NCBI RefSeq assembly: GCF_014077005.1
Contig: NZ_JACGVC010000053.1
Span: forward strand, 372,001 to 436,000
Reading direction: 5' to 3'
Source: Colwellia sp. MB3u-45
GTDB lineage: Bacteria > Pseudomonadota > Gammaproteobacteria > Enterobacterales > Alteromonadaceae
DNA length: 64,000 nucleotides
Under the pieces are notes generated by a model, which did not search any database, was not told the origin of the DNA, and saw nothing but the letters and a program-made list of their open reading frames with translations. Positions within the stretch are counted from its first letter, which is position 1, and every line of letters starts with the position of its first letter. Of this stretch, positions 1 through 64,000 are shown piece after piece. The translations under genes were made by a program, and so were the position numbers.

Positions 1-1
1 T

Positions 2-64
2 ACTAAAGATGTAATGCCATATACAACCGTAGTTGGTAACCCCGCTCGAGAAATAATAAAATGA
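2..64 (+). CDS. C-terminal end of a hexapeptide-repeat sugar acetyltransferase (partial, cut by window start)
   Basis: Only the last 20 codons are present. The reading frame ends in [11 protein letters not shown] and a stop. A proline-tyrosine pair followed by VVGNPA is the usual tail of left-handed beta-helix (hexapeptide repeat) acyltransferases acting on sugar nucleotides. The TGA stop overlaps the ATG of the following aminotransferase gene (ATGA), which suggests translational coupling. Next to a FdtB/QdtB-like aminotransferase, the natural inference is a FdtC/QdtC-type 3-N-acetyltransferase making a dTDP-3-acetamido-3,6-dideoxyhexose. The catalytic part lies outside the window, so this is a family-level call. 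Confidence 0.6.
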
Positions 65-1167
65 TTCCATTTTTAGATCTAAAACAAATAAATGCCCAAT
101 ATCAAAGTGAACTCAAGGCTGCTTGTGCAAAAGTTATAGACTCTGGTTGGTATGTATTAGGTAATGAAGTAAAAACATTTGAAAACGAATTTGCACAATA
201 TTGTGGAACAGTAAAATGCTTAGGTGTTGCCAATGGTTTAGACGCTTTAATTCTAATTTTTAGAGCATACATTGAACTTGGATTTATGCAAAAGGGCGAC
301 GAGGTTATCGTACCCGCTAACACTTATATTGCATCAATTCTGGCGATAACAGAAAATGGATTAGTTCCTATTTTGGTTGAACCCAATATACATACCTATA
401 ATTTGGATCCCCAATTAATTAAGAATGCTATTACGAATAAAACTAAAGCCATTTTGACTGTGCACCTATACGGACAAGTGACAGGTATGGATGATATCAA
501 TACTATAGCTACTGCGCACAACTTAAAAGTGATTGAAGACTGCGCACAGGCACATGGCGCTATGTATAAAGGACAAAAAGTTGGCGGTTTAGGTGATGCA
601 GCAGGATTTAGTTTTTATCCTGGAAAAAATTTAGGCGCATTAGGTGATGCAGGCGCAGTAACTACAAATGATTTAGAACTAGCTAATGCAATATCTGCAC
701 TGAGAAATTACGGTTCACATGAAAAGTATAAAAATATTTATAAAGGCATTAATAGTCGCTTAGACGAAATACAAGCGGCGATGCTAAGAGTGAAACTAAA
801 GTATATAAGTGAAGAAATAACAGCTAGAAAAAAGGTAGCTCAAGCTTATTTAAAAGGAATAAATAATCTGTTAATTGAATTGCCGCATGTTGATGATATG
901 GGAAGTCATGTTTGGCATTTGTTTGTTGTAAAAACACCAGAACGTGAACAGTTGGCAAAGCACCTTGCCGATAATGGTATACAGTCTCTAATTCATTACC
1001 CAATTCCACCTCATAAACAGCCAGCATATAAAGAGTGGCAATGTTCTACCTTCGAAATATCTGAGGCGATCCATAATCAAGTATTGAGTATTCCAATGAG
1101 TCCTGTACTAACATCTGAGCAAATTGAAGAAGTTATTGCTGTTTGTAATGCGTTTGAGTGCAAGTGA
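61..1167 (+). CDS. DegT/DnrJ/EryC1/StrS sugar-nucleotide aminotransferase, FdtB/QdtB-like
   Basis: A 368-aa PLP-dependent aminotransferase of the sugar-nucleotide family. It probably aminates a dTDP-3-keto-6-deoxyhexose at C3 in the cytoplasm, for later transfer into a surface polysaccharide. The start IPFLDLK, the VANGLDAL segment, [10 protein letters not shown] (Asp160, the PLP pyridine-nitrogen partner) and [12 protein letters not shown] (Lys189, the Schiff-base lysine) are all intact, and [10 protein letters not shown] follows in the expected place. Length is normal for the family. The ATG overlaps the stop of the preceding acetyltransferase fragment, supporting a shared operon for one amino-sugar. 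FdtB and QdtB (Fuc3NAc versus Qui3NAc route) cannot be told apart here because the isomerase gene is outside the window. Confidence 0.9.
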
Positions 1168-1438
1168 AATCGAGTTCATTAAAGAGTAAGCTATTGTTTA
1201 TCAGGGTTTTAGAGTAAGTAACGCGTGAATTTATAGTCTCTCTTATTGGATTTTATCTAATGTTGTTCCAATGGGAAATTTGGCGTTAGGAATCAAAGGC
1301 CTGAAATATTTATAGTTAATCGCATAATCGTTTATGAAAATAGTTTCGTTATAAATTATGCCGCGACCAATGTGCTTATCTGCTGGAAATCCAGGTTAAG
1401 TTAATTAAGTCTTTAACTTAATCTTTACAATACCTATT

Positions 1439-2458
1439 ATGATTTCAGCAAACTTTTTTATAAAAACTAAGGAAATATCATTGATTGAAAATAATGCGAA
1501 GGAACGATTTCACGAGCGCCCATTAGTAACGTATATATTGCTATGTTACAAACAGGAACAGTATATTCGAGAAGCTGTCAAAAGCGCTCTTTCACAAGAT
1601 TATGATAATATAGAATTCATCATATCGGATGATAACTCTCCTGATGTTAGTTTTGAGCTGATGAAAGCAGAAGTTGAAAGCTATGGCAAAACCTATAATG
1701 TCATTTTAAATGAAAATGAAAACAACCTTGGTTTAGTCCCTCACTTAAATAAACTTCTTAAAATGGCCAAAGGCGATATTATTGTACTTGCTGCGGGTGA
1801 TGATATATCAGTTCCTAACAGAGTTAGCAGTACCGTTAAAATATTGGAAAATATTGACGTCACCTTTGTATCATTTAACGACCAACGAATCGATGAAAAG
1901 GGCAATGTGACATCAAATGGTACGCGAGTTCCATATGAGGGTGTAAAACTGTTTTCACTTGATGAATATATATCAGGTGAAAAAATACCTTTTAGTGGTG
2001 CTTCGCGAGGTTTCCGGAGAGTATTATACGACTATTATGGCGACCTTAATCAAGATTGCCCTACAGAAGATACGCCCTACATTATCAGAGGCTTGCTCAC
2101 AGGCAAAGCTGCTATTTCATCAGAAATAGCAATAAAATATAGAGTGCATGGTGAAAATCTTTCTGGCCCAAAATATCTCCCGTTTATGAATATTAGTCAT
2201 ATTTCTAACCAATATCTTTCTGATTTGGATATTGCGTTAGAAAAAGGAATTGTAGATCAAACATTAAGCGAAAAACTAAAGTCTTGGATTACAACTAACC
2301 ATTCTAGAAGGGTCAAATCAAATTTACGTACCCAATTATCAATCAAAAAATATACATTCAATTTTTTCTTAAACAATATATTACGTGATAGGCATTTTTC
2401 GATAAAGGAGAAGTGTATTTTGTTGATAAAATGCATTATAAAAAAACTATATATTTAG
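1439..2458 (+). CDS. Glycosyltransferase family 2 protein
   Basis: A 339-aa GT-A fold glycosyltransferase. The domain begins near residue 29 with VTYILLCYKQEQYIREAV and continues to FIISDDNSPD, the nucleotide-binding end of the GT2 core. GDIIVLAAGDD supplies the acidic DxD-like metal/sugar-nucleotide motif. A region near residue 215 (CPTEDTPYIIRGL) fits the family's catalytic ED position. The C-terminal 70 residues are basic and amphipathic, suggesting peripheral contact with the inner membrane. The gene is 271 bp downstream of the aminotransferase, so it may have its own promoter. Donor and acceptor cannot be predicted. The first 28 residues precede the domain, so a later start is possible. 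Confidence 0.88.
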   Translation: MISANFFIKTKEISLIENNAKERFHERPLVTYILLCYKQEQYIREAVKSALSQDYDNIEFIISDDNSPDVSFELMKAEVESYGKTYNVILNENENNLGLVPHLNKLLKMAKGDIIVLAAGDDISVPNRVSSTVKILENIDVTFVSFNDQRIDEKGNVTSNGTRVPYEGVKLFSLDEYISGEKIPFSGASRGFRRVLYDYYGDLNQDCPTEDTPYIIRGLLTGKAAISSEIAIKYRVHGENLSGPKYLPFMNISHISNQYLSDLDIALEKGIVDQTLSEKLKSWITTNHSRRVKSNLRTQLSIKKYTFNFFLNNILRDRHFSIKEKCILLIKCIIKKLYI

Positions 2459-2540
2459 AGTGTTTTACAACTTTAAGTATAAGTAGATGAACTCATATAA
2501 AAAAAGTGGTTTTTAGTAATTTGGAATTATAGGTTAAATT

Positions 2541-3377
2541 ATGGAATTTTTTACGAAAGTACAAAGAAAAGGGACTAAGTTATTAATTAGGGCAAAGGCT
2601 AGCGTTTTCAATAATGGCATTAATGCTTTTTGGTGGACCGGAAGAGTTAATTTCGGTGACTTGTTTACTCCTGAGTTGTTTCAATATTACGGCGTTTCGG
2701 CTCTTGAATCTAAACCTGAAAAATCCGACATTATTGGTGTCGGTAGTTTATTTGGAATGATACCATCCAATTTTGAAGGTGTTTTTCTTGGTACAGGTCT
2801 TATGAAAGATAAAAAAATGCATTTCGAAAAAGCCTCTTTTGCAGCGGTTAGAGGTGAGTTCACAAGAAGTAATCTTGGGTTATCCAATACTACTCCTATA
2901 GGTGATTTTGGTTTACTAGCTAACAAATTAATAAGTAAAAAGATAATCAAAAAAAAATACGCTGTTGGTTTTATTCCTCACTATGTTGATCAAGGTCATC
3001 CTTGGTTGAACACTATGCAAAAATACTTAGGAGTTGATGAGTGCACAATAATCGACGTTAGGAATTCTGCAGAAAATGTTACAAAACAGGTTGCTGAATG
3101 CGAGTTAATTCTTTCATCATCTTTACATGGAATTATTGTTGCCGACTCTTTAAATATTCCGAATGTTTGGGTTGAGTTATCCAGTAAAGTTGTTGGAGAT
3201 GGTTTTAAATTTAGAGACTATAATACTGCGATTGATTATGAGCAGGCTGCATTAAAAATAGAAGAAAAAACAAAGTTTTCTGATATTACCAACTTTGTAT
3301 CAGATAAGAATGCAGACAAAATTAGAGATAAAATAGACGAATTAGACGATATAATTGTTCAAGTAATAGGAAAATAA
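2541..3377 (+). CDS. Polysaccharide pyruvyl transferase family protein
   Basis: A 278-aa protein of the CsaB/ExoV-like family, which transfers pyruvate from phosphoenolpyruvate to form pyruvate ketals on sugars; some members act as glycosyltransferases. Features seen are the N-terminal NFGDLFTPELFQYYG, the Rossmann-like IIGVGSLFG and FLGTGLM segments, a VRGEFTR motif, and the C-terminal SSSLHGIIVADSLNIPNVWV, where SLHG is the family signature. It is short compared with CsaB but similar to the ExoV-type branch. It lies 82 bp after the GT2 gene, in the same direction. A ketal-pyruvate decoration would add negative charge to the polymer. The substrate is unknown. Confidence 0.85.
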   Translation: MEFFTKVQRKGTKLLIRAKASVFNNGINAFWWTGRVNFGDLFTPELFQYYGVSALESKPEKSDIIGVGSLFGMIPSNFEGVFLGTGLMKDKKMHFEKASFAAVRGEFTRSNLGLSNTTPIGDFGLLANKLISKKIIKKKYAVGFIPHYVDQGHPWLNTMQKYLGVDECTIIDVRNSAENVTKQVAECELILSSSLHGIIVADSLNIPNVWVELSSKVVGDGFKFRDYNTAIDYEQAALKIEEKTKFSDITNFVSDKNADKIRDKIDELDDIIVQVIGK

Positions 3378-3491
3378 AATAATTAACTTATATGGGTAAT
3401 ATGAAAGCAGTTTGGATGATGTGATGGCGTAACCCAAGGACCTAAAGTGATAGTTACGCTATAAGAAGAAATTTTTGTGTTATTTTTATTT

Positions 3492-4313
3492 TTATTTTAA
3501 ATTTGAATTTACTAAGGTCATAATTTTTCCTAGAGTAAACAAAATTTTTCTTTCAAGACTGCGTGATTTACCTCCAGCAGTCATAAGGGTTTTATATATA
3601 TATTTAGACGTGAGCCCTTTATGTTGCCTAAATGCGTGCCAATGCTTTTTTAAAAGCTGGCAATGCCCAATCAATATAGTTCGACCATTTGATGATATGT
3701 TGCCATGATCCATTCGCCTTACCTTGGTTAGTGCTTGATTGATAAAACCTATTCTAAACCCCTGCTGAACTAGGCGTATACTTAATTCATGATCTTCAGA
3801 ACATCGTATTTTTTGATCAAAATAGTTAACGGCCTCTAACGCAGCTTTAGTAATAAGTAGTGAGGGTGGAGTAACTTGCATTGACTCTAATAAATCAACA
3901 ATTGTTAAATCAAAAGGTTTATTAACAAATGTTGAAAGATCCCCTGTTTTATCAAAGGTAGTGACACCAGTATGGCAGGCTGAAAAGTGCGGATGTTCTT
4001 CTAAAAAGGCTAACTGTACTTCAAGTTTAGTGGGTATCCACATATCATCAGCGTCTAAAAAAGCAATCCAAGTACTGGTTGCAGCTTTAGCACCCGCATT
4101 TCTAGCAGTAGATACGCCTTTGTTTTCTTCAAAATCTATGACTTTTATATCATCATATTGAGATAAAAAATCCAATGCTTTAGCACCACAACCGTCATTT
4201 ACTACTATAATTTCTTGAGGTTGAATTGTTTGTTGCTTTATTGATTGGTATGTTTCGTCAAAAAACGCTTCAGCATGATAAAAAGGAATTACGACACTAA
4301 TAGAGGGGAGCAT
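3492..4313 (-). CDS. Glycosyltransferase family 2 protein
   Basis: A GT-A fold transferase of 273 aa from the chosen start; the open frame extends upstream to 4376. The core begins at residue 3 with SISVVIPFYHAEAFFDETYQSI and runs through IIVVNDGCG to the DxD motif in WIAFLDADDMWIPTK. RCSEDHELSIRLVQQG carries the catalytic ED signature. ATG 4313 is preferred because the domain starts immediately after it and a GGA lies 7 nt upstream; the longer form adds 21 unconserved residues. It is the only polysaccharide gene in this block on the minus strand, convergent with the pyruvyl transferase and divergent from the next transferase, so it must have a separate promoter in the crowded interval near 4400. 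Confidence 0.87.
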   Translation of the reverse strand: MLPSISVVIPFYHAEAFFDETYQSIKQQTIQPQEIIVVNDGCGAKALDFLSQYDDIKVIDFEENKGVSTARNAGAKAATSTWIAFLDADDMWIPTKLEVQLAFLEEHPHFSACHTGVTTFDKTGDLSTFVNKPFDLTIVDLLESMQVTPPSLLITKAALEAVNYFDQKIRCSEDHELSIRLVQQGFRIGFINQALTKVRRMDHGNISSNGRTILIGHCQLLKKHWHAFRQHKGLTSKYIYKTLMTAGGKSRSLERKILFTLGKIMTLVNSNLK

Positions 4314-4486
4314 TAAACATTCCATTGTTTGTTTCAGTAAATTAGCTACTAAATGTACTTTTATTCTAATTTCCATACAAGCTTTTAGACCTATTTCTTT
4401 TAATGATAAGGAAGATGTAGTAATTTATAAACAATAAAAGGCGATGTTTATTGTTACGGACAATTTGCTTTGGTAAGTAGATTTTA

Positions 4487-4522
4487 TAAGGGAATATAAT
4501 GCAAGTAAGGGAATATAATGCA
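4487..4522 (+). repeat. 17-nt perfect direct repeat duplicating a ribosome-binding site and start codon
   Basis: The 17-nt unit taagggaatataatgca occurs at 4487-4503 and again at 4506-4522, a period of 19 nt. Each copy carries an AAGGG Shine-Dalgarno-like run and an ATG. The second ATG (4518) starts the GT4 gene. The first (4499) opens a 10-codon frame ending at TGA 4529-4531, out of frame with and overlapping the real start. The duplication may be neutral or may lower or couple translation of the transferase. Confidence 0.8.
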
Positions 4523-5669
4523 CAAAAATGAAAAGCCACTGAATATTTTACAGTTAACATTGTCATTTGAGAATGGCGGTCGCAAAGAGGCCATTAGAAA
4601 CCTCGCAGCAGGTATGCAAGGAGCTGGACACAAGGTTTTTTTAGGTTGTGTTTCTCATTTAGGTGCAGATGAGATAGATTTAACCGTATTTGAAGACACC
4701 ATTGTATTTGATCGGAAAAAACTGTTCGACTTTGCTGCGGCAAAAAAGTTAGCGCGATTTTGTGCTTCGCATAACATAGATTTAATACATACACATGATG
4801 CTGGCAGTTTGTTTTTTTCATCGCTCGCTAAATTTTCTTTCAATAAAACACCACCTCAAATCATGACTTTTCATCGTTCATTAAACTTTGAAACAGCAAG
4901 CTTTAAAAACAAATTACGTAATATGTTTTCGCTAATAGTTAGCGAAGGTGTCATTACTGTGTCAAATGCTCGCGGTCGAGATTTTATTGCCAGCAATTTA
5001 ATTAAACCTAAACGATTACAGTTAATTAATCTTTCTGCAGATATAAACAGATTTACATTTGATCTTGATGCTAGAAATCGTATTAGGGATGGCTTTGCCA
5101 TTAAACCAACCGATATTGTTTGTGGTGCCATGGGGCATTTTGGCTTAGAAAAAGGCATTGATGTAGTTATTAAAGGTTTTGCTGACTTGCAACAGCGCCT
5201 GGGTGGCGAAGGTAAGTCAGTACACTTGATGATTTTAGGCAAGGGTAATGAGCAAGACACTAAACGGTTAGAAAAGCTGATCAGTGACTTTAAGGTTGAA
5301 AGGGTTATTTTTGCCGGTTTTCATCCTGATCCTGAATCTTACTTTTCGGCATTTGATATTTTCTTACATTCTCCAAGGGAAGAAAATGGCGCTACGGTAT
5401 TATTTGAAGCAATGGCGACAGGTTTACCTATAGTTGGGTCTTTAATTGGTGGTGTGCCTGAAGCTATCGTAGAAAATGAAACCGGTTTATTGGTTGATAG
5501 CGACACGCCCAAGCAATTGGCTGATGCAGCCCATAAAATAATTGTTAATAATGAGCTTAGAAGCGCTATGGGACTGGAGGGCTTTAAACGATGTTACCTC
5601 AACTTTACTCGAGAGCATTATTTTAATCGCCATGTCGACTTTTATAGAGAAGTTTTAAAACAAAATTAA
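4518..5669 (+). CDS. Glycosyltransferase family 4 protein (GT-B fold)
   Basis: A 383-aa retaining GT-B glycosyltransferase. The N-terminal acceptor-binding half has LNILQLTLSFENGGRKEAIRNL, with the glycine-rich loop typical of GT4, and DLIHTHDAGS. The C-terminal donor-binding half has VCGAMGHFGLEKGIDVVI, LGKGNEQD and FLHSPREENGATVLFEAMATGLPIVGS. The last contains the E-x7-E nucleotide-sugar signature (here ENGATVLFE). Length is normal. The start is the second ATG of a duplicated initiation site. It is followed by the next transferase gene after 23 bp, so the two are probably cotranscribed. Sugar specificity is not predictable. Confidence 0.88.
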   Translation: MHKNEKPLNILQLTLSFENGGRKEAIRNLAAGMQGAGHKVFLGCVSHLGADEIDLTVFEDTIVFDRKKLFDFAAAKKLARFCASHNIDLIHTHDAGSLFFSSLAKFSFNKTPPQIMTFHRSLNFETASFKNKLRNMFSLIVSEGVITVSNARGRDFIASNLIKPKRLQLINLSADINRFTFDLDARNRIRDGFAIKPTDIVCGAMGHFGLEKGIDVVIKGFADLQQRLGGEGKSVHLMILGKGNEQDTKRLEKLISDFKVERVIFAGFHPDPESYFSAFDIFLHSPREENGATVLFEAMATGLPIVGSLIGGVPEAIVENETGLLVDSDTPKQLADAAHKIIVNNELRSAMGLEGFKRCYLNFTREHYFNRHVDFYREVLKQN

Positions 5670-5692
5670 CCATAAGTCATAAAGGAAATGTA

Positions 5693-6685
5693 ATGACTAC
5701 TATTACCATAGTGATAACTCCAAGAGAGCGATATTACGGTGTTATTGAGTGCATTGACGCTGTTTGTGAAAATACTGATGAGCCATTTGATTTAATAATA
5801 ACGGATATTGGCTACCCAAAGGCTCTTATTAAGCAAGTTGAACAACGTATTAAAAGTATACCGAATGCTAAAATAATTGATTATGGTGGCATGGTCACGC
5901 CTATGAAAGTGTTTGAGCATTTAGTGCCTATTATTAAAACCGACATGTTGGTTTGGGTTGAAACGGATACTACTGTGTTGCCTGGTTGGATGCCGCCACT
6001 GATTGAAAGTATTAATGATGGCGCTGCTTTTGTTTCTCCATTAACGCTTGAAAAAGAGGGCGTTGATCAAGGCGCTAAGATTCGAAACCATTTATATACT
6101 TGTAAAATATTGGTTGTTGAATATGAGGGTGTTGATTACTTAATTGAAGCTAAAGAATATAGAAGAGAGCTACCAGAGAATATACCGTTAGAAATTAGGC
6201 CGACAGAAACTTTTGAGTGGCATACCGTAGCTTTTAAAACTGAAGATCTACAAGAAATTGATTTTCCAGATATGGTCATGAGACAACAAATAGATATTCC
6301 TATGCAGTTAAGAGCACAGGGTAAAACTATGGTTGCCAACCCCTTTTCAAAAGTGATATTTGATAATTTATGTACTCGATTAACCATTAAAGACATGCAA
6401 TATTTCTTTTTTGTTTGGTCGCATAAGCTTAATGAAAAATCGCATCGAGAGTTTGAAAAAAGATGGGGCTATAATTTTTATTCAGAGCAGTCTATTTATA
6501 ATTGGGTATTTCGCCGTAAGGCTTTTTTGATTTGCCGATTCTTTTTTATTCCTATTCCCTTAGCAAATAAAATTACCGGGCTGGCTAAAAGAATTTTTTG
6601 TAAAGACTGGGATCCTTTGAAAGATCCAATCGGTGATTCAAGACAATTATCTCAAGAAATAGGTAATCCAGAGCCGAATCGTTAG
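5693..6685 (+). CDS. Putative GT-A type glycosyltransferase-like protein
   Basis: A 330-aa protein with a GT-A-like opening: TITIVITPRERYYGVIECIDAV, then PFDLIITDIGYP, then MLVWVETDTTVLPGWMPPL. In that last segment ETDT sits where GT2 enzymes have DxD and is followed by the usual exit into xPGW. It departs from classic GT2 by the EtDT motif and a divergent C-terminal 150 residues with a hydrophobic FLICRFFFIPIPLANKI segment that may touch the membrane. An SD (aaaggaaatg) precedes the ATG. It sits in operon order behind the GT4 gene and ahead of a terminator-like hairpin. Glycosyltransferase activity is inferred from fold-like motifs and context. Confidence 0.65.
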   Translation: MTTITIVITPRERYYGVIECIDAVCENTDEPFDLIITDIGYPKALIKQVEQRIKSIPNAKIIDYGGMVTPMKVFEHLVPIIKTDMLVWVETDTTVLPGWMPPLIESINDGAAFVSPLTLEKEGVDQGAKIRNHLYTCKILVVEYEGVDYLIEAKEYRRELPENIPLEIRPTETFEWHTVAFKTEDLQEIDFPDMVMRQQIDIPMQLRAQGKTMVANPFSKVIFDNLCTRLTIKDMQYFFFVWSHKLNEKSHREFEKRWGYNFYSEQSIYNWVFRRKAFLICRFFFIPIPLANKITGLAKRIFCKDWDPLKDPIGDSRQLSQEIGNPEPNR

Positions 6686-6712
6686 TGTTTACTTAATTGT
6701 ATTGTTATTTCC

Positions 6713-6750
6713 ACCTCTTTTGAGGCTAACACTTCACAAGAGGTATTTTT
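6713..6750 (+). terminator. Probable Rho-independent terminator after the GT-A-like gene
   Basis: Inverted repeat ACCTCTT (6713-6719) and AAGAGGT (6738-6744), then ATTTTT. The loop is long (18 nt), so strength is uncertain, but position just after the stop codon and the T run fit a terminator. Confidence 0.45.
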
Positions 6751-6789
6751 ACACATTCATATTTATTATATGTTCATTCTAAGTTTGTT

Positions 6790-7860
6790 ATGAAACAAAA
6801 AAAAACAAGTAAAAAAGTAGCTCACATTATTGGTAGCTTAAAAATTGGCGGAGCTGAACGCTTTATTATCGATTTGTCGATAGCGCAAAAAAAACTCAAT
6901 ATACAACCTGCAATTATTTCATTAGGCAGCCCAACCGATGATTTGGTTGGTACTTGCCACGTCAATAACATTCCGGTTGCCTCTTATTCAAGTCACTCAT
7001 ATATAAAGTTATGTAGAGTGTTTATGGTTTTATTAAAGTTTGATGTAATTCATGTACATTCTCCTCATGCATTAAAATATTTAAGCTTATTTTTACCTTT
7101 GCTAAGAAAGACGGTTGTTTATACCAGACATGGTGCCGCACCATACTCTTCAACACCCTGGTTAAGGTTTCACCAAAAAATTAAGCAATATATAGCTGCC
7201 GTTACTTTTGTTTCTCAAGAAGGTAAAGATAACTTTCATCAAGCTCATGAATGGGGAAATGTTACTAGCGTTGTGGTTGATAACGGTGTTTTGATAGAAC
7301 CAGTAAATAAAGTGCCTGCTAAAAGTGAAGTTTTAAGAATTGGTTCAGTCGGTAGGGTTATTCCTTTAAAAAACCAGATAGGATTACTTAAAGCTATTCA
7401 ACGCTTACCTGCAGACTTACAAACTAATGTTGAAATACACTTTTTTGGTGATGGCCTAAGTTTAGAAGATTTAAAAACTTTCTATAAAGAAAAAACGCCT
7501 ACTTTAGCTGTTACCTTTCATGGCATGGTGAACGACCGTGAACTGATTTATTCCTCTTTAGATTTACTCGTTGTTACTTCCGAAACGGAGGGGTTGTCGA
7601 TGGTAATTATTGAAGCTATGGCCAATAGTATTCCCGTTGTCGCGACTAATGTGGGTGGTAATCCAAGACTAGTCAAACATGATGAAACTGGTTGGTTGTT
7701 TGAATTTGATGATGATCAAAAATTAGCAGAACAGATACTGAATATTATGAATAATAGATCGCTTGTTGATGAAATAGGTACCAATGCTCTTGCTTATATA
7801 ATAGACAATTTTTCTATTGAGTCATCAGCTAAAAAATATGCTGAGCTTTATGAAAAATAG
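6790..7860 (+). CDS. Glycosyltransferase family 4 protein
   Basis: A 356-aa GT-B transferase. Its N-terminal motif KVAHIIGSLKIGGAERFIIDLS is a textbook GT4 start (GGAER). VIHVHSPHALKY and VVYTRHG follow. The C-terminal half has RIGSVGRVIPLKNQIGLLKAI, the donor-domain IHFFGDG, and DLLVVTSETEGLSMVIIEAMANSIPVVATNVGG with the E-x7-E signature. The ATG follows a region without a strong SD. It is 9 bp upstream of the EEP-family gene, so the two are likely cotranscribed. Specificity is unknown. Confidence 0.88.
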   Translation: MKQKKTSKKVAHIIGSLKIGGAERFIIDLSIAQKKLNIQPAIISLGSPTDDLVGTCHVNNIPVASYSSHSYIKLCRVFMVLLKFDVIHVHSPHALKYLSLFLPLLRKTVVYTRHGAAPYSSTPWLRFHQKIKQYIAAVTFVSQEGKDNFHQAHEWGNVTSVVVDNGVLIEPVNKVPAKSEVLRIGSVGRVIPLKNQIGLLKAIQRLPADLQTNVEIHFFGDGLSLEDLKTFYKEKTPTLAVTFHGMVNDRELIYSSLDLLVVTSETEGLSMVIIEAMANSIPVVATNVGGNPRLVKHDETGWLFEFDDDQKLAEQILNIMNNRSLVDEIGTNALAYIIDNFSIESSAKKYAELYEK

Positions 7861-7869
7861 AGAAGCTAC

Positions 7870-8853
7870 ATGTTTAAACGTTTAAGCCAAGCGTATTTTA
7901 TTTTCTGTTGTGGTATGTGCTTTTTGGTCACATTATTACCTTGGTGGCCGACTTACGAAATACTGACTATTCCTAAGTATGCGTTATTATTTGGTCCACG
8001 TTGGTGGTTGTTGATTGCTGTTATTGGTTTGTTGTTTTTCTGGCGTTATTTGTCAAAAGCACAATTATGGTTTTCTTCCTTGTTAATTTTATTATCACTA
8101 AATTTTTTAGACTTTCAATTGCCTAGCCCAAGTTCATACTTTTCAACTTCAACTGCAACTTCAGATGAAATATCAGTGCTTAGTGCTAATATTGGTGGTG
8201 GCGGCTCTAAGCGAGAGCTTGAGTATATTGGCTTCACTAGGAAGCCAGACATAATTTTATTGCAGGAAGCGAGAAACATAGCGCTTTCAACGCTATTTAT
8301 TGATTATGATTTTAAGGAGTGTATTTCTGGTTTATGTATTTTTAGTAAATACCCTTTCAAACGAGTTAAAGTACTAAGTAGAAGGTTATTTGAGGGGTGG
8401 GGGACTTTTGCCATTTTCTATCAAATTGAAACCCAGTTTGGTCAAGTTTCTTTAGCGAATGTACACTTTGAAACGCCGCGTTCAGTACTGATGGGCTTAA
8501 TTTATCGTTTTTTTGATTTTACATTGGCAAACACCATAGAGAGTAACCGGCAATTTGAAGCTGAATTAGTCAGCTTGTGGTCAAAAAACAAACCCTACAC
8601 CTTAATTGTGGGTGACTTTAATATGCCGGAAGATGAAAATACTTATCAGCGTAATTTTACACATTTAAATAATGCGATTGGCATCAAAGGTATTGGTTTT
8701 AACGCCACTAAGCATACGGTATGGCATGGCGTAAGAATCGATCATATTTTATATTCTGATGACTTTAAGTTAAAGGCTGTTGATGTTGTTGAGGTTATAA
8801 ATGGCGATCATCAGCCCGTGTTTGCTACTTTTAGTGTAGGTAATACCCATTAA
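7870..8853 (+). CDS. Membrane-anchored endonuclease/exonuclease/phosphatase (EEP) superfamily protein
   Basis: A 327-aa protein with about three N-terminal hydrophobic helices (roughly residues 5-27, 41-60 and 65-82) followed by an EEP (DNase I-like) domain. Catalytic-type motifs are visible: VLSANIGGGG near the start of the domain, the metal-binding Glu in IILLQEARN, NVHFETP, the Asp/Asn pair in IVGDFNMPEDEN, and the terminal RIDHILYS and NGDHQPVFATF with the general-base His. The active site therefore looks complete and should face the periplasm if the helices are placed as expected. EEP members hydrolyse nucleic acids, phospholipids or sugar phosphates. Its place in a polysaccharide operon favours a lipid or polyprenyl-phosphate substrate, but this is inference. 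Confidence 0.75.
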   Translation: MFKRLSQAYFIFCCGMCFLVTLLPWWPTYEILTIPKYALLFGPRWWLLIAVIGLLFFWRYLSKAQLWFSSLLILLSLNFLDFQLPSPSSYFSTSTATSDEISVLSANIGGGGSKRELEYIGFTRKPDIILLQEARNIALSTLFIDYDFKECISGLCIFSKYPFKRVKVLSRRLFEGWGTFAIFYQIETQFGQVSLANVHFETPRSVLMGLIYRFFDFTLANTIESNRQFEAELVSLWSKNKPYTLIVGDFNMPEDENTYQRNFTHLNNAIGIKGIGFNATKHTVWHGVRIDHILYSDDFKLKAVDVVEVINGDHQPVFATFSVGNTH

Positions 8854-9204
8854 ATTTATTAAGGATTCAGCTTTACCTTTACCCTCACTTTACATAAGTA
8901 ATGAGAGCAAATTTTAACAACAAGGTGCTTGATGGGTGCTTACATCGCCTTTACTCGTCATCTGGGTATATGCTTCATGTATTCTTTAATACCTTGCTTT
9001 AATGACTAACACCTCTTTAGAACATGGCTCCAGGGCATTAGTAAAACCTAATATATTGATGTAAGCCTCTAGAATAAAACAAGAATATTTTTTTGAGAAA
9101 TAGCTGGCGTGTGTGCTTGAAAGCAACAATATTATTAAATATTTAGACCATTTAAATGGAGCACTTAGTTAGTATCATAGGTGTAATTAATAAAAGGATT
9201 TTTG
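8854..9204. other. Intergenic region, no gene seen
   Basis: About 350 bp between the EEP gene and the exported protein gene. No reading frame with recognisable family motifs, no RNA gene and no strong hairpin with a T run was found. The promoter of the downstream gene is expected here, but I could not identify convincing -35/-10 or -24/-12 elements. Confidence 0.5.
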
Positions 9205-10764
9205 ATGTTAAAATTAGCGCTTATTGCGGTTTATATTGTTTTGGTTTTTTTCTCAACTCATAGCTTTAGTGTTGAAAATACTATTACATTTGATCTTGCC
9301 ACCATTAATAAAACCATTAATGAAGAGTCGATATTTTTATTGCTACCCATTCCAAATCAACGTGTTGCTTTGAACAGTAGCTTTTTTTTAACTGCCAATA
9401 ACCATCCGATTAAAGCTAACTACCAGGTACTTAATACTTGGCCAACCATGAAGAGTGAGCCATTTATTCGCCTGCTGTCGATTGACCTTAGTCGTTTGCA
9501 AGACTTTGCTGAAGCACTGGGGCCTAAAGAACTGACGCCTAAAACACTGACGCTTACTTGGTTGGATTCAGATAAAGCACTTGCTGTTCAGCAAATTAAT
9601 GTTAATCAATCTAATTTAAGCCAGCTTGTTTATCCTTCAACACCATGGTTGGTGCAAAGTATATTACTACACCCGGATAAAGCAATAGACACCAGTTGGT
9701 ACACCGAGCCGCAAAAAAAATACGCCCATTATTTAACCAATCAGGCCTTGTTGAGCAAAAAAGGTTATCCAGCACGCCAAGCAAGCCAATGGTTGTTTGA
9801 CCGTCCGCAAGCCATTTATCAATTATTTTTAATGTCAGGTGAAAACCAATGGTTAACAAAAGCCAATAAACTTGCAGAATTTTATATTAATAATATTGAT
9901 GAAAGTGGCCTATTTGTTCTGAAAAAAAACTTTGACCCTAAATATTTAATGCCGAAAGGTTTGTTGTATCGTTATTTACTTACGGGTGACGTTGAAGCAA
10001 AAAAAACACTTAAGCGAATTTTTGAACGTTCACTAGACTGGGATGAAAGTTATAGTTTAGGGCGTGGTTTTTGGACTGAGCGTAACCAAGCGGCAGCGTT
10101 AAATGTGGCTGTTTCCTATTGGGAGCTAACTCATGATGAGGCAGCCTTAGTCCGCATCAATAACATTATTGATGCGAGCGTTGCCATGACGTTTAATCCT
10201 GACAATAACTGGCCATTAAGAGGTTGTCCGCAGCATGGTTATAAATCACATGAAGGTTGGGGTGATGACACGCCGGCTTGTTCGCCTTGGATGATGGCTT
10301 TATTAGGTGATGCACTATGGCGCTTTTATCAACTAACCGGTGATGTGCGAGCCGCGTCTTTAATTGATGCCTTTGGCGACTTTATTTTGAATTATGGTAT
10401 TTACTATGGTGATGCTAGGGTAAAGAATATTGTGATTGCTAAATACATAGTATCTATAGAAAACCCTGAGCAGGAAGAGTTGAATCAATGGACAGATCCG
10501 CAGCATGCTTGTGATGTTGCCGCTTTATTGGGTAAGTCAGCGTATATAAAGCAAATAACCAAGCAGGATAACTTTATGGTTAAAACCTTGTTTCGTGCTT
10601 TATTAGAGCAATGCTCAGGCGCTTATACAAAATTTAAAAAAGCACAAAAAAGCACACGAGAGAAAAATTACTGGGTGCTGAGGCCGCCGCGACGTTTTGG
10701 TTGGATGTATTCAACTACCAGTGACTTACCTTGGTTAAAGAGCTTGTTGTTAAATACTGACTAA
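9205..10764 (+). CDS. Exported protein, probable (alpha/alpha) barrel carbohydrate-active fold
   Basis: A 519-aa protein from ATG 9205. AAAGG sits 7 nt upstream of this ATG, which favours it over the TTG at 9202. An N-terminal signal peptide is clear (LKLALIAVYIVLVFFSTHSFS). After a beta-rich 130 residues the rest is made of repeated helical pairs with many Trp/Tyr residues (e.g. LDWDESYSLGRGFWTERNQAAALNVAVSYWELT, SPWMMALLGDALWRFYQLTGD). This resembles the six-hairpin barrel of glycoside hydrolases and polysaccharide lyases. Three Cys-containing loops suggest a periplasmic or exported location. It stands between the polysaccharide genes and the exosortase gene, so a role in trimming or degrading the exported polymer is reasonable. 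I do not recognise a named family or a catalytic pair. Confidence 0.55.
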   Translation: MLKLALIAVYIVLVFFSTHSFSVENTITFDLATINKTINEESIFLLLPIPNQRVALNSSFFLTANNHPIKANYQVLNTWPTMKSEPFIRLLSIDLSRLQDFAEALGPKELTPKTLTLTWLDSDKALAVQQINVNQSNLSQLVYPSTPWLVQSILLHPDKAIDTSWYTEPQKKYAHYLTNQALLSKKGYPARQASQWLFDRPQAIYQLFLMSGENQWLTKANKLAEFYINNIDESGLFVLKKNFDPKYLMPKGLLYRYLLTGDVEAKKTLKRIFERSLDWDESYSLGRGFWTERNQAAALNVAVSYWELTHDEAALVRINNIIDASVAMTFNPDNNWPLRGCPQHGYKSHEGWGDDTPACSPWMMALLGDALWRFYQLTGDVRAASLIDAFGDFILNYGIYYGDARVKNIVIAKYIVSIENPEQEELNQWTDPQHACDVAALLGKSAYIKQITKQDNFMVKTLFRALLEQCSGAYTKFKKAQKSTREKNYWVLRPPRRFGWMYSTTSDLPWLKSLLLNTD

Positions 10765-10879
10765 TATTGCAATAGGCTTACGTGACCTGGTCAACTAAAT
10801 GTAGATACCTTAGTTAAGTCGTTTTCTTAATTTCATCATGTTGACCTGGTTAGCTAGCGTGTTAGTTGATGATATTACC

Positions 10880-12265
10880 TTAGAGGTTTTGTAACTCAGC
10901 TTCACAATTGTGTTGCTTGCAAGGTATAAAGGTCCAATGTAATTTTGTTTGATTGATGTTTTTGAATGCCATGGTTAATCGGGCGATTTTGAAGGCGGTA
11001 AGTGACGGAAATTGTTGTTGGTTGATTTCATAACTGACCAGAATTAATGCGCTTTTACCCTCCTTGAAAATGCGGTGTATTTTTATATTTTGATGGTTTT
11101 CTTGCCGAATGCTTTTCCAACCACTAGGTATTAAATTATTTTCATAATAACTGGGTTTACCATCTAAGGCTTCACCATTAAAAACATAAGTAAGCTTAAT
11201 AGTGTTGTCGTTTGAAGGTATATTGTGAGTGACAAAAGAATAAAAATGTATTTTTGGCTGTATTTCAAAAGCAGCATCGCTGGTTAAATTTTCAGTAGCA
11301 GTAGCAGGTACAAGCATTGCGCTAAAAGTGGTTGATGACAAGCCCAACATTAATACCAATACCGTCATAGATGGATAGCTAGGGCTATTTTTGATTTGTG
11401 TTGTATTTGAGGTTGAGGCAATTAAGTCAATGTCAGAAAGCTTGTTACCCCACCAAAAAAGAAAAATCATAAATGGCACATAAAGATACCAGCCAAAAGT
11501 ATTATGATCTTGCATCAAACTACTTTCCATATTGGTATATTCACCAATTAATATTAACGCTGTAATTCTTATCCAGTTAGTCAGTAGTGCCCCAAAAATA
11601 GCGAGGGCAAAAAATCCTAACGCCTTTTTGACATTATTAATATATAGAAAGCTAAATAGTGAACTGATCGCTAATGAAACGATCATGTACCTTAAACCAC
11701 TACAACCATCAGCTATTTCAAAAACACCTGCAGGAATAGTGACAAAGTTACCTTCAACATAAGTCGGCACACTGGTAAAACTCATAAAGTAGGTCACTAG
11801 GCTGACCGATATTTCTTGAAGTATATTGGTCAACATGCCCCAAACTGGCATGATGAAAATTAGAAATATGCTAGGGAAAGCTATATATCTGTTCAATTTG
11901 TAAAGCAGATTAATACTAGTGACTAAAACTGCTAGCAGAGAGCACCAGTAACCTAAACTTATTTGGGCATTGCTCATTATAAATAATGCTAAACAAGAAA
12001 AAATAAATATTACCGTTGCAGGAATGGATAGTTTCTCTCGAAAAGTCAACTTTCCTGCTTTTTGCAATATATAAAACAAATACAGTGAAATAATGGGTAT
12101 TAAGTAAGCATGAGAGTATGTGCCATCATCAAAACTATGTCGCCATAAAGTGACTAAAATAGGTATGTTTAATAAGGCAACGGTGAAAAAAATGAGCAAG
12201 ATACCTAAAAGCGGTGTCTTAAAGAAAATACTAACAATTTCAATGTGTTTGTTAAATTTTATCAT
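10880..12265 (-). CDS. xrtA: Exosortase (XrtA-like) with C-terminal EpsI-like domain
   Basis: A 461-aa polytopic inner-membrane protein that should cleave PEP-CTERM tails and transfer the proteins to an unidentified surface acceptor. About eight helices cover residues 15-272. The conserved exosortase triad is present: Cys188 in EIADGCSGLRYM, Arg233 in LTNWIRITALI and His254 in DHNTFGWY. The N-terminal GTYSHAYLIP loop is also typical. After one more hydrophobic segment (near residue 302) the last 130 residues form an EpsI/DUF3485-like periplasmic domain (WKSIRQENHQNIKIHRI...LILVSYEINQQQFPS). Fusion with EpsI is characteristic of exosortase A. The gene is convergent with the exported barrel protein and divergent from prsT. 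The xrtA symbol is by architecture; exact subfamily needs a profile search. Confidence 0.88.
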   Translation of the reverse strand: MIKFNKHIEIVSIFFKTPLLGILLIFFTVALLNIPILVTLWRHSFDDGTYSHAYLIPIISLYLFYILQKAGKLTFREKLSIPATVIFIFSCLALFIMSNAQISLGYWCSLLAVLVTSINLLYKLNRYIAFPSIFLIFIMPVWGMLTNILQEISVSLVTYFMSFTSVPTYVEGNFVTIPAGVFEIADGCSGLRYMIVSLAISSLFSFLYINNVKKALGFFALAIFGALLTNWIRITALILIGEYTNMESSLMQDHNTFGWYLYVPFMIFLFWWGNKLSDIDLIASTSNTTQIKNSPSYPSMTVLVLMLGLSSTTFSAMLVPATATENLTSDAAFEIQPKIHFYSFVTHNIPSNDNTIKLTYVFNGEALDGKPSYYENNLIPSGWKSIRQENHQNIKIHRIFKEGKSALILVSYEINQQQFPSLTAFKIARLTMAFKNINQTKLHWTFIPCKQHNCEAELQNL

Positions 12266-12589
12266 GTTATTTTATCTATAATATAACGGGAAGAATAAAT
12301 GAAAAGCTTATCTAAAATTAACGCTACTGTTAATTACAATAATAAAATTTATTCAATCGAGTTATTGTTATTGTTGTTGTTATAATTAAGTTAACAAGAT
12401 TTTAATGGTTTGTCTTTATTTAAAGGGTTATAAGCAGCTATATTTACTACAGACAATAAATAATAAGTTATGAGAGCAATATTTATCTAGGTATTAAAGT
12501 TAACTTTGATGAAAATTTAGTCGCAATGCTAGGTTAATTCATTGAGAGCATAGTTAAATATTAAGAATAAAACACAAGGAGTGGATGTT
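12266..12589. other. Divergent promoter region between exosortase and prsT
   Basis: An AT-rich stretch of about 320 bp between two divergent genes. It holds a short run of TTG/TTA triplets near 12362-12382. I looked for a -24/-12 element (GG-N10-GC) on both strands and found none that fits. No gene or RNA is visible. Confidence 0.45.
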
Positions 12590-15349
12590 TTGAAATTCAA
12601 TCAATTAGCAACGTATTTAGGGTTCGCGGTTTTTATATCTGCTTGTGGTGAAAATACAACGTCACAAGAGCATGTTGTCAAGGCGAAGTCTGCGATAGAA
12701 AAAAACGAACTAAGTACAAGTGAAATAGAATTAAAAAATGCTTTAAAAGTTGATGGGGAAAACGCGGAAGCACGCTTTTTATTGGGTCAGTTGTATTTAT
12801 CTCAAGGTAATAGTTTAGTTGCTATTAAAGAGTTAGAGCGAGCGCATTCATTAAACTACGACGCCAATAAAGTTGTACCTTTATTGGCAAGGGCTTATTT
12901 TTTGGCTGAAAATTATGAAGATATTTCAAGCTTATCTGAAGACGGTGAATACTTAGTTATAGAGAGCAAAATTAAGTACTTAGCCTTTAAAATTATTGGC
13001 GCTGTCTTTAGCGAAAAACTTGAGGTAGCTCAAAAAATAACCCTGAAAATAATGTCACTGTCTGAGTCCAACTCCTATACCTTGTTAGCAAATGCTTACG
13101 TTAATTTTGCCGAAAATAATAATGAAGAGGCACTTTCTTTAGTATCAGCAGCTTTACTAGCAGACTCTCAAAATATTGATGCCTTGTTGTTAAAAGGTCA
13201 TATTTCTTTTGCTTTAAATAAATTTGCCAGTGCGACAGAGAATTTCAAGCAATATGAAAAATACCAGCCACAAGTGGGCGTAACTAAATTGTTTATTGCT
13301 CATTCATTATTACGCGATAATAAATATGATGAAGCTGAAAAATATGCCGATGATATTCTTGCCTTTAGCAGTGAACAACCGCTAGCAAATTATGTAAAAG
13401 CTGTGGTTATGTTCGATAAAAAGGACTTTAGACTTGCCAAGTCACATGCCGAAACTGCGCTTAATCAAAACTATAATTTGCCAGTGTTAAAATTAATTGC
13501 TGGCACGAGTGCATTCAATTTAAATAATTATGAAAGCGCTTATCATCACTTAAACGCTATTGTAAAACAAATGCCAGATAACCACTATTCAAGGAAAATA
13601 TTGGCGATAAGTCAGCTTCAGTTGGGGTTAATTGATGATATAAATGAAACACTCATTGGCTTTAACGCTACTACTTCTGAAGAAGTACGTTTTTTATCTA
13701 GTTTGAGCTTTCAACTTGCAGAATTAGGGGCCGTTGACCAAGCTAAGATTTTAGCAAAGCAAGCTAATGAGAGTGCAACCGAGTCGAATGCAGAGCAAAG
13801 TGTTCGTAGCGGTATATTAAAATTAATGACTAATGATCCTTCAGGGGTTGCAGATTTAGAATTAACACTTGAAGCCAATCCAAATTTTGAAGGTGCAGAG
13901 CTTGCGGTTACTTATGCTGCATTTCAAACAGGTGATTATGATAAAGCGCTTAAACTTGCTAAGGCATGGCAAGAAAAACAGCCTGACATAGCGGGTAGCT
14001 ATAATATGCTCGCGGCTATTTATATTGCGCAACAAAAAAATGAGTTCGCTACCCAAGCATTACAAACAAGTTTACTTAAAGAAGCCAATAATCTATTTGC
14101 GCTTACCGAGTTAGCTAAGCTTAATTATACGGAGGGTAATAAAACAGCAGCTGAAAAATTTTCCCTGCGTGCGATTGAACAATATCCAGATAATGCAAAG
14201 GCTTTACGCTATAACTATGCATTAAAACGCGATGAGCAAGCGTTAGCTAAAATTGAGCAGGCTTATAAAAAAAGTAGCGATAATATGGCATTAACTTTGT
14301 TATATATTGACGCGCTTATTAATTCAGGTGATTTGACACAAGCGCTAGTTATTTCCAATGGCATGGAAACTAATATTAAAACACCCAAAAAGGCCTGGTT
14401 ACAACGTATAGCTATTTATAAAAGGCAACAGAATGAGCTGCAATTAATTACCACCATCGAGAAGTGGTTAAAGGCTAACCCTTATCATATAGAGCCTATT
14501 TTAATGGTTTCGGATTATTACGTTAAGCAAAGACAAGTAGACAAAGCACTACATTATCTCGATAAAGCTTTGTTGGATCATCATAAAGAAAGCTTGGTAT
14601 TGAAAATCGTAAAAATGCAATTGTTGTTGGATTATAATAAGCTTTATGAAGCCAAAAAACTCTATCAAGATCAACAGGTTCAGGGTGTTAAGTCTGAGTT
14701 TAAATCAGGTCTAGAAGGGCGTATCGCTTTTCTAGAAAAAGACTTCGTTAAGGCCGCTCAAAAGTTAACGCTTTTTTACCAAGCTTATCCATCACGAAAA
14801 AATGCCTTATTACTTGCCTTGGCGTTTAAAGGTAGCAACCAAGAAGTACGAGCACAAAAGGTTTTGCAGGAATATTTGGCGAAAAATGAGCAAGACGACC
14901 GTATACGAATGATATTGGCTGATAGCTATTTAGCTACGGAGCCTAACAATGCAATTTTAGCTTACGAAAAAATGCTTATTAATGAACCTAGTAATGTCAT
15001 TGTTCTCAATAACCTTTCATGGCTATACTTGGAAAAAGGCGAATTAGAAAAAGCACAATTGCATTCTAAAAAGTCGATTGAAATTGCCCCTGACAATCCA
15101 AATGTTATCGATACAAGAGGCATGGTTCTACTTAAAATAGGGGAAAGGTTAGCCGCATGGAAAGCGTTATCAAAAGCATATAAAATAAGCGATGGGCAGG
15201 ATATGAGTATCGCGCTTAATTATGCAGAGGTATTAATTGCCAATAACCTTAATAAAGAGGCGATAGCACTATTGCAACAATCAGCAACTAATAACAATGA
15301 ACTTAGCCAGCGAAAATCGTCGCTGATGACACTTGCGAAAAAACAGTAG
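12590..15349 (+). CDS. prsT: PrsT-like PEP-CTERM system TPR lipoprotein (copy 1)
   Basis: A 919-aa protein built almost wholly of tetratricopeptide-type helical repeats (e.g. AEARFLLGQLYLSQGNSLVAIKELERA). It begins with a lipoprotein signal peptide ending FISACG, where Cys becomes the lipidated residue. The start is taken as TTG 12590, because the SD AAGGAG (12576-12581) would abut the upstream GTG 12581 but lies about 8 nt from the TTG. Length and architecture match the PrsT family of exosortase loci, thought to act as an envelope scaffold in PEP-CTERM protein handling; its molecular role is not settled. It stands divergent from the exosortase gene and 251 bp before a paralogue. Confidence 0.85.
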   Translation: MKFNQLATYLGFAVFISACGENTTSQEHVVKAKSAIEKNELSTSEIELKNALKVDGENAEARFLLGQLYLSQGNSLVAIKELERAHSLNYDANKVVPLLARAYFLAENYEDISSLSEDGEYLVIESKIKYLAFKIIGAVFSEKLEVAQKITLKIMSLSESNSYTLLANAYVNFAENNNEEALSLVSAALLADSQNIDALLLKGHISFALNKFASATENFKQYEKYQPQVGVTKLFIAHSLLRDNKYDEAEKYADDILAFSSEQPLANYVKAVVMFDKKDFRLAKSHAETALNQNYNLPVLKLIAGTSAFNLNNYESAYHHLNAIVKQMPDNHYSRKILAISQLQLGLIDDINETLIGFNATTSEEVRFLSSLSFQLAELGAVDQAKILAKQANESATESNAEQSVRSGILKLMTNDPSGVADLELTLEANPNFEGAELAVTYAAFQTGDYDKALKLAKAWQEKQPDIAGSYNMLAAIYIAQQKNEFATQALQTSLLKEANNLFALTELAKLNYTEGNKTAAEKFSLRAIEQYPDNAKALRYNYALKRDEQALAKIEQAYKKSSDNMALTLLYIDALINSGDLTQALVISNGMETNIKTPKKAWLQRIAIYKRQQNELQLITTIEKWLKANPYHIEPILMVSDYYVKQRQVDKALHYLDKALLDHHKESLVLKIVKMQLLLDYNKLYEAKKLYQDQQVQGVKSEFKSGLEGRIAFLEKDFVKAAQKLTLFYQAYPSRKNALLLALAFKGSNQEVRAQKVLQEYLAKNEQDDRIRMILADSYLATEPNNAILAYEKMLINEPSNVIVLNNLSWLYLEKGELEKAQLHSKKSIEIAPDNPNVIDTRGMVLLKIGERLAAWKALSKAYKISDGQDMSIALNYAEVLIANNLNKEAIALLQQSATNNNELSQRKSSLMTLAKKQ

Positions 15350-15600
15350 TACTTTGTTTTACATTGACTTTGTATTAACTATTTGTTAACAATTGGAGGT
15401 GGCAGCTTATCTTGTCTATAAACATTTACTTGCTATTGTTTGTTGTCCAAAAGTAGCAAGTAAATAAAATTTCCAATGATGCCTGTCATACTGCTAAGAA
15501 TATGCTTAACTAAATGAATGTCATTAGGCTTTGGACAGCAAGTGCTTTGCTAATATGATAACCACATATGAAGATATTACAAAAAATGGAGTTTCCCCTA

Positions 15601-18390
15601 ATGCCTCGTATAAGTTTAAAACTCATATTCGTATATTTAATAATAATAAATATTATGTCCTGCTCAGATCCGAAAACTGTTGAAGAGTATATGGCAGAAG
15701 CGCAAAGCTATTCTGAAAAAAGGGATTATGCCAGTGCAATAATCGTGTTGAAAAATGCGATTAATCTGGACAGTAATCATCCTCAAACTCGATACCTATT
15801 AGGTGTTTCTTATCTTGATCAAGGTAATTATGTGGGCGCTGAAAAAGAGCTTGAACGTGCATTAGCGCTTAATCCTAATAAACAACAGTTAATGTCAAAA
15901 TTAGTGCAAGTAAAATATAAACTGGGTAAATATGATTACATTTATCAAGTAGCTGAGAATTCTAGTGTATACGAAGACGATGATATGATTGTGATCCTAA
16001 CGTATGCGGGCATTGCTTCTATTAATGAAGGTAAAGATATTCAAGCTAAATTTTATGTAGAAAGTGCATTAGCCATCAGTGATAGTTCAATATATGGACA
16101 AATAGGACGAGCCTATATATCTCATAGTGAGAATGATTTTCAAGAAGGACTTAATACGGTCGAAACACTTCTAGCTACGGCTCCTAATATGGCTGATGCG
16201 ATTATGTTAAAAGGTTATTTATTACAAGCAACCGAACAATTTGAATTAGCAGCGCAAACATTTTCACAATATGCAGTACTTAGGCCTAAAGATGTTCAAG
16301 TACGTTTTTTTATCGCTCAAAACTACATTTACGCACAAAATTTTGATGCCGCTGAATTAGAAGTAGATCGACTCTTAAAAGTGTCGGCTAGCCACCCTTT
16401 AGCTAATCAATTTAAAGCTGAAATAGAGTTTTCCAGGGCAAACTATCAAGCCGCTCAAGAGTACGCCCTAAAGTCACTTATGCAAGGGGAAGGCTTTCAC
16501 ATATCTAAAATTATTGCGGGTGTTAGCAGTTATAAGTTAGGGGATTTAGAACAAGCCTATAATTACTTAAATAGCGTGAAAGCAATGTTACCTGCTCAGC
16601 ATATTGTAAGACAACTGATTATTGAGATACAGCTTAAGCTGGGCTATGAAATTGATGCGGTAGCAGACTTAAGAGCCATGGTGGAGCTAAATACAGCCGA
16701 TCCAGCTTTGCTCACTATGGCTAGTAATGAATTATTGACGTCAGGTAAAAAAGAAGTCGCTGAAGAACTATTGCAATATTCTATTGATTTAGATAGCAAA
16801 AATCCTGAAGAAGTCGCTAAACAAGGTCTCACACAACTTTTCCTTAATAAAACAGAAAAAGGCATAGAAAACTTAGAAAAAGCTTTGAAATTAGACCCCA
16901 ATTTAGAATTTGCCGAACAAAGTCTTGTCATGGGGTATTTAAAGAATAGCCAGTTTACAGAAGCGCTTGTATTTGCTAAGAAGTGGCAGAGTATCGAATC
17001 TAAAAGGGTGCAAGGCTATTTACTCGAAAGTTTAGTATTGGAGCAACAAGGGAATTTGGAAGAGGCCGAAAAACTTTTATATAAAGTAATAGAAATTGAT
17101 GAAAACAATACGGCTGCATTGTTTAGGTTGGCCGTACACTTACATAAAAATGACATGAATAGTGAAGCGTTCAACTATTACACCAAAACGATAAAACTGC
17201 AACCTCAGCATCATAGGGCAATGATCAACTTCACCCGCTTAATTGCGTCTTCAATGACAACTAAGATGGATTTATCAAGTAAAGCAATTCAATTTTATCA
17301 TACTGCACTGGAAGAGAATCCATCAAATAATTACCTGAAATTTGGTTTGGCGTTGATACATAATCAGAATAATACTCCTGAAGAAGCAATCGAATTATTT
17401 AAAGAGATTGAACAAAGCAGAGATCCTATTGTTGGAATTGAACTTGCTTTAGGTGATAGCTACAGACAAATAAAAGACTGGCGCAATGCAGAACGAGCAT
17501 ACCAAACATATAACAAAAATGAAGCTGAAGATTTACAGGTAATACATAAATTATTTTCACTGTATGAGCAAATGGGAGAATTTGATAAAGCCCTTGCGCT
17601 AGTAAAGGAGTCAATTACTTCTCATAAAGACAAACCAGGGTTAGTCTTGCTGAAAGTTTATTATCAATCTCTACTAGGTGAAGAACCAAATTCTCAAGAT
17701 TTAGATGAAATTAAAGCGAATGAAAATATTGCGGATCATTGGTTTGCAGATAAAACATTCGGTCATTTGGCTTATCAGAAAAAAGACTTTGAAGCTTCCA
17801 GCAATTATTATAATGCCGCTTATAATAAGCAACCAAATGAAAAGAACGCAATGTATTGGGCAAAATCGGCAAGCTTGAAAGGTGATAAAGCACAAGCAGT
17901 GGAAATATTAGAAGCGCATGTCGCATCCAACCCGCTGGCGATTAAGGCGAAAATGATGTTGGCAGCCGGCTACATTGTTGCACAAAAACCAGAGAAAGCG
18001 ATGGCTACATATAAAGCGGTTCTCCAAATTGAAAAGAATAATAGTGTCGCGTTAAACAACTTAGCAAACTTGGAGTTACAACAAAATAATACCACAGAGG
18101 CATTAGATTATGCTAAAAAGGCGTTAACAGTTAACCCCAAAAACGCTGATTTTATTGACACCTATGCACAAGCCCTAGTCGCTAATGGACAAATAAAGCA
18201 GGCAATTGAACAATACGATTTAGCGCTATCGTCAAATAGCGACCCTAAAGTTCAAATAATTATTCATAAGGCAGAGGCGTTAATTGCAGACAGTCAAAGT
18301 GAATTAGCCAAATCGTTCCTAACATCGATTAAAACTCAACAGCCTGATGAGCTCGAACAAATTAATAAACTACTAAGTGAAATTAATTAA
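15601..18390 (+). CDS. prsT: PrsT-like PEP-CTERM system TPR lipoprotein (copy 2)
   Basis: A 929-aa TPR protein clearly related to the preceding gene: the opening repeats (SAIIVLKNAINLDSNHPQTRYLLGVSYLDQG) align with those of copy 1, and lengths are nearly equal. A lipoprotein signal peptide ends in IMSCSD. The open frame allows ATG 15568, 15586 or 15601. ATG 15601 is chosen because GGAG (15587-15590) lies at proper distance, the signal peptide starts directly after it, and the upstream ATGs have no SD. It probably anchors in the outer membrane or periplasmic face as a helical solenoid. The gap before it holds no clear terminator, so both copies could share a transcript. Why two copies are kept is unknown. 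Confidence 0.82.
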   Translation: MPRISLKLIFVYLIIINIMSCSDPKTVEEYMAEAQSYSEKRDYASAIIVLKNAINLDSNHPQTRYLLGVSYLDQGNYVGAEKELERALALNPNKQQLMSKLVQVKYKLGKYDYIYQVAENSSVYEDDDMIVILTYAGIASINEGKDIQAKFYVESALAISDSSIYGQIGRAYISHSENDFQEGLNTVETLLATAPNMADAIMLKGYLLQATEQFELAAQTFSQYAVLRPKDVQVRFFIAQNYIYAQNFDAAELEVDRLLKVSASHPLANQFKAEIEFSRANYQAAQEYALKSLMQGEGFHISKIIAGVSSYKLGDLEQAYNYLNSVKAMLPAQHIVRQLIIEIQLKLGYEIDAVADLRAMVELNTADPALLTMASNELLTSGKKEVAEELLQYSIDLDSKNPEEVAKQGLTQLFLNKTEKGIENLEKALKLDPNLEFAEQSLVMGYLKNSQFTEALVFAKKWQSIESKRVQGYLLESLVLEQQGNLEEAEKLLYKVIEIDENNTAALFRLAVHLHKNDMNSEAFNYYTKTIKLQPQHHRAMINFTRLIASSMTTKMDLSSKAIQFYHTALEENPSNNYLKFGLALIHNQNNTPEEAIELFKEIEQSRDPIVGIELALGDSYRQIKDWRNAERAYQTYNKNEAEDLQVIHKLFSLYEQMGEFDKALALVKESITSHKDKPGLVLLKVYYQSLLGEEPNSQDLDEIKANENIADHWFADKTFGHLAYQKKDFEASSNYYNAAYNKQPNEKNAMYWAKSASLKGDKAQAVEILEAHVASNPLAIKAKMMLAAGYIVAQKPEKAMATYKAVLQIEKNNSVALNNLANLELQQNNTTEALDYAKKALTVNPKNADFIDTYAQALVANGQIKQAIEQYDLALSSNSDPKVQIIIHKAEALIADSQSELAKSFLTSIKTQQPDELEQINKLLSEIN

Positions 18391-18444
18391 CTCATCATTG
18401 GCTGCTGTCAGTGGTAATTTGGTACTTAAGTACACAGTAACGCA

Positions 18445-19455
18445 TTTTGTGTAATTGCCAGGTTTAAACAAGCTCTTTCAAACGGTCTTCGAATTGAATC
18501 ATAAATTGATTCAAGGCCGTTTTCCAATTTCTTATTGCCATCGTCTATTTTTTGATGCTTGTTCAATCACTAAATAAAGTAATTTTTTAGCCGATTCATC
18601 ATGCAGAAATAATTTGCGTTTTTTAATGGCCTTACGAATAACACTGTTCAATGATTTAATTGCATTAGTAGTCTATGGCTTTGCGTATATATCACTAGGC
18701 TAGTGATAGCGTGCTGACATTTTGCCAATTATCATGCTATGAGCGCGATATACTTGGGTGTTTACTATCCCTGCGTTGCTCAAGTTTTTCGATCGTCATT
18801 AAGCCTTCTTCTTCGGTTATCTAAATACCGAGTAATTATTTATGGCCGTCAATCTTGACGTTTGAAGTGAGGTCAGCGGTTTTTTTGATAAGCTGTTTAT
18901 CTTGTTTGATTTTAACCACCAAACCGGCCAAATAAACGAGGGATAAACTGAGTCTAAAAGCCTCGCTTGCTATTCTTAACTTGCTCAATAACAGCATTCG
19001 TTAACCGAGAAATAAGCTTTGCTGATACAGCATATCGTACCTTTTTTTAAACGTCGCGAGAATGCCACGTGTCGTCATACCCTTGAAATACAGGTAGACA
19101 ATCATGTCCTCCATCGAGGTAAAGCGGGCTTGATTTTTCTTGACGAGCAGAGGCTCAAAGCTTGCATCTCTATTACGTAGCGCGTCTAAATCGACTGCAC
19201 TATCTTCTGTACGTATAGTTTTAGATGAATAACATTTTTACTGGACTGCTTGACGGGAATAACCAAGGTGCTCGCCTAATTCAGTATTGAGTGTTACCTC
19301 AACGGTCACTTTGGTGAACATTTTACGAAAATCAGTTAAGTCTACTTCACTCTTAATTGATTTGGCGGCTTTCTTCGTAAACGCTACGAGTGCTTTTTTA
19401 TTCATAGTCTGCCTTAAACCCTAATCTAGGTACAAATGACAGGCAGTTACACAGA
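18445..19455 (-). mobile_element. Decayed IS256-family insertion sequence
   Basis: About 1 kb bounded by imperfect terminal inverted repeats. The left end has TTTTGTGTAATTGCCAGGT from 18445. The right end read on the minus strand has AATCTGTGTAACTGCCTGT ending near 19442. The enclosed minus-strand frames are pieces of an IS256-type transposase. The full element would be about 1.3 kb, so there are internal deletions. Outer boundaries are approximate because I could not find a clean 8-9 bp target duplication. Confidence 0.75.
18464..19405 (-). pseudogene. IS256-family transposase remnant
   Basis: Reading from ATG 19405 on the minus strand gives MNKKALVAFTKKAAK and then LTDFRKMFTKVTVEVTLNTELGEHLGY, the usual N-terminal region of IS256-family transposases, ending at an early stop. 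Another piece follows with RNRDASFEPLLVKKNQARF and YLYFKGMTTRGILATF, also characteristic. The C-terminal piece reads AIRNWKTALNQFMIQFED and ends at TAA (18464-18466). Stops and frameshifts separate the pieces, and at 942 bp the remnant is shorter than the normal ~1.2 kb gene. No intact transposase can be made. It sits between prsT copy 2 and the PEP-CTERM genes, so insertion happened inside the exosortase locus. Confidence 0.8.
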
Positions 19456-19798
19456 TTTTGTTATAGGGCCTAATAAGGCTGTTATCAGTGTTAATTTGGT
19501 ATTTATGTTTACCGCTGTCAACATAATCGTGTGTTCAATTTTACTGGCTTTGTTAACTGTTTATTTTTTAACGGCTATATTTTTCAAAATAAACAATATG
19601 TTATGAATGATAATTGGCTCAAATATATAACGGTATTAATGTTTTTTATTGGTAATTATTCTCAAAATAGACGCTTATCTTTATGCCTGAAATTTTTGAT
19701 TCCACCATGCATTACATATGTCTGCTATTTTTACGTATTTACTTTGCTCACAATCTTGGTTTTCGCTAAGTTATTGTTAAATAATGTTAAATAAACAA
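19456..19798. other. Intergenic region upstream of PEP-CTERM gene 1, no gene seen
   Basis: About 340 bp between the IS remnant and the first PEP-CTERM promoter. An 87-codon frame here (19531-19794) has no SD, no recognisable motif and AT-driven composition, so I do not call it. The segment 19481-19508 resembles 18404-18431 on the other side of the IS remnant (23 of 28 positions by eye). Confidence 0.45.
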
Positions 19799-19814
19799 TG
19801 GCTTGATATTTGCA
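19799..19814 (+). promoter_or_regulatory. Sigma-54 (-24/-12) promoter candidate for PEP-CTERM gene 1
   Basis: TGGCTTGATATTTGCA fits the sigma-54 consensus TGGCACGnnnnTTGCW: GG and GC have the exact spacing, TGGC, G7 and TTGCA are kept, and only the AC at positions 5-6 is replaced by TT. It lies 90 bp upstream of the ATG. RpoN control of PEP-CTERM genes through PrsK/PrsR is known from other exosortase A bacteria; neither regulator gene is in this window. Confidence 0.65.
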
Positions 19815-19904
19815 TTTATCTTGGTAGTAGTAGTTGTTATTGATAAGGAGTTATTGATAACTAAGAAATATAGTTGTAATAAATTAATTTAATAGGAAGT
19901 AAAG

Positions 19905-20633
19905 ATGTTTAATTTAAGAAAAAAAATAGGTTTAGCCGCATTGTTAACTGTAAGTTTAGTTGGTTTTAGTCACGCCGACATAATATTGGATGATTTTAGT
20001 TATAGCCCTGTTGTAGATATTGAGGTTAACTCAGGGTCTACATCAGAGACTACAGAAAGATTAGATATCAATGCTCTTGGTGGTGACGTAATTTACACGT
20101 TAATCTATAATGGTGGGCAACTTGATTCAAGTTCGACAAGTATAGACTTTGGTGGTGATGACGCTTTAACTTGGAATAATGATGCTACAATGCTATCTAC
20201 TTTATCATTATTTTACACTGGCACTAATGGTACACCTAGTAGTCCTCTTGATTTAACGGCTAGTGGAAACCAAAATGCATTCTATTATGATATTATATTT
20301 TCTGATATCGGTTTTGATATCAGTATTATTGTAGGCTCTGGCGGCTTTGACTTTGGAACCCGCCATAGTGTTAATGAAAGTGCATATTCATCAGTATCAG
20401 CATCAGTTGGTGGTTTAACTCGTACTACGCTTAGTTTTAGTGATTTTAATGCAGTCTCAGGCTTAGGGGCAGACTTTGCCTCTGTAGACTATGTTCATGT
20501 GTTGCTTTCGACAACCACTGCCGGTGCAGATATGATGATTACTGAATTTGGTACGGTTCCAGAACCTACTAGCCTCGCTATATTTGGTTTAGGGCTAATC
20601 GGCCTAGCGTTTGCTGCAAGAAAAAAATCATAA
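19905..20633 (+). CDS. PEP-CTERM sorting domain-containing protein (substrate 1)
   Basis: A 242-aa exported protein. A Sec signal peptide (KKIGLAALLTVSLVGFSHA) is followed by a beta-rich, Ser/Thr/Gly/Asp-rich body starting DIILDDFSYSP. The C-terminus (residues 218-242) is a complete PEP-CTERM tag: VPEPTSLAIFGLG, a hydrophobic helix and the basic end ARKKS. Such proteins are exported, cleaved at the tag by exosortase and placed in the extracellular matrix or surface. The body has no enzyme motif that I recognise. A good SD (AGGAAG) precedes the ATG, with a sigma-54 promoter candidate upstream and a strong terminator behind, so it is a one-gene transcription unit. It is a close paralogue of the next gene. 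Confidence 0.92.
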   Translation: MFNLRKKIGLAALLTVSLVGFSHADIILDDFSYSPVVDIEVNSGSTSETTERLDINALGGDVIYTLIYNGGQLDSSSTSIDFGGDDALTWNNDATMLSTLSLFYTGTNGTPSSPLDLTASGNQNAFYYDIIFSDIGFDISIIVGSGGFDFGTRHSVNESAYSSVSASVGGLTRTTLSFSDFNAVSGLGADFASVDYVHVLLSTTTAGADMMITEFGTVPEPTSLAIFGLGLIGLAFAARKKS

Positions 20634-20666
20634 TTACTGATTTTCTTTCCTGTATTAGAAAAGTAT

Positions 20667-20699
20667 AGAAAAAAACCTCGTTCAACGAGGTTTTTTTTT
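20667..20699 (+). terminator. Rho-independent terminator after PEP-CTERM gene 1
   Basis: Stem AAACCTCG/CGAGGTTT with the 4-nt loop TTCA, preceded by an A run and followed by eight or more T. It lies 40 bp after the stop codon and can work in both directions. Confidence 0.9.
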
Positions 20700-20883
20700 G
20701 CTAAAAATATCCTCATCATTTAAAAATCAATAACCTTTCTCTCCTTTACTTCATAGCAATGACAATTCATCAAAATAGAAGCATATTTAAATTGGCTAAT
20801 TAGTGTCAGCTTTTTTTACAACTTGAGTTGTGCGAAAAGTAGACAATTTACTAGGTGGTTGTATTCAAATGATTTGTTATATT

Positions 20884-20899
20884 TGGCCTGTTTAATGCA
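20884..20899 (+). promoter_or_regulatory. Sigma-54 (-24/-12) promoter candidate for PEP-CTERM gene 2
   Basis: TGGCCTGTTTAATGCA matches TGGCACGnnnnTTGCW at TGGC, at G7 and at TGCA with exact -24/-12 spacing. It lies 55 bp upstream of the chosen start of the second PEP-CTERM gene. A similar element at a similar place before the paralogue makes chance less likely. Confidence 0.65.
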
Positions 20900-20954
20900 A
20901 TTGTTTACTCGCAACGGTTGTAACTTGCATAATTTTTAATTATGGAGAATGAAA

Positions 20955-21674
20955 ATGTTAAATTTAAGTAAAAAAATATTAATGACAACAATATTAACCT
21001 TGGGAATGGCGAGTTACAGTTATGCGGACATAGTCCTAGATGATTTTGACTACACGCCTCAACCAGACATAGATATTGTAGTTAATCAGGGTAGTCCTTT
21101 TGATACGACCCAACGAAATAATATTAACGGCTTTGGCGGTGATGTTGTATATGAGTTAACTTATGGTGGCGGTGCCGCTAACACTGATTCATCTACTGTC
21201 ACCTTTAGTCCTGGTCAAATGGCCCTTAGTAATGATGCTACAATGCTATCTACTTTATTGATAACATATTCAGAAATATTTGCTCCGGGAAATGCTACTA
21301 TCGATTTTAGTTCTTTCAATGGTTTTTATTATAACCTGGTAAGCTCTGATTTAGGTTTTTCAATTGTAGTGACTATCGGTTCTGGCGGTGGCACAAATAC
21401 AAGTACCTTTAGTCGTGTTTCATCTGCAGTATCAAATTTACCAGGTGAATTTACCCGTACTAATGTACTTTTTAGTAGCTTTGTGGCTGGGCTAGGCGGA
21501 GGCGCTGATTTTACTGCAGTAGACTATGTTTCAATGTCGTTAACATCAGATTTAGAAGCTGTAGACTTAGTATTTCAAGAACTTGGTGTAACAAATGTAC
21601 CTGAGCCTACATCATTGGCCATTTTTGGCTTAGGCTTAATGGGATTAGCCTTTAGTGCGAGAAAAAAAGTTTAA
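20955..21674 (+). CDS. PEP-CTERM sorting domain-containing protein (substrate 2)
   Basis: A 239-aa paralogue of the preceding PEP-CTERM protein. ATG 20955 is chosen since GGAG (20944-20947) is 7 nt upstream; ATG 20949 would be only 1 nt from it. The signal peptide ends ...GMASYSYA, then DIVLDDFDYTP. The shared pattern TT-x-R-x-x-IN-x-x-GGDVVYELTYGGG and the identical NDATMLSTL segment show recent duplication. The tail is VPEPTSLAIFGLG, a hydrophobic helix, then ARKKV, a full exosortase recognition tag. No catalytic motif is visible; a structural or matrix role is likely. It has its own sigma-54 promoter candidate and terminator. Confidence 0.92.
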   Translation: MLNLSKKILMTTILTLGMASYSYADIVLDDFDYTPQPDIDIVVNQGSPFDTTQRNNINGFGGDVVYELTYGGGAANTDSSTVTFSPGQMALSNDATMLSTLLITYSEIFAPGNATIDFSSFNGFYYNLVSSDLGFSIVVTIGSGGGTNTSTFSRVSSAVSNLPGEFTRTNVLFSSFVAGLGGGADFTAVDYVSMSLTSDLEAVDLVFQELGVTNVPEPTSLAIFGLGLMGLAFSARKKV

Positions 21675-21705
21675 TCATCTATTGTGTCAGCAATAATATG
21701 AAGTA

Positions 21706-21736
21706 TAAAAAAACCTCGTAAAAGCGAGGTTTTTTT
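21706..21736 (+). terminator. Rho-independent terminator after PEP-CTERM gene 2
   Basis: Stem AAACCTCG/CGAGGTTT with loop TAAAAG, flanked by A and T runs. Its stem is the same as in the terminator of PEP-CTERM gene 1, so the duplication probably included the terminator. Confidence 0.88.
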
Positions 21737-21765
21737 ATACTATTTTATAGCTCAGGAGTGTCACT

Positions 21766-22323
21766 GTGTTAGAAGAGTTTCTCCGCAGACAAGAAATATA
21801 CGCGACTAAAAAAATATTATTTTTGTTTCTTCTGGTGTATCTGGTTTTTCCACTATATTTATTACCTAAAATTCTTCCTGAAGGACGTCCGTTAGACTTA
21901 CACCTTTATTACACGCCAACACAGGCCGATACACTTATCGCATCTTATGGCGTTGAAAACCGCCTTGCATATATTAAGGGGCTCATCACTATTGATATGG
22001 TGTATCCGCTTTTTTATTCACTTTTTTTAAGCTTATTACTGACTTTTTTTATTGCGCGGTGTTATGCAAAGCATCATAAAATGCAGTACGTAAGAGTACT
22101 GCCTTTTTTTATCATGTTACTTGATATTATTGAGAATATTTGTATTATTTTAATGCTACTTGAATTTCCCAGCGCAATCGAAAGCCTTGCCTTAGTGTCA
22201 GGTTTGATGACGTTATTAAAGTGGCTACTCATTGCAATAATTTTTGTTATATTGTGCTATGCCGTGATTCATTTTTATCTGCATCGCTCTGATATTGAAG
22301 CGTCGAACAATAACGCGTTTTAA
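21766..22323 (+). CDS. Small polytopic membrane protein of unknown function
   Basis: A 185-aa protein starting at GTG 21766, with AGGAG 7 nt upstream. Four hydrophobic helices are visible: about residues 18-36, 76-95, 106-125 and 140-165. A soluble loop with LDLHLYYTPTQADTLIASYG and RLAYIKGLITIDMVYPLFY lies between helices 1 and 2. The pattern TPxQxxxxxxxYG followed by R-x-x-Y occurs in a group of uncharacterised bacterial membrane proteins, but I cannot name a function. It comes right after the PEP-CTERM terminator and is convergent with the ThiF-nitroreductase gene 40 bp away. Confidence 0.7.
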   Translation: MLEEFLRRQEIYATKKILFLFLLVYLVFPLYLLPKILPEGRPLDLHLYYTPTQADTLIASYGVENRLAYIKGLITIDMVYPLFYSLFLSLLLTFFIARCYAKHHKMQYVRVLPFFIMLLDIIENICIILMLLEFPSAIESLALVSGLMTLLKWLLIAIIFVILCYAVIHFYLHRSDIEASNNNAF

Positions 22324-22362
22324 CAGATAATTTTTAACACGGAGTGGGGGCTTATCATCGAG

Positions 22363-24390
22363 TTACTGTGAATCTTTTACATACCTAAGCTCTTCTAAGC
22401 TTAACCTTACTGATCTACTCGTAGGGAGTGTAGATCGCCCTAGGCGACCGGCAAATATAGCACGACTAGCATTACTGTCGCCTATTAAGCTTTTAAAAAA
22501 ATGGTCCATTTTGATGGCATTTTCTCTGGCCTTTTTATTTTCAGTAAATCTTACATCCGTACGTAAATACTCAGAAAAAATAACAGGGGTCTGCTCGGGT
22601 TGAAAGCCAAGTTGCAACGCTGTGGCTTGCAGCCAAAATTTTTGTACTGCAGCTCCTGCCTCTAAATAGCTTGCTAGCCCAGAGGGCTCTTTGTCAGCAA
22701 TAATAACAAAATGTGCAGAGCTTTTTATTGCGGTTGAAAAGTCCAATAAGAGCTTAGGCAGCAAAGTACCGGCCAGATACTTATCAAGAAAGTGAAAGCG
22801 TGACCAGCTTTTTAATGACCAACGGGATAGGGCAATAGTTAAGGGATCTATACCTAAAGACTTTGCCGGTAGTTTATCTTTACTAAATGTTGAGTTACAG
22901 TTTTTTCTCGGGCTGGTATCTTGCTCAATAGGAGTGAATTCCACTATTTTTGAATGCACGTTAAAGCCTTCTTTCATACTTAAACGAGTTGTGGCATTGC
23001 CGTACATCAACTTAGCAACTTGCCAACGTTCAGCAAAGGACTCTTTCCAAATCACTGAATAGCCTTCAGGTAGTGTTGCTTCTAATTTTTGTTTTTCGGT
23101 TGTAGATAACGGCCTTGTTCCCATCCTTTTTCTCTGCACACAACGTGTTTTTATATAAGGAAAAAGAGCATGAGTTGAAAGTGGCGTTTTAGACGCTTGT
23201 ATTGCTAATTTAAAAGTAGGAAATAAGTCATAGCTTTCTTGGTCAGGATCAAGGCCGTTTTTATTGTTTATTTGGCTGCAGCATATTTCAAAATTGAGAG
23301 ATTGCGCGGCAATTTTTGCATTTTCTAGAAAGCAACCAAGCGCAAGTTTACTGGCGTTACCCTTTAAATCATAAACAACATCTTTTCGGGTATCATGACC
23401 ATGAATGATGCAGCTATGCTCGTCTAAGATTTCAATTCTTAGCGGTTGCATATTGTCGCCACTGGGTGACCATTTAGCGTATTCAAAAATTTGTTCTATC
23501 GGTTTCAATTCAGTATCAATCTTTATGTTTGTTGTTGGCCGCATGACAATTTTTTTAGCTATTTTAAACATTAATCGGGGTAATATGCCGGCATTACCAA
23601 ATGGTCTCCATGTTTTGGCAAACTTATTTCTATAGGCATCGAAATGTAAGCCCCACGGGGCAGCCAAAACAGGCCCTCTATTAAGTAATATTTTTAAAGC
23701 ATAAGTTTCGGCAATTCCGGCACATAAATTTACAGCCATGGGGGTTGAAGGCCCACGTTTTTCAATAAAACTGACGCGACTTTCATCAACAAGGTAAGAG
23801 CGCTGTAGCATAGCTGGAGATAAGCCAATGAGGAACTGAACTAGTTGGTCATTTTCAGTGTCTTTGTCGTCGAAGCGAAAGTATTGTTCGTAAGACATTT
23901 TACCCGGCATGAAACATAAAAATGCACAGCCCATTCCAAGTGGTGCTGCGGTTATAACTGGAATGCTATTCTCATAACATTTCTGAAAAACTGTTTTTCG
24001 AGCTTCTAAGGCAAAAAAATCGAGAGCATCAACGTAAATATCTACACCGCTTAGAAATTCATCTACATTATGAGAAAACACACCTTCTGGAAAAACTTGT
24101 ATATCGATATTTGGGTTTATATCTTTGGCAATTCCCTCCATTACATCAGATTTTTGTTGTCCTAGGGTCGACATGAATGCACCCGATTGACGATTAAAAT
24201 TGTGTACTTCAAAATTGTCAAAATCCGAGATGTTAAAATTATTGACACCTAAGCGGGCAAGAGTGATTAAATGAGCTCCTCCAACACCACCCATACCGGC
24301 AATTGCAATTTTTTTATGTCTTAATTGCTGTTGTTCTTCTTCTGTGACCCAGCCGACGTTTCTGGAAAATGCTTTATTATAATCAAACAT
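22363..24390 (-). CDS. ThiF-family adenylyltransferase fused to a nitroreductase-like domain
   Basis: A 675-aa two-domain cytoplasmic protein. Residues 10-285 are an E1-like ThiF/MoeB domain with the nucleotide loop IAGMGGVGGAHL (32-38 glycine-rich), ISDFDNFEVHNFNRQ (Asp, Arg67) and Lys80, all needed for adenylating a carboxyl group. The zinc CxxC pairs of MoeB are absent. Residues 298-650 resemble a flavin nitroreductase, with WSPSGDNMQPLR (307-318) as the FMN-phosphate motif. This arrangement resembles proteins annotated as the Rv1355c family. It follows the acyltransferase gene by 75 bp on the same strand. The reaction is unknown: activation of a carboxylate by AMP plus a flavin-dependent redox step is what the domains suggest. 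Confidence 0.82.
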   Translation of the reverse strand: MFDYNKAFSRNVGWVTEEEQQQLRHKKIAIAGMGGVGGAHLITLARLGVNNFNISDFDNFEVHNFNRQSGAFMSTLGQQKSDVMEGIAKDINPNIDIQVFPEGVFSHNVDEFLSGVDIYVDALDFFALEARKTVFQKCYENSIPVITAAPLGMGCAFLCFMPGKMSYEQYFRFDDKDTENDQLVQFLIGLSPAMLQRSYLVDESRVSFIEKRGPSTPMAVNLCAGIAETYALKILLNRGPVLAAPWGLHFDAYRNKFAKTWRPFGNAGILPRLMFKIAKKIVMRPTTNIKIDTELKPIEQIFEYAKWSPSGDNMQPLRIEILDEHSCIIHGHDTRKDVVYDLKGNASKLALGCFLENAKIAAQSLNFEICCSQINNKNGLDPDQESYDLFPTFKLAIQASKTPLSTHALFPYIKTRCVQRKRMGTRPLSTTEKQKLEATLPEGYSVIWKESFAERWQVAKLMYGNATTRLSMKEGFNVHSKIVEFTPIEQDTSPRKNCNSTFSKDKLPAKSLGIDPLTIALSRWSLKSWSRFHFLDKYLAGTLLPKLLLDFSTAIKSSAHFVIIADKEPSGLASYLEAGAAVQKFWLQATALQLGFQPEQTPVIFSEYLRTDVRFTENKKARENAIKMDHFFKSLIGDSNASRAIFAGRLGRSTLPTSRSVRLSLEELRYVKDSQ

Positions 24391-24465
24391 CTACTTTCCT
24401 ATTGGTATTTATTTAAGATAATGTTGTACTTAAATGTAGTGTAAGTAATAGGGTGAAAAATGTTT

Positions 24466-25284
24466 TTATTTGACTAATGATAAATTTTTGCAAATATCTT
24501 TAGCTATGGCTTTATATAAACATTTAAATCCAGGAGACAAATCTTCCATAAATATGGTTGCATTAATATAGTACGGTGCCCGTAAACCATGATAATCAAT
24601 GGCTTCTCCAAGCTGAATATAATTGATACCAACAAACTTCATGCTACGTGCTAACCTAGGTTCCATCATGACGTAAACATGTTTAACACCTGTTTCCATA
24701 CCCATTGCTGCTGCTGCCATATATAGCCCAATGGCTATAAATGGAAAGCAACGTAGTTCTTTTTCTGAGTAAGTTGGTTCGTTAATAGCACCAAGCGCGG
24801 AGCCTTTAAATTTATCAGTTTTACGTCGTCTAAATTCCGCTTTTACGGCAAGTCGTGATATTTCAGCTATTTCATGGCGTGGAAAGTTACTTGGGTGTAG
24901 TTCCATATTCTGTATGGAATCTAGGCAGTATTTTTCTATCGGTAATAGTTCAGTTTCGTTTGCTGATTTAACTACTCGTACACAGCTTGTATAAGTATCT
25001 GAAGGTTTGTGTTTTATCATTGCAAAAATAGATTGGGCATCAAATTCATCTTGCTCTTTGCCACCATCTTTTATTTTTTCATAGGCCAGTTCTTCGCAAT
25101 AAACATTGTGTCGAATGCGAAAAACTTCGTCACGTAACTCATCAGTATTGGCAAATTCTGGCTGCAAGAATTGGGTGAAATGCTCAGCAATATTCATCGC
25201 ATCATGATTGATTTTCATTGATGCAATGCGTTTGGTGATGGCTCCAACCACGGGCACGTTTAGTAACCTCTTGCTCCAATTCAT
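24466..25284 (-). CDS. PEP-CTERM/exosortase system-associated acyltransferase (N-acyl amino acid synthase-like)
   Basis: A 272-aa GNAT-fold enzyme resembling LuxI-type autoinducer synthases. Motifs seen are VFRIRHNVYCEELAYE near residue 55, where LuxI proteins bind substrate, then SCVRVV, EISRLAVKAEFRRR (the acyl-donor binding strand/loop) and GVKHVYVMMEPRLARSMKFVG. This pattern is that of the family restricted to exosortase-containing bacteria. Members of it have been shown to make long-chain N-acyl amino acids from acyl-ACP. The gene lies between a patatin lipase gene and the ThiF-nitroreductase gene, all on the minus strand. The amino acid and chain length used here cannot be read from the sequence. 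Confidence 0.88.
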   Translation of the reverse strand: MNWSKRLLNVPVVGAITKRIASMKINHDAMNIAEHFTQFLQPEFANTDELRDEVFRIRHNVYCEELAYEKIKDGGKEQDEFDAQSIFAMIKHKPSDTYTSCVRVVKSANETELLPIEKYCLDSIQNMELHPSNFPRHEIAEISRLAVKAEFRRRKTDKFKGSALGAINEPTYSEKELRCFPFIAIGLYMAAAAMGMETGVKHVYVMMEPRLARSMKFVGINYIQLGEAIDYHGLRAPYYINATIFMEDLSPGFKCLYKAIAKDICKNLSLVK

Positions 25285-25429
25285 TATTTTCAGTTCCTGA
25301 CTTTTAGTCGGTTATGCATGATGATAATTATGTTGTTTTCAGTATAGCTATATAATTAATTTACCACTTTATGTAATTATTATGAAATAAAATTGTTAAT
25401 TATTTATTAACATTCATGATTTTAAACAC

Positions 25430-26251
25430 TTAACGGCCATGATTAATTTTAATGGGCACAATTTTCATTGCAGTTTCATAGCCAATATCAAAAAGGGAAA
25501 ACTTTTTTTCTTTACTCATGCCAAAATCAACGGCTGAGCATAAACCGGTGTTGATAATGATAGTATTATGCCAAAAGGCGTCATTAATATACTCACGTGA
25601 TATGGTTGTCATAAAGGTTCTGATCAATAAGGTTACGTAATTTACGATAGGAAATAGCCCATCTGTTTTGAGCTCGTCATATTCATGCTCACCGCGCAGA
25701 CGAAAACACAATACGGGTGTGCCGTCCATAGCCCAATCTCGGTGTAAGGCATCTTCGGATAAAATACTGCCATCAACCATTAAATGTTTACCAAAGGGTT
25801 TAAAGCTGAAAACCAGTGGAATTGACATAGAAAAACGTACGGCCAAAGAAACTTTCATATTAGGTGTTCTTGCGCGGTTAAATATAACGGGTCGTCCAGT
25901 TTTAACGTCGGTTGCTACTATATGTAAGTTTCGATTTAGGTCGATAAACCTTTTACCTGCTAAGTGTTGGTCAACCCATTGTTCAAAAATGTCACCGGAA
26001 CTTAAACCGCCATTACGAATTAAGCACACTAATGAGAAACCTTTAAATTGGTTGTAATCTGTGGTTATCGCAATATGTTTAATTTTTGCTATCGATAAAC
26101 CAGCAGCATACAAGCTTGCAATTATGCTACCTCCTGATACGCCAACAAGATGAGAAAAATCGATATGCAAATCTTTTAATGCTTTCAAAACGCCGATATG
26201 AGCAGGTGAGCGTGTTCCCCCGCCAGCTAAAATAGGTACTATATTCGTCAC
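25430..26251 (-). CDS. Patatin-like phospholipase family protein
   Basis: A 273-aa single-domain patatin. Oxyanion loop GGGTRSPAHIGVL (residues 10-22), nucleophile Ser39 in GVSGGS, and catalytic Asp160 in MVDGSI form the Ser-Asp dyad. The Arg-x-x-Ala usual in the first loop is replaced by RSPA. No signal peptide, so it is probably cytoplasmic or membrane-peripheral. Patatins release fatty acids from phospholipids or acyl-glycerols. Position upstream of the acyltransferase (145 bp gap, same strand) suggests acyl-chain supply or turnover in the same pathway. It is divergent from the trypsin-like protease gene with a 114-bp shared promoter region. Confidence 0.85.
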   Translation of the reverse strand: MTNIVPILAGGGTRSPAHIGVLKALKDLHIDFSHLVGVSGGSIIASLYAAGLSIAKIKHIAITTDYNQFKGFSLVCLIRNGGLSSGDIFEQWVDQHLAGKRFIDLNRNLHIVATDVKTGRPVIFNRARTPNMKVSLAVRFSMSIPLVFSFKPFGKHLMVDGSILSEDALHRDWAMDGTPVLCFRLRGEHEYDELKTDGLFPIVNYVTLLIRTFMTTISREYINDAFWHNTIIINTGLCSAVDFGMSKEKKFSLFDIGYETAMKIVPIKINHGR

Positions 26252-26365
26252 ATATATCTCCTCGCTGTATCCTATTATTTAATTATGGGTAAAAATGGCA
26301 AAATCGCTAGCCAAAAAATGTGCTAAGTTCAGGTAAAGCTTTAAATTTTTAAAAGGAGTGAAAAT

Positions 26366-27130
26366 ATGAATAAATTATTACCATTATTAATTTTTGTTGG
26401 GCTGATATTCAGTTCAATAGTCTGTGCTGACTTCGCGGATACGGTGAGCTTACTTAAACCTTCTGTGGTTGGCATTGGTGTTTATACGCCGACAGGACAG
26501 CCGAAAAATCAACTTTATGGCACGGGCTTTGTCATTGGTGATGGCACTTATATCGTGACCAATAACCATGTTATTGAGCAAGAGTTAGATGATAATTTAT
26601 TACAGAAATTAGCCGTCTTTACCGGTAAGGGCCGAGCGGCGAAAGTAAAATTAGCTAAATTGGTTGCCCGTGATGAGGATCATGATATTGCTATTCTTAA
26701 AATTGAAGGGCAGGCGTTACCGGCATTATCATTAGCGAACAATGACTTTCGACGTGAAGGCAGTGCTATCGCGTTTACTGGATTCCCGATTGGCGCGGTG
26801 TTAGGGCTTTATCCTGTCACACACCGAGGTATTATTGCTGCCGTAACACCCACTATTATACCCGTTGATGATGCAAGACAAATAAGCATAGCTATGCTTA
26901 AACGCTTAAGAGATCCTTATTTAGTGTATCAATTAGATGCAACCGCTTATCCGGGCAACAGTGGTAGTGCTATGTATGATGTTAAAACGGGTGAGGTTAT
27001 TGGCATTATAAATAAAGTTTTTGTTCAGCAAAGTAAAGAAACCGTGATCAGTAAGCCAAGCGGCATTACCTATGCGATACCCGTGAAGTATCTACATAAA
27101 CTATTAAGAAAGCATAATATAAAGAGCTAG
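26366..27130 (+). CDS. Periplasmic trypsin-like serine protease (S1C type, no PDZ)
   Basis: A 254-aa exported protease. The signal peptide covers about residues 1-21 (MNKLLPLLIFVGLIFSSIVC-A). The full chymotrypsin-fold triad is present: His68 (NNHVI), Asp107 (DHDIAILKI) and Ser199 in PGNSGSAMYD. The fold matches DegS/HtrA proteases, but the chain ends without a PDZ domain, so activity would have to be controlled otherwise. The Cys at the end of the signal (VCAD) could even mark a lipoprotein, though the lipobox is poor. An AAGGAG SD precedes the ATG. It is the first gene after the exosortase-associated group; a role in envelope quality control is inferred. Confidence 0.85.
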   Translation: MNKLLPLLIFVGLIFSSIVCADFADTVSLLKPSVVGIGVYTPTGQPKNQLYGTGFVIGDGTYIVTNNHVIEQELDDNLLQKLAVFTGKGRAAKVKLAKLVARDEDHDIAILKIEGQALPALSLANNDFRREGSAIAFTGFPIGAVLGLYPVTHRGIIAAVTPTIIPVDDARQISIAMLKRLRDPYLVYQLDATAYPGNSGSAMYDVKTGEVIGIINKVFVQQSKETVISKPSGITYAIPVKYLHKLLRKHNIKS

Positions 27131-27180
27131 TGACTATATATGGCCTGATGATTTCATCCGCTGGTAAAGTACAAAGTCGG

Positions 27181-27933
27181 TTAATCTTCAGCATTTGTTT
27201 GTTGATTTGATCTGGCCGTTCTATTGTTTAGTAGCCTTGATATCGGTACTAGCTCTATGTTGTTTTTCTCGAGCAAAGGCAAGAGCTTATGTAATGATCT
27301 GATGGTTTCAGGATGTGGATGAGCGATAGCAACAACGCTACGATAACGTTTGGCATCGAGTATTAGTTGTTTAAATTGACTGAGAATATAGGCGTGTTCT
27401 AATTTATTATCGAGAAAAATATGTCGATGTAAACTAGGTACGCCAAAGCTTATGGCAACTTCTTCTGCTTGGCTAGCGCCAGTGGTTAAGCTATCAATAA
27501 ACATTAAGTTTCTTTCACGCAAAAATTGCATGGTCCACGCCATAGGTTGATATAGCTCGGTAAGTTTACTACCCATGTGGTTGTTGATACCTAATGCGAA
27601 AGGAATTTCAGCAAAGGCATGAGTTAAGCTTGCTCGAATACCCGTTTCATTCATGGCACTGGTTAACGCGCCTGGGCCGAGTTTTTTGCCATTTTTTGCT
27701 TCCATTGGAATATGCAAAATAACATCATTTTTGTTTGCTTTTGCCTGTAACGCCAATATTTTTCCATAGGGTGTATGGGGAAGAATCGCGTAACTGATAT
27801 TCCCGGGCAAATAGAGTGCTTGAGCGTCGCTTTTTCGATAGCCAATGTCGTCAATAATGATCGCTACTTGTGCAGGTTGAGCATAAAGCAAAGCAGGCCA
27901 AAGTAAGCTAAAGGTTAGTAGGAATCGCAGCAC
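27181..27933 (-). CDS. yibQ: Divergent polysaccharide deacetylase family protein (YibQ)
   Basis: A 250-aa exported protein with a signal peptide (LRFLLTFSLLWPALLYA) followed by the DUF610/divergent polysaccharide deacetylase domain. Visible are VAIIIDDIGY (metal-type Asp pair), AILPHTPYG, HIPMEAK, LGINNHMGSKLT and VAIAHPHPET, all at the positions of NodB-like motifs. It lies 94 bp downstream of envC in the order gpmI-envC-yibQ known from Enterobacteria, which supports the call. It is thought to act on envelope glycans, but substrate and activity are not established. It is convergent with the trypsin-like protease gene. Confidence 0.9.
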   Translation of the reverse strand: MLRFLLTFSLLWPALLYAQPAQVAIIIDDIGYRKSDAQALYLPGNISYAILPHTPYGKILALQAKANKNDVILHIPMEAKNGKKLGPGALTSAMNETGIRASLTHAFAEIPFALGINNHMGSKLTELYQPMAWTMQFLRERNLMFIDSLTTGASQAEEVAISFGVPSLHRHIFLDNKLEHAYILSQFKQLILDAKRYRSVVAIAHPHPETIRSLHKLLPLLEKNNIELVPISRLLNNRTARSNQQTNAED

Positions 27934-28027
27934 GGATAGTTTTTTTTGATGAGAGAATAAATCATTATTTAGGGTAACAGTTCAGATGGTCAAAATCGAC
28001 TAGTTAAACGCTTAACAATACATAAAC

Positions 28028-29233
28028 TTATTTACACCAAAGTTTAGGGTTGACGGCTATTCCGGTATGTCGAATTTCAAAGTACAGGCCTGAGTTGGCT
28101 TGACCACCACTTTGACCTACCAAGGCAATAGGTTCACCGGCTTCTACACGGTCGCCAACAGCTTTAAGTAACGCTTGATTATGGCCGTATAAACTCATGT
28201 AACCATCGCCATGATCAACCACAGAAACTAGTCCATAACCTTTAAGCCAATCTGAAAATAAAATAGTGCCATTGTGAATGGCTTTAACTTGTTGGCCAAT
28301 CGGGGCTGAAAGAAATACCCCTTTCCATTTTAAGTAGCCCTGTTTACTTGAGCCAAAACGGTGACGAATTTGCCCTTTAATTGGCCAACTCAGTTTACGT
28401 TTTAATTTACTCAAACCGACTAGGTTATCTACTTTTTGTGCGGCAGCAGCCATTTTTCTCAACAAGGCAACCAATGCCGACTCTTCTTGTTCTAATTTAG
28501 CTAGCTTCTGTTGTTCGGTAAGCGCCTTTTTATTGAGCGCTTTTAAGGTTTGTTTTTGTTTGGTTTTTGATAATTCGAGCAGTTGTTTTTGCTGGTTTTG
28601 AGTTTGTGTTAATTGCGTTAATTGTTCAGCTTGCTGCTGGTATTGTGCTGTCACGTCATTCAGTTGAGTAATTGTGCTTTTAAAGGTTTCAATTTCTTTA
28701 ATACGGGCAGCATTGAGGTATTGATAATGAGTAATAGTACGCTGTACGTTACTGGGTTTTTGTTGGTTAAGAATTAACTTTATATAGTCGTGATGGCCGG
28801 TAGAATAGGCGGCTCTAAGTTGCTTGGCTAATATCTGTTCTTGCTGTTTTTTGGCCAGTGTTAATTGTTTTTTTTCTGCGCTAAGTTGGCCTATTTTTTG
28901 GCGTGTTGTTGTTAGGCTAGTACTGGTGTTTGCTAAGTTTCGGGCCACTTCACCTATGGCGATATCGTCTGTTTTTAATTGTTGCTCTAGATCACTAATC
29001 TCTACATTAGTATTTGATAAGGTGTGTTTTTGTTGATTAATAGCTTGTTGAATATCAGACAGTTGCTGATTGGCTTTTGCACTGCTTTGGGCACTACTTT
29101 TAACATTAGCGCCTGTTTGGGCAAAAATATCAAACGAGCAAAACATCAGCACTAGGCCAATAAAAAAAGCGTAGCCAGTGCTAAACTGGCTACGTTCTAA
29201 TATTGGCTTGCTGATATTCATCTTAAAAAGCAT
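28028..29233 (-). CDS. envC: Murein hydrolase activator EnvC
   Basis: A 401-aa periplasmic protein. After a signal peptide comes a long Gln/Lys/Leu-rich coiled coil (about residues 50-265), then a LytM/M23 domain (about 280-400, with HRFGSSKQGYLKWKGVFL, YGLVSVVDHGDGYMSLYGH, GGQANSGLYFEIRH). The first metal-binding motif of active M23 peptidases is lost (YLKWKG in place of HxGxD), as in EnvC of E. coli, which activates the amidases AmiA/AmiB at the septum instead of cutting murein itself. A partner amidase of the AmiB type is encoded at 54986-56305. ATG 29233 and ATG 29221 are both possible starts. It is 17 bp from gpmI, so cotranscription is likely. Confidence 0.93.
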   Translation of the reverse strand: MLFKMNISKPILERSQFSTGYAFFIGLVLMFCSFDIFAQTGANVKSSAQSSAKANQQLSDIQQAINQQKHTLSNTNVEISDLEQQLKTDDIAIGEVARNLANTSTSLTTTRQKIGQLSAEKKQLTLAKKQQEQILAKQLRAAYSTGHHDYIKLILNQQKPSNVQRTITHYQYLNAARIKEIETFKSTITQLNDVTAQYQQQAEQLTQLTQTQNQQKQLLELSKTKQKQTLKALNKKALTEQQKLAKLEQEESALVALLRKMAAAAQKVDNLVGLSKLKRKLSWPIKGQIRHRFGSSKQGYLKWKGVFLSAPIGQQVKAIHNGTILFSDWLKGYGLVSVVDHGDGYMSLYGHNQALLKAVGDRVEAGEPIALVGQSGGQANSGLYFEIRHTGIAVNPKLWCK

Positions 29234-29250
29234 GTTTAGATTAAATTAAG

Positions 29251-30792
29251 TTAAGTTAAGGTTAATAATTTACACCCGGTCATTTCTTTGGGTTGAGGCA
29301 TATTCATTAATGATAAAATAGTGGGAGCGATATCACTTAGCGCGCCTGTTTTGGCCATTTTTGCGTTTCGACCAATATAAATTAACGGTACAGGTTCACA
29401 AGTATGTGCGGTGTGCGCTTGTCCTGACACCTTGTCCATCATTTGTTCTGCGTTGCCGTGATCAGCGGTAATTAAACACTCGCTGCCAGTTTTCTCTAAT
29501 GCGGTCACTATTCTACCAATACAAGCGTCGACGGCCTCGCAGGCTTTTACTGCGGCATCAAAATCACCGGTATGACCTACCATATCACCATTTGGATAGT
29601 TACAAACAATAAAGTCATGCTCGCCGCTTTCTATTGCGGCCACTAATTTATCGGTTAACAGGGTTGAGTTCATTTCTGGTTGTAGGTCATAGGTTGCTAC
29701 TTGTGGTGATGGCACTAATATTCGTTGTTCACCAACAAAAGTATCTTCTTTACCACCGCTGAAGAAAAACGTTACGTGCGCATACTTTTCTGTTTCTGAA
29801 ATACGCAATTGCGTTTTATCATGCTTTTCTAGCCATTCGCCTAATACGTTATTAAGTTTTACCGCTGGGAATGCAGAGGGTGCATCGATGTCGGCGGCAT
29901 ATTCGGTTAGCATAACAAAACTGCCGAGTTTGGGTTGTTTTTGGCGTGTGAAGCCTGAAAATTTTGTGTCAGTAAAGCAGCGGGTAAATTGGCGCGCACG
30001 ATCGGCTCGAAAATTCATAAAGATCATGGCATCGCCATCTTCTACCTTAATTACTTCACCCTGTTCGTCGGTAATCGCTGAGGCTTTAACAAATTCATCA
30101 TTTTCGTTGCGTGCGTAAGCAGCATGCAAAGCATCAGTCGCCTGAGTATAGTGAAACTCGGCTTGGCCTGAAACCATTAAATTATAAGCTAATTCAACGC
30201 GTTCCCAGCGTTGATCTCTGTCCATGGCATAATAGCGGCCAATGACTGAGGCGACTTGCCCGCAACCTAATTCAGCAAACTTTGCTTGTGCTTTTATTAA
30301 CGAAGCTTCTGCACTGCGTGGTGGCGTATCACGGCCATCTAAAAAGGCATGTAAATAAATCTTTTTTGCGCCTTTTTCAGCCGCCATTTCTAACATAGCA
30401 AAAATATGATCTTCATGGCTATGGACGCCACCTGGAGATAATAGACCAAAAACGTGTATCGCTTTATTGTTGCTAACGGCGTTTTCTACCGCATTGACTA
30501 AAACAGGGTTGCTTTGAAATTCTTTATCTTTAATCGCTTTAGTAATGCGAGTGAAGTCTTGATACACAATGCGGCCAGCGCCTAAGTTAACATGACCTAC
30601 TTCAGAGTTACCCATTTGCCCGTCAGGTAAACCAACCGCCACGCCTGAGGTCTCAATCAGCATATTCGGTTTATTCGCCATTAAGTTATCTATTACCGGG
30701 GTTTTGGCATGATATATAGCATTAGACTCTGGGTTTTCTCTATATCCCCAACCATCTAAAATAATAAGAACTGTTGATTTTTTGTTTGGCAT
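29251..30792 (-). CDS. gpmI: 2,3-bisphosphoglycerate-independent phosphoglycerate mutase
   Basis: A 513-aa glycolytic enzyme interconverting 3- and 2-phosphoglycerate through a phosphoserine and two manganese ions. Motifs seen are [14 protein letters not shown], the catalytic serine in [58 protein letters not shown] and the C-terminal [13 protein letters not shown]. Length is standard. ATG 30792 is preferred to the GTG directly before it, giving AAGGAAG a 5-nt spacing. The gene heads a gpmI-envC-yibQ unit and is divergent from yibN-grxC-secB-gpsA across about 290 bp. Confidence 0.97.
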
Positions 30793-31086
30793 CACGGCTT
30801 CCTTTATATAAGTAATGAGAAATAAAAATAATTTTCAACAGCAGTATATCAAGACACGCAGTGAATATCTTCTGTCTATGTAGAGAAAATAGCAGAGAAA
30901 ATACTTCTGATCTCATCAGTTTTACAAGTCAATTATGGTGTGAAAAGTTACAGCAATAAGAACAAAATTTGTCGATGGGTATTAAGATATTAAGTAAATC
31001 TGTTTTTCTATGAAAAGTTCAGTTTGGGTTTAGTTTATTAGCCTGTATACTATTGCCAAATTTTAGTTAATTAGAATATAAAACTT

Positions 31087-31512
31087 ATGGACCAACTTAT
31101 CACCTTCGCAATGAGTCAATCTTTGCTCAGCACTATTTGGCTGTTTATTGTTTTGATGATTATTGTCATGACGATCAGAATTCAAATGTCACCTATTAAA
31201 CAATTAAGCACACAACAAATGACTTTTTTAGTTAATAGAGAGTCTGGTGTTGTTGTTGATAGCCGAAGCGAGAAAGACTTTAAAGCCGGACATATTGTCG
31301 ATGCGTTACACCTTGGCAATGATAAAGTCAGTAAAAATGATTTTTCTAGTCTTGAAAAACATAAAGATAATCCCATCATTATAGTATGTAGTGCTGGCAT
31401 GAGCGCAGGCAAAGTGGCTAACCAGCTAGCAAAAGCGGGTTTTACTCGAGTAAGTTTACTTAAAGGTGGCATGAGTGCTTGGTTAAGTGCGGGTTTACCT
31501 GTAACCAAGTAG
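31087..31512 (+). CDS. yibN: Membrane-anchored rhodanese-like protein (YibN)
   Basis: A 141-aa protein with one N-terminal membrane helix (about residues 14-33) and a rhodanese domain. VVVDSRSEKDFKAGHI and the active-site loop IIVCSAGMSAGKVA with its cysteine are intact, and LLKGGMSAWLSAGLP closes the domain. The Cys fits sulfur-transferase activity, unlike some inactive YibN homologues. Order yibN-grxC-secB-gpsA matches E. coli. The cytoplasmic domain at the membrane next to SecB suggests a link with protein export or insertion, but the function is not established. Confidence 0.92.
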   Translation: MDQLITFAMSQSLLSTIWLFIVLMIIVMTIRIQMSPIKQLSTQQMTFLVNRESGVVVDSRSEKDFKAGHIVDALHLGNDKVSKNDFSSLEKHKDNPIIIVCSAGMSAGKVANQLAKAGFTRVSLLKGGMSAWLSAGLPVTK

Positions 31513-31539
31513 TATGCAACCAAACAACGGACTATGATA

Positions 31540-31794
31540 ATGGCAGTTGACATATATACTAAAGTAACTTGTTTTTATTGCATGAGAGCGAAAGCTTTGC
31601 TTGATGATATGAAGGTTAGTTACAACGAAATAAAAATTGACGGTGATGCACTATTGCGTGAAAAAATGATCACACGCAGTCAGGGCAGCGCAACAGTGCC
31701 ACAAATATTTATTAACAACGAGCATATTGGCGGTTGTGATGAATTACTTGCATTGCATGCGCAAGGAAAATTAGCTTCACTCTTAGCACAATAA
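31540..31794 (+). CDS. grxC: Glutaredoxin 3
   Basis: An 84-aa glutaredoxin that reduces disulfides with glutathione. ATG 31540 (MAVDIYTK) matches family starts better than ATG 31534. The fold motifs TVPQIFIN and HIGGCDEL, used for glutathione binding, are intact. The active site reads Cys11-Phe-Tyr-Cys14; glutaredoxin 3 normally has Cys-Pro-Tyr-Cys. Loss of the proline should alter redox potential or favour another activity; codon TTT is unambiguous. It lies 27 bp after yibN and 66 bp before secB. Confidence 0.93.
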   Translation: MAVDIYTKVTCFYCMRAKALLDDMKVSYNEIKIDGDALLREKMITRSQGSATVPQIFINNEHIGGCDELLALHAQGKLASLLAQ

Positions 31795-31860
31795 TATCAG
31801 TGAAAAAACATAGAATAAAAATGCCTTAAAAAAGGCGTAACACTTAGGAAGTAACATAAC

Positions 31861-32370
31861 ATGGCTGACGAAATTCAAAACGGCGCAGAAGCAACAACTG
31901 AACAACAAGCACCACAATTTGCTATTCAACGCGTTTATACCAAAGATATCTCATTTGAAACTCCAAACTCACCAGCAATTTTTCAAAAAGATTGGAAACC
32001 AGAAATCCAGTTAGATATTGATACTAAATCAACTAAACTTGCTGATGATACTTATGAAGTAACTTTGTCGTTAACCGTTACGGCTAAAGTTGAAGACCAA
32101 ACAGCTTTTCTAGCTGAAGTACAACAAGCCGGTATTTTTACCATAGGTAACCTGCCTGAAGCACAGTTGGCCCATACTATTGGTGCATTTTGTCCTACCA
32201 CTTTATTCCCTTACGCGCGTGAATCAGTAGCGAACCTAGTTAGCCGTGGCTCTTTCCCACAAATTAACTTAGCCCCGGTAAACTTTGAAGCTTTATTCGC
32301 CAACTATGTACAACAACGTGCAGCACAAGCGAATGCCGAACAAGCACCAGCAAGCACAGAAACTCACTAG
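31861..32370 (+). CDS. secB: Protein-export chaperone SecB
   Basis: A 169-aa cytosolic chaperone that keeps preproteins unfolded and passes them to Sec[47 protein letters not shown], and the C-terminal [32 protein letters not shown] are diagnostic. Length is normal for the family (about 155-170). An AGGAAG SD is present. It is 3 bp ahead of gpsA, so the two are tightly coupled. It would serve the many exported proteins coded here. Confidence 0.98.
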
Positions 32371-32373
32371 TTT

Positions 32374-33381
32374 ATGAGCCCTGATTCTGCAGCAATTTCC
32401 GTTATTGGCGCTGGCTCTTATGGCACAGCGCTAGCAATATGTTTAGCCCGTAATGGTCATAAAACATTGCTTTGGGGACGTGATGCTAATCACGTTGCTG
32501 AAATGGCGAGTACACGCGCTAATGAAAAATATTTACCCGGTAGCCAGTTTCCAGAAGCATTAGTGGTTAGTGATGATTTGGCCAACGTAGTCGCGGCCAG
32601 CAAAAATATTTTATTGGTGGTGCCGAGCCATGTATTTGGTGAAATGCTGGAGAAAATTAAACCTTATCTAAGAAAAGATACGCGTTTGGTTTGGGCTACT
32701 AAAGGTTTAGAGCACGATTCAGGGCGCTTATTGCAAGATGTAGCACGAGAAATCTTAGGTAATGACATATCGTTAGCTGTGCTTTCTGGACCTACTTTTG
32801 CAAAAGAAATGGCCGCAGGATTACCAACGGCGATATCTTTATCTTCAACCGATGATGCTTTTGTTGAAGATATATCTAACTTATTACACTGTGGGCGAAC
32901 CTTTCGTGTTTACAGTAACAGCGATTTTATCGGTGTACAGTTAGGCGGAGCTGTTAAAAATGTTATTGCCATTGGTGCCGGTATGGCTGATGGTATTGGC
33001 TTTGGTGCCAATGCACGAACGGCTTTAATTACCCGTGGCCTAGCCGAAATGACCCGCTTAGGTTGTGCATTAAACGCTGAACCGTCAACATTTATGGGCA
33101 TGGCAGGGCTAGGTGATCTAGTATTAACTTGTACTGACAACCAGTCACGTAACCGTCGTTTTGGCCTAGCGTTAGGCGCTGGCGCAGGTGTTGAGCAAGC
33201 GATTGCTGATATTGGCCAAGTGGTTGAAGGTTATCGCAACACTAAAGAAGTTTATATGCTGGCACAGCGCATGGGTGTTGAAATGCCGATTGTTGAGCAG
33301 GTTTACCAAGTACTTTATTGCGGTAAAGAGGCCAGATTAGCCGCGGCAGATTTATTATCTCGTGATCGTAAATTTGAATAA
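32374..33381 (+). CDS. gpsA: NAD(P)H-dependent glycerol-3-phosphate dehydrogenase
   Basis: A 335-aa enzyme making sn-glycerol-3-phosphate from dihydroxyacetone phosphate for phospholipid synthesis. N-terminal dinucleotide motif [40 protein letters not shown], the catalytic lysine region [32 protein letters not shown], and NRRFGLALG are all present. Length is normal. It ends the yibN-grxC-secB-gpsA run, whose order is that of E. coli; cysE, next in E. coli, is absent here. Confidence 0.98.
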
Positions 33382-33442
33382 GGTTAACTAAACCAACATT
33401 GTTGGTGACTTAATAAATAGCGGGCAGTTTAAAGAATTACCA

Positions 33443-33511
33443 AACGTTGAAAATCACCCGTAGGCTCTATGTAGGTTGGACTTTAGTCCATCAAGTTAAA
33501 TGAAATTTAAC
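33443..33511 (+). repeat. 69-bp intergenic repeat, copy 1
   Basis: This 69-bp unit begins aacgttgaaaatcaccc and ends gaaatttaac. A second copy at 33659-33727 differs at only 3 positions. Each contains GTAGG...GGACTTTAGTCC, a short palindrome (GGACTttAGTCC). The spacer between copies carries another palindrome CGGACTCAAGTCCG (33627-33640). The intergenic region 33382-33769 holds no gene. Confidence 0.9.
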
Positions 33512-33658
33512 GGTTTTCGCCATAAATAACATTAATTTTTTCAATCTATATTTACAGATTATAAAAAATAATACCCGCTACAAATGTTTGTTTGCCCATC
33601 ACTTTAATCCCCTGATCAACGTTCCACGGACTCAAGTCCGACCGACAATAAAACTCTG

Positions 33659-33727
33659 AACGTTGAAAATCACCTGTAGGCTCTATGCAGGGTGGACTTT
33701 AGTCCATCAAGTTAAATGAAATTTAAC
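33659..33727 (+). repeat. 69-bp intergenic repeat, copy 2
   Basis: Second copy of the unit at 33443-33511, same orientation, 66 of 69 positions identical. It lies 42 bp from the 3' end of trmL, so its palindrome may also act as a transcript 3' hairpin. Confidence 0.9.
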
Positions 33728-33769
33728 CAGTTTTAACATAAGGTTCATCAGGTTATAACTGACCTACTT

Positions 33770-34234
33770 TTACACTGAGTCTGCAAAGCCTAGCTGGCGC
33801 CATGCTTCATAAACTATCACAGCGGTGGCGTTTGATAAGTTCATACTACGGCTATCTTTTAACATAGGTATTCTGATTTTGTCTTTGTCAGGTATTTGTT
33901 GTCTAACATCCTCGGGTAAGCCGCCGGTTTCTGAGCCGAATAAAAGATAATCACCGGACTGAAAACTGATATCACCATAATAGCCGGTAGACTTTGTGGT
34001 CACCGCTAATATGCGCTTAGGTTGCTCACTTTCAATAAAACTTTGATAATTCGCATGGCGCTTAAGTGCTGCAAACTCATGGTAATCTAAACCGGCTCTG
34101 CGCAATTTTTTATCTTCTAGGTCAAAGCCGAGTGGTTCAATTAGATGTAACCTAAAGCCGGTATTAGCACATAGGCGAATTATATTACCCGTGTTGGGTG
34201 GAATTTGAGGTTGAAATAAAACGACATCTAACAT
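33770..34234 (-). CDS. trmL: tRNA (cytidine(34)-2'-O)-methyltransferase
   Basis: A 154-aa SPOUT-class methyltransferase that modifies the wobble base of tRNA-Leu. [36 protein letters not shown] at the N-terminus, [11 protein letters not shown] and the C-terminal [24 protein letters not shown] (the AdoMet-binding knot) are all typical. The length matches TrmL, with no RNA-binding extension as in TrmH. It stands alone on the minus strand after gpsA, an association also seen in E. coli (gpsA-cysE-trmL). Confidence 0.96.
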
Positions 34235-34336
34235 ATCAAGTGCTTAATAAATTATATAATTAAGTGGTATTATACCGTGCTTGATTCGGCTTTGCTTTAT
34301 CAATGTTCAGCAATATTTATTCATTAGGAGGACTTA

Positions 34337-35236
34337 GTGCAGGCTAACAAGATAGATTCAAACCAATATGCTTACTTAGTAAAGCTAGCAGCATTTGCGG
34401 CAACAGCAACGGCGTTGATTTTAGTGGTCTTGAAGCTTTATGCTTTTTTTGTCACTGATGCTAGTGCCATGTTAGCTTCTGCGACTGACTCGATTTTAGA
34501 TTTATTCGCTTCCATCATGAATGTGGTGATTTTACGTTTCGCTTTGGCTCCGGCCGACAAAGAACATAAGTTTGGTCACGGCAAAGCGGAAAGTTTAGCC
34601 GGATTGGTACAGGCCGCCTTTGTGTTGGGTTCAGCATTATTACTGGTGTTTAATGGTGTTGATCGTATTATTAATCCACAAGAAGTGGTGCGCACTGAAG
34701 TGGGTATTGTGGTCTCAATTATTGCGATTGTCTTGACCTTGTTGCTGGTGATACTGCAAAAATATGTCATTAACCGGACAAAATCTGTCGCTATCAGTGC
34801 CGATTCTTTGCATTATCAATCTGACTTAATTCTGAATTTAGGCGTGCTTGCGGCCCTGTTTTTAAGCCAAGGTTATTGGTTACAAGCGGATGGGGTTTTT
34901 ACTGTTGCGGTCGCTATATTTCTGCTCATTGGCGCAGGTAAAATTATCTGGAACAGTGTTCATCACTTAATGGATCATGAACTTACTGAAGAAGAGCTTA
35001 ATACCATTAAGAAAATTATTTTGGCGCATGAAGGTACTCATGGTTTACACGAGTTGAGAACACGACAAGCAGGGCCAGATCGTTTTATTCAATTTCACTT
35101 AGAATTAGATGGTGAGTTATCTTTGTCAGAAGCTCATAGTATTGGCGAGGCCATTGAAACAGAAATTATTCTAGCCTTAGCACCCTGTGAGGTCTTTATT
35201 CATCACGATCCTTTGTCAGCGTCTAACCACGAATAG
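34337..35236 (+). CDS. fieF: Cation diffusion facilitator (FieF-type zinc/iron exporter)
   Basis: A 299-aa inner-membrane metal/proton antiporter. Six helices are visible in the first 210 residues. Metal-site motifs are SATDSILDLFAS in helix 2 (Asp pair), the loop HKFGHGKAESLAGL, and SADSLHYQSDLILN in helix 5 (His-Asp), as in E. coli FieF. The C-terminal cytoplasmic domain (THGLHELRTRQAGPDRFIQFHLELD...CEVFIHHDP) binds metal at the dimer interface. Start is GTG 34337 after AGGAGG. It is a single-gene unit convergent with the Cpx-associated hydrolase. Confidence 0.94.
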   Translation: MQANKIDSNQYAYLVKLAAFAATATALILVVLKLYAFFVTDASAMLASATDSILDLFASIMNVVILRFALAPADKEHKFGHGKAESLAGLVQAAFVLGSALLLVFNGVDRIINPQEVVRTEVGIVVSIIAIVLTLLLVILQKYVINRTKSVAISADSLHYQSDLILNLGVLAALFLSQGYWLQADGVFTVAVAIFLLIGAGKIIWNSVHHLMDHELTEEELNTIKKIILAHEGTHGLHELRTRQAGPDRFIQFHLELDGELSLSEAHSIGEAIETEIILALAPCEVFIHHDPLSASNHE

Positions 35237-35243
35237 GCTAAAG

Positions 35244-35293
35244 ACAAAAAGCCGATGACTAAGGCATAACTTCTTATGTTTTAGTCATCGGCT
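35244..35293 (-). terminator. Strong hairpin terminator for the Cpx-hydrolase operon
   Basis: A perfect 13-bp inverted repeat, AGCCGATGACTAA (35250-35262) with TTAGTCATCGGCT (35281-35293). The loop itself can pair (CATAA-cttc-TTATG). On the minus strand the stem is followed by TTTTTGTC, which fits a terminator for the minus-strand genes; on the plus strand no T run follows. Confidence 0.75.
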
Positions 35294-35312
35294 CTTGGCG
35301 CTTAGTTATGGG

Positions 35313-36383
35313 TTACTGATGTTGTGAAAACCATGTGATGGTTTTATCTATCGCGATATCACGGTATTGGTCCACTTCAAAAAAAAGCTCGTGATAGGCG
35401 CCAGAGATGACTATGGGCTTACCGCCCGGGCAAGCATTGTGATTAAAATTATTGAGTGTTAGACAAAAGTTATCTTGCGCATGATTATCAACAATTTGTT
35501 CATTTTCTGCTTGCAACATTTGTATTGGTAACGACAATTTTTCGATATCAATAAATAAATTATCCGAATTTATCATGGCTTGCTCTAGCCAATTAAAAGT
35601 GACGCCACCGAGTTTTAGTACTGGCTGAGCTTGATATAGTGACTGAAAACGCTGATAACGCTTTGCTGAATGCATCAAGCGATTTTGTGCAAATGAACTT
35701 TGATTACTATCACTTTGGCCAAAAAAATACCATGGTGTATTAGACAGCCAACGGTTTATGGTTGAGCCTGTTTTGATTAATGCTTTCGCTAACCAATCTG
35801 GTGTGCCGCCACTTGATATAGCTATCATGGGAGAGCTTAAACTTAATGCTTTAACCTTATGTGGGTAAAGTTGCAGGTATCTTAATGCAATAGCGCCACC
35901 CATTGAATGTGCTAGCATAAAAGAGCTTTGCTGATGTTGCGGGTATTTTTCAGGTAAGACCTGATGGAGCAATCGTTGTAAATCTTGCGCGTATTGGTCA
36001 AAATTTTCCACATAACCCTGTAGGCGGTTTGTGGTTAAACGCATCGAAAGTCCTTGTCCTCTATGATCAATAATAACGCTATCATAGCCTTGATTATCTA
36101 GGTCATAAGCCAACTCTTGATATTTTAGGTAACCTTCTGAACGCCCAGGTACAATAACAATATAAGGCTTTTGAGGGCGTTTAAAGTTAGTGGCATAAGC
36201 GATACGAATATTGTCATCTGTTTTAAATGACGCTTGAGTTACTGATTGCCAAAAGTTTTCAATGGCGGCAATCTTCTCTAAGGTAAGCGCTTGCTTACTC
36301 TCTAAGGCTTTTGCATTGGTCATTGCTGAAATTCCTAAAAATAGCCAAAAGAAAATTAGCGGATAAAGTTTTTTATGATTCAT
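35313..36383 (-). CDS. Exported alpha/beta hydrolase, lysophospholipase (PldB)-like
   Basis: A 356-aa hydrolase. ATG 36383 is chosen: it begins a signal peptide (KKLYPLIFFWLFLGISAMTNA) and overlaps the end of the kinase gene by 11 nt; the frame further upstream is noncoding overlap. Motifs are YIVIVPGRSEGYLKYQELAYDL, VIIDHRGQGLS, nucleophile Ser in MLAHSMGGAIALRYL, LPIQMLQAENEQIVDN (Asp/Glu region) and a late His in VISGAYHELFFE. This pattern matches the serine aminopeptidase S33/monoacylglycerol lipase group including PldB. A signal peptide is unusual for PldB. Overlap with cpxA suggests a role in phospholipid damage repair under envelope stress. Confidence 0.82.
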   Translation of the reverse strand: MNHKKLYPLIFFWLFLGISAMTNAKALESKQALTLEKIAAIENFWQSVTQASFKTDDNIRIAYATNFKRPQKPYIVIVPGRSEGYLKYQELAYDLDNQGYDSVIIDHRGQGLSMRLTTNRLQGYVENFDQYAQDLQRLLHQVLPEKYPQHQQSSFMLAHSMGGAIALRYLQLYPHKVKALSLSSPMIAISSGGTPDWLAKALIKTGSTINRWLSNTPWYFFGQSDSNQSSFAQNRLMHSAKRYQRFQSLYQAQPVLKLGGVTFNWLEQAMINSDNLFIDIEKLSLPIQMLQAENEQIVDNHAQDNFCLTLNNFNHNACPGGKPIVISGAYHELFFEVDQYRDIAIDKTITWFSQHQ

Positions 36384-37779
36384 TAGCGCTATTTTTACTG
36401 ATATCAAAGGGTAATTCAATGGTAACCGTAAGACCATTATCGCTATTGTTTTGCGCACTAATATTGCCATTATGTGCAACAATAGCTTGTTTTGCTATTG
36501 CCATGCCAAGTCCCGTGCCACCTGTGGCGCGATCACGTGATTGAGCAACCCGATAAAAGGGTTCAAATAACTTAGCTAAGTCATCAGCGGGAACACCGAT
36601 GCCAGTATCAATTATCTCGATTATAAAATGGCTGCTAGTTTTGTGTAAATGTACCTTTAGCTGATCGTTTGCGTGGCTATATTTTATCGCATTAATTAAA
36701 ATATTATTGATGGCACTGGATAATAAGTTTGGATCTGCTTGCATCAGTGCTGACCTTTGACAGTCAAAGGTAATGGTTATTGATTTTTCATTGGCGATAT
36801 ATTGTGCGTCTTCAATGCAGAGGATTAATAGCTGTTTAAGATCGACAAACATCAATTCTATTTGGCTAATGGTGTTCTCCATTCTTGATAATGATAAAAC
36901 ATTAGCGATCATCTCGTCGAGCCGAGCGACCTCGAGTTCACACCGTTTCAAATGTTTGTGTAATAGTGCTTCGTTTATATTGTGTTGTTGAGCAAGCCCA
37001 AGCGCGATTTGCAATCGGGTCATGGGTGAGCGCAGTTCATGAGAAACATCGGCCATCAGTCTTTGATGAGCGCCAATGTTTTGCTCTAGTTTTTCAGCCA
37101 TTAAGTTAAAACTAATCGCACAAGCGCCAATTTCATCATTGCGTTGCGCTATTAAGGGAATGCGGGCGCTAAATTCACCATCACCAAAACGTGCGGCGGC
37201 TTTTTGCATAGCTATTAGTGGCTTGGTTAACGAGCGAGTCAGTAGCCAAAGTAAAATAGAGCTGATAATAATAGGAATAGCGAAACGCGGCCACACGGGC
37301 ATACGGTCTATAATGTTGCCAAAGGGAGGTTTTCGGTCGCGACTAGCAAGAAATAACTGATAGGGTATACCGGCAATATCAATCGTTAACGGCCCGGTCA
37401 TACGATAGAATTGAAACTTAACTGTAGTGAGGCTCTCGATATTATTTTCGGTTAAAAACTGTTGTAAATTTTTTATTTGCCACTTATCAGCAGCGTATAC
37501 GGCATGAGTTGAGATGTTTTTTAATAGTAATTCACGGCCTTCTTTTTGCGACAAAATGGCCAGCACTTGTTGTGGTGAAGAGACTCGATTCGCTTTAATT
37601 TTTTGGCTAATTCGCTCTACTCTTGTAATATCAGAGTGATGCGTTGGGATAATAAAACTCTTGTTTCTAAATTGTTCAGATACCAACCTGGTGACGCCAA
37701 TGGTCAATATTACAATTAACCAAAAACAGATAAATAGTTTGGCGCCAATGGAGGAAAATTTCCCGGCAATTTTCAACAT
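36373..37779 (-). CDS. cpxA: Cpx-like envelope-stress sensor histidine kinase
   Basis: A 468-aa inner-membrane kinase: helix 1 at residues 13-30, a periplasmic domain of about 130 residues, helix 2 near 166-181, a HAMP linker (TRSLTKPLIAMQKAAARFGDGEF), HisKA with His247 in MADVSHELRSPMTRLQIAL, and HATPase_c with NNILINAIKYS, DTGIGVPADDLAKLFEPFYR and GTGLGMAIAK. All phosphotransfer residues are present. Architecture, partner regulator and the divergent CpxP/Spy-like gene make a Cpx system the best fit. Its ATG overlaps the regulator stop (TAATG) and its end overlaps the hydrolase start, so three genes form one translationally coupled operon. Confidence 0.88.
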   Translation of the reverse strand: MLKIAGKFSSIGAKLFICFWLIVILTIGVTRLVSEQFRNKSFIIPTHHSDITRVERISQKIKANRVSSPQQVLAILSQKEGRELLLKNISTHAVYAADKWQIKNLQQFLTENNIESLTTVKFQFYRMTGPLTIDIAGIPYQLFLASRDRKPPFGNIIDRMPVWPRFAIPIIISSILLWLLTRSLTKPLIAMQKAAARFGDGEFSARIPLIAQRNDEIGACAISFNLMAEKLEQNIGAHQRLMADVSHELRSPMTRLQIALGLAQQHNINEALLHKHLKRCELEVARLDEMIANVLSLSRMENTISQIELMFVDLKQLLILCIEDAQYIANEKSITITFDCQRSALMQADPNLLSSAINNILINAIKYSHANDQLKVHLHKTSSHFIIEIIDTGIGVPADDLAKLFEPFYRVAQSRDRATGGTGLGMAIAKQAIVAHNGNISAQNNSDNGLTVTIELPFDISKNSANES

Positions 37780-38480
37780 TAATTGAGTTCTCCAGTCAAG
37801 AAAATATAGCCGGCACTGCGAATAGTCTTAAGTTTGTCGCTTGGGCTAAAGGGTAATAATTTTCGTCTGATATTACTGACATGCATATCAATACTGCGGT
37901 CAAACGCACTTAATTTACGCTTTAATACCTGTTCTGATATTTCACTTTTACTGACAATTCCCCCTGGCTTTGACATTAAATGCTCAATGATCTGGTATTC
38001 AGTGCCGGTAAGTTCAATAAGTTGGTTATGGCAACTCACCTGACGGGTCGCGTGGTTAAGTTTAACGCCGTTAACTTGCAGTGCAGTGCTTTGTGCTTTG
38101 CTATTTTTTACAATCTCTATACGGCGAAGAATGGCGTTAATACGAGCGAGTAGTTCACGATGTTGGAACGGCTTGGGTAAATAATCGTCTGCGCCAAGTT
38201 CTAAGCCTAATATTCGAGAGGCATTATCACCTTTGGCAGTTAGCATTAATATTGGGGTTTTGTGGTTGCCACCCAGCGCTTTTAGCACTTCAAAACCGGT
38301 TAAGCCTGGCATCATCACATCTAATAAAATCAATGAAATTTTATCATCATAGGCTTTTTCTAATCCTGAGATACCGTCATGGCAAGATATTAATTCAAAG
38401 CCTTCTGTGGCCAGATAATCAGATAATAACTCAGCAAGCTCTGTGTCATCGTCTATTAAAAGAAGTTTATGCTTTTTCAT
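37779..38480 (-). CDS. cpxR: Cpx-like OmpR-family response regulator
   Basis: A 233-aa regulator. Receiver domain with acidic pocket LLLIDDDTELAE, phospho-acceptor Asp54 in LILLDVMMPGLTG, MLTAKG and the KPF lysine in YLPKPFQHRELLARI. The C-terminal winged helix (residues about 130-230) has LTGTEYQIIEHLMSKPGGIVSKSEISEQVL and DMHVSNIRRKL, as in CpxR. It heads the cpxR-cpxA-hydrolase operon and is divergent from the Spy/CpxP-like gene; GTAAA direct repeats lie in the shared upstream region. Confidence 0.9.
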   Translation of the reverse strand: MKKHKLLLIDDDTELAELLSDYLATEGFELISCHDGISGLEKAYDDKISLILLDVMMPGLTGFEVLKALGGNHKTPILMLTAKGDNASRILGLELGADDYLPKPFQHRELLARINAILRRIEIVKNSKAQSTALQVNGVKLNHATRQVSCHNQLIELTGTEYQIIEHLMSKPGGIVSKSEISEQVLKRKLSAFDRSIDMHVSNIRRKLLPFSPSDKLKTIRSAGYIFLTGELN

Positions 38481-38636
38481 GGTTGCTCTCGTTAAGCGCT
38501 AGGGTCAAGTATTCAGTACTTATACTCAAACCCTTGAAACAAGGATGTTGAGGGCGTTTGGGTATAAGCGAAACGGATTAATTATGTCGTCTAATTAGCA
38601 CCATAATAACGTATAAGTTAAGCGCCAAGGGCTATC

Positions 38637-38652
38637 TTTACAAAACATTTAC
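38637..38652 (-). promoter_or_regulatory. CpxR-box-like direct repeat
   Basis: TTTAC-N6-TTTAC, which on the minus strand reads GTAAA-N6-GTAAA. The CpxR consensus is GTAAA-N5-GTAAA. A third TTTAC lies at 38664-38668. The site stands between divergent cpxR and the cpxP/spy-like gene, about 65 bp upstream of the latter's start, where autoregulation and activation would be expected. Confidence 0.55.
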
Positions 38653-38717
38653 GTTGCTTTGCGTTTACTTTCGTTGCACAAATTATACTGAGGGTGAATT
38701 AATTGAGGAACAAACTT

Positions 38718-39224
38718 ATGAACACACAAAAACTGTATTCGACAATAAAACCCCATGCGGCAGTCAGCATACTTGTGCTTAGTATTATCAGCCTTAGTAG
38801 CTTTAGCGCCAATGCTATGGGTCACGAAAACAAACATCATAGCCATCACAATAGCCATGACATGAGTCATCAACAGCATCAAGGTCGTGAACATCAGCAG
38901 GCAAAGCTAGACAAACGCTTACATCACTTAGCGAAAAAGTTAGATCTAAGTCAAGCACAACGCAGTGAAATTAAGCTGATTTTTGTCAGTATGACAGAAG
39001 ATAAACAGGCTAAAAAGCGCGTTATGTCAGATTTTAAAGCGCAAGTGAAGCCATTGCTGCAAGCGAGCGAATTTGATGAAAATCAGTTTGCAGCTATCTA
39101 TGCCGAACATCAGCTGAATTTTCAGCAAGCTGCAATGGAAAGGGCAAAAGTTCACCATGGTGTTATGCAAGTGTTAACAGCAGAGCAGCAGCAAAAGTTT
39201 TTAACTATGGGTAAACACCGTTAA
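38718..39224 (+). CDS. CpxP/Spy-like periplasmic LTxxQ protein
   Basis: A 168-aa exported protein from ATG 38718 (SD TGAGGA 8 nt upstream; the frame also opens at TTG 38703). The signal peptide ends at FSANA. Then comes a His-rich stretch (HENKHHSHHNSHDMSHQQHQ), which could bind metal, and a helical domain with two LTxxQ-type motifs (LDLSQAQRSEIKLIF and VLTAEQQQKFL). These are marks of the CpxP/Spy/ZraP group, which act as chaperones or as feedback inhibitors of CpxA. Divergence from cpxRA supports a CpxP-like role; the His-rich N-terminus leans towards ZraP-like metal binding, so exact function is open. Confidence 0.85.
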   Translation: MNTQKLYSTIKPHAAVSILVLSIISLSSFSANAMGHENKHHSHHNSHDMSHQQHQGREHQQAKLDKRLHHLAKKLDLSQAQRSEIKLIFVSMTEDKQAKKRVMSDFKAQVKPLLQASEFDENQFAAIYAEHQLNFQQAAMERAKVHHGVMQVLTAEQQQKFLTMGKHR

Positions 39225-39227
39225 GCT

Positions 39228-41198
39228 TTACTCTAAAAGACTAAAGGAGAATATTTTTGACATTGTGCTTTCTACTGCGCGGCCATTTTCTTTTGCAGGT
39301 AGAAAGCGCCATTTTTCCATGGCGTTACGAATGGTATGGCGAAAGTAGCTAACTCTGCTTTTAGACTCAAACTGAATGTCTTGAACTAAGCCATTTCGGT
39401 CTATACTAAACTCCACCATGATCTCTAATTCTATGCCTTTTCTTTTTGCTGAAGCCGGATATTTAGGTTCAGCTGAATTTATTAGTCGCGCGGTTACCGT
39501 ACTCGTTTTAAAAGCCTCATGCTCGATGACACGCTTGTTTAATTGGCTTTGACCTAGGCGTGTACTACTCAACTTATTATCTGTCTGTTGTGGGTAGTTA
39601 GTACCAAATTGGCTTGGGTTTAATGCCGTTATTTGAGTATCTCTGGATGTTATGGGTTCGTTTAACAGTGAATTAACTTGTTGCTTATACGGGTTTGCCT
39701 CTACTCCAACATATGTAGAGTCAGTGCGTTCAAAGGCTAATGTTGAAATCGATTTTTTGCTTGCTATGTCTGGCCGTTGCTTAACTTGTGTTTCCTGTTG
39801 TAATTCTGCGTGATGTTGGGCGACATTTTTTTTATTATTAGGATTTACACGCACAAAAGGTAACTCGTTATAATAGGAGCTAGTTGAATTATCACTCAAA
39901 ACGTCAAGCTTATCTTTTGCTACTATTTCATTGGTTTTTTGTTTTTTATTAATAGGTTGAGCTGAGATTGCTACTTTTTTGGGCGCCGGTAATGCACGGG
40001 CACTTGTCTGATCGCTAGCTAATAAATGACTAGCAAGTGTGGTGTTGGCATTTGTTTGCTGAAAGGTTTCAGGGCTCGGCGTTATTGAGTTTTTATTTTG
40101 CACTGTTACAGCGTTATACATTGTTACAGGGTTATATAATGAAATACTCCCCGACTGTAGATCAATAATCGGTAAGGTTAGCGAGTATTTAGACAAGAGA
40201 AAAATAATGCTCAATAAGATGGTAAATGAAGCAAGCCATTTGCCGGTGTCGGCAGTTTTTGTGCAGTGCTGCTGCTGGTCTAATAGTCGAACCACCCGTT
40301 GTTTTAAATCACCACCAGAAGCCGCCATGGCCATATTTGGAATGGTGTGATGGCGATGTTGCTCACACAAAGAGGCGGTATCTGCCAAGGTATGCGCATA
40401 GGCCAATGAACTGCCACCGTGTTGCACGGCAACATCATCGCTACAATACTCTCTTTCGTTACGCATTTGTTTTGACACCCAATTAACTGCAGGATGAAAA
40501 AACAGTAATATTTCAACAAGCGTTTGTAAAAAATTGACCAAGTAATCATGACGTCGAATATGTGCTAATTCGTGTAGCAACAGCATATCTAACTGTTGAG
40601 GGGTTAAGCCTGACAACATACTAAATGGGATCAGCACCACAGGTTTTAACCAACCTATTGCCATAGGAACATCGGTTTTGTTAGAAAGTAATAAGGCCAC
40701 TTTTTTCGACAAGCCGACTTTAACAAGCAGCACATCAAAACGCTTTTGCAGTGCAATATCAACGGCAGTACAGCCCTGCAATGGCAGTTTATTAACATTG
40801 TACAGCTCGATAATTAACTTAAGCGCAAGTGTGGTAACAACAGTAAACCAAAGCATGGCGACTAGAGGGAAATATGCTAACCATTCCATATACCAAGCGT
40901 TTGCGGCTGTTTTTTGTAGATAAAAATCTTGATCCAGTAAAGGCTGAGCATGAACAAAGTTTGTTACTTGACGAAAATCAGTATCGTAAACAAGAAAAAA
41001 AGTGATGATAGGTAAAATAAGGTTGGCTAGCATCGCCATAGAGCTTAATGCGTAGCGTAATTGAGATTTTTGATAGGATATTAGCGACAGTAAGGCTTTT
41101 AATACCACTGCAATTAGAACTCCTTGCCATAAAAAATGGATAAGAGTTATGGCTAAAGCCGCCAATGATGGACTATGTATTAAGCTTTCCTCAATCAT
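39228..41198 (-). CDS. BlaR1/MecR1-type M56 metallopeptidase fused to a TonB-like C-terminal domain
   Basis: A 656-aa protein. Four or five N-terminal membrane helices surround an M56 peptidase domain, with zinc motif His209-Glu210-x-x-His213 in LLLHELAHIRRHDYL and the later MRNEREYCSDDVAV glutamate region. A long low-complexity Thr/Ser/Asn/Gln-rich linker (about 370-560) follows, and residues 565-655 form a TonB C-terminal domain (ARLINSAEPKYPASAKRKGIELEIMVEFSID...KWRFLPA). No penicillin-binding sensor is present, so this is not a classical beta-lactam receptor. With the BlaI-type repressor encoded 33 bp upstream, the likely role is cleavage of that repressor in response to an envelope signal sensed by the periplasmic TonB-like part (inference). 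Confidence 0.87.
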   Translation of the reverse strand: MIEESLIHSPSLAALAITLIHFLWQGVLIAVVLKALLSLISYQKSQLRYALSSMAMLANLILPIITFFLVYDTDFRQVTNFVHAQPLLDQDFYLQKTAANAWYMEWLAYFPLVAMLWFTVVTTLALKLIIELYNVNKLPLQGCTAVDIALQKRFDVLLVKVGLSKKVALLLSNKTDVPMAIGWLKPVVLIPFSMLSGLTPQQLDMLLLHELAHIRRHDYLVNFLQTLVEILLFFHPAVNWVSKQMRNEREYCSDDVAVQHGGSSLAYAHTLADTASLCEQHRHHTIPNMAMAASGGDLKQRVVRLLDQQQHCTKTADTGKWLASFTILLSIIFLLSKYSLTLPIIDLQSGSISLYNPVTMYNAVTVQNKNSITPSPETFQQTNANTTLASHLLASDQTSARALPAPKKVAISAQPINKKQKTNEIVAKDKLDVLSDNSTSSYYNELPFVRVNPNNKKNVAQHHAELQQETQVKQRPDIASKKSISTLAFERTDSTYVGVEANPYKQQVNSLLNEPITSRDTQITALNPSQFGTNYPQQTDNKLSSTRLGQSQLNKRVIEHEAFKTSTVTARLINSAEPKYPASAKRKGIELEIMVEFSIDRNGLVQDIQFESKSRVSYFRHTIRNAMEKWRFLPAKENGRAVESTMSKIFSFSLLE

Positions 41199-41231
41199 GC
41201 CTGTTTAAGTTACCTTGTGAGTCTTAGTTAA

Positions 41232-41618
41232 TTAAGATTGTTGTTCTAATTCATTGAGTAACTGTCTAATATCTTCAATTTCTTCTTTGCTTGTTGAATT
41301 ATCTAACGCTCGCATGACTAACTTTGATGTTGAACCACCAAAGGCTTTTAACACTAAATCTTTTAATAAAGACGATTGTGTAACCATCTCGCTATTCGAG
41401 GGCGCATAAACATGCGCTCGGTTGCTTTCGTCGCGAATAACTAAGGTCTTTTCGTGCATAATTTGTAATATCTTCAGCACAGTTGTATAACCCGTTTTTT
41501 GGCTTTGGCTAACTGTGTCATGGACTTGTCGAACTGTAGCTGGTCCGATTTTCCAAAGAATATTAAGCAGCGTTAGTTCCGCCTCTGTAGGCTTAATATT
41601 TGATTTATCTCGTAACAT
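41232..41618 (-). CDS. BlaI/MecI/CopY-family transcriptional repressor
   Basis: A 128-aa winged-helix repressor: LTLLNILWKIGPATVRQVHDTVSQSQKTGYTTVLKILQIMHEKTLVIRDESNRAHVYAP is the complete DNA-binding domain, including the recognition helix TGYTTVLKIL. The C-terminal half should mediate dimerisation and hold the protease-sensitive bond. It is followed after 33 bp by the M56-TonB gene, the usual repressor-protease pair, so the operon should be autorepressed. A dyad at 41707-41724 is a candidate operator. Confidence 0.92.
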   Translation of the reverse strand: MLRDKSNIKPTEAELTLLNILWKIGPATVRQVHDTVSQSQKTGYTTVLKILQIMHEKTLVIRDESNRAHVYAPSNSEMVTQSSLLKDLVLKAFGGSTSKLVMRALDNSTSKEEIEDIRQLLNELEQQS

Positions 41619-42030
41619 TGAGATTCCTTAAGGCAAATTTATTTAAAATTATACCAAGCGAACTAATTTTCTGCTTACTGTGAGAAGTAGTCAGTTTGGT
41701 ATTGTTATACGAATATACTCGTATCTTATTATTGCTATCCTAGCTTGCGACGAATAAATGAGCAATAGTAATAGTTGAATTGCTCTATTTAATTATCATT
41801 ATATTCACATCATAAGTACTGAAAATATTTATTAGCCGATCGTGTTAATTATTGCTCTTACAGTATGATGTGATCGCTGTGTAAATTTTGTCAATATACC
41901 TACACAGGCGCGCCGCTTGCTAAAAAGCTAGCAGTGAACTCTCAATAAACTCACCACTAGCCCCTTGATGGGATATTATTTACATTTTTTGTAATGCTTA
42001 TCGCTGAGCTTTAAAGCGATGGGATAACAT
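41619..42030. other. Intergenic region between psd and the BlaI-type repressor gene
   Basis: About 410 bp with no gene seen. It holds the dyad at 41707-41724, an ATACCAA/TTGGTAT inverted pair 40 bp apart near 41652-41706, and near the psd end a 6-bp hairpin ATCGCT/AGCGAT without a T run. The promoter of the BlaI-M56 operon should lie in its left part. Confidence 0.45.
41707..41724 (-). promoter_or_regulatory. Candidate BlaI-type operator (dyad)
   Basis: ATACGA-N6-TCGTAT is a perfect 6+6 inverted repeat about 90 bp upstream of the repressor start. BlaI/MecI/CopY repressors bind dyads of the TAC...GTA kind, so this fits the general shape, but not the exact TACAnnTGTA core. Assignment is tentative. 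Confidence 0.35.
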
Positions 42031-42912
42031 TTATGCACTGGTATCCAATGTCACTAAATCAGCATAATGTTCACCCAGGCGAGTCACTGTTTCTGGCCCC
42101 GCTTGCGGGTTAAATTTCACCATATTCGGCGCAAAGGTGGTAACAACAGTGGAGCCGAGTTTAAATCGACCCATTTCAGCGCCTTTCTCTAGAGTTATTG
42201 CCCCCGCGCCCTCTGTTGGATATTGCCAGCGAAATACATCTTTACCTGCAGGAGGTGTTATCGTGCCAGCCCAAATGGTTTCAATACTCGCGACTATGGT
42301 TGCGCCGACAAGCACCATCGCCATCGGGCCATGTGCGGTATCAAACACTGTGACTACACGCTCATTACGGGCAAATAAGTTGGGTACATTATTGGCGGTT
42401 AACGGGTTTACTGAAAACAAATCACCGGGCACGTAAATCATTTCTCGTAAGGTGCCGGTAATCGGCATGTGAATACGGTGGTAATCTTTCGGCGCCAGAT
42501 AAATACATGAAAATTCACCATCTTGAAAAGGTGCTGCCGTTGCTTGATCGCCACCCAGTAAGGTTTCCAAACTGTAGTTAAAACCTTTCGCTTGAATAAG
42601 TTGCCCTTGTACAATCGGCCCTTGTTGACTAATAGCACCATCAACAGGATAACAAATAGTGTTTGGGTCTGCGATTATAGTGCGTGCGCCTGCTTCTAAT
42701 TCACGGGTAAAAAAGTCATTAAAGGTGGTAAAATCAGTGGCGTTTTTTAACTTAGCTTCTGCCATATTAATGTCATAAGCTTTGATAAAATAACTGATGG
42801 CCTTAGTGGTAAGCCAGCCAGCTTCTGCCGCGGCAAATTTACCTACCAGTCGCGAAATCGCATGTTTTGGCATCAGGTGTTGTAGGGCGATTTTCAATTT
42901 ATTAACTAGCAC
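42031..42912 (-). CDS. psd: Phosphatidylserine decarboxylase proenzyme
   Basis: A 293-aa inner-membrane-associated enzyme converting phosphatidylserine to phosphatidylethanolamine. The self-cleavage motif Leu-Gly-Ser-Thr is present in [14 protein letters not shown]; the serine becomes the pyruvoyl group of the alpha subunit. Also seen are [41 protein letters not shown] and [23 protein letters not shown]. Length and motifs are standard. It follows rsgA by 30 bp, and the rsgA-psd pair is conserved in gammaproteobacteria. Confidence 0.97.
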
Positions 42913-42942
42913 TATTTTTTCCTTATTATGGGGTTAACTGTC

Positions 42943-43980
42943 TTAATCATTAAAGCGTGAGGTTAGGGTATTATCACCTAAACTGGCTAATATTTTTTGG
43001 AAACTGGCTAAGCGCTCTGGGAATATCTTGCCTTCATCTTTCGCCGCAATTAAGGCACAGCCGGGATCGTTTTGGTGTTTACAGTCACGAAATTTACAGG
43101 TCCCTATGTAGGGGTCAAATTCGATAAAGCCATTACTGACCTGTATGGGTGATAAATGCCACAAGCCAAATTCTCGTATGCCGGGTGAGTCAATCAGATC
43201 GCCACCTTGTTCAAAATGATATAATCGAGCAACCGTTGTAGTGTGCTGACCCAGCCCTGAATTTTCTGAGACAATTTTAGTGACGACACCTAATTCAGGC
43301 ATCAAGGTATTAGTTAGCGTTGACTTACCAACGCCAGACTGACCAACAAATACACTGGTATGTTGGCTAAGTTGACACTTTAACTCGGCAATACCTTCAC
43401 CGGTTTCGTTACTCATGTAAGTCACTTGGTAACCAATTTTACGGTAAATATTCAGTTGATTTTCAATTTCATCACGATTGCTATCATCGAATAAATCAAT
43501 TTTATTCAATAAAATAACCGGGGTAATACCGGTTTGTTCAGCCGCGACTAGGTAACGATCAATAATGTCGGCATTAAAAGCGGGTAACACAGATGAAACA
43601 ATCAGTATTTGGCTAATATTGGCTGCAATAGGTTTAACACCGTCGTAAACGTCAGGGCGACTCAGTACCGACTCACGCTCATGAACGGCTTCAATTACGC
43701 CTGAAATACTGTGTTGCGTTTCTTTGCCTTTACGCCAAAGCACTTTGTCACCACAAACCAAGGAAGCAATACTGCGGCGCATATTACAACGAAACACTTC
43801 GCCATCGCTGCCCTCTACATCAGCATGTTGGCCAAAACGACTAATGATAGTACCGGTTTCAACTGCAGCGAGTTCATCATCTTGCCATTGTACTTTTTCA
43901 GTAGATTTACGTAATTTCTTACTTTGGTTCGCTTTGATCTGTCGCGTTTGACCTTTGGTTAATTTTTTGGCTTTAGCCAC
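42943..43980 (-). CDS. rsgA: Ribosome small subunit-dependent GTPase A
   Basis: A 345-aa circularly permuted GTPase that helps 30S subunit maturation. An N-terminal OB fold (residues about 40-115) precedes the GTPase core with motifs in permuted order: G4 LLNKIDLFDD, G1 FVGQSGVGKSTLTN, G3 DSPGIREFGLW. The C-terminal zinc-binding part contains CKFRDCKHQNDPGCAL. The basic N-terminus (KKLTKGQTRQIKANQSKKLRK) matches family members. It is divergent from orn, as in E. coli, and precedes psd. Confidence 0.97.
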   Translation of the reverse strand: MAKAKKLTKGQTRQIKANQSKKLRKSTEKVQWQDDELAAVETGTIISRFGQHADVEGSDGEVFRCNMRRSIASLVCGDKVLWRKGKETQHSISGVIEAVHERESVLSRPDVYDGVKPIAANISQILIVSSVLPAFNADIIDRYLVAAEQTGITPVILLNKIDLFDDSNRDEIENQLNIYRKIGYQVTYMSNETGEGIAELKCQLSQHTSVFVGQSGVGKSTLTNTLMPELGVVTKIVSENSGLGQHTTTVARLYHFEQGGDLIDSPGIREFGLWHLSPIQVSNGFIEFDPYIGTCKFRDCKHQNDPGCALIAAKDEGKIFPERLASFQKILASLGDNTLTSRFND

Positions 43981-44190
43981 AAGTTATTCTCTTTTTATGT
44001 TAACTCAGAATTTGTATTTTTAATCTCTGTTGGTAACCGATAAATAAATTTAATCGTGTTACCTTCTGCCGTATTATATACTCAAGTAGCGCTTAAATGC
44101 ATGTGTAATCGTGCCTTTACAGGCGTACTCTCTGTAGTTTATCTGCTAATATATATAATTTGATCCACAGTAAATAACGTAGGAATGACA

Positions 44191-44736
44191 ATGAACGCTA
44201 ACGATAGCAATTTAATTTGGTTAGATTTAGAGATGACCGGCCTTGAACCGAGTACTGACGTTATTTTAGAAATTGCGACAATCATTACCGATAGCCAACT
44301 TAATATTTTGGCTGAAGGCCCAGTGTTTGCTATTCATCAAAGTGATGAAATATTAAATAATATGAATCCTTGGTGTATCGAGCATCATGGCCAATCAGGT
44401 TTAACCCAAAGGTGTCGAGAAAGTAGCACGAGTTTAGCGCAAGCAAGTGCTGAAACCTTGGCATTTTTTAAGCCATATGTTACACAAGGTAAATCGCCTA
44501 TGTGTGGTAATAGCATTGGGCAAGATAGACGCTTTATTAATAAATACATGCCAGAATTTGAAGATTACTTTCACTATCGTAATCTTGATGTGAGCACAGT
44601 AAAAGAGTTGGCCCGTCGTTGGAAACCAGAGGTATTAGGCAAAGTGGTTAAAACGGGAGCACATTTAGCCATGGATGATATTCGTGAATCAATTGCTGAA
44701 TTGAAAGTTTATCAAGAACATTTTTTTAAGCTGTAG
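44191..44736 (+). CDS. orn: Oligoribonuclease
   Basis: A 181-aa DEDDh exonuclease that degrades 2-5 nt RNAs (and pGpG) to mononucleotides. Exo [24 protein letters not shown], Exo [19 protein letters not shown], and Exo III with [14 protein letters not shown] are intact. ATG 44191 is chosen since AGGA (44181-44184) abuts the upstream ATG 44185 but is 6 nt from this one. A small terminator follows. Divergent from rsgA; pairing of orn and rsgA is conserved. Confidence 0.97.
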
Positions 44737-44770
44737 TAGCGGCATTTAAAACTGAGTAAAGCCTATAATT

Positions 44771-44791
44771 AGACGCATTAGCGTCTTTTTT
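44771..44791 (+). terminator. Rho-independent terminator after orn
   Basis: AGACGC-ATTA-GCGTCT followed by TTTTTAT, 35 bp after the stop codon: a compact, clean terminator. Confidence 0.8.
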
Positions 44792-45114
44792 ATGCTCAGG
44801 CCTCACTGAGATATTTTGGCCTTTGAGGCATTTTTAGAGCTTAATCTGGCTCCTACACTTCGCTGCTACATTTGGTCCATCGTTTACAGTTATTCAAGCA
44901 CCTGTGCGTTGTTGTTAGCCATTCAGTGCGCGCAGTATTAATCACCTTAATGATTCTTCCTATATTAGGCTAATAACTTATATGACGTTTAGCCGGTGGT
45001 TTTAAGGCGTTATTATGTAAACTTTAAAGCGTAATAAGATAAAAAAACTTGAAGGTCTGACCAGTTTGCTTGACAATCATTAACGCATTTTGAAAACATT
45101 TATCTAGGATATTT
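44792..45114. other. Intergenic region, no gene seen
   Basis: About 320 bp between the orn terminator and the DUF4442 gene. In E. coli tRNA-Gly genes follow orn; I looked for a T-arm (GTTCRA) and acceptor pairing and saw no tRNA here. No open frame with known motifs. Confidence 0.45.
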
Positions 45115-45603
45115 ATGGTTAATCGCTTTAGTCGAATCGTTAAACAAATTAAAAAGTTTCCAAAAATCAGTCATTCATTTTTGTTAACAAAATTATTTTG
45201 CTCTCAGGTTAAATATGCCAGCACGTCAAAGGTCACTCTGGTCGATATAGAACAGCAGCAAGTTAAGTTGTCTATGGTCAATCGCAAAAGAGTACAAAAT
45301 CATATTGGTGGTGTGCACGCTATTGCCGCGGCGTTATTAGCTGAATCGGCGACAGGTATCGTTTTTGGTTTGAACTTACCCGATAGCTGTCTGCCTTTAT
45401 TAAAGTCGATGACGATTAACTATCAGCGCAGAATGCAGGGAGATTTAACCGCTATTGCAAGCATTTCAGATCAGCAAATTGCATTATTGACCCAAGAAAA
45501 GGGCAATATGGACATTGCGGTTACCATCACTGATGAATCAGGCGAACAGCCAATTGAATGTATAATGACATGGGCATGGATCAGTAAAAAAACCAAAAAG
45601 TAA
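45115..45603 (+). CDS. DUF4442 hotdog-fold (thioesterase-like) protein
   Basis: A 162-aa protein. The central part, VKLSMVNRKRVQNHIGGVHAIAAALLAESATGIVF, is the characteristic helix of DUF4442/PaaI-like hotdog proteins, with the N-x-x-G-x-x-H-A pattern. KSMTINYQRRMQGDLTAIASI forms the following strands. Hotdog proteins commonly hydrolyse acyl-CoA thioesters, and the HxG-type residues for that are plausible, but no activity is established for this group. It is a single gene with long flanking gaps, at the left edge of the segment inserted between orn and queG. Confidence 0.82.
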   Translation: MVNRFSRIVKQIKKFPKISHSFLLTKLFCSQVKYASTSKVTLVDIEQQQVKLSMVNRKRVQNHIGGVHAIAAALLAESATGIVFGLNLPDSCLPLLKSMTINYQRRMQGDLTAIASISDQQIALLTQEKGNMDIAVTITDESGEQPIECIMTWAWISKKTKK

Positions 45604-45980
45604 TAAGCGCTAATCATCACAAACATTAAAAAATGCATGTGGGTCAAGGTAATACTAAGTAATCGCTGATCTCTTTCAGCGCGCTGTGGTTACACTTTGG
45701 CGCTTATGGGATCTTAGCTCGTTACCGCTGATTTATCCCGACTTGCTCTTATTTCCTAGCTTAACGCTGAAACTGCAGCTTGCAGTGGAACGGATATATA
45801 TAGGTTAAGATAAAATGCTCTGCTGGCATGATTAATCTTTGCTAATTAATCTTAAAGCCATACACTATTAATGGTATAACTAATTTTTGCTAAGTTGTTG
45901 CACCATACAGCTTGGCGTCACTGGGTTATATAGGTATATAAAAATATTATCTATTTGATTTATTAGGATATTACCCAAGC
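45604..45980. other. Intergenic region, no gene seen
   Basis: About 375 bp ahead of the large sensor-like gene. I saw no RNA gene, terminator with T run or recognisable frame. The promoter of the downstream three-gene unit should be here. Confidence 0.45.
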
Positions 45981-48900
45981 ATGGATTCAACACTGCCGCT
46001 ATATCGTCAGCTTAGCCGCCAATTTTTTTTATTGGCCTTGAGCTTTTCCTTACTTTTTTTGCTGGGGTTTTGGTTGTACTTTCAATCGGAACAAGATTTA
46101 GCGCTAGTTAAAGATCAACAATTGCCTGCCCTTGAACAACACCATCAACGACAATTGTTATTAATTAAAAATAATCGCTTACTCAATGATCTGCTTGATA
46201 GTAGGTCGGCGCTAAAATTTGATGAAAGTTATCAAACACTGAATGAAAACTTAAAAAATATTTCTGCGTTAAGTCAAAATAATAAGCGGTTATTAGCGCA
46301 GTTAACTCAGCGTTTAAAAATGCAGGCAGAAAATGTCACACGCTTAACTGAAAGTGCTCGACGAAACCTTCAACTTAAAGACAGTGTCATTATTCAATTG
46401 ATCCTAGTCACTGATAGTTTATCTCATTTAATCGCTGAGCAAACAAGTCAGCAAAAGGATTTATATCGTCAAATCAGCCAAGACAACTTAACCAAAAGGG
46501 TAATTACCCTACGGGCGAAGGCATTAAGTAACTTAGTGAATAGCTTAAATATTAATCGTGAGTTGCATCAAGGTATCATTGATACTTTAGTGATGTTTAA
46601 CCAACTTGATTTACAGTATGATTTAGTCGAATTTAATTATATTCAGCAAGAGATTCAACTCGATATAATGCGTTGGCTGGCAAATGCCAGTAATGTGATG
46701 AATGAAAATTCAAATGAAACAGGCTTAGTTGAACAAATATCAGTGCTTAATCGCTTGCTGTTTAGTGAGCAAAACACTTTTGCAAAATGGCATGGTCAAT
46801 TACGCAGGGCCGTTGACTTGCAGGCTGAATTAGCAAAACAGAAAGCTGAGTTAATCCCCTTACTTGATCACACACTTGTCGTGCAACCCCTTAAACCATC
46901 GCTTATCAAACAACAGTTTTTCGCATCGATGGTCAAGGCTAATATTGACGTGCAGCCTAAGCATTACACTTGGCTTATTACCGGTGTTTTTCTTTTACTT
47001 AGCCTAATTTTTATCAGTTTTCTTTTCAGTTTACGCAGAAAAATAAAATGCTTTGGTAAACAAAGTGCCGCTGTCGTTGAAGAGTTTGTGACTACAGGTC
47101 ATGTGGTAGCAAAAATACCTGGGCTTGAAGTCACAACAATGCTTAATGCTATTAAGCAACTGTCTCAACCTTTACATCGTGAAGCCGACTTTGAACAACA
47201 GCATCAAGAATACCAAAGGCAAATAGTATTCATGTCTCGTCATAGCGGGGTTGTTTTTTGGCAAATGCCTTTGCGGTCAGAAAAACAGCAACAACAATTG
47301 TCAGCTTTACTCGGTGTTGACGTTAACAATCAACATTGGCGTCAGTGCTTTAGTCGGGCCGATGTTCGGGCTATTTTGTCTCTTGCGCGACACGCCAAAA
47401 AGCATCAGGGTGTTGAAAAAATTTCGTTAATTAGCAATCAAGAACAAGCCCTGGCTTTAACGCTTGAATATGTTGCTGGCCTTTGGTGTGGCAGTTTATC
47501 TAATGCAGAAGAATATCAAGTACTTAAAGATAGTAATGCACAGTTACAACAACAACTTAAACAGCAAAATCAAGCAGATAAGCTCGCTATTATTACCCGT
47601 AGCGACAAAGCGTTAGGCCTAGTGAATAGCCTAATGTTACAAAGACAGTTAGTGTCGATTACTCAGGGTGACGAACAATTTGCCTACCAGCAATTACGGC
47701 AATTAGCGCGCTGGAATGAACAACAAAAAACTTGTGCCCAATTACGTTTAAACGATTTTGTCTTGACCTTATCTAGGGTAACACTGGCTAATGAAATGCA
47801 TACAGTTTTAGCTAATGTTAGTTTGGCTGCAGGGCAAAGTAACAACTGCATTTATTTGCACATGGCAGAGAATTTAGCCTCTTCGGTGACACTTGAAAGT
47901 GAATTGTTTCAGGCCATGATAGCGACAATATGTCATAAGATACTAAAGGAGCAGCGGGGTGCGGAGCTTAATATCGCTTTGCAAGTTATCGACGTAAATA
48001 GCGGCCAACAAACTGTACAGATAAGCTTTTTGCTTAACAAGCCATCTGATGCACAGATGCTATCTCAGGTGATTAACGAGTTAGCGTTCGATGATGAAAT
48101 AACGGCTGACTTTGCTCATGCTACTGAGCATTATTTACGAGATTTGCAGTTAGTTTTTAATGTCAGTAATAAAGCTAGTCAACTGTTAGAATCGGCTGGA
48201 AAATTTTCTTTTGAATTTTCGTTAACCATTGCCGAGGAGCTGAATAAAACTAGCGAACACCAACCAGTAAACTTAGCTAAGTGCGCACTTTTAGTTATTG
48301 CCACTGACAAAGTTAGCCGTGAAAGAATTTGTCATCAACTCGGCCACAGCAAAGCCATAGTGGAAACAATGCAAGATTTGTCGCTATTTCGTCGCCAAAT
48401 GAGTATAAAGCACCTAATGAAGTATCGCTTGGATGTGATTATTTTATCGCCTGAAGTCTACTGTTCAGATTATGATTTGATCACCCAACACTTGTCGAGT
48501 TTGCCGGCTAAAATACAACCTAAAATATTAGTTATTCAGCCACTTAACTGTACTAGATTACAAAGAGCAGGATTGTTTTCAGCCAGTAATTTACCTTGGT
48601 TTGCCGGTGAGTTAATCACCAATATTATCGCGTTGTTAAGTAATAACAACCAGATTAACTTATTAGTTGAGCCAGAGATTTTCTCACCTTATCGTTTTAT
48701 ACCTAGCCAAGTTGAAGTTTTACTGGGTGTGATCATGACCAGTAAACATCAAGTTTTGCTGAGAATATTGCATTGGCTTGGTTTACAGGTGACTGTGGTT
48801 TCTCAACAAGACCAGCTCGAACACTTATGGCAGTCAGGGCGTTACTTAGTAGCTATTGGTGAGTTTTCCAGTTTTAACCATACTGTTAACAGTACTGTTA

Positions 48901-49613
48901 ATAATACATTAACGCCTGTTCGTGGCCTGTTTGCTTTGAGCAATAATAAAGATAAGTTAGACGATTTTTTCGACAAATGTAACTTACCAACGTCTTGGCA
49001 TAGTGGCTATTTAGCCCCGACATTAGATATTCAACAATTAATTCAGCAATTATCTCCTTGGTTAAAGTCAGCTGCAGGCACAGGTGATAATCAAGCCATA
49101 TTAGCCTCACCGGCAGATAAGCAAGATAATAAGTACAGTGTCATGCCAAATACTGTGCCTGACAAGAGCGATGTGACTGTTGAGCAAGTATTGAATATGG
49201 CTGATATTGAGCAGTCGTTAGACTTCTCTTTTGGCTTTGAGCAAATAAATAAACCAACAGCAGAGGCTTTGGATTTAACCCAATACGCAGAAAATCAAGG
49301 CTCTGCTGAGTTAGCCGCTTTTATGTTAGATGAATATTTAGCAGACATTAGCACCAATCTCCAAGCGTTAAGTTCGGCACTAGCGGCGCAAGACTACCGC
49401 CTCGCTTTAGCGCTTTTACAGTCGTTAACTACCTTAGCGAATGTTATTGCCGCCAAACCTTTATTGGCGCAATGTCGACAGTTAAGTCAGTTGCTTAGCC
49501 CAAAAGCGTTAAATGGCGCTTTTTCAGTAGCAGAAAAAGAGCCATTGCAACGTCAGCTAAATCACCTCAAACTATGTCTATTACAGCTAACTGAATTTGC
49601 AGAAGCGATATGA
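45981..49613 (+). CDS. Degenerate hybrid sensor kinase-like membrane protein
   Basis: A 1210-aa protein with the layout of a TorS/BarA-type hybrid kinase but without its chemistry. Helix 1 is about residues 13-33, a long helical periplasmic domain (35-325) is followed by helix 2 (331-353), then a PAS-like part and a coiled coil (LQQQLKQQNQ). A HATPase-like domain follows (about 600-760), in which the N-box reads ATICHKIL and no DxGxG is seen. Two receiver-like folds come next (CALLVIATDKVSRERICHQLG and VLLRILHWLGLQVTVVSQQ) with no acceptor Asp. A C-terminal Hpt-like helix has Gln1147 (ALLQSLTTLA) where His is needed. It overlaps the next gene by 4 bp (ATGA). Signalling by contact rather than phosphotransfer is inferred. 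Confidence 0.7.
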   Translation: MDSTLPLYRQLSRQFFLLALSFSLLFLLGFWLYFQSEQDLALVKDQQLPALEQHHQRQLLLIKNNRLLNDLLDSRSALKFDESYQTLNENLKNISALSQNNKRLLAQLTQRLKMQAENVTRLTESARRNLQLKDSVIIQLILVTDSLSHLIAEQTSQQKDLYRQISQDNLTKRVITLRAKALSNLVNSLNINRELHQGIIDTLVMFNQLDLQYDLVEFNYIQQEIQLDIMRWLANASNVMNENSNETGLVEQISVLNRLLFSEQNTFAKWHGQLRRAVDLQAELAKQKAELIPLLDHTLVVQPLKPSLIKQQFFASMVKANIDVQPKHYTWLITGVFLLLSLIFISFLFSLRRKIKCFGKQSAAVVEEFVTTGHVVAKIPGLEVTTMLNAIKQLSQPLHREADFEQQHQEYQRQIVFMSRHSGVVFWQMPLRSEKQQQQLSALLGVDVNNQHWRQCFSRADVRAILSLARHAKKHQGVEKISLISNQEQALALTLEYVAGLWCGSLSNAEEYQVLKDSNAQLQQQLKQQNQADKLAIITRSDKALGLVNSLMLQRQLVSITQGDEQFAYQQLRQLARWNEQQKTCAQLRLNDFVLTLSRVTLANEMHTVLANVSLAAGQSNNCIYLHMAENLASSVTLESELFQAMIATICHKILKEQRGAELNIALQVIDVNSGQQTVQISFLLNKPSDAQMLSQVINELAFDDEITADFAHATEHYLRDLQLVFNVSNKASQLLESAGKFSFEFSLTIAEELNKTSEHQPVNLAKCALLVIATDKVSRERICHQLGHSKAIVETMQDLSLFRRQMSIKHLMKYRLDVIILSPEVYCSDYDLITQHLSSLPAKIQPKILVIQPLNCTRLQRAGLFSASNLPWFAGELITNIIALLSNNNQINLLVEPEIFSPYRFIPSQVEVLLGVIMTSKHQVLLRILHWLGLQVTVVSQQDQLEHLWQSGRYLVAIGEFSSFNHTVNSTVNNTLTPVRGLFALSNNKDKLDDFFDKCNLPTSWHSGYLAPTLDIQQLIQQLSPWLKSAAGTGDNQAILASPADKQDNKYSVMPNTVPDKSDVTVEQVLNMADIEQSLDFSFGFEQINKPTAEALDLTQYAENQGSAELAAFMLDEYLADISTNLQALSSALAAQDYRLALALLQSLTTLANVIAAKPLLAQCRQLSQLLSPKALNGAFSVAEKEPLQRQLNHLKLCLLQLTEFAEAI

Positions 49614-49816
49614 GTGTTCAATACTACCAGTCAAAAGACAAAGTTAAAGATGTTGCTAGCCCTTGTGTAAGTCATTGTGGCCTCAACGAGGACGATGTTT
49701 GTTTAGGCTGCTTTCGCAATATTGATGAAATTATGACATGGCGCCAGCTTGATGTAGCAGCAAAAAAAGCGATACTTAACCAGTGCCGACAACGTCAACA
49801 ACAATATGGAAAGTAG
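49610..49816 (+). CDS. DUF1289 small cysteine-rich protein
   Basis: A 68-aa protein. CVSHCGLNEDDVCLGCFRNIDEIMTW carries the four-cysteine pattern C-x3-C-x7-C-x2-C of DUF1289 proteins, which may bind zinc or an iron-sulfur centre, followed by the conserved W-R-x-L near the end of the domain. The ATG overlaps the stop of the kinase-like gene, so it should be made in step with it. DUF1289 proteins have no agreed function. Confidence 0.9.
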   Translation: MSVQYYQSKDKVKDVASPCVSHCGLNEDDVCLGCFRNIDEIMTWRQLDVAAKKAILNQCRQRQQQYGK

Positions 49817-49847
49817 CAGGCTAAAACAATAGCCAGTAAGGTAAATC

Positions 49848-51488
49848 ATGCAAGATGTTGAAAAAAATACCTTAGCGCAACTTGATCAACTTAATGTTTT
49901 AGTTATCGACGATAACCTACTAGTACACAGTGTGTTAAAAGCAAGCCTATTTGCGCTTGGTATAAAGGAAGTGCGCTGTGTGCAAAATGCCTATTATGGT
50001 CTTAGGTTGTGCGATGAAATGCATTTTCATATTGTTATTTGCGCCTTTAACATTCAAAGCGACAAAGACGGCTTTCACTTATTAGAAGAATTGAAATTTA
50101 AAGGCCATGTGACTAAAACTACGGTATTAATATTCCTCAGTACAGAAACCAATGAAGCCTTGGTTAACTCTATCATCGAGTTGCAACCCGATGACTTTTG
50201 GACAAAACCGTTAGCGATAAAAAAAGTCAGAACCCGCTTCATCGCGATATTAAAGGTCAAGCAAGTGCTTTTTAATATCAACAATGCGATAGACAAAAAA
50301 GCCTACGCCAAAGCACTTTATTTTGCCGATCGACACCTGCAAAATGAAAAGTTAGCCCATTATCATCCTAATATTAACCGCATTAAAGGTGAGTCATATC
50401 TTTCCTTGCTTGAGTTTGAAACAGCAGAAGCTTTTTATCGGAGATTATTTAAAACCTATAAATACTCCTGGGTATATTTAGGCTATGCCAAAGCCTTGTT
50501 AAAGCAAGGTCGCTTGGGTGAAATTAGCGATATGGTAAACAGCTTGATTGATAAGCCAGACACACGTTTTGGTGCTCACGATATGATGGCGCAGTATTTC
50601 ATCGAACAAGAACAATATCAGCAGGCCTATGAAGAAATTAAAAAAGCCATGGCACTGGCACCGAGAAATATTGAACGTAATAGAAAGTCGTGGGATTTAG
50701 CCCGCTTAACTCATGATTATAAAGGACAATATGTAGCGACGCGCAACATAGCACAACAAGCGAAAAACTCTATTCATGACTCCCCCGCACTTTTACTGAA
50801 TGTGATCAGAGCGGGTATTGATTTTGCTTGTGCAACTCCAGATGACAGTGCCAATGAAATATTGCGGCAAACTGATCGTTATATCAGACAATTTGAGCAT
50901 GACTGCCTAGATTTAAGCCTTTTTAAACAACCATTATTAGTGGTTAAAGCTAGGTTACACAATGTCCGTAATGAACAAGCTAAAGCGATAAAATTAGTTG
51001 AAAATCATATGTCGCTTATACCCAGCACAGTAGTAGAGGATAATTTAGATCGGGTGAAAGTATTGCATGAGTTAGGTATGCGTGAAGAGGCGATAAAATT
51101 GCTTGCAGCCATCAATCATCAAATTGCCGGTAATTCGTTGAATAGCCAAGTGGTTAGGCATTACATAGCGCAAGAAAGCCAACAGCGTGAAGAGATACAC
51201 TTTACTGCCAAAGAACTTAACCGCATGGCGGTTGAGCATTTTCAGAAGCATCGATTACTACCGGCGTTAAAGGCCATTCAACAAGCATTACAACTGAGTC
51301 CAAATAATGTCAAATTACTGTTTAGCCAATTAAAAATATTGATAAAAATTAAGCAAGAAGATCAGGACACACCTGAGCATCAGGTGACAGTCGAGGGTAT
51401 TCTTGCTGTGCTTTCAACGCTAAATTTTGAAGGTAAAGGCCTGGCAACGCTGAACGAATTAACGCTGAAATGGCAAAAATTAAACTAG
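49848..51488 (+). CDS. Receiver domain-TPR protein with Ala at the phospho-acceptor position
   Basis: A 546-aa cytoplasmic protein. The N-terminal 130 residues are a CheY-like receiver: acidic pair Asp21-Asp22 in LVIDDNLLVHS, Ser98/Thr99 in IFLSTET and Lys120 in FWTKPL. The phospho-acceptor aspartate is replaced: HIVICAFNIQ puts Ala66 exactly 45 residues after Asp21, as Asp57 relates to Asp12 in CheY (codon GCC at 50043-50045). The rest is a long helical TPR-type repeat region (e.g. SWVYLGYAKALLKQGRLGEISDMV, YEEIKKAMALAPRN), with no DNA-binding or enzyme domain. It is 31 bp after the DUF1289 gene, so it likely forms an operon with the degenerate kinase. It probably acts as a protein-interaction adaptor. 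Confidence 0.85.
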   Translation: MQDVEKNTLAQLDQLNVLVIDDNLLVHSVLKASLFALGIKEVRCVQNAYYGLRLCDEMHFHIVICAFNIQSDKDGFHLLEELKFKGHVTKTTVLIFLSTETNEALVNSIIELQPDDFWTKPLAIKKVRTRFIAILKVKQVLFNINNAIDKKAYAKALYFADRHLQNEKLAHYHPNINRIKGESYLSLLEFETAEAFYRRLFKTYKYSWVYLGYAKALLKQGRLGEISDMVNSLIDKPDTRFGAHDMMAQYFIEQEQYQQAYEEIKKAMALAPRNIERNRKSWDLARLTHDYKGQYVATRNIAQQAKNSIHDSPALLLNVIRAGIDFACATPDDSANEILRQTDRYIRQFEHDCLDLSLFKQPLLVVKARLHNVRNEQAKAIKLVENHMSLIPSTVVEDNLDRVKVLHELGMREEAIKLLAAINHQIAGNSLNSQVVRHYIAQESQQREEIHFTAKELNRMAVEHFQKHRLLPALKAIQQALQLSPNNVKLLFSQLKILIKIKQEDQDTPEHQVTVEGILAVLSTLNFEGKGLATLNELTLKWQKLN

Positions 51489-51608
51489 TGGCAAACGCCA
51501 TGATTTTTACCAAGCTCATTAATTTCCTGATCATTTCACCTGGGTAAAACAATTCACTACTGCGTTATTAAAATAACTGCCATGGTTTTGTTGGTTTTTT
51601 CCACAAAT

Positions 51609-51645
51609 AAATCAGACCCGCTAATTAATGAAACGGGTCTGATTT
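51609..51645 (+). terminator. Bidirectional hairpin terminator between convergent genes
   Basis: Perfect 12-bp inverted repeat AAATCAGACCCG (51609-51620) and CGGGTCTGATTT (51634-51645), loop 13 nt. It lies between the receiver-TPR gene and the end of queG and has A/T-rich flanks on both sides, so it can end transcripts from both directions. Confidence 0.75.
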
Positions 51646-51658
51646 AATGCATTAGGTG

Positions 51659-52804
51659 CTAAGCATCGCGAGGCATACCTTTTTCAACCGAACGAATTAA
51701 TCGTGCGGTTAAACGTAAATTTTGATCTTTAGTTAAAGCTTGTTGTTTAAGTTTTTGTTGTGCTATTGCCCACTCAATATGTTCAGCAACCATAGGGGCT
51801 GAGTTTGCTATTTTTTCAGTTAACGCCTCAATATTAGCTATTGAGAAATCGGCATTACCCAGGGCAACGGCGATATTTCGCTGCCAACACTGAAAGCCAA
51901 TACGACGAATAGGCGAGCCTTCAGTTTTACGTAAAAATCTTGCTTCGTCCCACGAAAACAAAGTTAATAAAGTGATATTGTCTAAGTTTTGTCGAGGTTT
52001 AAAATCATCTTCACTGCCAAGCTTGGCAAACTTGTTCCACGGGCAAATTAATTGGCAGTCATCGCAACCATAGACTCTATTGCCAATTAAAGGCCTAAAT
52101 TCTACCGGTATGGCGTCACGTAATTCTATCGTCAGATAGGATATACAGCGTCTTGCATCGACCACATAAGGTTCAACTATGGCTTGAGTTGGGCATATTT
52201 TGATACAGGACACACAAGTACCACAGTGATTTTCTACCTTAGTATCATGAATTAAGGGTATATCAACCAAGAGCTCGCCGATAAAAAACCAAGAGCCCGC
52301 TTGCTTGTTAATCAGTAATGAATGTTTACCCACCCAACCTAAACCTGCTTTTTCGGCCAGAGGTCTTTCAAGTATTGGCGCAGAATCAACAAAAGGGCGA
52401 TAATTAAGATTGTTACAATGGGTTTTAATTATCTCACCTAATTGTTTTAGGCGTTTGCGCATTAGTTTGTGATAATCGCGACCCAAGGCATATCGGCTGA
52501 TATAAGCATGATCGCGATTTTTTAAAATGCGAGCAAATTTCGCATCGGTAGGCAAATAATCCATGCGCACGCTGATAACATTCAGGGTGCCGGCAACCAA
52601 TTCCTTTGCTCTGGCCCGCATTAAGCCATGGCGGGCCATATAATCCATAGTGCCGTGATAGTTATTTTCTAGCCAACGGGTTAAAGCGTCCTCGTGTTCA
52701 GATAAGTCGACATCGCTAATACCCACTTGTGAAAAGCCAAGTTCTTGGCCCCAAAGCTTGATTTTTTCTGTTAAATCTTGATAGTTAAGAGCAGGTGTAG
52801 TCAT
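51659..52804 (-). CDS. queG: Epoxyqueuosine reductase
   Basis: A 381-aa cobalamin and iron-sulfur enzyme for the last step of queuosine synthesis in tRNA. ATG 52804 is chosen (MTTPALNYQ); the frame upstream of it runs into the divergent nnr start region and has no conserved sequence. The N-terminal cobalamin-binding part includes GTMDYMARHGLMRA and SRYALGRDYHKLMRKRL. Two 4Fe-4S clusters come from CGTCVSCIKICPTQAI and YGCDDCQLICPWNKFA. The C-terminal HEAT-like helices (SPIRRIGFQCWQRNIAVALGN) hold the tRNA. It is divergent from nnr, with 38 bp between starts. Confidence 0.96.
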   Translation of the reverse strand: MTTPALNYQDLTEKIKLWGQELGFSQVGISDVDLSEHEDALTRWLENNYHGTMDYMARHGLMRARAKELVAGTLNVISVRMDYLPTDAKFARILKNRDHAYISRYALGRDYHKLMRKRLKQLGEIIKTHCNNLNYRPFVDSAPILERPLAEKAGLGWVGKHSLLINKQAGSWFFIGELLVDIPLIHDTKVENHCGTCVSCIKICPTQAIVEPYVVDARRCISYLTIELRDAIPVEFRPLIGNRVYGCDDCQLICPWNKFAKLGSEDDFKPRQNLDNITLLTLFSWDEARFLRKTEGSPIRRIGFQCWQRNIAVALGNADFSIANIEALTEKIANSAPMVAEHIEWAIAQQKLKQQALTKDQNLRLTARLIRSVEKGMPRDA

Positions 52805-52842
52805 GGCAGCCGAATGTTCAAACGATAAAGGTGGTATTAAAA

Positions 52843-54369
52843 GTGTCGAATAGTTTAACACATCATGCTTATAAGGTTAATCAACTACAACGCTATGAGG
52901 CTGACGCCGCACAAGCAGTCGGTATCAATTTATTTCAACTAATGGAACGAGCAGGCCGTGCGGTGTTCAGTCAAATACAGCAGCATTTTCCCGCCGCGAC
53001 TAAGCTCCTCATTGTTTGCGGTAAAGGCAACAATGGTGGCGATGGTTATATTGTTGCCAGATTAGCCCATCAAGCCGGTCTAGCTGTCACTGTGCTGGTT
53101 AATGCTGAGCGCGAATCTATTACGGGCGATGCACAACAAGCGCTAACCTTACTTACCGTGCTGCCAGTAAAAATTGATTTTTGCCCGCAAAGTGAGGCAA
53201 TGGAAACCCTTGTAGCTGGGTTTCAAGCAGGTGTTATTGTTGACTGCTTATTTGGTATTGGTTTTAGCGGGGTATTATCTTCAGCCCTTGTCGACTTGAT
53301 TACCCAGATAAATAACCAGCCATGCCCACGGGTGTCGGTTGACGTGCCGTCAGGACTTAATGCTGACTCAGGGACAGTATCAAGTGTTGCGGTCAAAGCC
53401 GATTTAACGGTGACATTAATAGCCTATAAGCAAGGTTTATTGACGGGGCAAGCCGCAAACTATGTCGGTAATCTTCAGCTTGAAAGGCTAGGCGTAAATC
53501 GGGCGTTAGCGGCGTTAACCTCAGCAGCATGTTTTCGCCAAAGTGAGAAAAACTTACCGGCTATTCTACCCAGAGCCCCTTGCAGCCATAAAGGTAATAT
53601 TGGCATGTTGCTAGCGGTTGGCGGTTTTCACGCCTTTACCGGCGCTATTTGTTTGGCTGCAGAGGCCGCTTTGCGAACGGGTGCTGCACTAGTTGGTGTT
53701 TGTTGTCACGAAAAGTCACGTAACACTTTACTGACCAGACAAGCAGAGCTGATGGTAGTGGCAAATTCAGCCGAAAGCTTAAAGCGTTCAGCGCTACTAA
53801 AAAAAATAAAAGTCATCATACTTGGCCCTGGCTTAGGGCAAGAGCTTTGGTCAAAAGCGTTATTTAATTTGGTGATTAAGCGGCCTGAGCCAAAAGTAGT
53901 TGATGCTGATGCCTTAAGGTTACTTGGCAAAAGTGCATTAAAAAATGCTCAATGGGTATTAACACCTCATTCAGGTGAAGCTGCGGCTTTACTATCATGC
54001 TCGATTGCTGAGATTGAAGCGGACCGATTTTCAGCGGTAAAAAAAATAGCGCAACAATATGGCGGCGTATGTGTGTTAAAAGGTGCCGGTACACTGGTAT
54101 CTAATGGCGATATTGTTTGGGTTAATAGTACGGGTAATGCAGGCATGGCCAGTGGTGGTATGGGTGATGTGCTCAGCGGTATTATTGGCGCACTAATCTT
54201 ACAAAGTGAGGATTTATTTGTCGCTGCCCGCTTAGGTGTCTATATTCACGGTCGTGCAGCTGATATTATTGCCCAAAAGCACGGTCAAATAGGGTTACTT
54301 GCGAGTGATCTATACCCCGAAATTCAGCGGCTAATTAATGGTAATTACGCTGCAGATAAGATACTTTAG
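52843..54369 (+). CDS. nnr: Bifunctional NAD(P)H-hydrate epimerase / ADP-dependent NAD(P)H-hydrate dehydratase
   Basis: A 508-aa repair enzyme that restores NADH and NADPH damaged by hydration. GTG 52843 is chosen because AAAGGTGG (52827-52834) lies 8 nt before it; the frame also opens at GTG 52831, which is inside that SD. The N-terminal epimerase (YjeF_N) has LLIVCGKGNNGGDGYIVARL and VDCLFGIGFSGVL. The C-terminal ribokinase-like dehydratase has KGNIGMLLAVGG, VIILGPGLGQ, VVDADALRLL, WVLTPHSGEAAALL and NAGMASGGMGDVLSGIIGAL, the ADP/metal site. Both active parts are complete. It starts the conserved nnr-tsaE-amiB-mutL-miaA-hfq run. Confidence 0.95.
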   Translation: MSNSLTHHAYKVNQLQRYEADAAQAVGINLFQLMERAGRAVFSQIQQHFPAATKLLIVCGKGNNGGDGYIVARLAHQAGLAVTVLVNAERESITGDAQQALTLLTVLPVKIDFCPQSEAMETLVAGFQAGVIVDCLFGIGFSGVLSSALVDLITQINNQPCPRVSVDVPSGLNADSGTVSSVAVKADLTVTLIAYKQGLLTGQAANYVGNLQLERLGVNRALAALTSAACFRQSEKNLPAILPRAPCSHKGNIGMLLAVGGFHAFTGAICLAAEAALRTGAALVGVCCHEKSRNTLLTRQAELMVVANSAESLKRSALLKKIKVIILGPGLGQELWSKALFNLVIKRPEPKVVDADALRLLGKSALKNAQWVLTPHSGEAAALLSCSIAEIEADRFSAVKKIAQQYGGVCVLKGAGTLVSNGDIVWVNSTGNAGMASGGMGDVLSGIIGALILQSEDLFVAARLGVYIHGRAADIIAQKHGQIGLLASDLYPEIQRLINGNYAADKIL

Positions 54370-54385
54370 AAGTAATAACAATACG

Positions 54386-54871
54386 ATGAATAATTTTGTG
54401 ACAAAAAAAAACTTTATATTAGCCGATGAATTGGCAACAATCACTTTGGGTAAACAATTAGCTGATATTGTAAAAACAGAGTTGAAACAAGGGATTATTG
54501 TTTACCTAAATGGTGATCTTGGTGCCGGAAAAACTACCTTAACACGAGGTTTTGTGCAAGGAATGGGGCATGTCGGTAATGTTAAAAGCCCAACCTATAC
54601 CTTAGTTGAACCCTATGACTTAGCAGACTGGCAAGTGTATCATTTTGACTTATACCGGCTAGCTGACCCTGAAGAATTAGAGTATATGGGCATTCGAGAT
54701 TACTTTAATAGCCAGTGTTGTAGCTTTATAGAGTGGCCTGAAAAAGGTCAGGGCATGTTACCAGAGCCAGATATGATTATAGACTTGGCTTATCATGATG
54801 AGCAGCGTCAGGTTTCACTCTTGGCTAAAACAGTTTTAGGTAAACGCTTACTGTCAATTTTAGCGCGATAG
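54386..54871 (+). CDS. tsaE: tRNA threonylcarbamoyladenosine biosynthesis ATPase TsaE
   Basis: A 161-aa ATPase that works with TsaB and TsaD to make t6A37 in tRNA. The P-loop VYLNGDLGAGKTTLTRGFVQGMG, SPTYTLVEPYDL (switch-like), FDLYRLADPEELEYMGIRDYF and FIEWPEKGQGML are typical. ATG 54386 is chosen as homologues start just before this point; the frame runs upstream over the end of nnr. It lies 16 bp after nnr, in the same transcript. Confidence 0.95.
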   Translation: MNNFVTKKNFILADELATITLGKQLADIVKTELKQGIIVYLNGDLGAGKTTLTRGFVQGMGHVGNVKSPTYTLVEPYDLADWQVYHFDLYRLADPEELEYMGIRDYFNSQCCSFIEWPEKGQGMLPEPDMIIDLAYHDEQRQVSLLAKTVLGKRLLSILAR

Positions 54872-54985
54872 CGCGCTTTATTGCTCACAGATAGTTTCAG
54901 CGCAGTTCAAGTTTCAGCGCAGTTCAATAAGAAAAGTAACAGCTAAAAAAGGCTGTTGAAAGGCCCTTAAAAGGTAAGTGATTCA

Positions 54986-56305
54986 ATGCGTTTAGCAAGT
55001 TTTTCAAGAAAAATCATAGTCATACTTATGCTCTGTCTAGGCATAGTAAGTATTGCTAACGCCAGCAACAGTATTGACAGTGTGCGGGTCTGGCCTGCGC
55101 CTGAAAATACCCGTATTGTTTTTGATCTTAGTCAACAACCTGATTTTAAATACTTTTCATTACAATCCCCTCAACGCTTAGTGATCGATTTTAAAAATAG
55201 TACAAACTATGTCGATTTAATGTCGGTGATAAAAGCTGACCGCCGAGTGAAAAAAATTCGCACGAGTCGCTCAAAACAGCAAGGAACGACTCGCTTAGTA
55301 CTTGAGTTAGCGGATAACTTTCGTATCTCTGTATTTCCGCTGGCGCCTGCGGGGCAATACGGTGACCGGCTGGTTATTGATCTCTACGACAAACAAAGTC
55401 AGACCATTGCACAACACGACAATAGCAAAGGTAAACGCGACATCGTTATTGCCATTGTTGCCGGACATGGTGGTGAAGACCCAGGTTCTATAGGTGCTGC
55501 AGGAACTTATGAAAAACGCATAACCTTAAAGATAGCGCAAAAACTCGCTAATTTAATTAACGAAAAGCAAGGTCTAAAAGCGGTGATGATCCGCAGTGGT
55601 GACTATTATGTTAACCATGATCGTAAAACTGAATTAGCCAGAAAATCCAAGGCTGATCTGCTTATTTCTATTCACGCTGACGCCTTTACCTCATCACAAC
55701 CCAACGGCGCTTCAGTGTTAGTACAAGCTACGCGTCGTGCTGATTCAGAATTTAGCCACTGGATTCAAAACCGAGAAAAAAATTCCGAACTACTAGGTGG
55801 CGCAGGTGCAACTATTAGAAAAACTAAGGATAACAACTTAGCAATAGCACTGGGTGATATGAAGAAAGAATACACTATGGCAAGCAGTTATGATTTTGCT
55901 GAACATGTGGTTAAGCAGCTTAAAAAAGTCACAAGGCTACATAAGCATAAGCCAGAACGTTTAAGCTTAGCGGTATTAAAATCTAATGATATTCCGTCAG
56001 TATTAATTGAAACCGGTTTTATTTCTAATCCACAAGAAGAAAGACGTTTAAATAATGCCAATCATCAATATAAGTTGGCTAAGGCAATATATATTGCGGT
56101 AGATGACTACTTCTCTCGTAATCCACCTGATGGCACATTAATCGCTGCGACACGATTTCGTGAACACAGGGTCAGCCGCGGTGAGTCGCTTTCTGTAGTT
56201 GCTCAGCGTTATAAAGTTTCCGTTAGAAAATTAAAATCTGCCAATAATCTCACCTCTAATGTGGTTAGAATTGGCCAAACACTCAAAATACCACAGGCAG
56301 ATTAA
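54986..56305 (+). CDS. amiB: N-acetylmuramoyl-L-alanine amidase with AMIN and LysM domains
   Basis: A 439-aa periplasmic septum-splitting amidase. After a signal peptide ending SIANA comes an AMIN domain (about 28-135, [21 protein letters not shown]) for septal targeting, an Amidase_3 zinc domain (about 150-370) with [21 protein letters not shown] (first His and Glu), [10 protein letters not shown] (His) and [14 protein letters not shown] (catalytic Glu), and a C-terminal LysM (388-432, [18 protein letters not shown]) that binds peptidoglycan. All metal ligands are present. EnvC, encoded at 28028-29233, is the expected activator. It stands just 7 bp before mutL, as in E. coli amiB-mutL. Confidence 0.95.
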
Positions 56306-56312
56306 TCTTCGC

Positions 56313-58295
56313 ATGACCATTGCCATATTACCCGCTCGCCTCGCCAACCAAATTGCCGCTGGTGAAGTCGTTGAACGTCCAGCCTCGGTTGTTAAAGAAC
56401 TGGTAGAAAATAGTATCGATGCTGGCGCCACAAGCATTAAAATAGACATTGAAAAAGGCGGCGCCAAACGCATTCGCATTATCGACAACGGCAAGGGTAT
56501 TGCCAAAGCAGAGTTAGCGTTAGCGCTGAGCCGACATGCCACTAGTAAAATTAAAGACCTTGATGATCTTGAAGCCATTAGTAGTTTGGGCTTTCGTGGT
56601 GAGGCATTAGCCAGTATTAGTTCTGTCGCACGGTTAACTTTAACCTCTAAGCCTGAAGCACAAGCGTCAGCGTGGCAAGCGAATGCGGAAGGGCGTGATA
56701 TGGCGGTGTCAATCAAGCCTGCTGCTCACCCAAATGGTACAACAATTGATGTGAGCGACTTATTTTTTAACACGCCAGCAAGACGAAAATTTTTACGCAC
56801 AGAAAAAACAGAGTTTGCTCATATTGAAGAAGTGATTAAACGCATTGCATTGGCAAATTTTGCTATTACTTTTGTGCTTACCCATAACCATAAAGTGGTT
56901 AAACAATTTCGCGTCGCTAATTCATCAATACAGCGCAGTAAAAGGGTTGCACAAGTTTGTGGACAAAAATTTATTGATCATGCGATAGAAATTAATTGCG
57001 AACATGACGGCCTACATTTACAGGGTTGGATTGCCCAACCAAGTTATTATCGTAACCAAAATGATCTTACCTACAGTTATGTTAATAATCGTATGATGCG
57101 CGATAAGTTAATTAATCATGCCATTCGTCAAGCTTATGCCGATTTATTGCCCAGTGACAGCTACCCTGCATTCGTCTTGTTTCTACAACTCGATTTTTGT
57201 GAAGTTGACGTTAATGTGCATCCGTCTAAACATGAAGTACGTTTTCATCAAGGGCGTTATGTGCATGACTTTATTTATTCGGTCTGTAATCGTGCCTTAA
57301 CTAATGAGTTAGCGCTCAAGGTTGATAATAGTACCGGCGAAATTTTAACGCCTGATAACGAGGTTCAAAGCCCTCAGCAAGCTGAGATTCAAGCCGCTAG
57401 CTTCATTACCCCTTTACGGGCAAGTACTGATAGTGATCGGCAAAGTAATGCCTTAGCTAGAGATCAGGCTGCAAGCCAAAAGGCTGAATATAGCGCTGAT
57501 AACAAAGACCCGCGAGTTAGCAGCAATTTTTCTCAAGCTAATGCGCGACATTATTCGACAAAAATAAATCCTCAAGCGAGCAAAGCCTACAGTGATTTAA
57601 TGACACCATTAGCGCTTAATTCACAGGTAACTGAGCCTGAACTACCCCCAATAACGACTGATGTCGCACCAACAGCCGCCATGCCAATATTGGTAAATAC
57701 CGCATCATCAAGTCAAGATGAAATGACAGATGCGACAAAAATTTTATTCTGGCAGGCACCACATTACCTTGTTATTCAACAACGCCAGGCGTTACGTTTA
57801 TTATCAGTGAACAAGCTCGAACACTTGTTACGGCTGCAAGTTATCCAGCAACGTTGGCATGAAAAATTGGTCAGTCAGCCGTTATTACTGCCAATAAAAA
57901 TTAAGGTCAGTGAAAAAGTAGCAAAATTTGTGCAAATAAATGAAAAACAATTTCAGCATATGGGCATGGAAATTCGTCAGTTACAGACCAGCACATTACA
58001 AATTCGACAATTTCCTGCTTTGCTAAGAAATAAAGATATAGCTAATAGTTTTGATAAGCTAATTAAACAGTTAGACGTTGAAAATCAAGAGAGTGTCTAC
58101 GCAGAAATTGATTGGCAAATGGCATTAGCTAGCCTTATGCTAAGCGAAGAATGTACGCAAGCACAGGCATTACAAGTTTGGCGAAATGCTGAAAGTGATT
58201 TTAATTGTCAATTTGAACAGCAACTACGCTTGAATTCGGTCGCCATAGACCTCACATCTTCAGTAAATGAGTTAGATAAAATATTACCGAAATGA
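56313..58295 (+). CDS. mutL: DNA mismatch repair protein MutL
   Basis: A 660-aa GHKL ATPase that links mismatch recognition by MutS to strand incision. ATG 56313 ([13 protein letters not shown]) is chosen by homology; the upstream frame overlaps amiB. ATPase motifs are [52 protein letters not shown] and [12 protein letters not shown]. The C-terminal dimerisation domain lacks the DQHAxxE metal motif of endonuclease-type MutL, so a methyl-directed pathway with MutH is implied. The stop overlaps the miaA start by 4 bp (ATGA). Confidence 0.97.
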
Positions 58296-59248
58296 CTAAG
58301 CTGGCAAACCAAGAGCATATTGACGATAAACAGCCACCCGTTATTTGTTTAATGGGGCCTACAGCCTCAGGTAAAACTGCTCTAGCAATGGCATTATATG
58401 ATGCACTACCTTGTGACATTATTAGTGTTGATTCAGCGTTAGTTTTTAAAGGTATGGACATTGGTACGGCGAAACCAACAGCGGATGAATTAGCGGCTTA
58501 TCCACATCAATTGATCGATATTAAAGATCCAAGCGAAAGTTATTCTGCCGCTGATTTTTGTCAAGATGCGCTTAAGGCCATTGCAAAAAGTCGAGAAAAT
58601 GGTCGTATTCCTTTATTGGTCGGCGGTACTATGATGTACTTTAAAAGCTTGATTGAAGGTATTTCGCCATTGCCTCAAGCTGATCAAAGTATTAGAGATA
58701 TAATAGCGTTAGAAGCGGCTAACAAAGGTTGGTTGGCTATGCACGAAGAGTTGCAAAGTTTTGACCCTGTTTCAGCAGAGCGCATTCATCCTAATGATCC
58801 GCAACGACTTGCAAGAGCGATAGAAGTTTATCGAAAAACAGGTAACACTTTGACACAATTGACCGAAATAAAAGGTGATAAAGTCAACGGGAATATTTTA
58901 CAATTTGCGATAGCACCGAAAGAACGTAGTGACTTGCATGCACGAATAGAGTTACGCTTTACGCAAATGATAGCACAAGGCTTTGAACAAGAAGTTACTG
59001 GCTTGAAAGCAAGGGCTGATCTGGACCTTGACCTGCCGGCTATCCGTTGTGTTGGTTACCGACAAATGTGGCAACATTTAGCGGGCGACTATGATCACGA
59101 TGAGATGGTTTTTAGAGGTGTTTGTGCAACACGTCAGTTAGCAAAAAGACAGTTAACCTGGCTACGGAATTGGCAAAATTTACATTGGTTAGATATGGAA
59201 GATGAAAATAATTTAAAAGTTATTTTATCGGCAGTAAGCAAACTTTAA
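58292..59248 (+). CDS. miaA: tRNA dimethylallyltransferase
   Basis: A 318-aa enzyme that adds a dimethylallyl group to A37 of tRNAs reading UNN codons. The P-loop [69 protein letters not shown] and [10 protein letters not shown] plus [15 protein letters not shown] are all standard. One point: [12 protein letters not shown] has Leu-Val where many MiaA proteins have Gln-Val-Tyr, so RQVYRGMDIGT is altered to [12 protein letters not shown]. Translationally coupled to mutL. Confidence 0.97.
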
Positions 59249-59378
59249 ACATTGATGTATAATTAAAACAGCTGTGTATTAACCAGCTAGTTTTATTGAA
59301 TAATTTTAATAAAGTATTTTTAATAAAGTATTCAACAGAATATTTAACTTTCACTAAAAATAAAAAAGGTACCTAATA

Positions 59379-59627
59379 ATGGCAAAGGGGCAATCTTTAC
59401 AAGACCCATTTTTGAATGCGTTACGTCGTGATCGTATTCCTGTAGCAATTTACTTGGTTAATGGCATTAAACTACAAGGGCAAGTAGAGTCATTCGATCA
59501 GTTTGTAATTTTACTTAAAAACACCGTTAGTCAAATGGTATATAAGCACGCTATCTCAACGGTAGTACCCGCTAGAGCAGTAACTAGTATGCCAGTCCCA
59601 CAAATGAATCAGGACATAGAAGATTAA
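59379..59627 (+). CDS. hfq: RNA chaperone Hfq
   Basis: An 82-aa Sm-like protein forming a hexamer that pairs small RNAs with mRNAs. [18 protein letters not shown] carries the proximal-face Gln and the rim arginines. Sm1 ([25 protein letters not shown]) and Sm2 ([14 protein letters not shown], with the YKH motif) are intact. The C-terminal tail is short (about 17 residues), ending in acidic DIED, which fits the autoregulatory acidic tip known from E. coli. It has its own upstream gap of 130 bp, in which a TATAAT (59258-59263) could be a promoter element. Confidence 0.98.
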
Positions 59628-59660
59628 TGCAAAAAGTTAGTATTGTATTGAGTCGCTCAT

Positions 59661-60947
59661 TTGTTTGATAGATATCAGGCAGGTGAGCGGGCTATACTTG
59701 TTCATTTAGATTTTCCCGATGATAATACCCGTGAAGACTTACAAGAGTTTGAAATGCTTGTAAGTTCTGCTGGTATAGGTGCGTTAAATACCATCACAGG
59801 TAAACGCGCTACTCCGCACCCGAAATATTTTGTTGGTACAGGTAAAGTGCAAGAAGTTGCTGATGCTGTACGTATGTTCGATGCGAATATTGTCTTGTTT
59901 AATCATAGTTTATCGCCATCTCAAGAAAAAAACATTGAAGCCTTGTGTCAATGTCGTGTGGTTGATCGTACGACGCTAATTTTAGATATTTTTGCCCAAC
60001 GAGCTCGAACTCACGAAGGTAAATTACAAGTAGAATTAGCACAGTTACGCCATATGAGTACACGATTAATACGCGGTTGGACTCACTTAGAGCGCCAAAA
60101 AGGTGGTATTGGTTTACGTGGGCCAGGCGAAACTCAGTTGGAAACAGATAGGCGTTTATTACGTGATCGTATGGTCAATATCCGTAAACGCTTGGGAAAA
60201 GTTGAAAAGCAAAGACAACAGGGGCGTCGGGCGAGAACTAGAGCTGAAATCCCAACACTTTCTTTAGTGGGCTATACCAATGCTGGCAAATCAACATTAT
60301 TTAACCAAATAACCCAGGCAGGCGTGTACGCTGCCGATCAACTGTTTGCCACTTTAGACCCCACTTTGCGTAAAATTGAAGTAGATGAAGTCGGTCGTGT
60401 TATTCTGGCTGATACCGTAGGATTTATACGTCATCTACCCCATGATTTAGTGGCCGCATTTAAAGCGACGTTAACTGAAACAAGAGAAGCAGAGTTGTTG
60501 CTGCACATTATTGACATTGCTGATGAACGACGTAGCGAAAATATTGAACAAGTAGAAGAAGTTTTAAAAGAGATAGAAGCGGGTGATGTTCCGCAACTAT
60601 TGATTTGTAATAAAATAGACCAGTTAGATGATGTTGAACCCAGAATTGATCGTGATGATCAAGGGCTACCGATTCGTGTTTGGCTGTCAGCCCAAAAAGG
60701 CATTGGCATTGAGCTTTTATTTCAAGCACTGTCAGAACGATTAGGTAAAAAAATTATCAAACACCTACTTTGTTTACCGCCTAGTGCCGGTAAACTTCGT
60801 GGTCAACTTTACCAGTTAAATTGCATTACTGATGAGCATTATGACGAGCATGGTAATTGTTTATTAGATATAAAATTACCGGTGAGAGAATGGAATCAGT
60901 TACTAAAACAAGACGAAGCAGAAATAGAGCACTTTATTCACACTTAA
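59661..60947 (+). CDS. hflX: Ribosome-associated GTPase HflX
   Basis: A 428-aa GTPase that splits stalled ribosomes under stress. Start is the TTG at 59661: an in-frame TGA lies 4 codons upstream with no ATG between, and the resulting MFDRYQAGERAILVHLDF matches family N-termini. The HflX-specific domain contains RATPHPKYFVGTGKVQE and GKLQVELAQLRH and the glycine-rich GGIGLRGPGETQLETDRR. G domain motifs are SLVGYTNAGKSTLFN, LADTVGFIRHLPHDLV, and CNKIDQLDD. The weak start may keep its level low relative to hfq, 33 bp upstream. Confidence 0.96.
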   Translation: MFDRYQAGERAILVHLDFPDDNTREDLQEFEMLVSSAGIGALNTITGKRATPHPKYFVGTGKVQEVADAVRMFDANIVLFNHSLSPSQEKNIEALCQCRVVDRTTLILDIFAQRARTHEGKLQVELAQLRHMSTRLIRGWTHLERQKGGIGLRGPGETQLETDRRLLRDRMVNIRKRLGKVEKQRQQGRRARTRAEIPTLSLVGYTNAGKSTLFNQITQAGVYAADQLFATLDPTLRKIEVDEVGRVILADTVGFIRHLPHDLVAAFKATLTETREAELLLHIIDIADERRSENIEQVEEVLKEIEAGDVPQLLICNKIDQLDDVEPRIDRDDQGLPIRVWLSAQKGIGIELLFQALSERLGKKIIKHLLCLPPSAGKLRGQLYQLNCITDEHYDEHGNCLLDIKLPVREWNQLLKQDEAEIEHFIHT

Positions 60948-61013
60948 CAGACTGATATATTAGCGTGGTTAATATAGCAGTTAGCGCATTAATTTTTTAT
61001 AGCGGAGAATAGC

Positions 61014-62159
61014 ATGGCTTGGAATGAACCGGGGAACAATGAGAAAGACCCCTGGAAAAACAAAGGTGGCAAAAATCAAGGCCCACCTGACTTAGATGAT
61101 TTATTAAAAGATATCGGCAATAAATTTGGCGGTATTTTTGGTGGCAACAAATCAGGAGGCGGTGCGGGGAAAAACTTTTCTAGTATCGGCATCATGGTAG
61201 TGCTTATTGTGGCTATTTTGGGCTACGCCTTCGCTGGCTTTTTTACTATTAAAGAAGCTGAAAAAGGTATCGTTTTACGCTTTGGTCAGTATGCTGGCAC
61301 GGTAGAACCTGGTTTACGTTGGAAGTGGACGTTCGCTGAACGTATTATTCCAGTTGATATGCAAACCACACGTAACCTTCCTTCTTCAGGCTTTATGCTA
61401 ACAAAAGATGAGAATGTTGTTCGTGTTGAAATGCAAATTCAATATCGTGTAGTTAATGCACGTAATTATATTTTCAGTGTTACTAATGCTGATGAAAGCT
61501 TAAGCGAATCGCTTGATAGTGCTCTGCGCTATGTGGTTGGTCACTCAAGAATGGATGACATTTTGACCAGTGGTCGTGAAGCTGTGCGCCAAGCAGTATG
61601 GACAGAGTTAGAAGAAATTATTAAACCTTATAATTTAGGTTTGATTGTTGTCGATGTTAACTTCAAGGACGCTCGTCCTCCTGAAGAAGTCAAAGACGCT
61701 TTTGATGACGCCATTGCTGCACAAGAAGATGAAGTGCGTTTCTTACGTGAAGCGGAAGCGTATGCAAGAGGCATTGAACCTCGTGCTCGTGGCCGTGTTA
61801 AGCGTTTAGAGCAAGAAGCATTAGCTTATAAAGCGCAGATACTACTTGATGCAGAAGGTGACGTTGCTCGTTTCAACAAGTTATTACCTGAATATCAAGC
61901 AGCACCTGAAGTTACCCGTCAGCGTATGTATTTAACGTCGATGGAAAAATTTTATAGCAACACCAGTAAAGTAATGGTTGATGTTGACGGCGGCAATAGC
62001 ATGATTTATCTACCACTAGATAAAATTATGCAACAGCAGTCTAGTAGTCAACGTGCTACGCAACAATCAGTACCGGCGATAAACCAGTCGTCAAATAGTA
62101 CTAATACTGCACCAGCATTATCCGGTCGTAATGATCGTTTCAATAATGGGAGAGACTAA
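61014..62159 (+). CDS. hflK: FtsH protease modulator HflK
   Basis: A 381-aa inner-membrane SPFH protein. A Gly/Asn/Lys-rich cytoplasmic N-terminus (WNEPGNNEKDPWKNKGG) precedes one helix (about 62-83), then the SPFH domain (EKGIVLRFGQYAGTVEPGLRWKW, MQIQYRVVNARNYIFSV), a helical region, and a Ser/Gln/Asn-rich tail. With HflC it forms the cage around FtsH that limits membrane-protein degradation. It is 3 bp ahead of hflC and follows hflX by 66 bp. Confidence 0.97.
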   Translation: MAWNEPGNNEKDPWKNKGGKNQGPPDLDDLLKDIGNKFGGIFGGNKSGGGAGKNFSSIGIMVVLIVAILGYAFAGFFTIKEAEKGIVLRFGQYAGTVEPGLRWKWTFAERIIPVDMQTTRNLPSSGFMLTKDENVVRVEMQIQYRVVNARNYIFSVTNADESLSESLDSALRYVVGHSRMDDILTSGREAVRQAVWTELEEIIKPYNLGLIVVDVNFKDARPPEEVKDAFDDAIAAQEDEVRFLREAEAYARGIEPRARGRVKRLEQEALAYKAQILLDAEGDVARFNKLLPEYQAAPEVTRQRMYLTSMEKFYSNTSKVMVDVDGGNSMIYLPLDKIMQQQSSSQRATQQSVPAINQSSNSTNTAPALSGRNDRFNNGRD

Positions 62160-62162
62160 GCC

Positions 62163-63047
62163 ATGAAGAATTTTATATTGGCAATTATTGCCTTAATACT
62201 TGTGCTAACAGTTTCGTCTGTTTTTGTTGTGACTGAAGGCCAACGTGGCATAGTTTTCCAGTTCTCAAAAATTACGCGTGACGGTGATACCGGCGACATG
62301 AAAGTTTATGAGCCAGGTTTACACTTTAAATTTCCATTTATTAACACAGTACGTAAACTTGATGCGCGTATTCAAACTTTGGACGAAGAGCCAGATCGTT
62401 TTGTAACATCTGAGAAGAAAGATTTAATGGTCGACTCATTTGTTAAATGGCGTATTGTTAACTTTTCAACCTATTATTTGCGTACTTCAGGTTCAATTGA
62501 GAACGCTCGCGCGTTATTGAAACAGAAAGTAAATAATGGCTTACGTACCGAGATTGGTACACGTACGATTAAAGAAATTGTTTCTGGCGATCGAGATGAC
62601 ATCATGGCCCAAGCATTAGAAAGTGCTACCAGTAGCCGTGAAGATTTAGGTATTGAAGTGATTGATGTTCGCATCAAAGCTATCAACCTACCTACAGAGG
62701 TCAGTAATTCAATTTACGAACGTATGCGTGCTGAACGTACCGCTGTGGCGAAAGAACATCGTTCACAAGGTCAAGAGCAAGCTGAAATCATTCGTGCCAC
62801 TATTGATGCTAAAGTAACGGTTATGTTAGCAACAGCACAGAAGAATGCACAAGAAGTTCGTGGTGAAGGTGATGCCCTAGCAGCAAAAGTCTATGCCGAC
62901 TCTTATACACAAGATGCTGAGTTTTATAACTTCTTCCGTAGTTTAGAAGCTTATGAAAACAGTTTTAGCTCTAAGAGTGATATTTTAGTTATTAAACCTG
63001 ACAGTAATTTCTTTAATTACCTAAAGAATGGTAAAAAAACTAATTAG
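62163..63047 (+). CDS. hflC: FtsH protease modulator HflC
   Basis: A 294-aa partner of HflK: N-terminal helix (FILAIIALILVLTVSSVFVV), SPFH domain (TEGQRGIVFQFSKI, EPGLHFKFPFINTVRKLDARIQTLDEEPDRF), and a long helix with RMRAERTAVAKEHRSQGQEQAEIIRA, the assembly region. The typical end DFFRYLK reads NFFNYLKNGKKTN here. The gene ends the hflX-hflK-hflC unit; a strong terminator follows. Confidence 0.97.
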   Translation: MKNFILAIIALILVLTVSSVFVVTEGQRGIVFQFSKITRDGDTGDMKVYEPGLHFKFPFINTVRKLDARIQTLDEEPDRFVTSEKKDLMVDSFVKWRIVNFSTYYLRTSGSIENARALLKQKVNNGLRTEIGTRTIKEIVSGDRDDIMAQALESATSSREDLGIEVIDVRIKAINLPTEVSNSIYERMRAERTAVAKEHRSQGQEQAEIIRATIDAKVTVMLATAQKNAQEVRGEGDALAAKVYADSYTQDAEFYNFFRSLEAYENSFSSKSDILVIKPDSNFFNYLKNGKKTN

Positions 63048-63070
63048 TAGTTAAGGTTAAAGAGTAATTT

Positions 63071-63105
63071 AAAAGCCATGACATTGTCATGGCTTTTGTG
63101 TTTTT
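63071..63105 (+). terminator. Rho-independent terminator after hflC
   Basis: AAAAGCCATGAC-ATT-GTCATGGCTTTT, a perfect 12-bp stem with a 3-nt loop, followed by GTGTTTTT. It lies 24 bp after the hflC stop codon. Confidence 0.88.
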
Positions 63106-63176
63106 ATCACTTGAAAAATGTACTCAAAGTGTTCTAGATTTGGTTTTCATTGTATGGGTTTATATAAGGAATTTAC

Positions 63177-63362
63177 ATGCTATCTACGTTGCTAATGGCA
63201 TTGGCTATTGCGTTAATTATTGAAGGAGTGATTCCGGCACTATTTCCGAATAAATGGCGAGCCTATGTTTTAAAACTAGCCAATGAACCGGTTAATACTA
63301 TTCGTCAAATAGGTTTATTTTTGCTGTTAATCGGTATTATGCTGTTTTGGACAGTAAATTAA
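63177..63362 (+). CDS. yjeT: DUF2065 small membrane protein (YjeT)
   Basis: A 61-aa protein with two hydrophobic helices (about residues 3-20 and 43-60) separated by ALFPNKWRAYVLKLANEPVNTIRQIG, the DUF2065 signature. An AAGGA SD sits in front of the ATG. It lies between hflC and purA exactly as yjeT does in E. coli. Function unknown. Confidence 0.93.
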   Translation: MLSTLLMALAIALIIEGVIPALFPNKWRAYVLKLANEPVNTIRQIGLFLLLIGIMLFWTVN

Positions 63363-63428
63363 TTCCTTTGCTAACTCTGCACTACCACAGGTTTTTTTAA
63401 TAACGCATTAAAATTCAACAATTATTGC

Positions 63429-63457
63429 TTGGACTCAATATTGATATTTGATAGAAT
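63429..63457 (+). promoter_or_regulatory. Sigma-70 promoter candidate for purA
   Basis: TTGGAC (63429-63434), a 17-bp spacer and TAGAAT (63452-63457), 32 bp before the ATG of purA. Both hexamers differ from consensus by one or two bases and spacing is ideal. Confidence 0.6.
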
Positions 63458-63467
63458 CCTCGCCTAA

Positions 63468-64000
<533 letters not shown>

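Follow-up and report, generated by a model that had tools for sequence, protein, structure and literature searches.

Introduction

Three acyl-oxazolone pathways, OxzAB, TyzACB, and TrzAS, have been published. OxzA/OxzB from Pseudoalteromonas rubra (de Rond 2021, as relayed in PMC10404671 and PMC12856293) gives acyl tyrazolones and phenazolones as products. TrzS performs cyclization first and then desaturation, its ThiF domain belongs to a subcluster separate from OxzB, and the physiological role of the oxazolones is regarded by the authors of the TrzAS study as a major unresolved question (PMC12856293). The combination of an N-acyl amino acid synthase (NAS) and a ThiF-nitroreductase fusion is a published acyl-oxazolone pathway type, represented by OxzAB and TrzAS and, in split form, by TyzACB. 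The original prediction for the locus described here, which lies in a 64,000-nt stretch of DNA (the window) from a marine Colwellia-type bacterium, took the combination to be undescribed, which was wrong. Judged by its sequence, the locus is probably an acyl-oxazolone cluster of the OxzAB/TrzAS kind that serves the PEP-CTERM/exosortase system as an optional component.

Gene Organization of the Locus

Three consecutive minus-strand open reading frames (ORFs) form an operon-like module, with gaps of 75 bp between the NAS and the fusion and 145 bp between the patatin and the NAS. The OxzB/TrzS-like ThiF fusion (22363..24390, 675 aa) has TcdA, ThiF, and MoeB together with Acg (2YMV) as its best solved relatives; the NAS acyltransferase (24466..25284, 272 aa) matches TIGR03694 at 258.3 bits (cut-off 111.95); and the patatin-like acyl hydrolase (25430..26251, 273 aa) begins with GTG and carries a Ser39/Asp160 dyad. 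The predicted identities of the three products were confirmed by PF01734, TIGR03694, PF00899, and an Acg-like flavin oxidase (FDO) domain. On the plus strand, a divergent HtrA/DegS-like trypsin-fold protease (26366..27130) has the motif GNSGS and a hydrophobic N-terminal start, and no PDZ domain was found in it. A hydrophobic 185-aa protein (21766..22323, plus strand), encoded convergently with the fusion, gave no family match in profile searches; among the loci read, it occurs only beside ThiF-FDO fusions of the window's subclade (the window, L004, L006, and L054).

The exosortase locus reported nearby is indeed present about 10 kb from the module, inside the window. The XrtA-like exosortase (10880..12265, minus strand) scores 181.4 bits against TIGR02602 (cut-off 105.55) and 173 bits against the XrtA model TIGR03109 (cut-off 208). 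It is accompanied on the plus strand by two PrsT-type TPR proteins, the first (12581..15349) being the copy on which a profile was built and the second (15568..18390) matching the XrtA/PEP-CTERM system family TIGR02917 at 560.4 bits (cut-off 312.2), and by two paralogous PEP-CTERM proteins (19905..20633 and 20949..21674; TIGR02595, 22.7 and 22.0 bits, cut-off 16), the first of which is a likely exosortase substrate. No tRNA was found in the whole window, and a promoter scan gave 17 matches against a mean of 19.8 in shuffles, showing no excess.

Domain Architecture of the Fusion and the NAS

Residues 9-257 of the fusion match PF00899 (ThiF) at 140.7 bits (cut-off 28.1), and the same part matches PRK08223 at 412.6 bits (cut-off 266). 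The solved TcdA and ThiF (1ZFN) structures give the best alignments to this domain, and TcdA likewise activates a carboxylate and then cyclizes. The adenylation aspartate, D124, aligns with the Asp of the TDN motif in 1ZFN, and D121, D124, N66, R67, Q68, and K80 are invariant in an alignment of 16 fusion rows, so that the key residues of the adenylation site are intact. The structure model of the fusion is confident only in part for the ThiF half.

The FDO domain spans residues ~300-668. The PF00881 nitroreductase score is 31.0 bits (cut-off 23.5), though no single stretch reaches this cut-off by itself, and the flavin half is more firmly identified by profile and fold: Acg (2YMV) is the best solved relative, with a profile match of 2.1e-17 and the top Foldseek match. 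R469 and Q583 are also invariant in the 16 rows and, judging by their spacing (114 versus 111), may correspond to Arg540 and Gln651 of TrzS. The fusion does not reach the cut-offs of NF005901 (TrzS/Rv1355c family; 138.2 bits, cut-off 476), NF011424 (PRK14851 subfamily; 324.6 bits, cut-off 1170), and NF047509 (Acg family; 65.4 bits, cut-off 199).

The NAS scores above the TIGR03694 cut-off in a genome that has an exosortase, in keeping with membership in this exosortase-associated family, and profile searches relate it weakly to AHL synthases and to FeeM (2G0B). As TIGR03098 has no match above cut-off in the window's genome, a dedicated exosortase-A acyl-CoA ligase supplying the NAS was rejected. 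A neighbor cluster present in 23 of the 118 ThiF loci surveyed below matches TIGR03098 in the one member scanned.

Distribution and Arrangement in Related Genomes

Co-occurrence was surveyed in 295 genomes of one GTDB family, so that the counts are not independent events. Window-type ThiF was defined by an author-set threshold of 240 bits, which sits in a score gap from 241.8 to 85.3; this drops G252, in which the ThiF match is 66 residues long, and matches to the FDO half alone (G193 and G177) were not counted. All 33 genomes with a strong FDO match have window-type ThiF; among the 118 genomes with window-type ThiF, 117 have NAS and all have an exosortase; an exosortase is found in 180 of the 182 genomes with NAS, and also in 90 genomes without window-type ThiF. 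Within this family, FDO is nested in ThiF, ThiF in NAS, and NAS in exosortase-bearing genomes. The FDO-in-ThiF step was counted genome-wide, but its seed was biased, since the FDO profile was started from ThiF-adjacent loci, and the NAS-exosortase step is expected because TIGR03694 is defined as exosortase-associated. FDO-profile matches below 90 bits in other genomes, including the ThiF-only G014, G094, and G123, are taken as other nitroreductases.

The conserved acyltransferase-ThiF adjacency on which the original prediction depended was observed. The NAS lies upstream of ThiF on the same strand in 112 of the 118 loci, and in 91 its start is no more than 1.3 kb away; the median gap is 49 bp (113 same-strand pairs). 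This arrangement is far above chance, which for a pair of single-copy genes in a 4-Mb genome comes to about 0.02% per genome by simple arithmetic. In addition, plasmids of Nitratidesulfovibrio carry a natural NAS(FeeM)-ThiF-nitroreductase triple fusion beside PEP-CTERM genes. Because of this adjacency and the triple fusion, the NAS, ThiF, and flavin activities appear to be bound to one substrate chain.

The fused form is a minority: 13 of the 118 ThiF loci are fused to FDO, 20 have a separate oxidase, and 85 have no FDO. A separate FDO lies within 100 bp of ThiF in the 19 same-strand pairs measured. Five apparent fusions (G001, G032, G129, G144, and G037) were rejected, because the protein search had run across gene borders and ORF calling showed split genes. 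The 85 ThiF-only genes are not recent truncations with leftovers, as no FDO remnant was found up to 3.5 kb downstream. In a quick ThiF tree with SH-aLRT support only (L004, L008, and L009 left out as duplicates of sampled genomes), one fused sister is nearest to the window, followed by ThiF-only genes; the oxidation step is therefore not fixed even among near kin. The FDO tree, which carries a long-branch warning and leaves out L004, has three FDO lineages beside or within window-type ThiF.

In a phylum sample, the ThiF model matched 16 of 398 genomes, six of them outside the family. Among three of these six loci that were read, NAS is present in all (in one case downstream of ThiF and in one weak, at 66.5 bits), one is fused, and none has a patatin.

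The HtrA-like protease is present in 103 of the 118 ThiF loci; among the 40 NAS loci read from ThiF-less genomes, 38 have it, and it and the PrsT-type protein are equally common as neighbors of the module. The gpmI gene was counted as a neighbor 26 times, a low number that is in part an edge effect, given its position close to where the stretches read come to an end.

Position of the Patatin

The patatin matches PF01734 at 105.6 bits (cut-off 27.7) and has PlpD (5FQU) as its closest solved structure. Ser39 (GxSxG) and Asp160 (DG motif) are invariant in 20 aligned rows, and of 86 patatin ORFs, 74 carry both motifs by a simple pattern search. Forty loci were read from the 65 NAS genomes without window-type ThiF, best-scoring NAS first; a patatin lies upstream of NAS in 30 of them. 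It was seen in only four of the 13 fused loci; of the nine where it was not seen, two are on contigs of 4.0 and 8.6 kb. The patatin tracks NAS, not the fusion. Its predicted membership in the module accordingly stands as that of a conserved NAS neighbor, whereas these two counts lend no support to a part in the ThiF/flavin chemistry and also weaken the case for the patatin as an oxazolone hydrolase. In the literature searched, no paper combining exosortase and patatin was found, the sole match for PEP-CTERM together with oxazolone was unrelated, and the main texts of PMC10404671, PMC12856293, PMC12479983, and PMC7293339 do not mention patatin.

Proposed Pathway and Alternatives

By analogy with its published relatives, the NAS would move an acyl chain onto an amino acid that is most likely aromatic. 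The ThiF domain, given its family and conserved site, would adenylate the carboxylate with ATP, allowing the amide oxygen to close a five-membered oxazolone ring, and the FDO domain would use FMN and oxygen to introduce the 2,3-double bond, yielding a conjugated acyl-oxazolone. The patatin may act on the lipid side of NAS rather than on the ring, probably releasing or recycling acyl chains. The earlier proposal, in which an N-acyl amino acid is activated at its carboxylate by the E1-like domain and then oxidized by the flavin domain, appears right in light of OxzAB, TyzACB, and TrzAS. The aldehyde, amide, or conjugate proposed as product gives way to a cyclic dehydro-oxazolone, which is expected because these three are acyl-oxazolone pathways.

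It is unlikely, yet worth weighing, that the end product is an open-chain N-acyl dehydroamino acid of the thalassotalic-acid type, with the oxazolone as an intermediate that aids desaturation before its ring is opened by water or an esterase. Thalassotalea sp. PP2-459, of the same broad group as the window organism, produces N-acyl dehydrotyrosines with NAS, ThiF, and nitroreductase genes, and no oxazolone was observed; moreover, TrzS needs cyclization ahead of desaturation, and acid hydrolyzes oxazolones. However, hydrolysis at extraction would equally explain the missing oxazolones, and the patatin, the obvious esterase, is present in most ThiF-less loci read but not seen in nine of 13 fused ones. 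A different substrate altogether, such as a peptide or a non-aromatic amino acid product, with resemblance to OxzAB at the family level only, is very unlikely: the fusion scores under the fusion-level cut-offs and the sequence does not reveal NAS specificity, but the TIGR03694 NAS beside ThiF and the triple fusion tie the activities together. In the least probable reading, the oxazolone is a reactive donor: once the N-acyl amino acid is activated, ThiF would transfer it to an amine or hydroxyl group on a partner in the envelope, be it a PEP-CTERM protein, an exopolysaccharide, or a lipid, and the exosortase system would give the acceptor. This reading can draw on the exosortase in every ThiF genome, on the reaction of alcohols with oxazolones, and on the 85 FDO-less loci, where an activated but saturated species could serve some purpose, but the homologues characterized so far yield free small molecules, 90 sampled genomes have an exosortase without window-type ThiF, and we know of no covalent adduct.

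With the acyl-oxazolone pathway as the preferred reading, the role of the oxazolone can be sought in envelope and matrix biology, because in the sampled family ThiF occurs only in exosortase genomes, frequently with a patatin and an HtrA-like protease as neighbors. The exosortase-restricted occurrence of the ring-forming gene among sampled relatives offers a way into the function of these lipids. Furthermore, the end product to be expected from the 85 ThiF-only loci is an oxazolone that is saturated or put to a different use, and no report of such an end product was found in the literature searched. As a long shot, acyl-oxazolones could function within the exosortase system as activated lipid donors rather than as free signals: ThiF, with or without FDO, would make from an N-acyl amino acid a reactive azlactone acylating PEP-CTERM proteins or matrix polysaccharide, the patatin and the HtrA-like protease would trim the lipid and protein partners, and the basic form would be represented by the 85 FDO-less loci, with the window fusion as an oxidized, more stable variant.

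Comparison with Known Systems

The link between NAS and exosortase is already known: the PEP-CTERM/exosortase-linked NAS (Craig 2011, as cited in PMC7293339) lies beside exosortase-system genes, as in the window. The ThiF/FDO context is, to us, the new part, and no description of ThiF/FDO tailoring of exosortase-linked NAS, or of its nesting, was found in the literature searched, which covers Craig 2011 through that citation. PRK14852 proteins of the Nitratidesulfovibrio plasmids share the ThiF-nitroreductase order and adjoining TPR and PEP-CTERM genes, but differ in having a FeeM-type NAS fused as a third domain; at 32-35% identity they are far relatives, the only kind found in the plasmid search. 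The thalassotalic, kyonggic, and stieleriacine clusters also have NAS, ThiF, and nitroreductase genes (PMC12479983), and that of Stieleria maiorica holds a PEP-CTERM gene, as does the window locus (PMC7293339); however, their ThiF and nitroreductase are split, and their products are open-chain dehydrotyrosines (PMC12479983, PMC7293339).

Among the oxazolone pathways, TyzA/TyzB/TyzC has the same three activities and makes C12:0-tyrazolone, but its ThiF and FDO are on separate genes (PMC10404671). TrzA/TrzS resembles the window in its fused ThiF-FDO, its Asp in the adenylation motif, and Acg as the closest solved FDO, whereas the window fusion is below the NF005901 cut-off and TrzAS of mycolic-acid bacteria is Trp-specific with short to medium chains (PMC12856293). 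OxzAB, likewise from a gammaproteobacterium, consists of a NAS gene and a ThiF-nitroreductase fusion; OxzB is likened here from its description in PMC10404671 and PMC12856293, in which patatin, exosortase, and PEP-CTERM are unmentioned. Its features recur in the window, where a NAS lies beside the ThiF gene, the adenylation site of ThiF is intact in its key residues, and an Acg-like FDO is fused to ThiF.

Gene Organization and Pathway Assignment

Three consecutive minus-strand ORFs of the window encode a patatin (25430–26251), an acyltransferase (24466–25284), and a 675-aa fusion of an E1-like adenylating domain with a flavin nitroreductase-like domain (22363–24390), as stated in the original prediction and confirmed by Pfam and NCBIfam. 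The acyltransferase, hereafter N-acyl amino acid synthase (NAS), belongs to the PEP-CTERM/exosortase-associated family TIGR03694 (258.3 bits, compared to a cut-off of 111.95) and also resembles FeeM and autoinducer synthases below threshold. In the fusion, the ThiF domain covers residues 9–257 and the Acg-like flavin oxidase (FDO) domain begins at approximately residue 300. The intergenic gaps of 145 bp (patatin/NAS) and 75 bp (NAS/fusion), together with a ribosome-binding site of fair quality ahead of the fusion, fit one transcript for the three genes. Upstream of the module, a trypsin-fold HtrA/DegS-like protease gene (26366–27130, plus strand) diverges from the patatin gene; downstream, the gene for a 185-aa hydrophobic protein matching no known family (21766–22323, plus strand) converges with the fusion. 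Beyond it lie two PEP-CTERM proteins, a tandem pair of PrsT-type TPR genes (12581–15349 and 15568–18390, plus strand), and then the exosortase.

Between a PEP-CTERM gene and the 185-aa gene lies a long hairpin flanked on each side by T runs (21702–21741), likely a two-way terminator. Among the loci read, the 185-aa protein is found only beside ThiF-FDO fusions of the window's subclade (the window, L006, and L054), and the stretch matching it at locus L004 is not an open reading frame.

The combination of NAS with a ThiF-nitroreductase protein had been taken for an undescribed pathway, which is contradicted by OxzB and TrzS, the ThiF-FDO fusions of published acyl-oxazolone pathways (PMC10404671, PMC12856293; OxzB as presented in citing papers). 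That NAS genes are tied to the PEP-CTERM/exosortase system is likewise already known, as restated in PMC7293339. The locus most likely belongs to the acyl-oxazolone pathway as a new, well-preserved member.

TcdA is the solved structure that best matches the ThiF part in alignments, followed by ThiF and MoeB; TcdA activates a carboxylate, which then cyclises. D124 of the fusion falls at the position of the Asp in the TDN motif of ThiF. Across 16 aligned fusion rows there is no variation at D121, D124, N66, R67, Q68, or K80, nor in the GGVG loop. The top relative of the FDO part, both by profile and by fold, is Acg (2YMV). The predicted structure of the fusion (mean pLDDT 71.5) is good in the FDO part and poor in places within the ThiF half. 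For TrzS, the reaction order has been shown to be N-acylation, adenylation with ring closure, and oxygen-dependent 2,3-desaturation (PMC12856293). Given this precedent, the conserved TcdA/ThiF-like site, and the Acg-like FDO part, we infer the same order here: by analogy with TrzS, an amino acid would first be N-acylated, then adenylated and closed into a ring, and finally desaturated at the 2,3-position in an oxygen-dependent step.

Conservation within the Family

The window's genome (4.17 Mb) was compared with a sample of 295 genomes of one GTDB family, the closest of which, G274 of the same genus, has a 96% identical fusion. ThiF of the window's kind was found in 118 genomes, using a limit of 240 bits placed in a gap of the score list. 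NAS is present in 117 of these and exosortase in all 118; the sole genome without NAS, G040, carries ThiF on a 4-kb contig. Strong FDO matches occur in 33 genomes, all of which also have this ThiF; matches below 90 bits in further genomes were counted as other nitroreductases. Exosortase is found in 180 of the 182 NAS genomes (exceptions G076 and G252). In all, 208 genomes have exosortase, 28 of them without NAS and 90 without this ThiF. Because the FDO profile was seeded from genes beside ThiF and TIGR03694 is named for its exosortase link, the FDO and NAS steps of this nesting are not as independent as the one for ThiF. The Fisher values for the nesting ignore kinship and are not to be taken as probabilities. 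At locus L169 of G252, a genome with no exosortase match, NAS and patatin are kept but the match to ThiF spans 66 residues, perhaps reflecting stepwise decay of the system.

The 118 ThiF loci were read usually over ±8 kb, less at contig ends. NAS was seen in 114 (two of the four others, L024 and L054, sit at contig ends), in 112 of them upstream on the same strand. The adjacency to be checked in relatives was that of NAS with ThiF fusions: NAS lies within 1.3 kb upstream of ThiF in 91 loci. ThiF is fused to FDO in 13. In the remainder, FDO is separate directly downstream (19), separate farther off (1), or absent (85). Nearly all FDO-less loci (e.g., L067, L073, and L083) carry NAS, and their product is perhaps a saturated oxazolone. 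A PrsT-type protein is present in 102 loci and an exosortase inside the stretch read in 21. As in the window, two PrsT-type genes lie near NAS in some relatives (127 such ORFs across the 102 loci).

Patatin and Protease

Patatin occurs in 79 of the 118 loci, in 77 of them upstream on the same strand. By locus type it is present in 4/13 fused loci, 18/20 with separate FDO, and 57/85 without FDO. Across 20 aligned rows the patatin and its Ser/Asp dyad are well preserved (mean column identity 57%); of three patatins above cut-off in the window's genome, the one at 25430–26251 scores best. Of 40 NAS loci taken from 40 of the 65 NAS genomes lacking this ThiF, 30 have a patatin gene upstream in the same orientation. 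Together with the 4/13 among fused loci, this suggests that patatin goes with the NAS step or the exosortase locus rather than with ring formation.

The protease is an additional constant neighbour, found in 102/118 ThiF loci by family-free ORF clustering, in 103/118 by profile, and in 38 of the 40 ThiF-less NAS loci. Its GNSGS motif is kept in 105 of 108 copies, and no PDZ domain was found in the window's protease. It is possibly an unnamed part of the exosortase system. Retention of protease and patatin is not plain synteny, since the polysaccharide deacetylase and envC-like genes, other chromosomal neighbours in the window, are each kept in 40/118 loci; gpmI is kept in 26, a count partly due to an edge effect. 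A literature search, with OxzAB covered through the papers that describe it (PMC10404671, PMC12856293), found neither protein linked to oxazolones.

History of the Fusion

In the FDO tree, which carries a long-branch warning, the fused FDOs and four separate ones form one group of 20 with two changes of state; the closest grouping of the window's own FDO is with the fused ones of other Colwellia, Alteromonas antoniana, and G273. The ThiF tree places the window in a starred group (SH-aLRT) of 25, of which 21 are ThiF-only genes, and the fused state takes nine changes, at least five counting starred branches. This pattern could result from FDO loss out of an old fusion or from exchange of the ThiF domain; a search downstream of the 85 ThiF-only genes turned up no FDO remnant. 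The same position is occupied by three FDO lineages that are deeply separated, with some rows only 16–22% identical to the window's type, and this supports a functional tie.

Relatives outside the Family

Interest beyond the known pathway lies in the strict exosortase co-occurrence within the sample, the frequency of the ThiF-only form, and the two constant NAS partners, patatin and HtrA-like protease. In a phylum sample, the ThiF model PRK08223 matches in 16 of 398 genomes, six of them outside the family. Reading three of those six showed NAS at every locus, a fusion at one (L213), and patatin at none. On plasmids of Nitratidesulfovibrio vulgaris, a 974–989-aa protein (L210, 3062–5986; L211, 3062–6031) joins FeeM-type NAS, ThiF, and nitroreductase domains in series, and its gene adjoins TPR and PEP-CTERM genes. 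All three activities are thereby combined with an exosortase context in one far relative.
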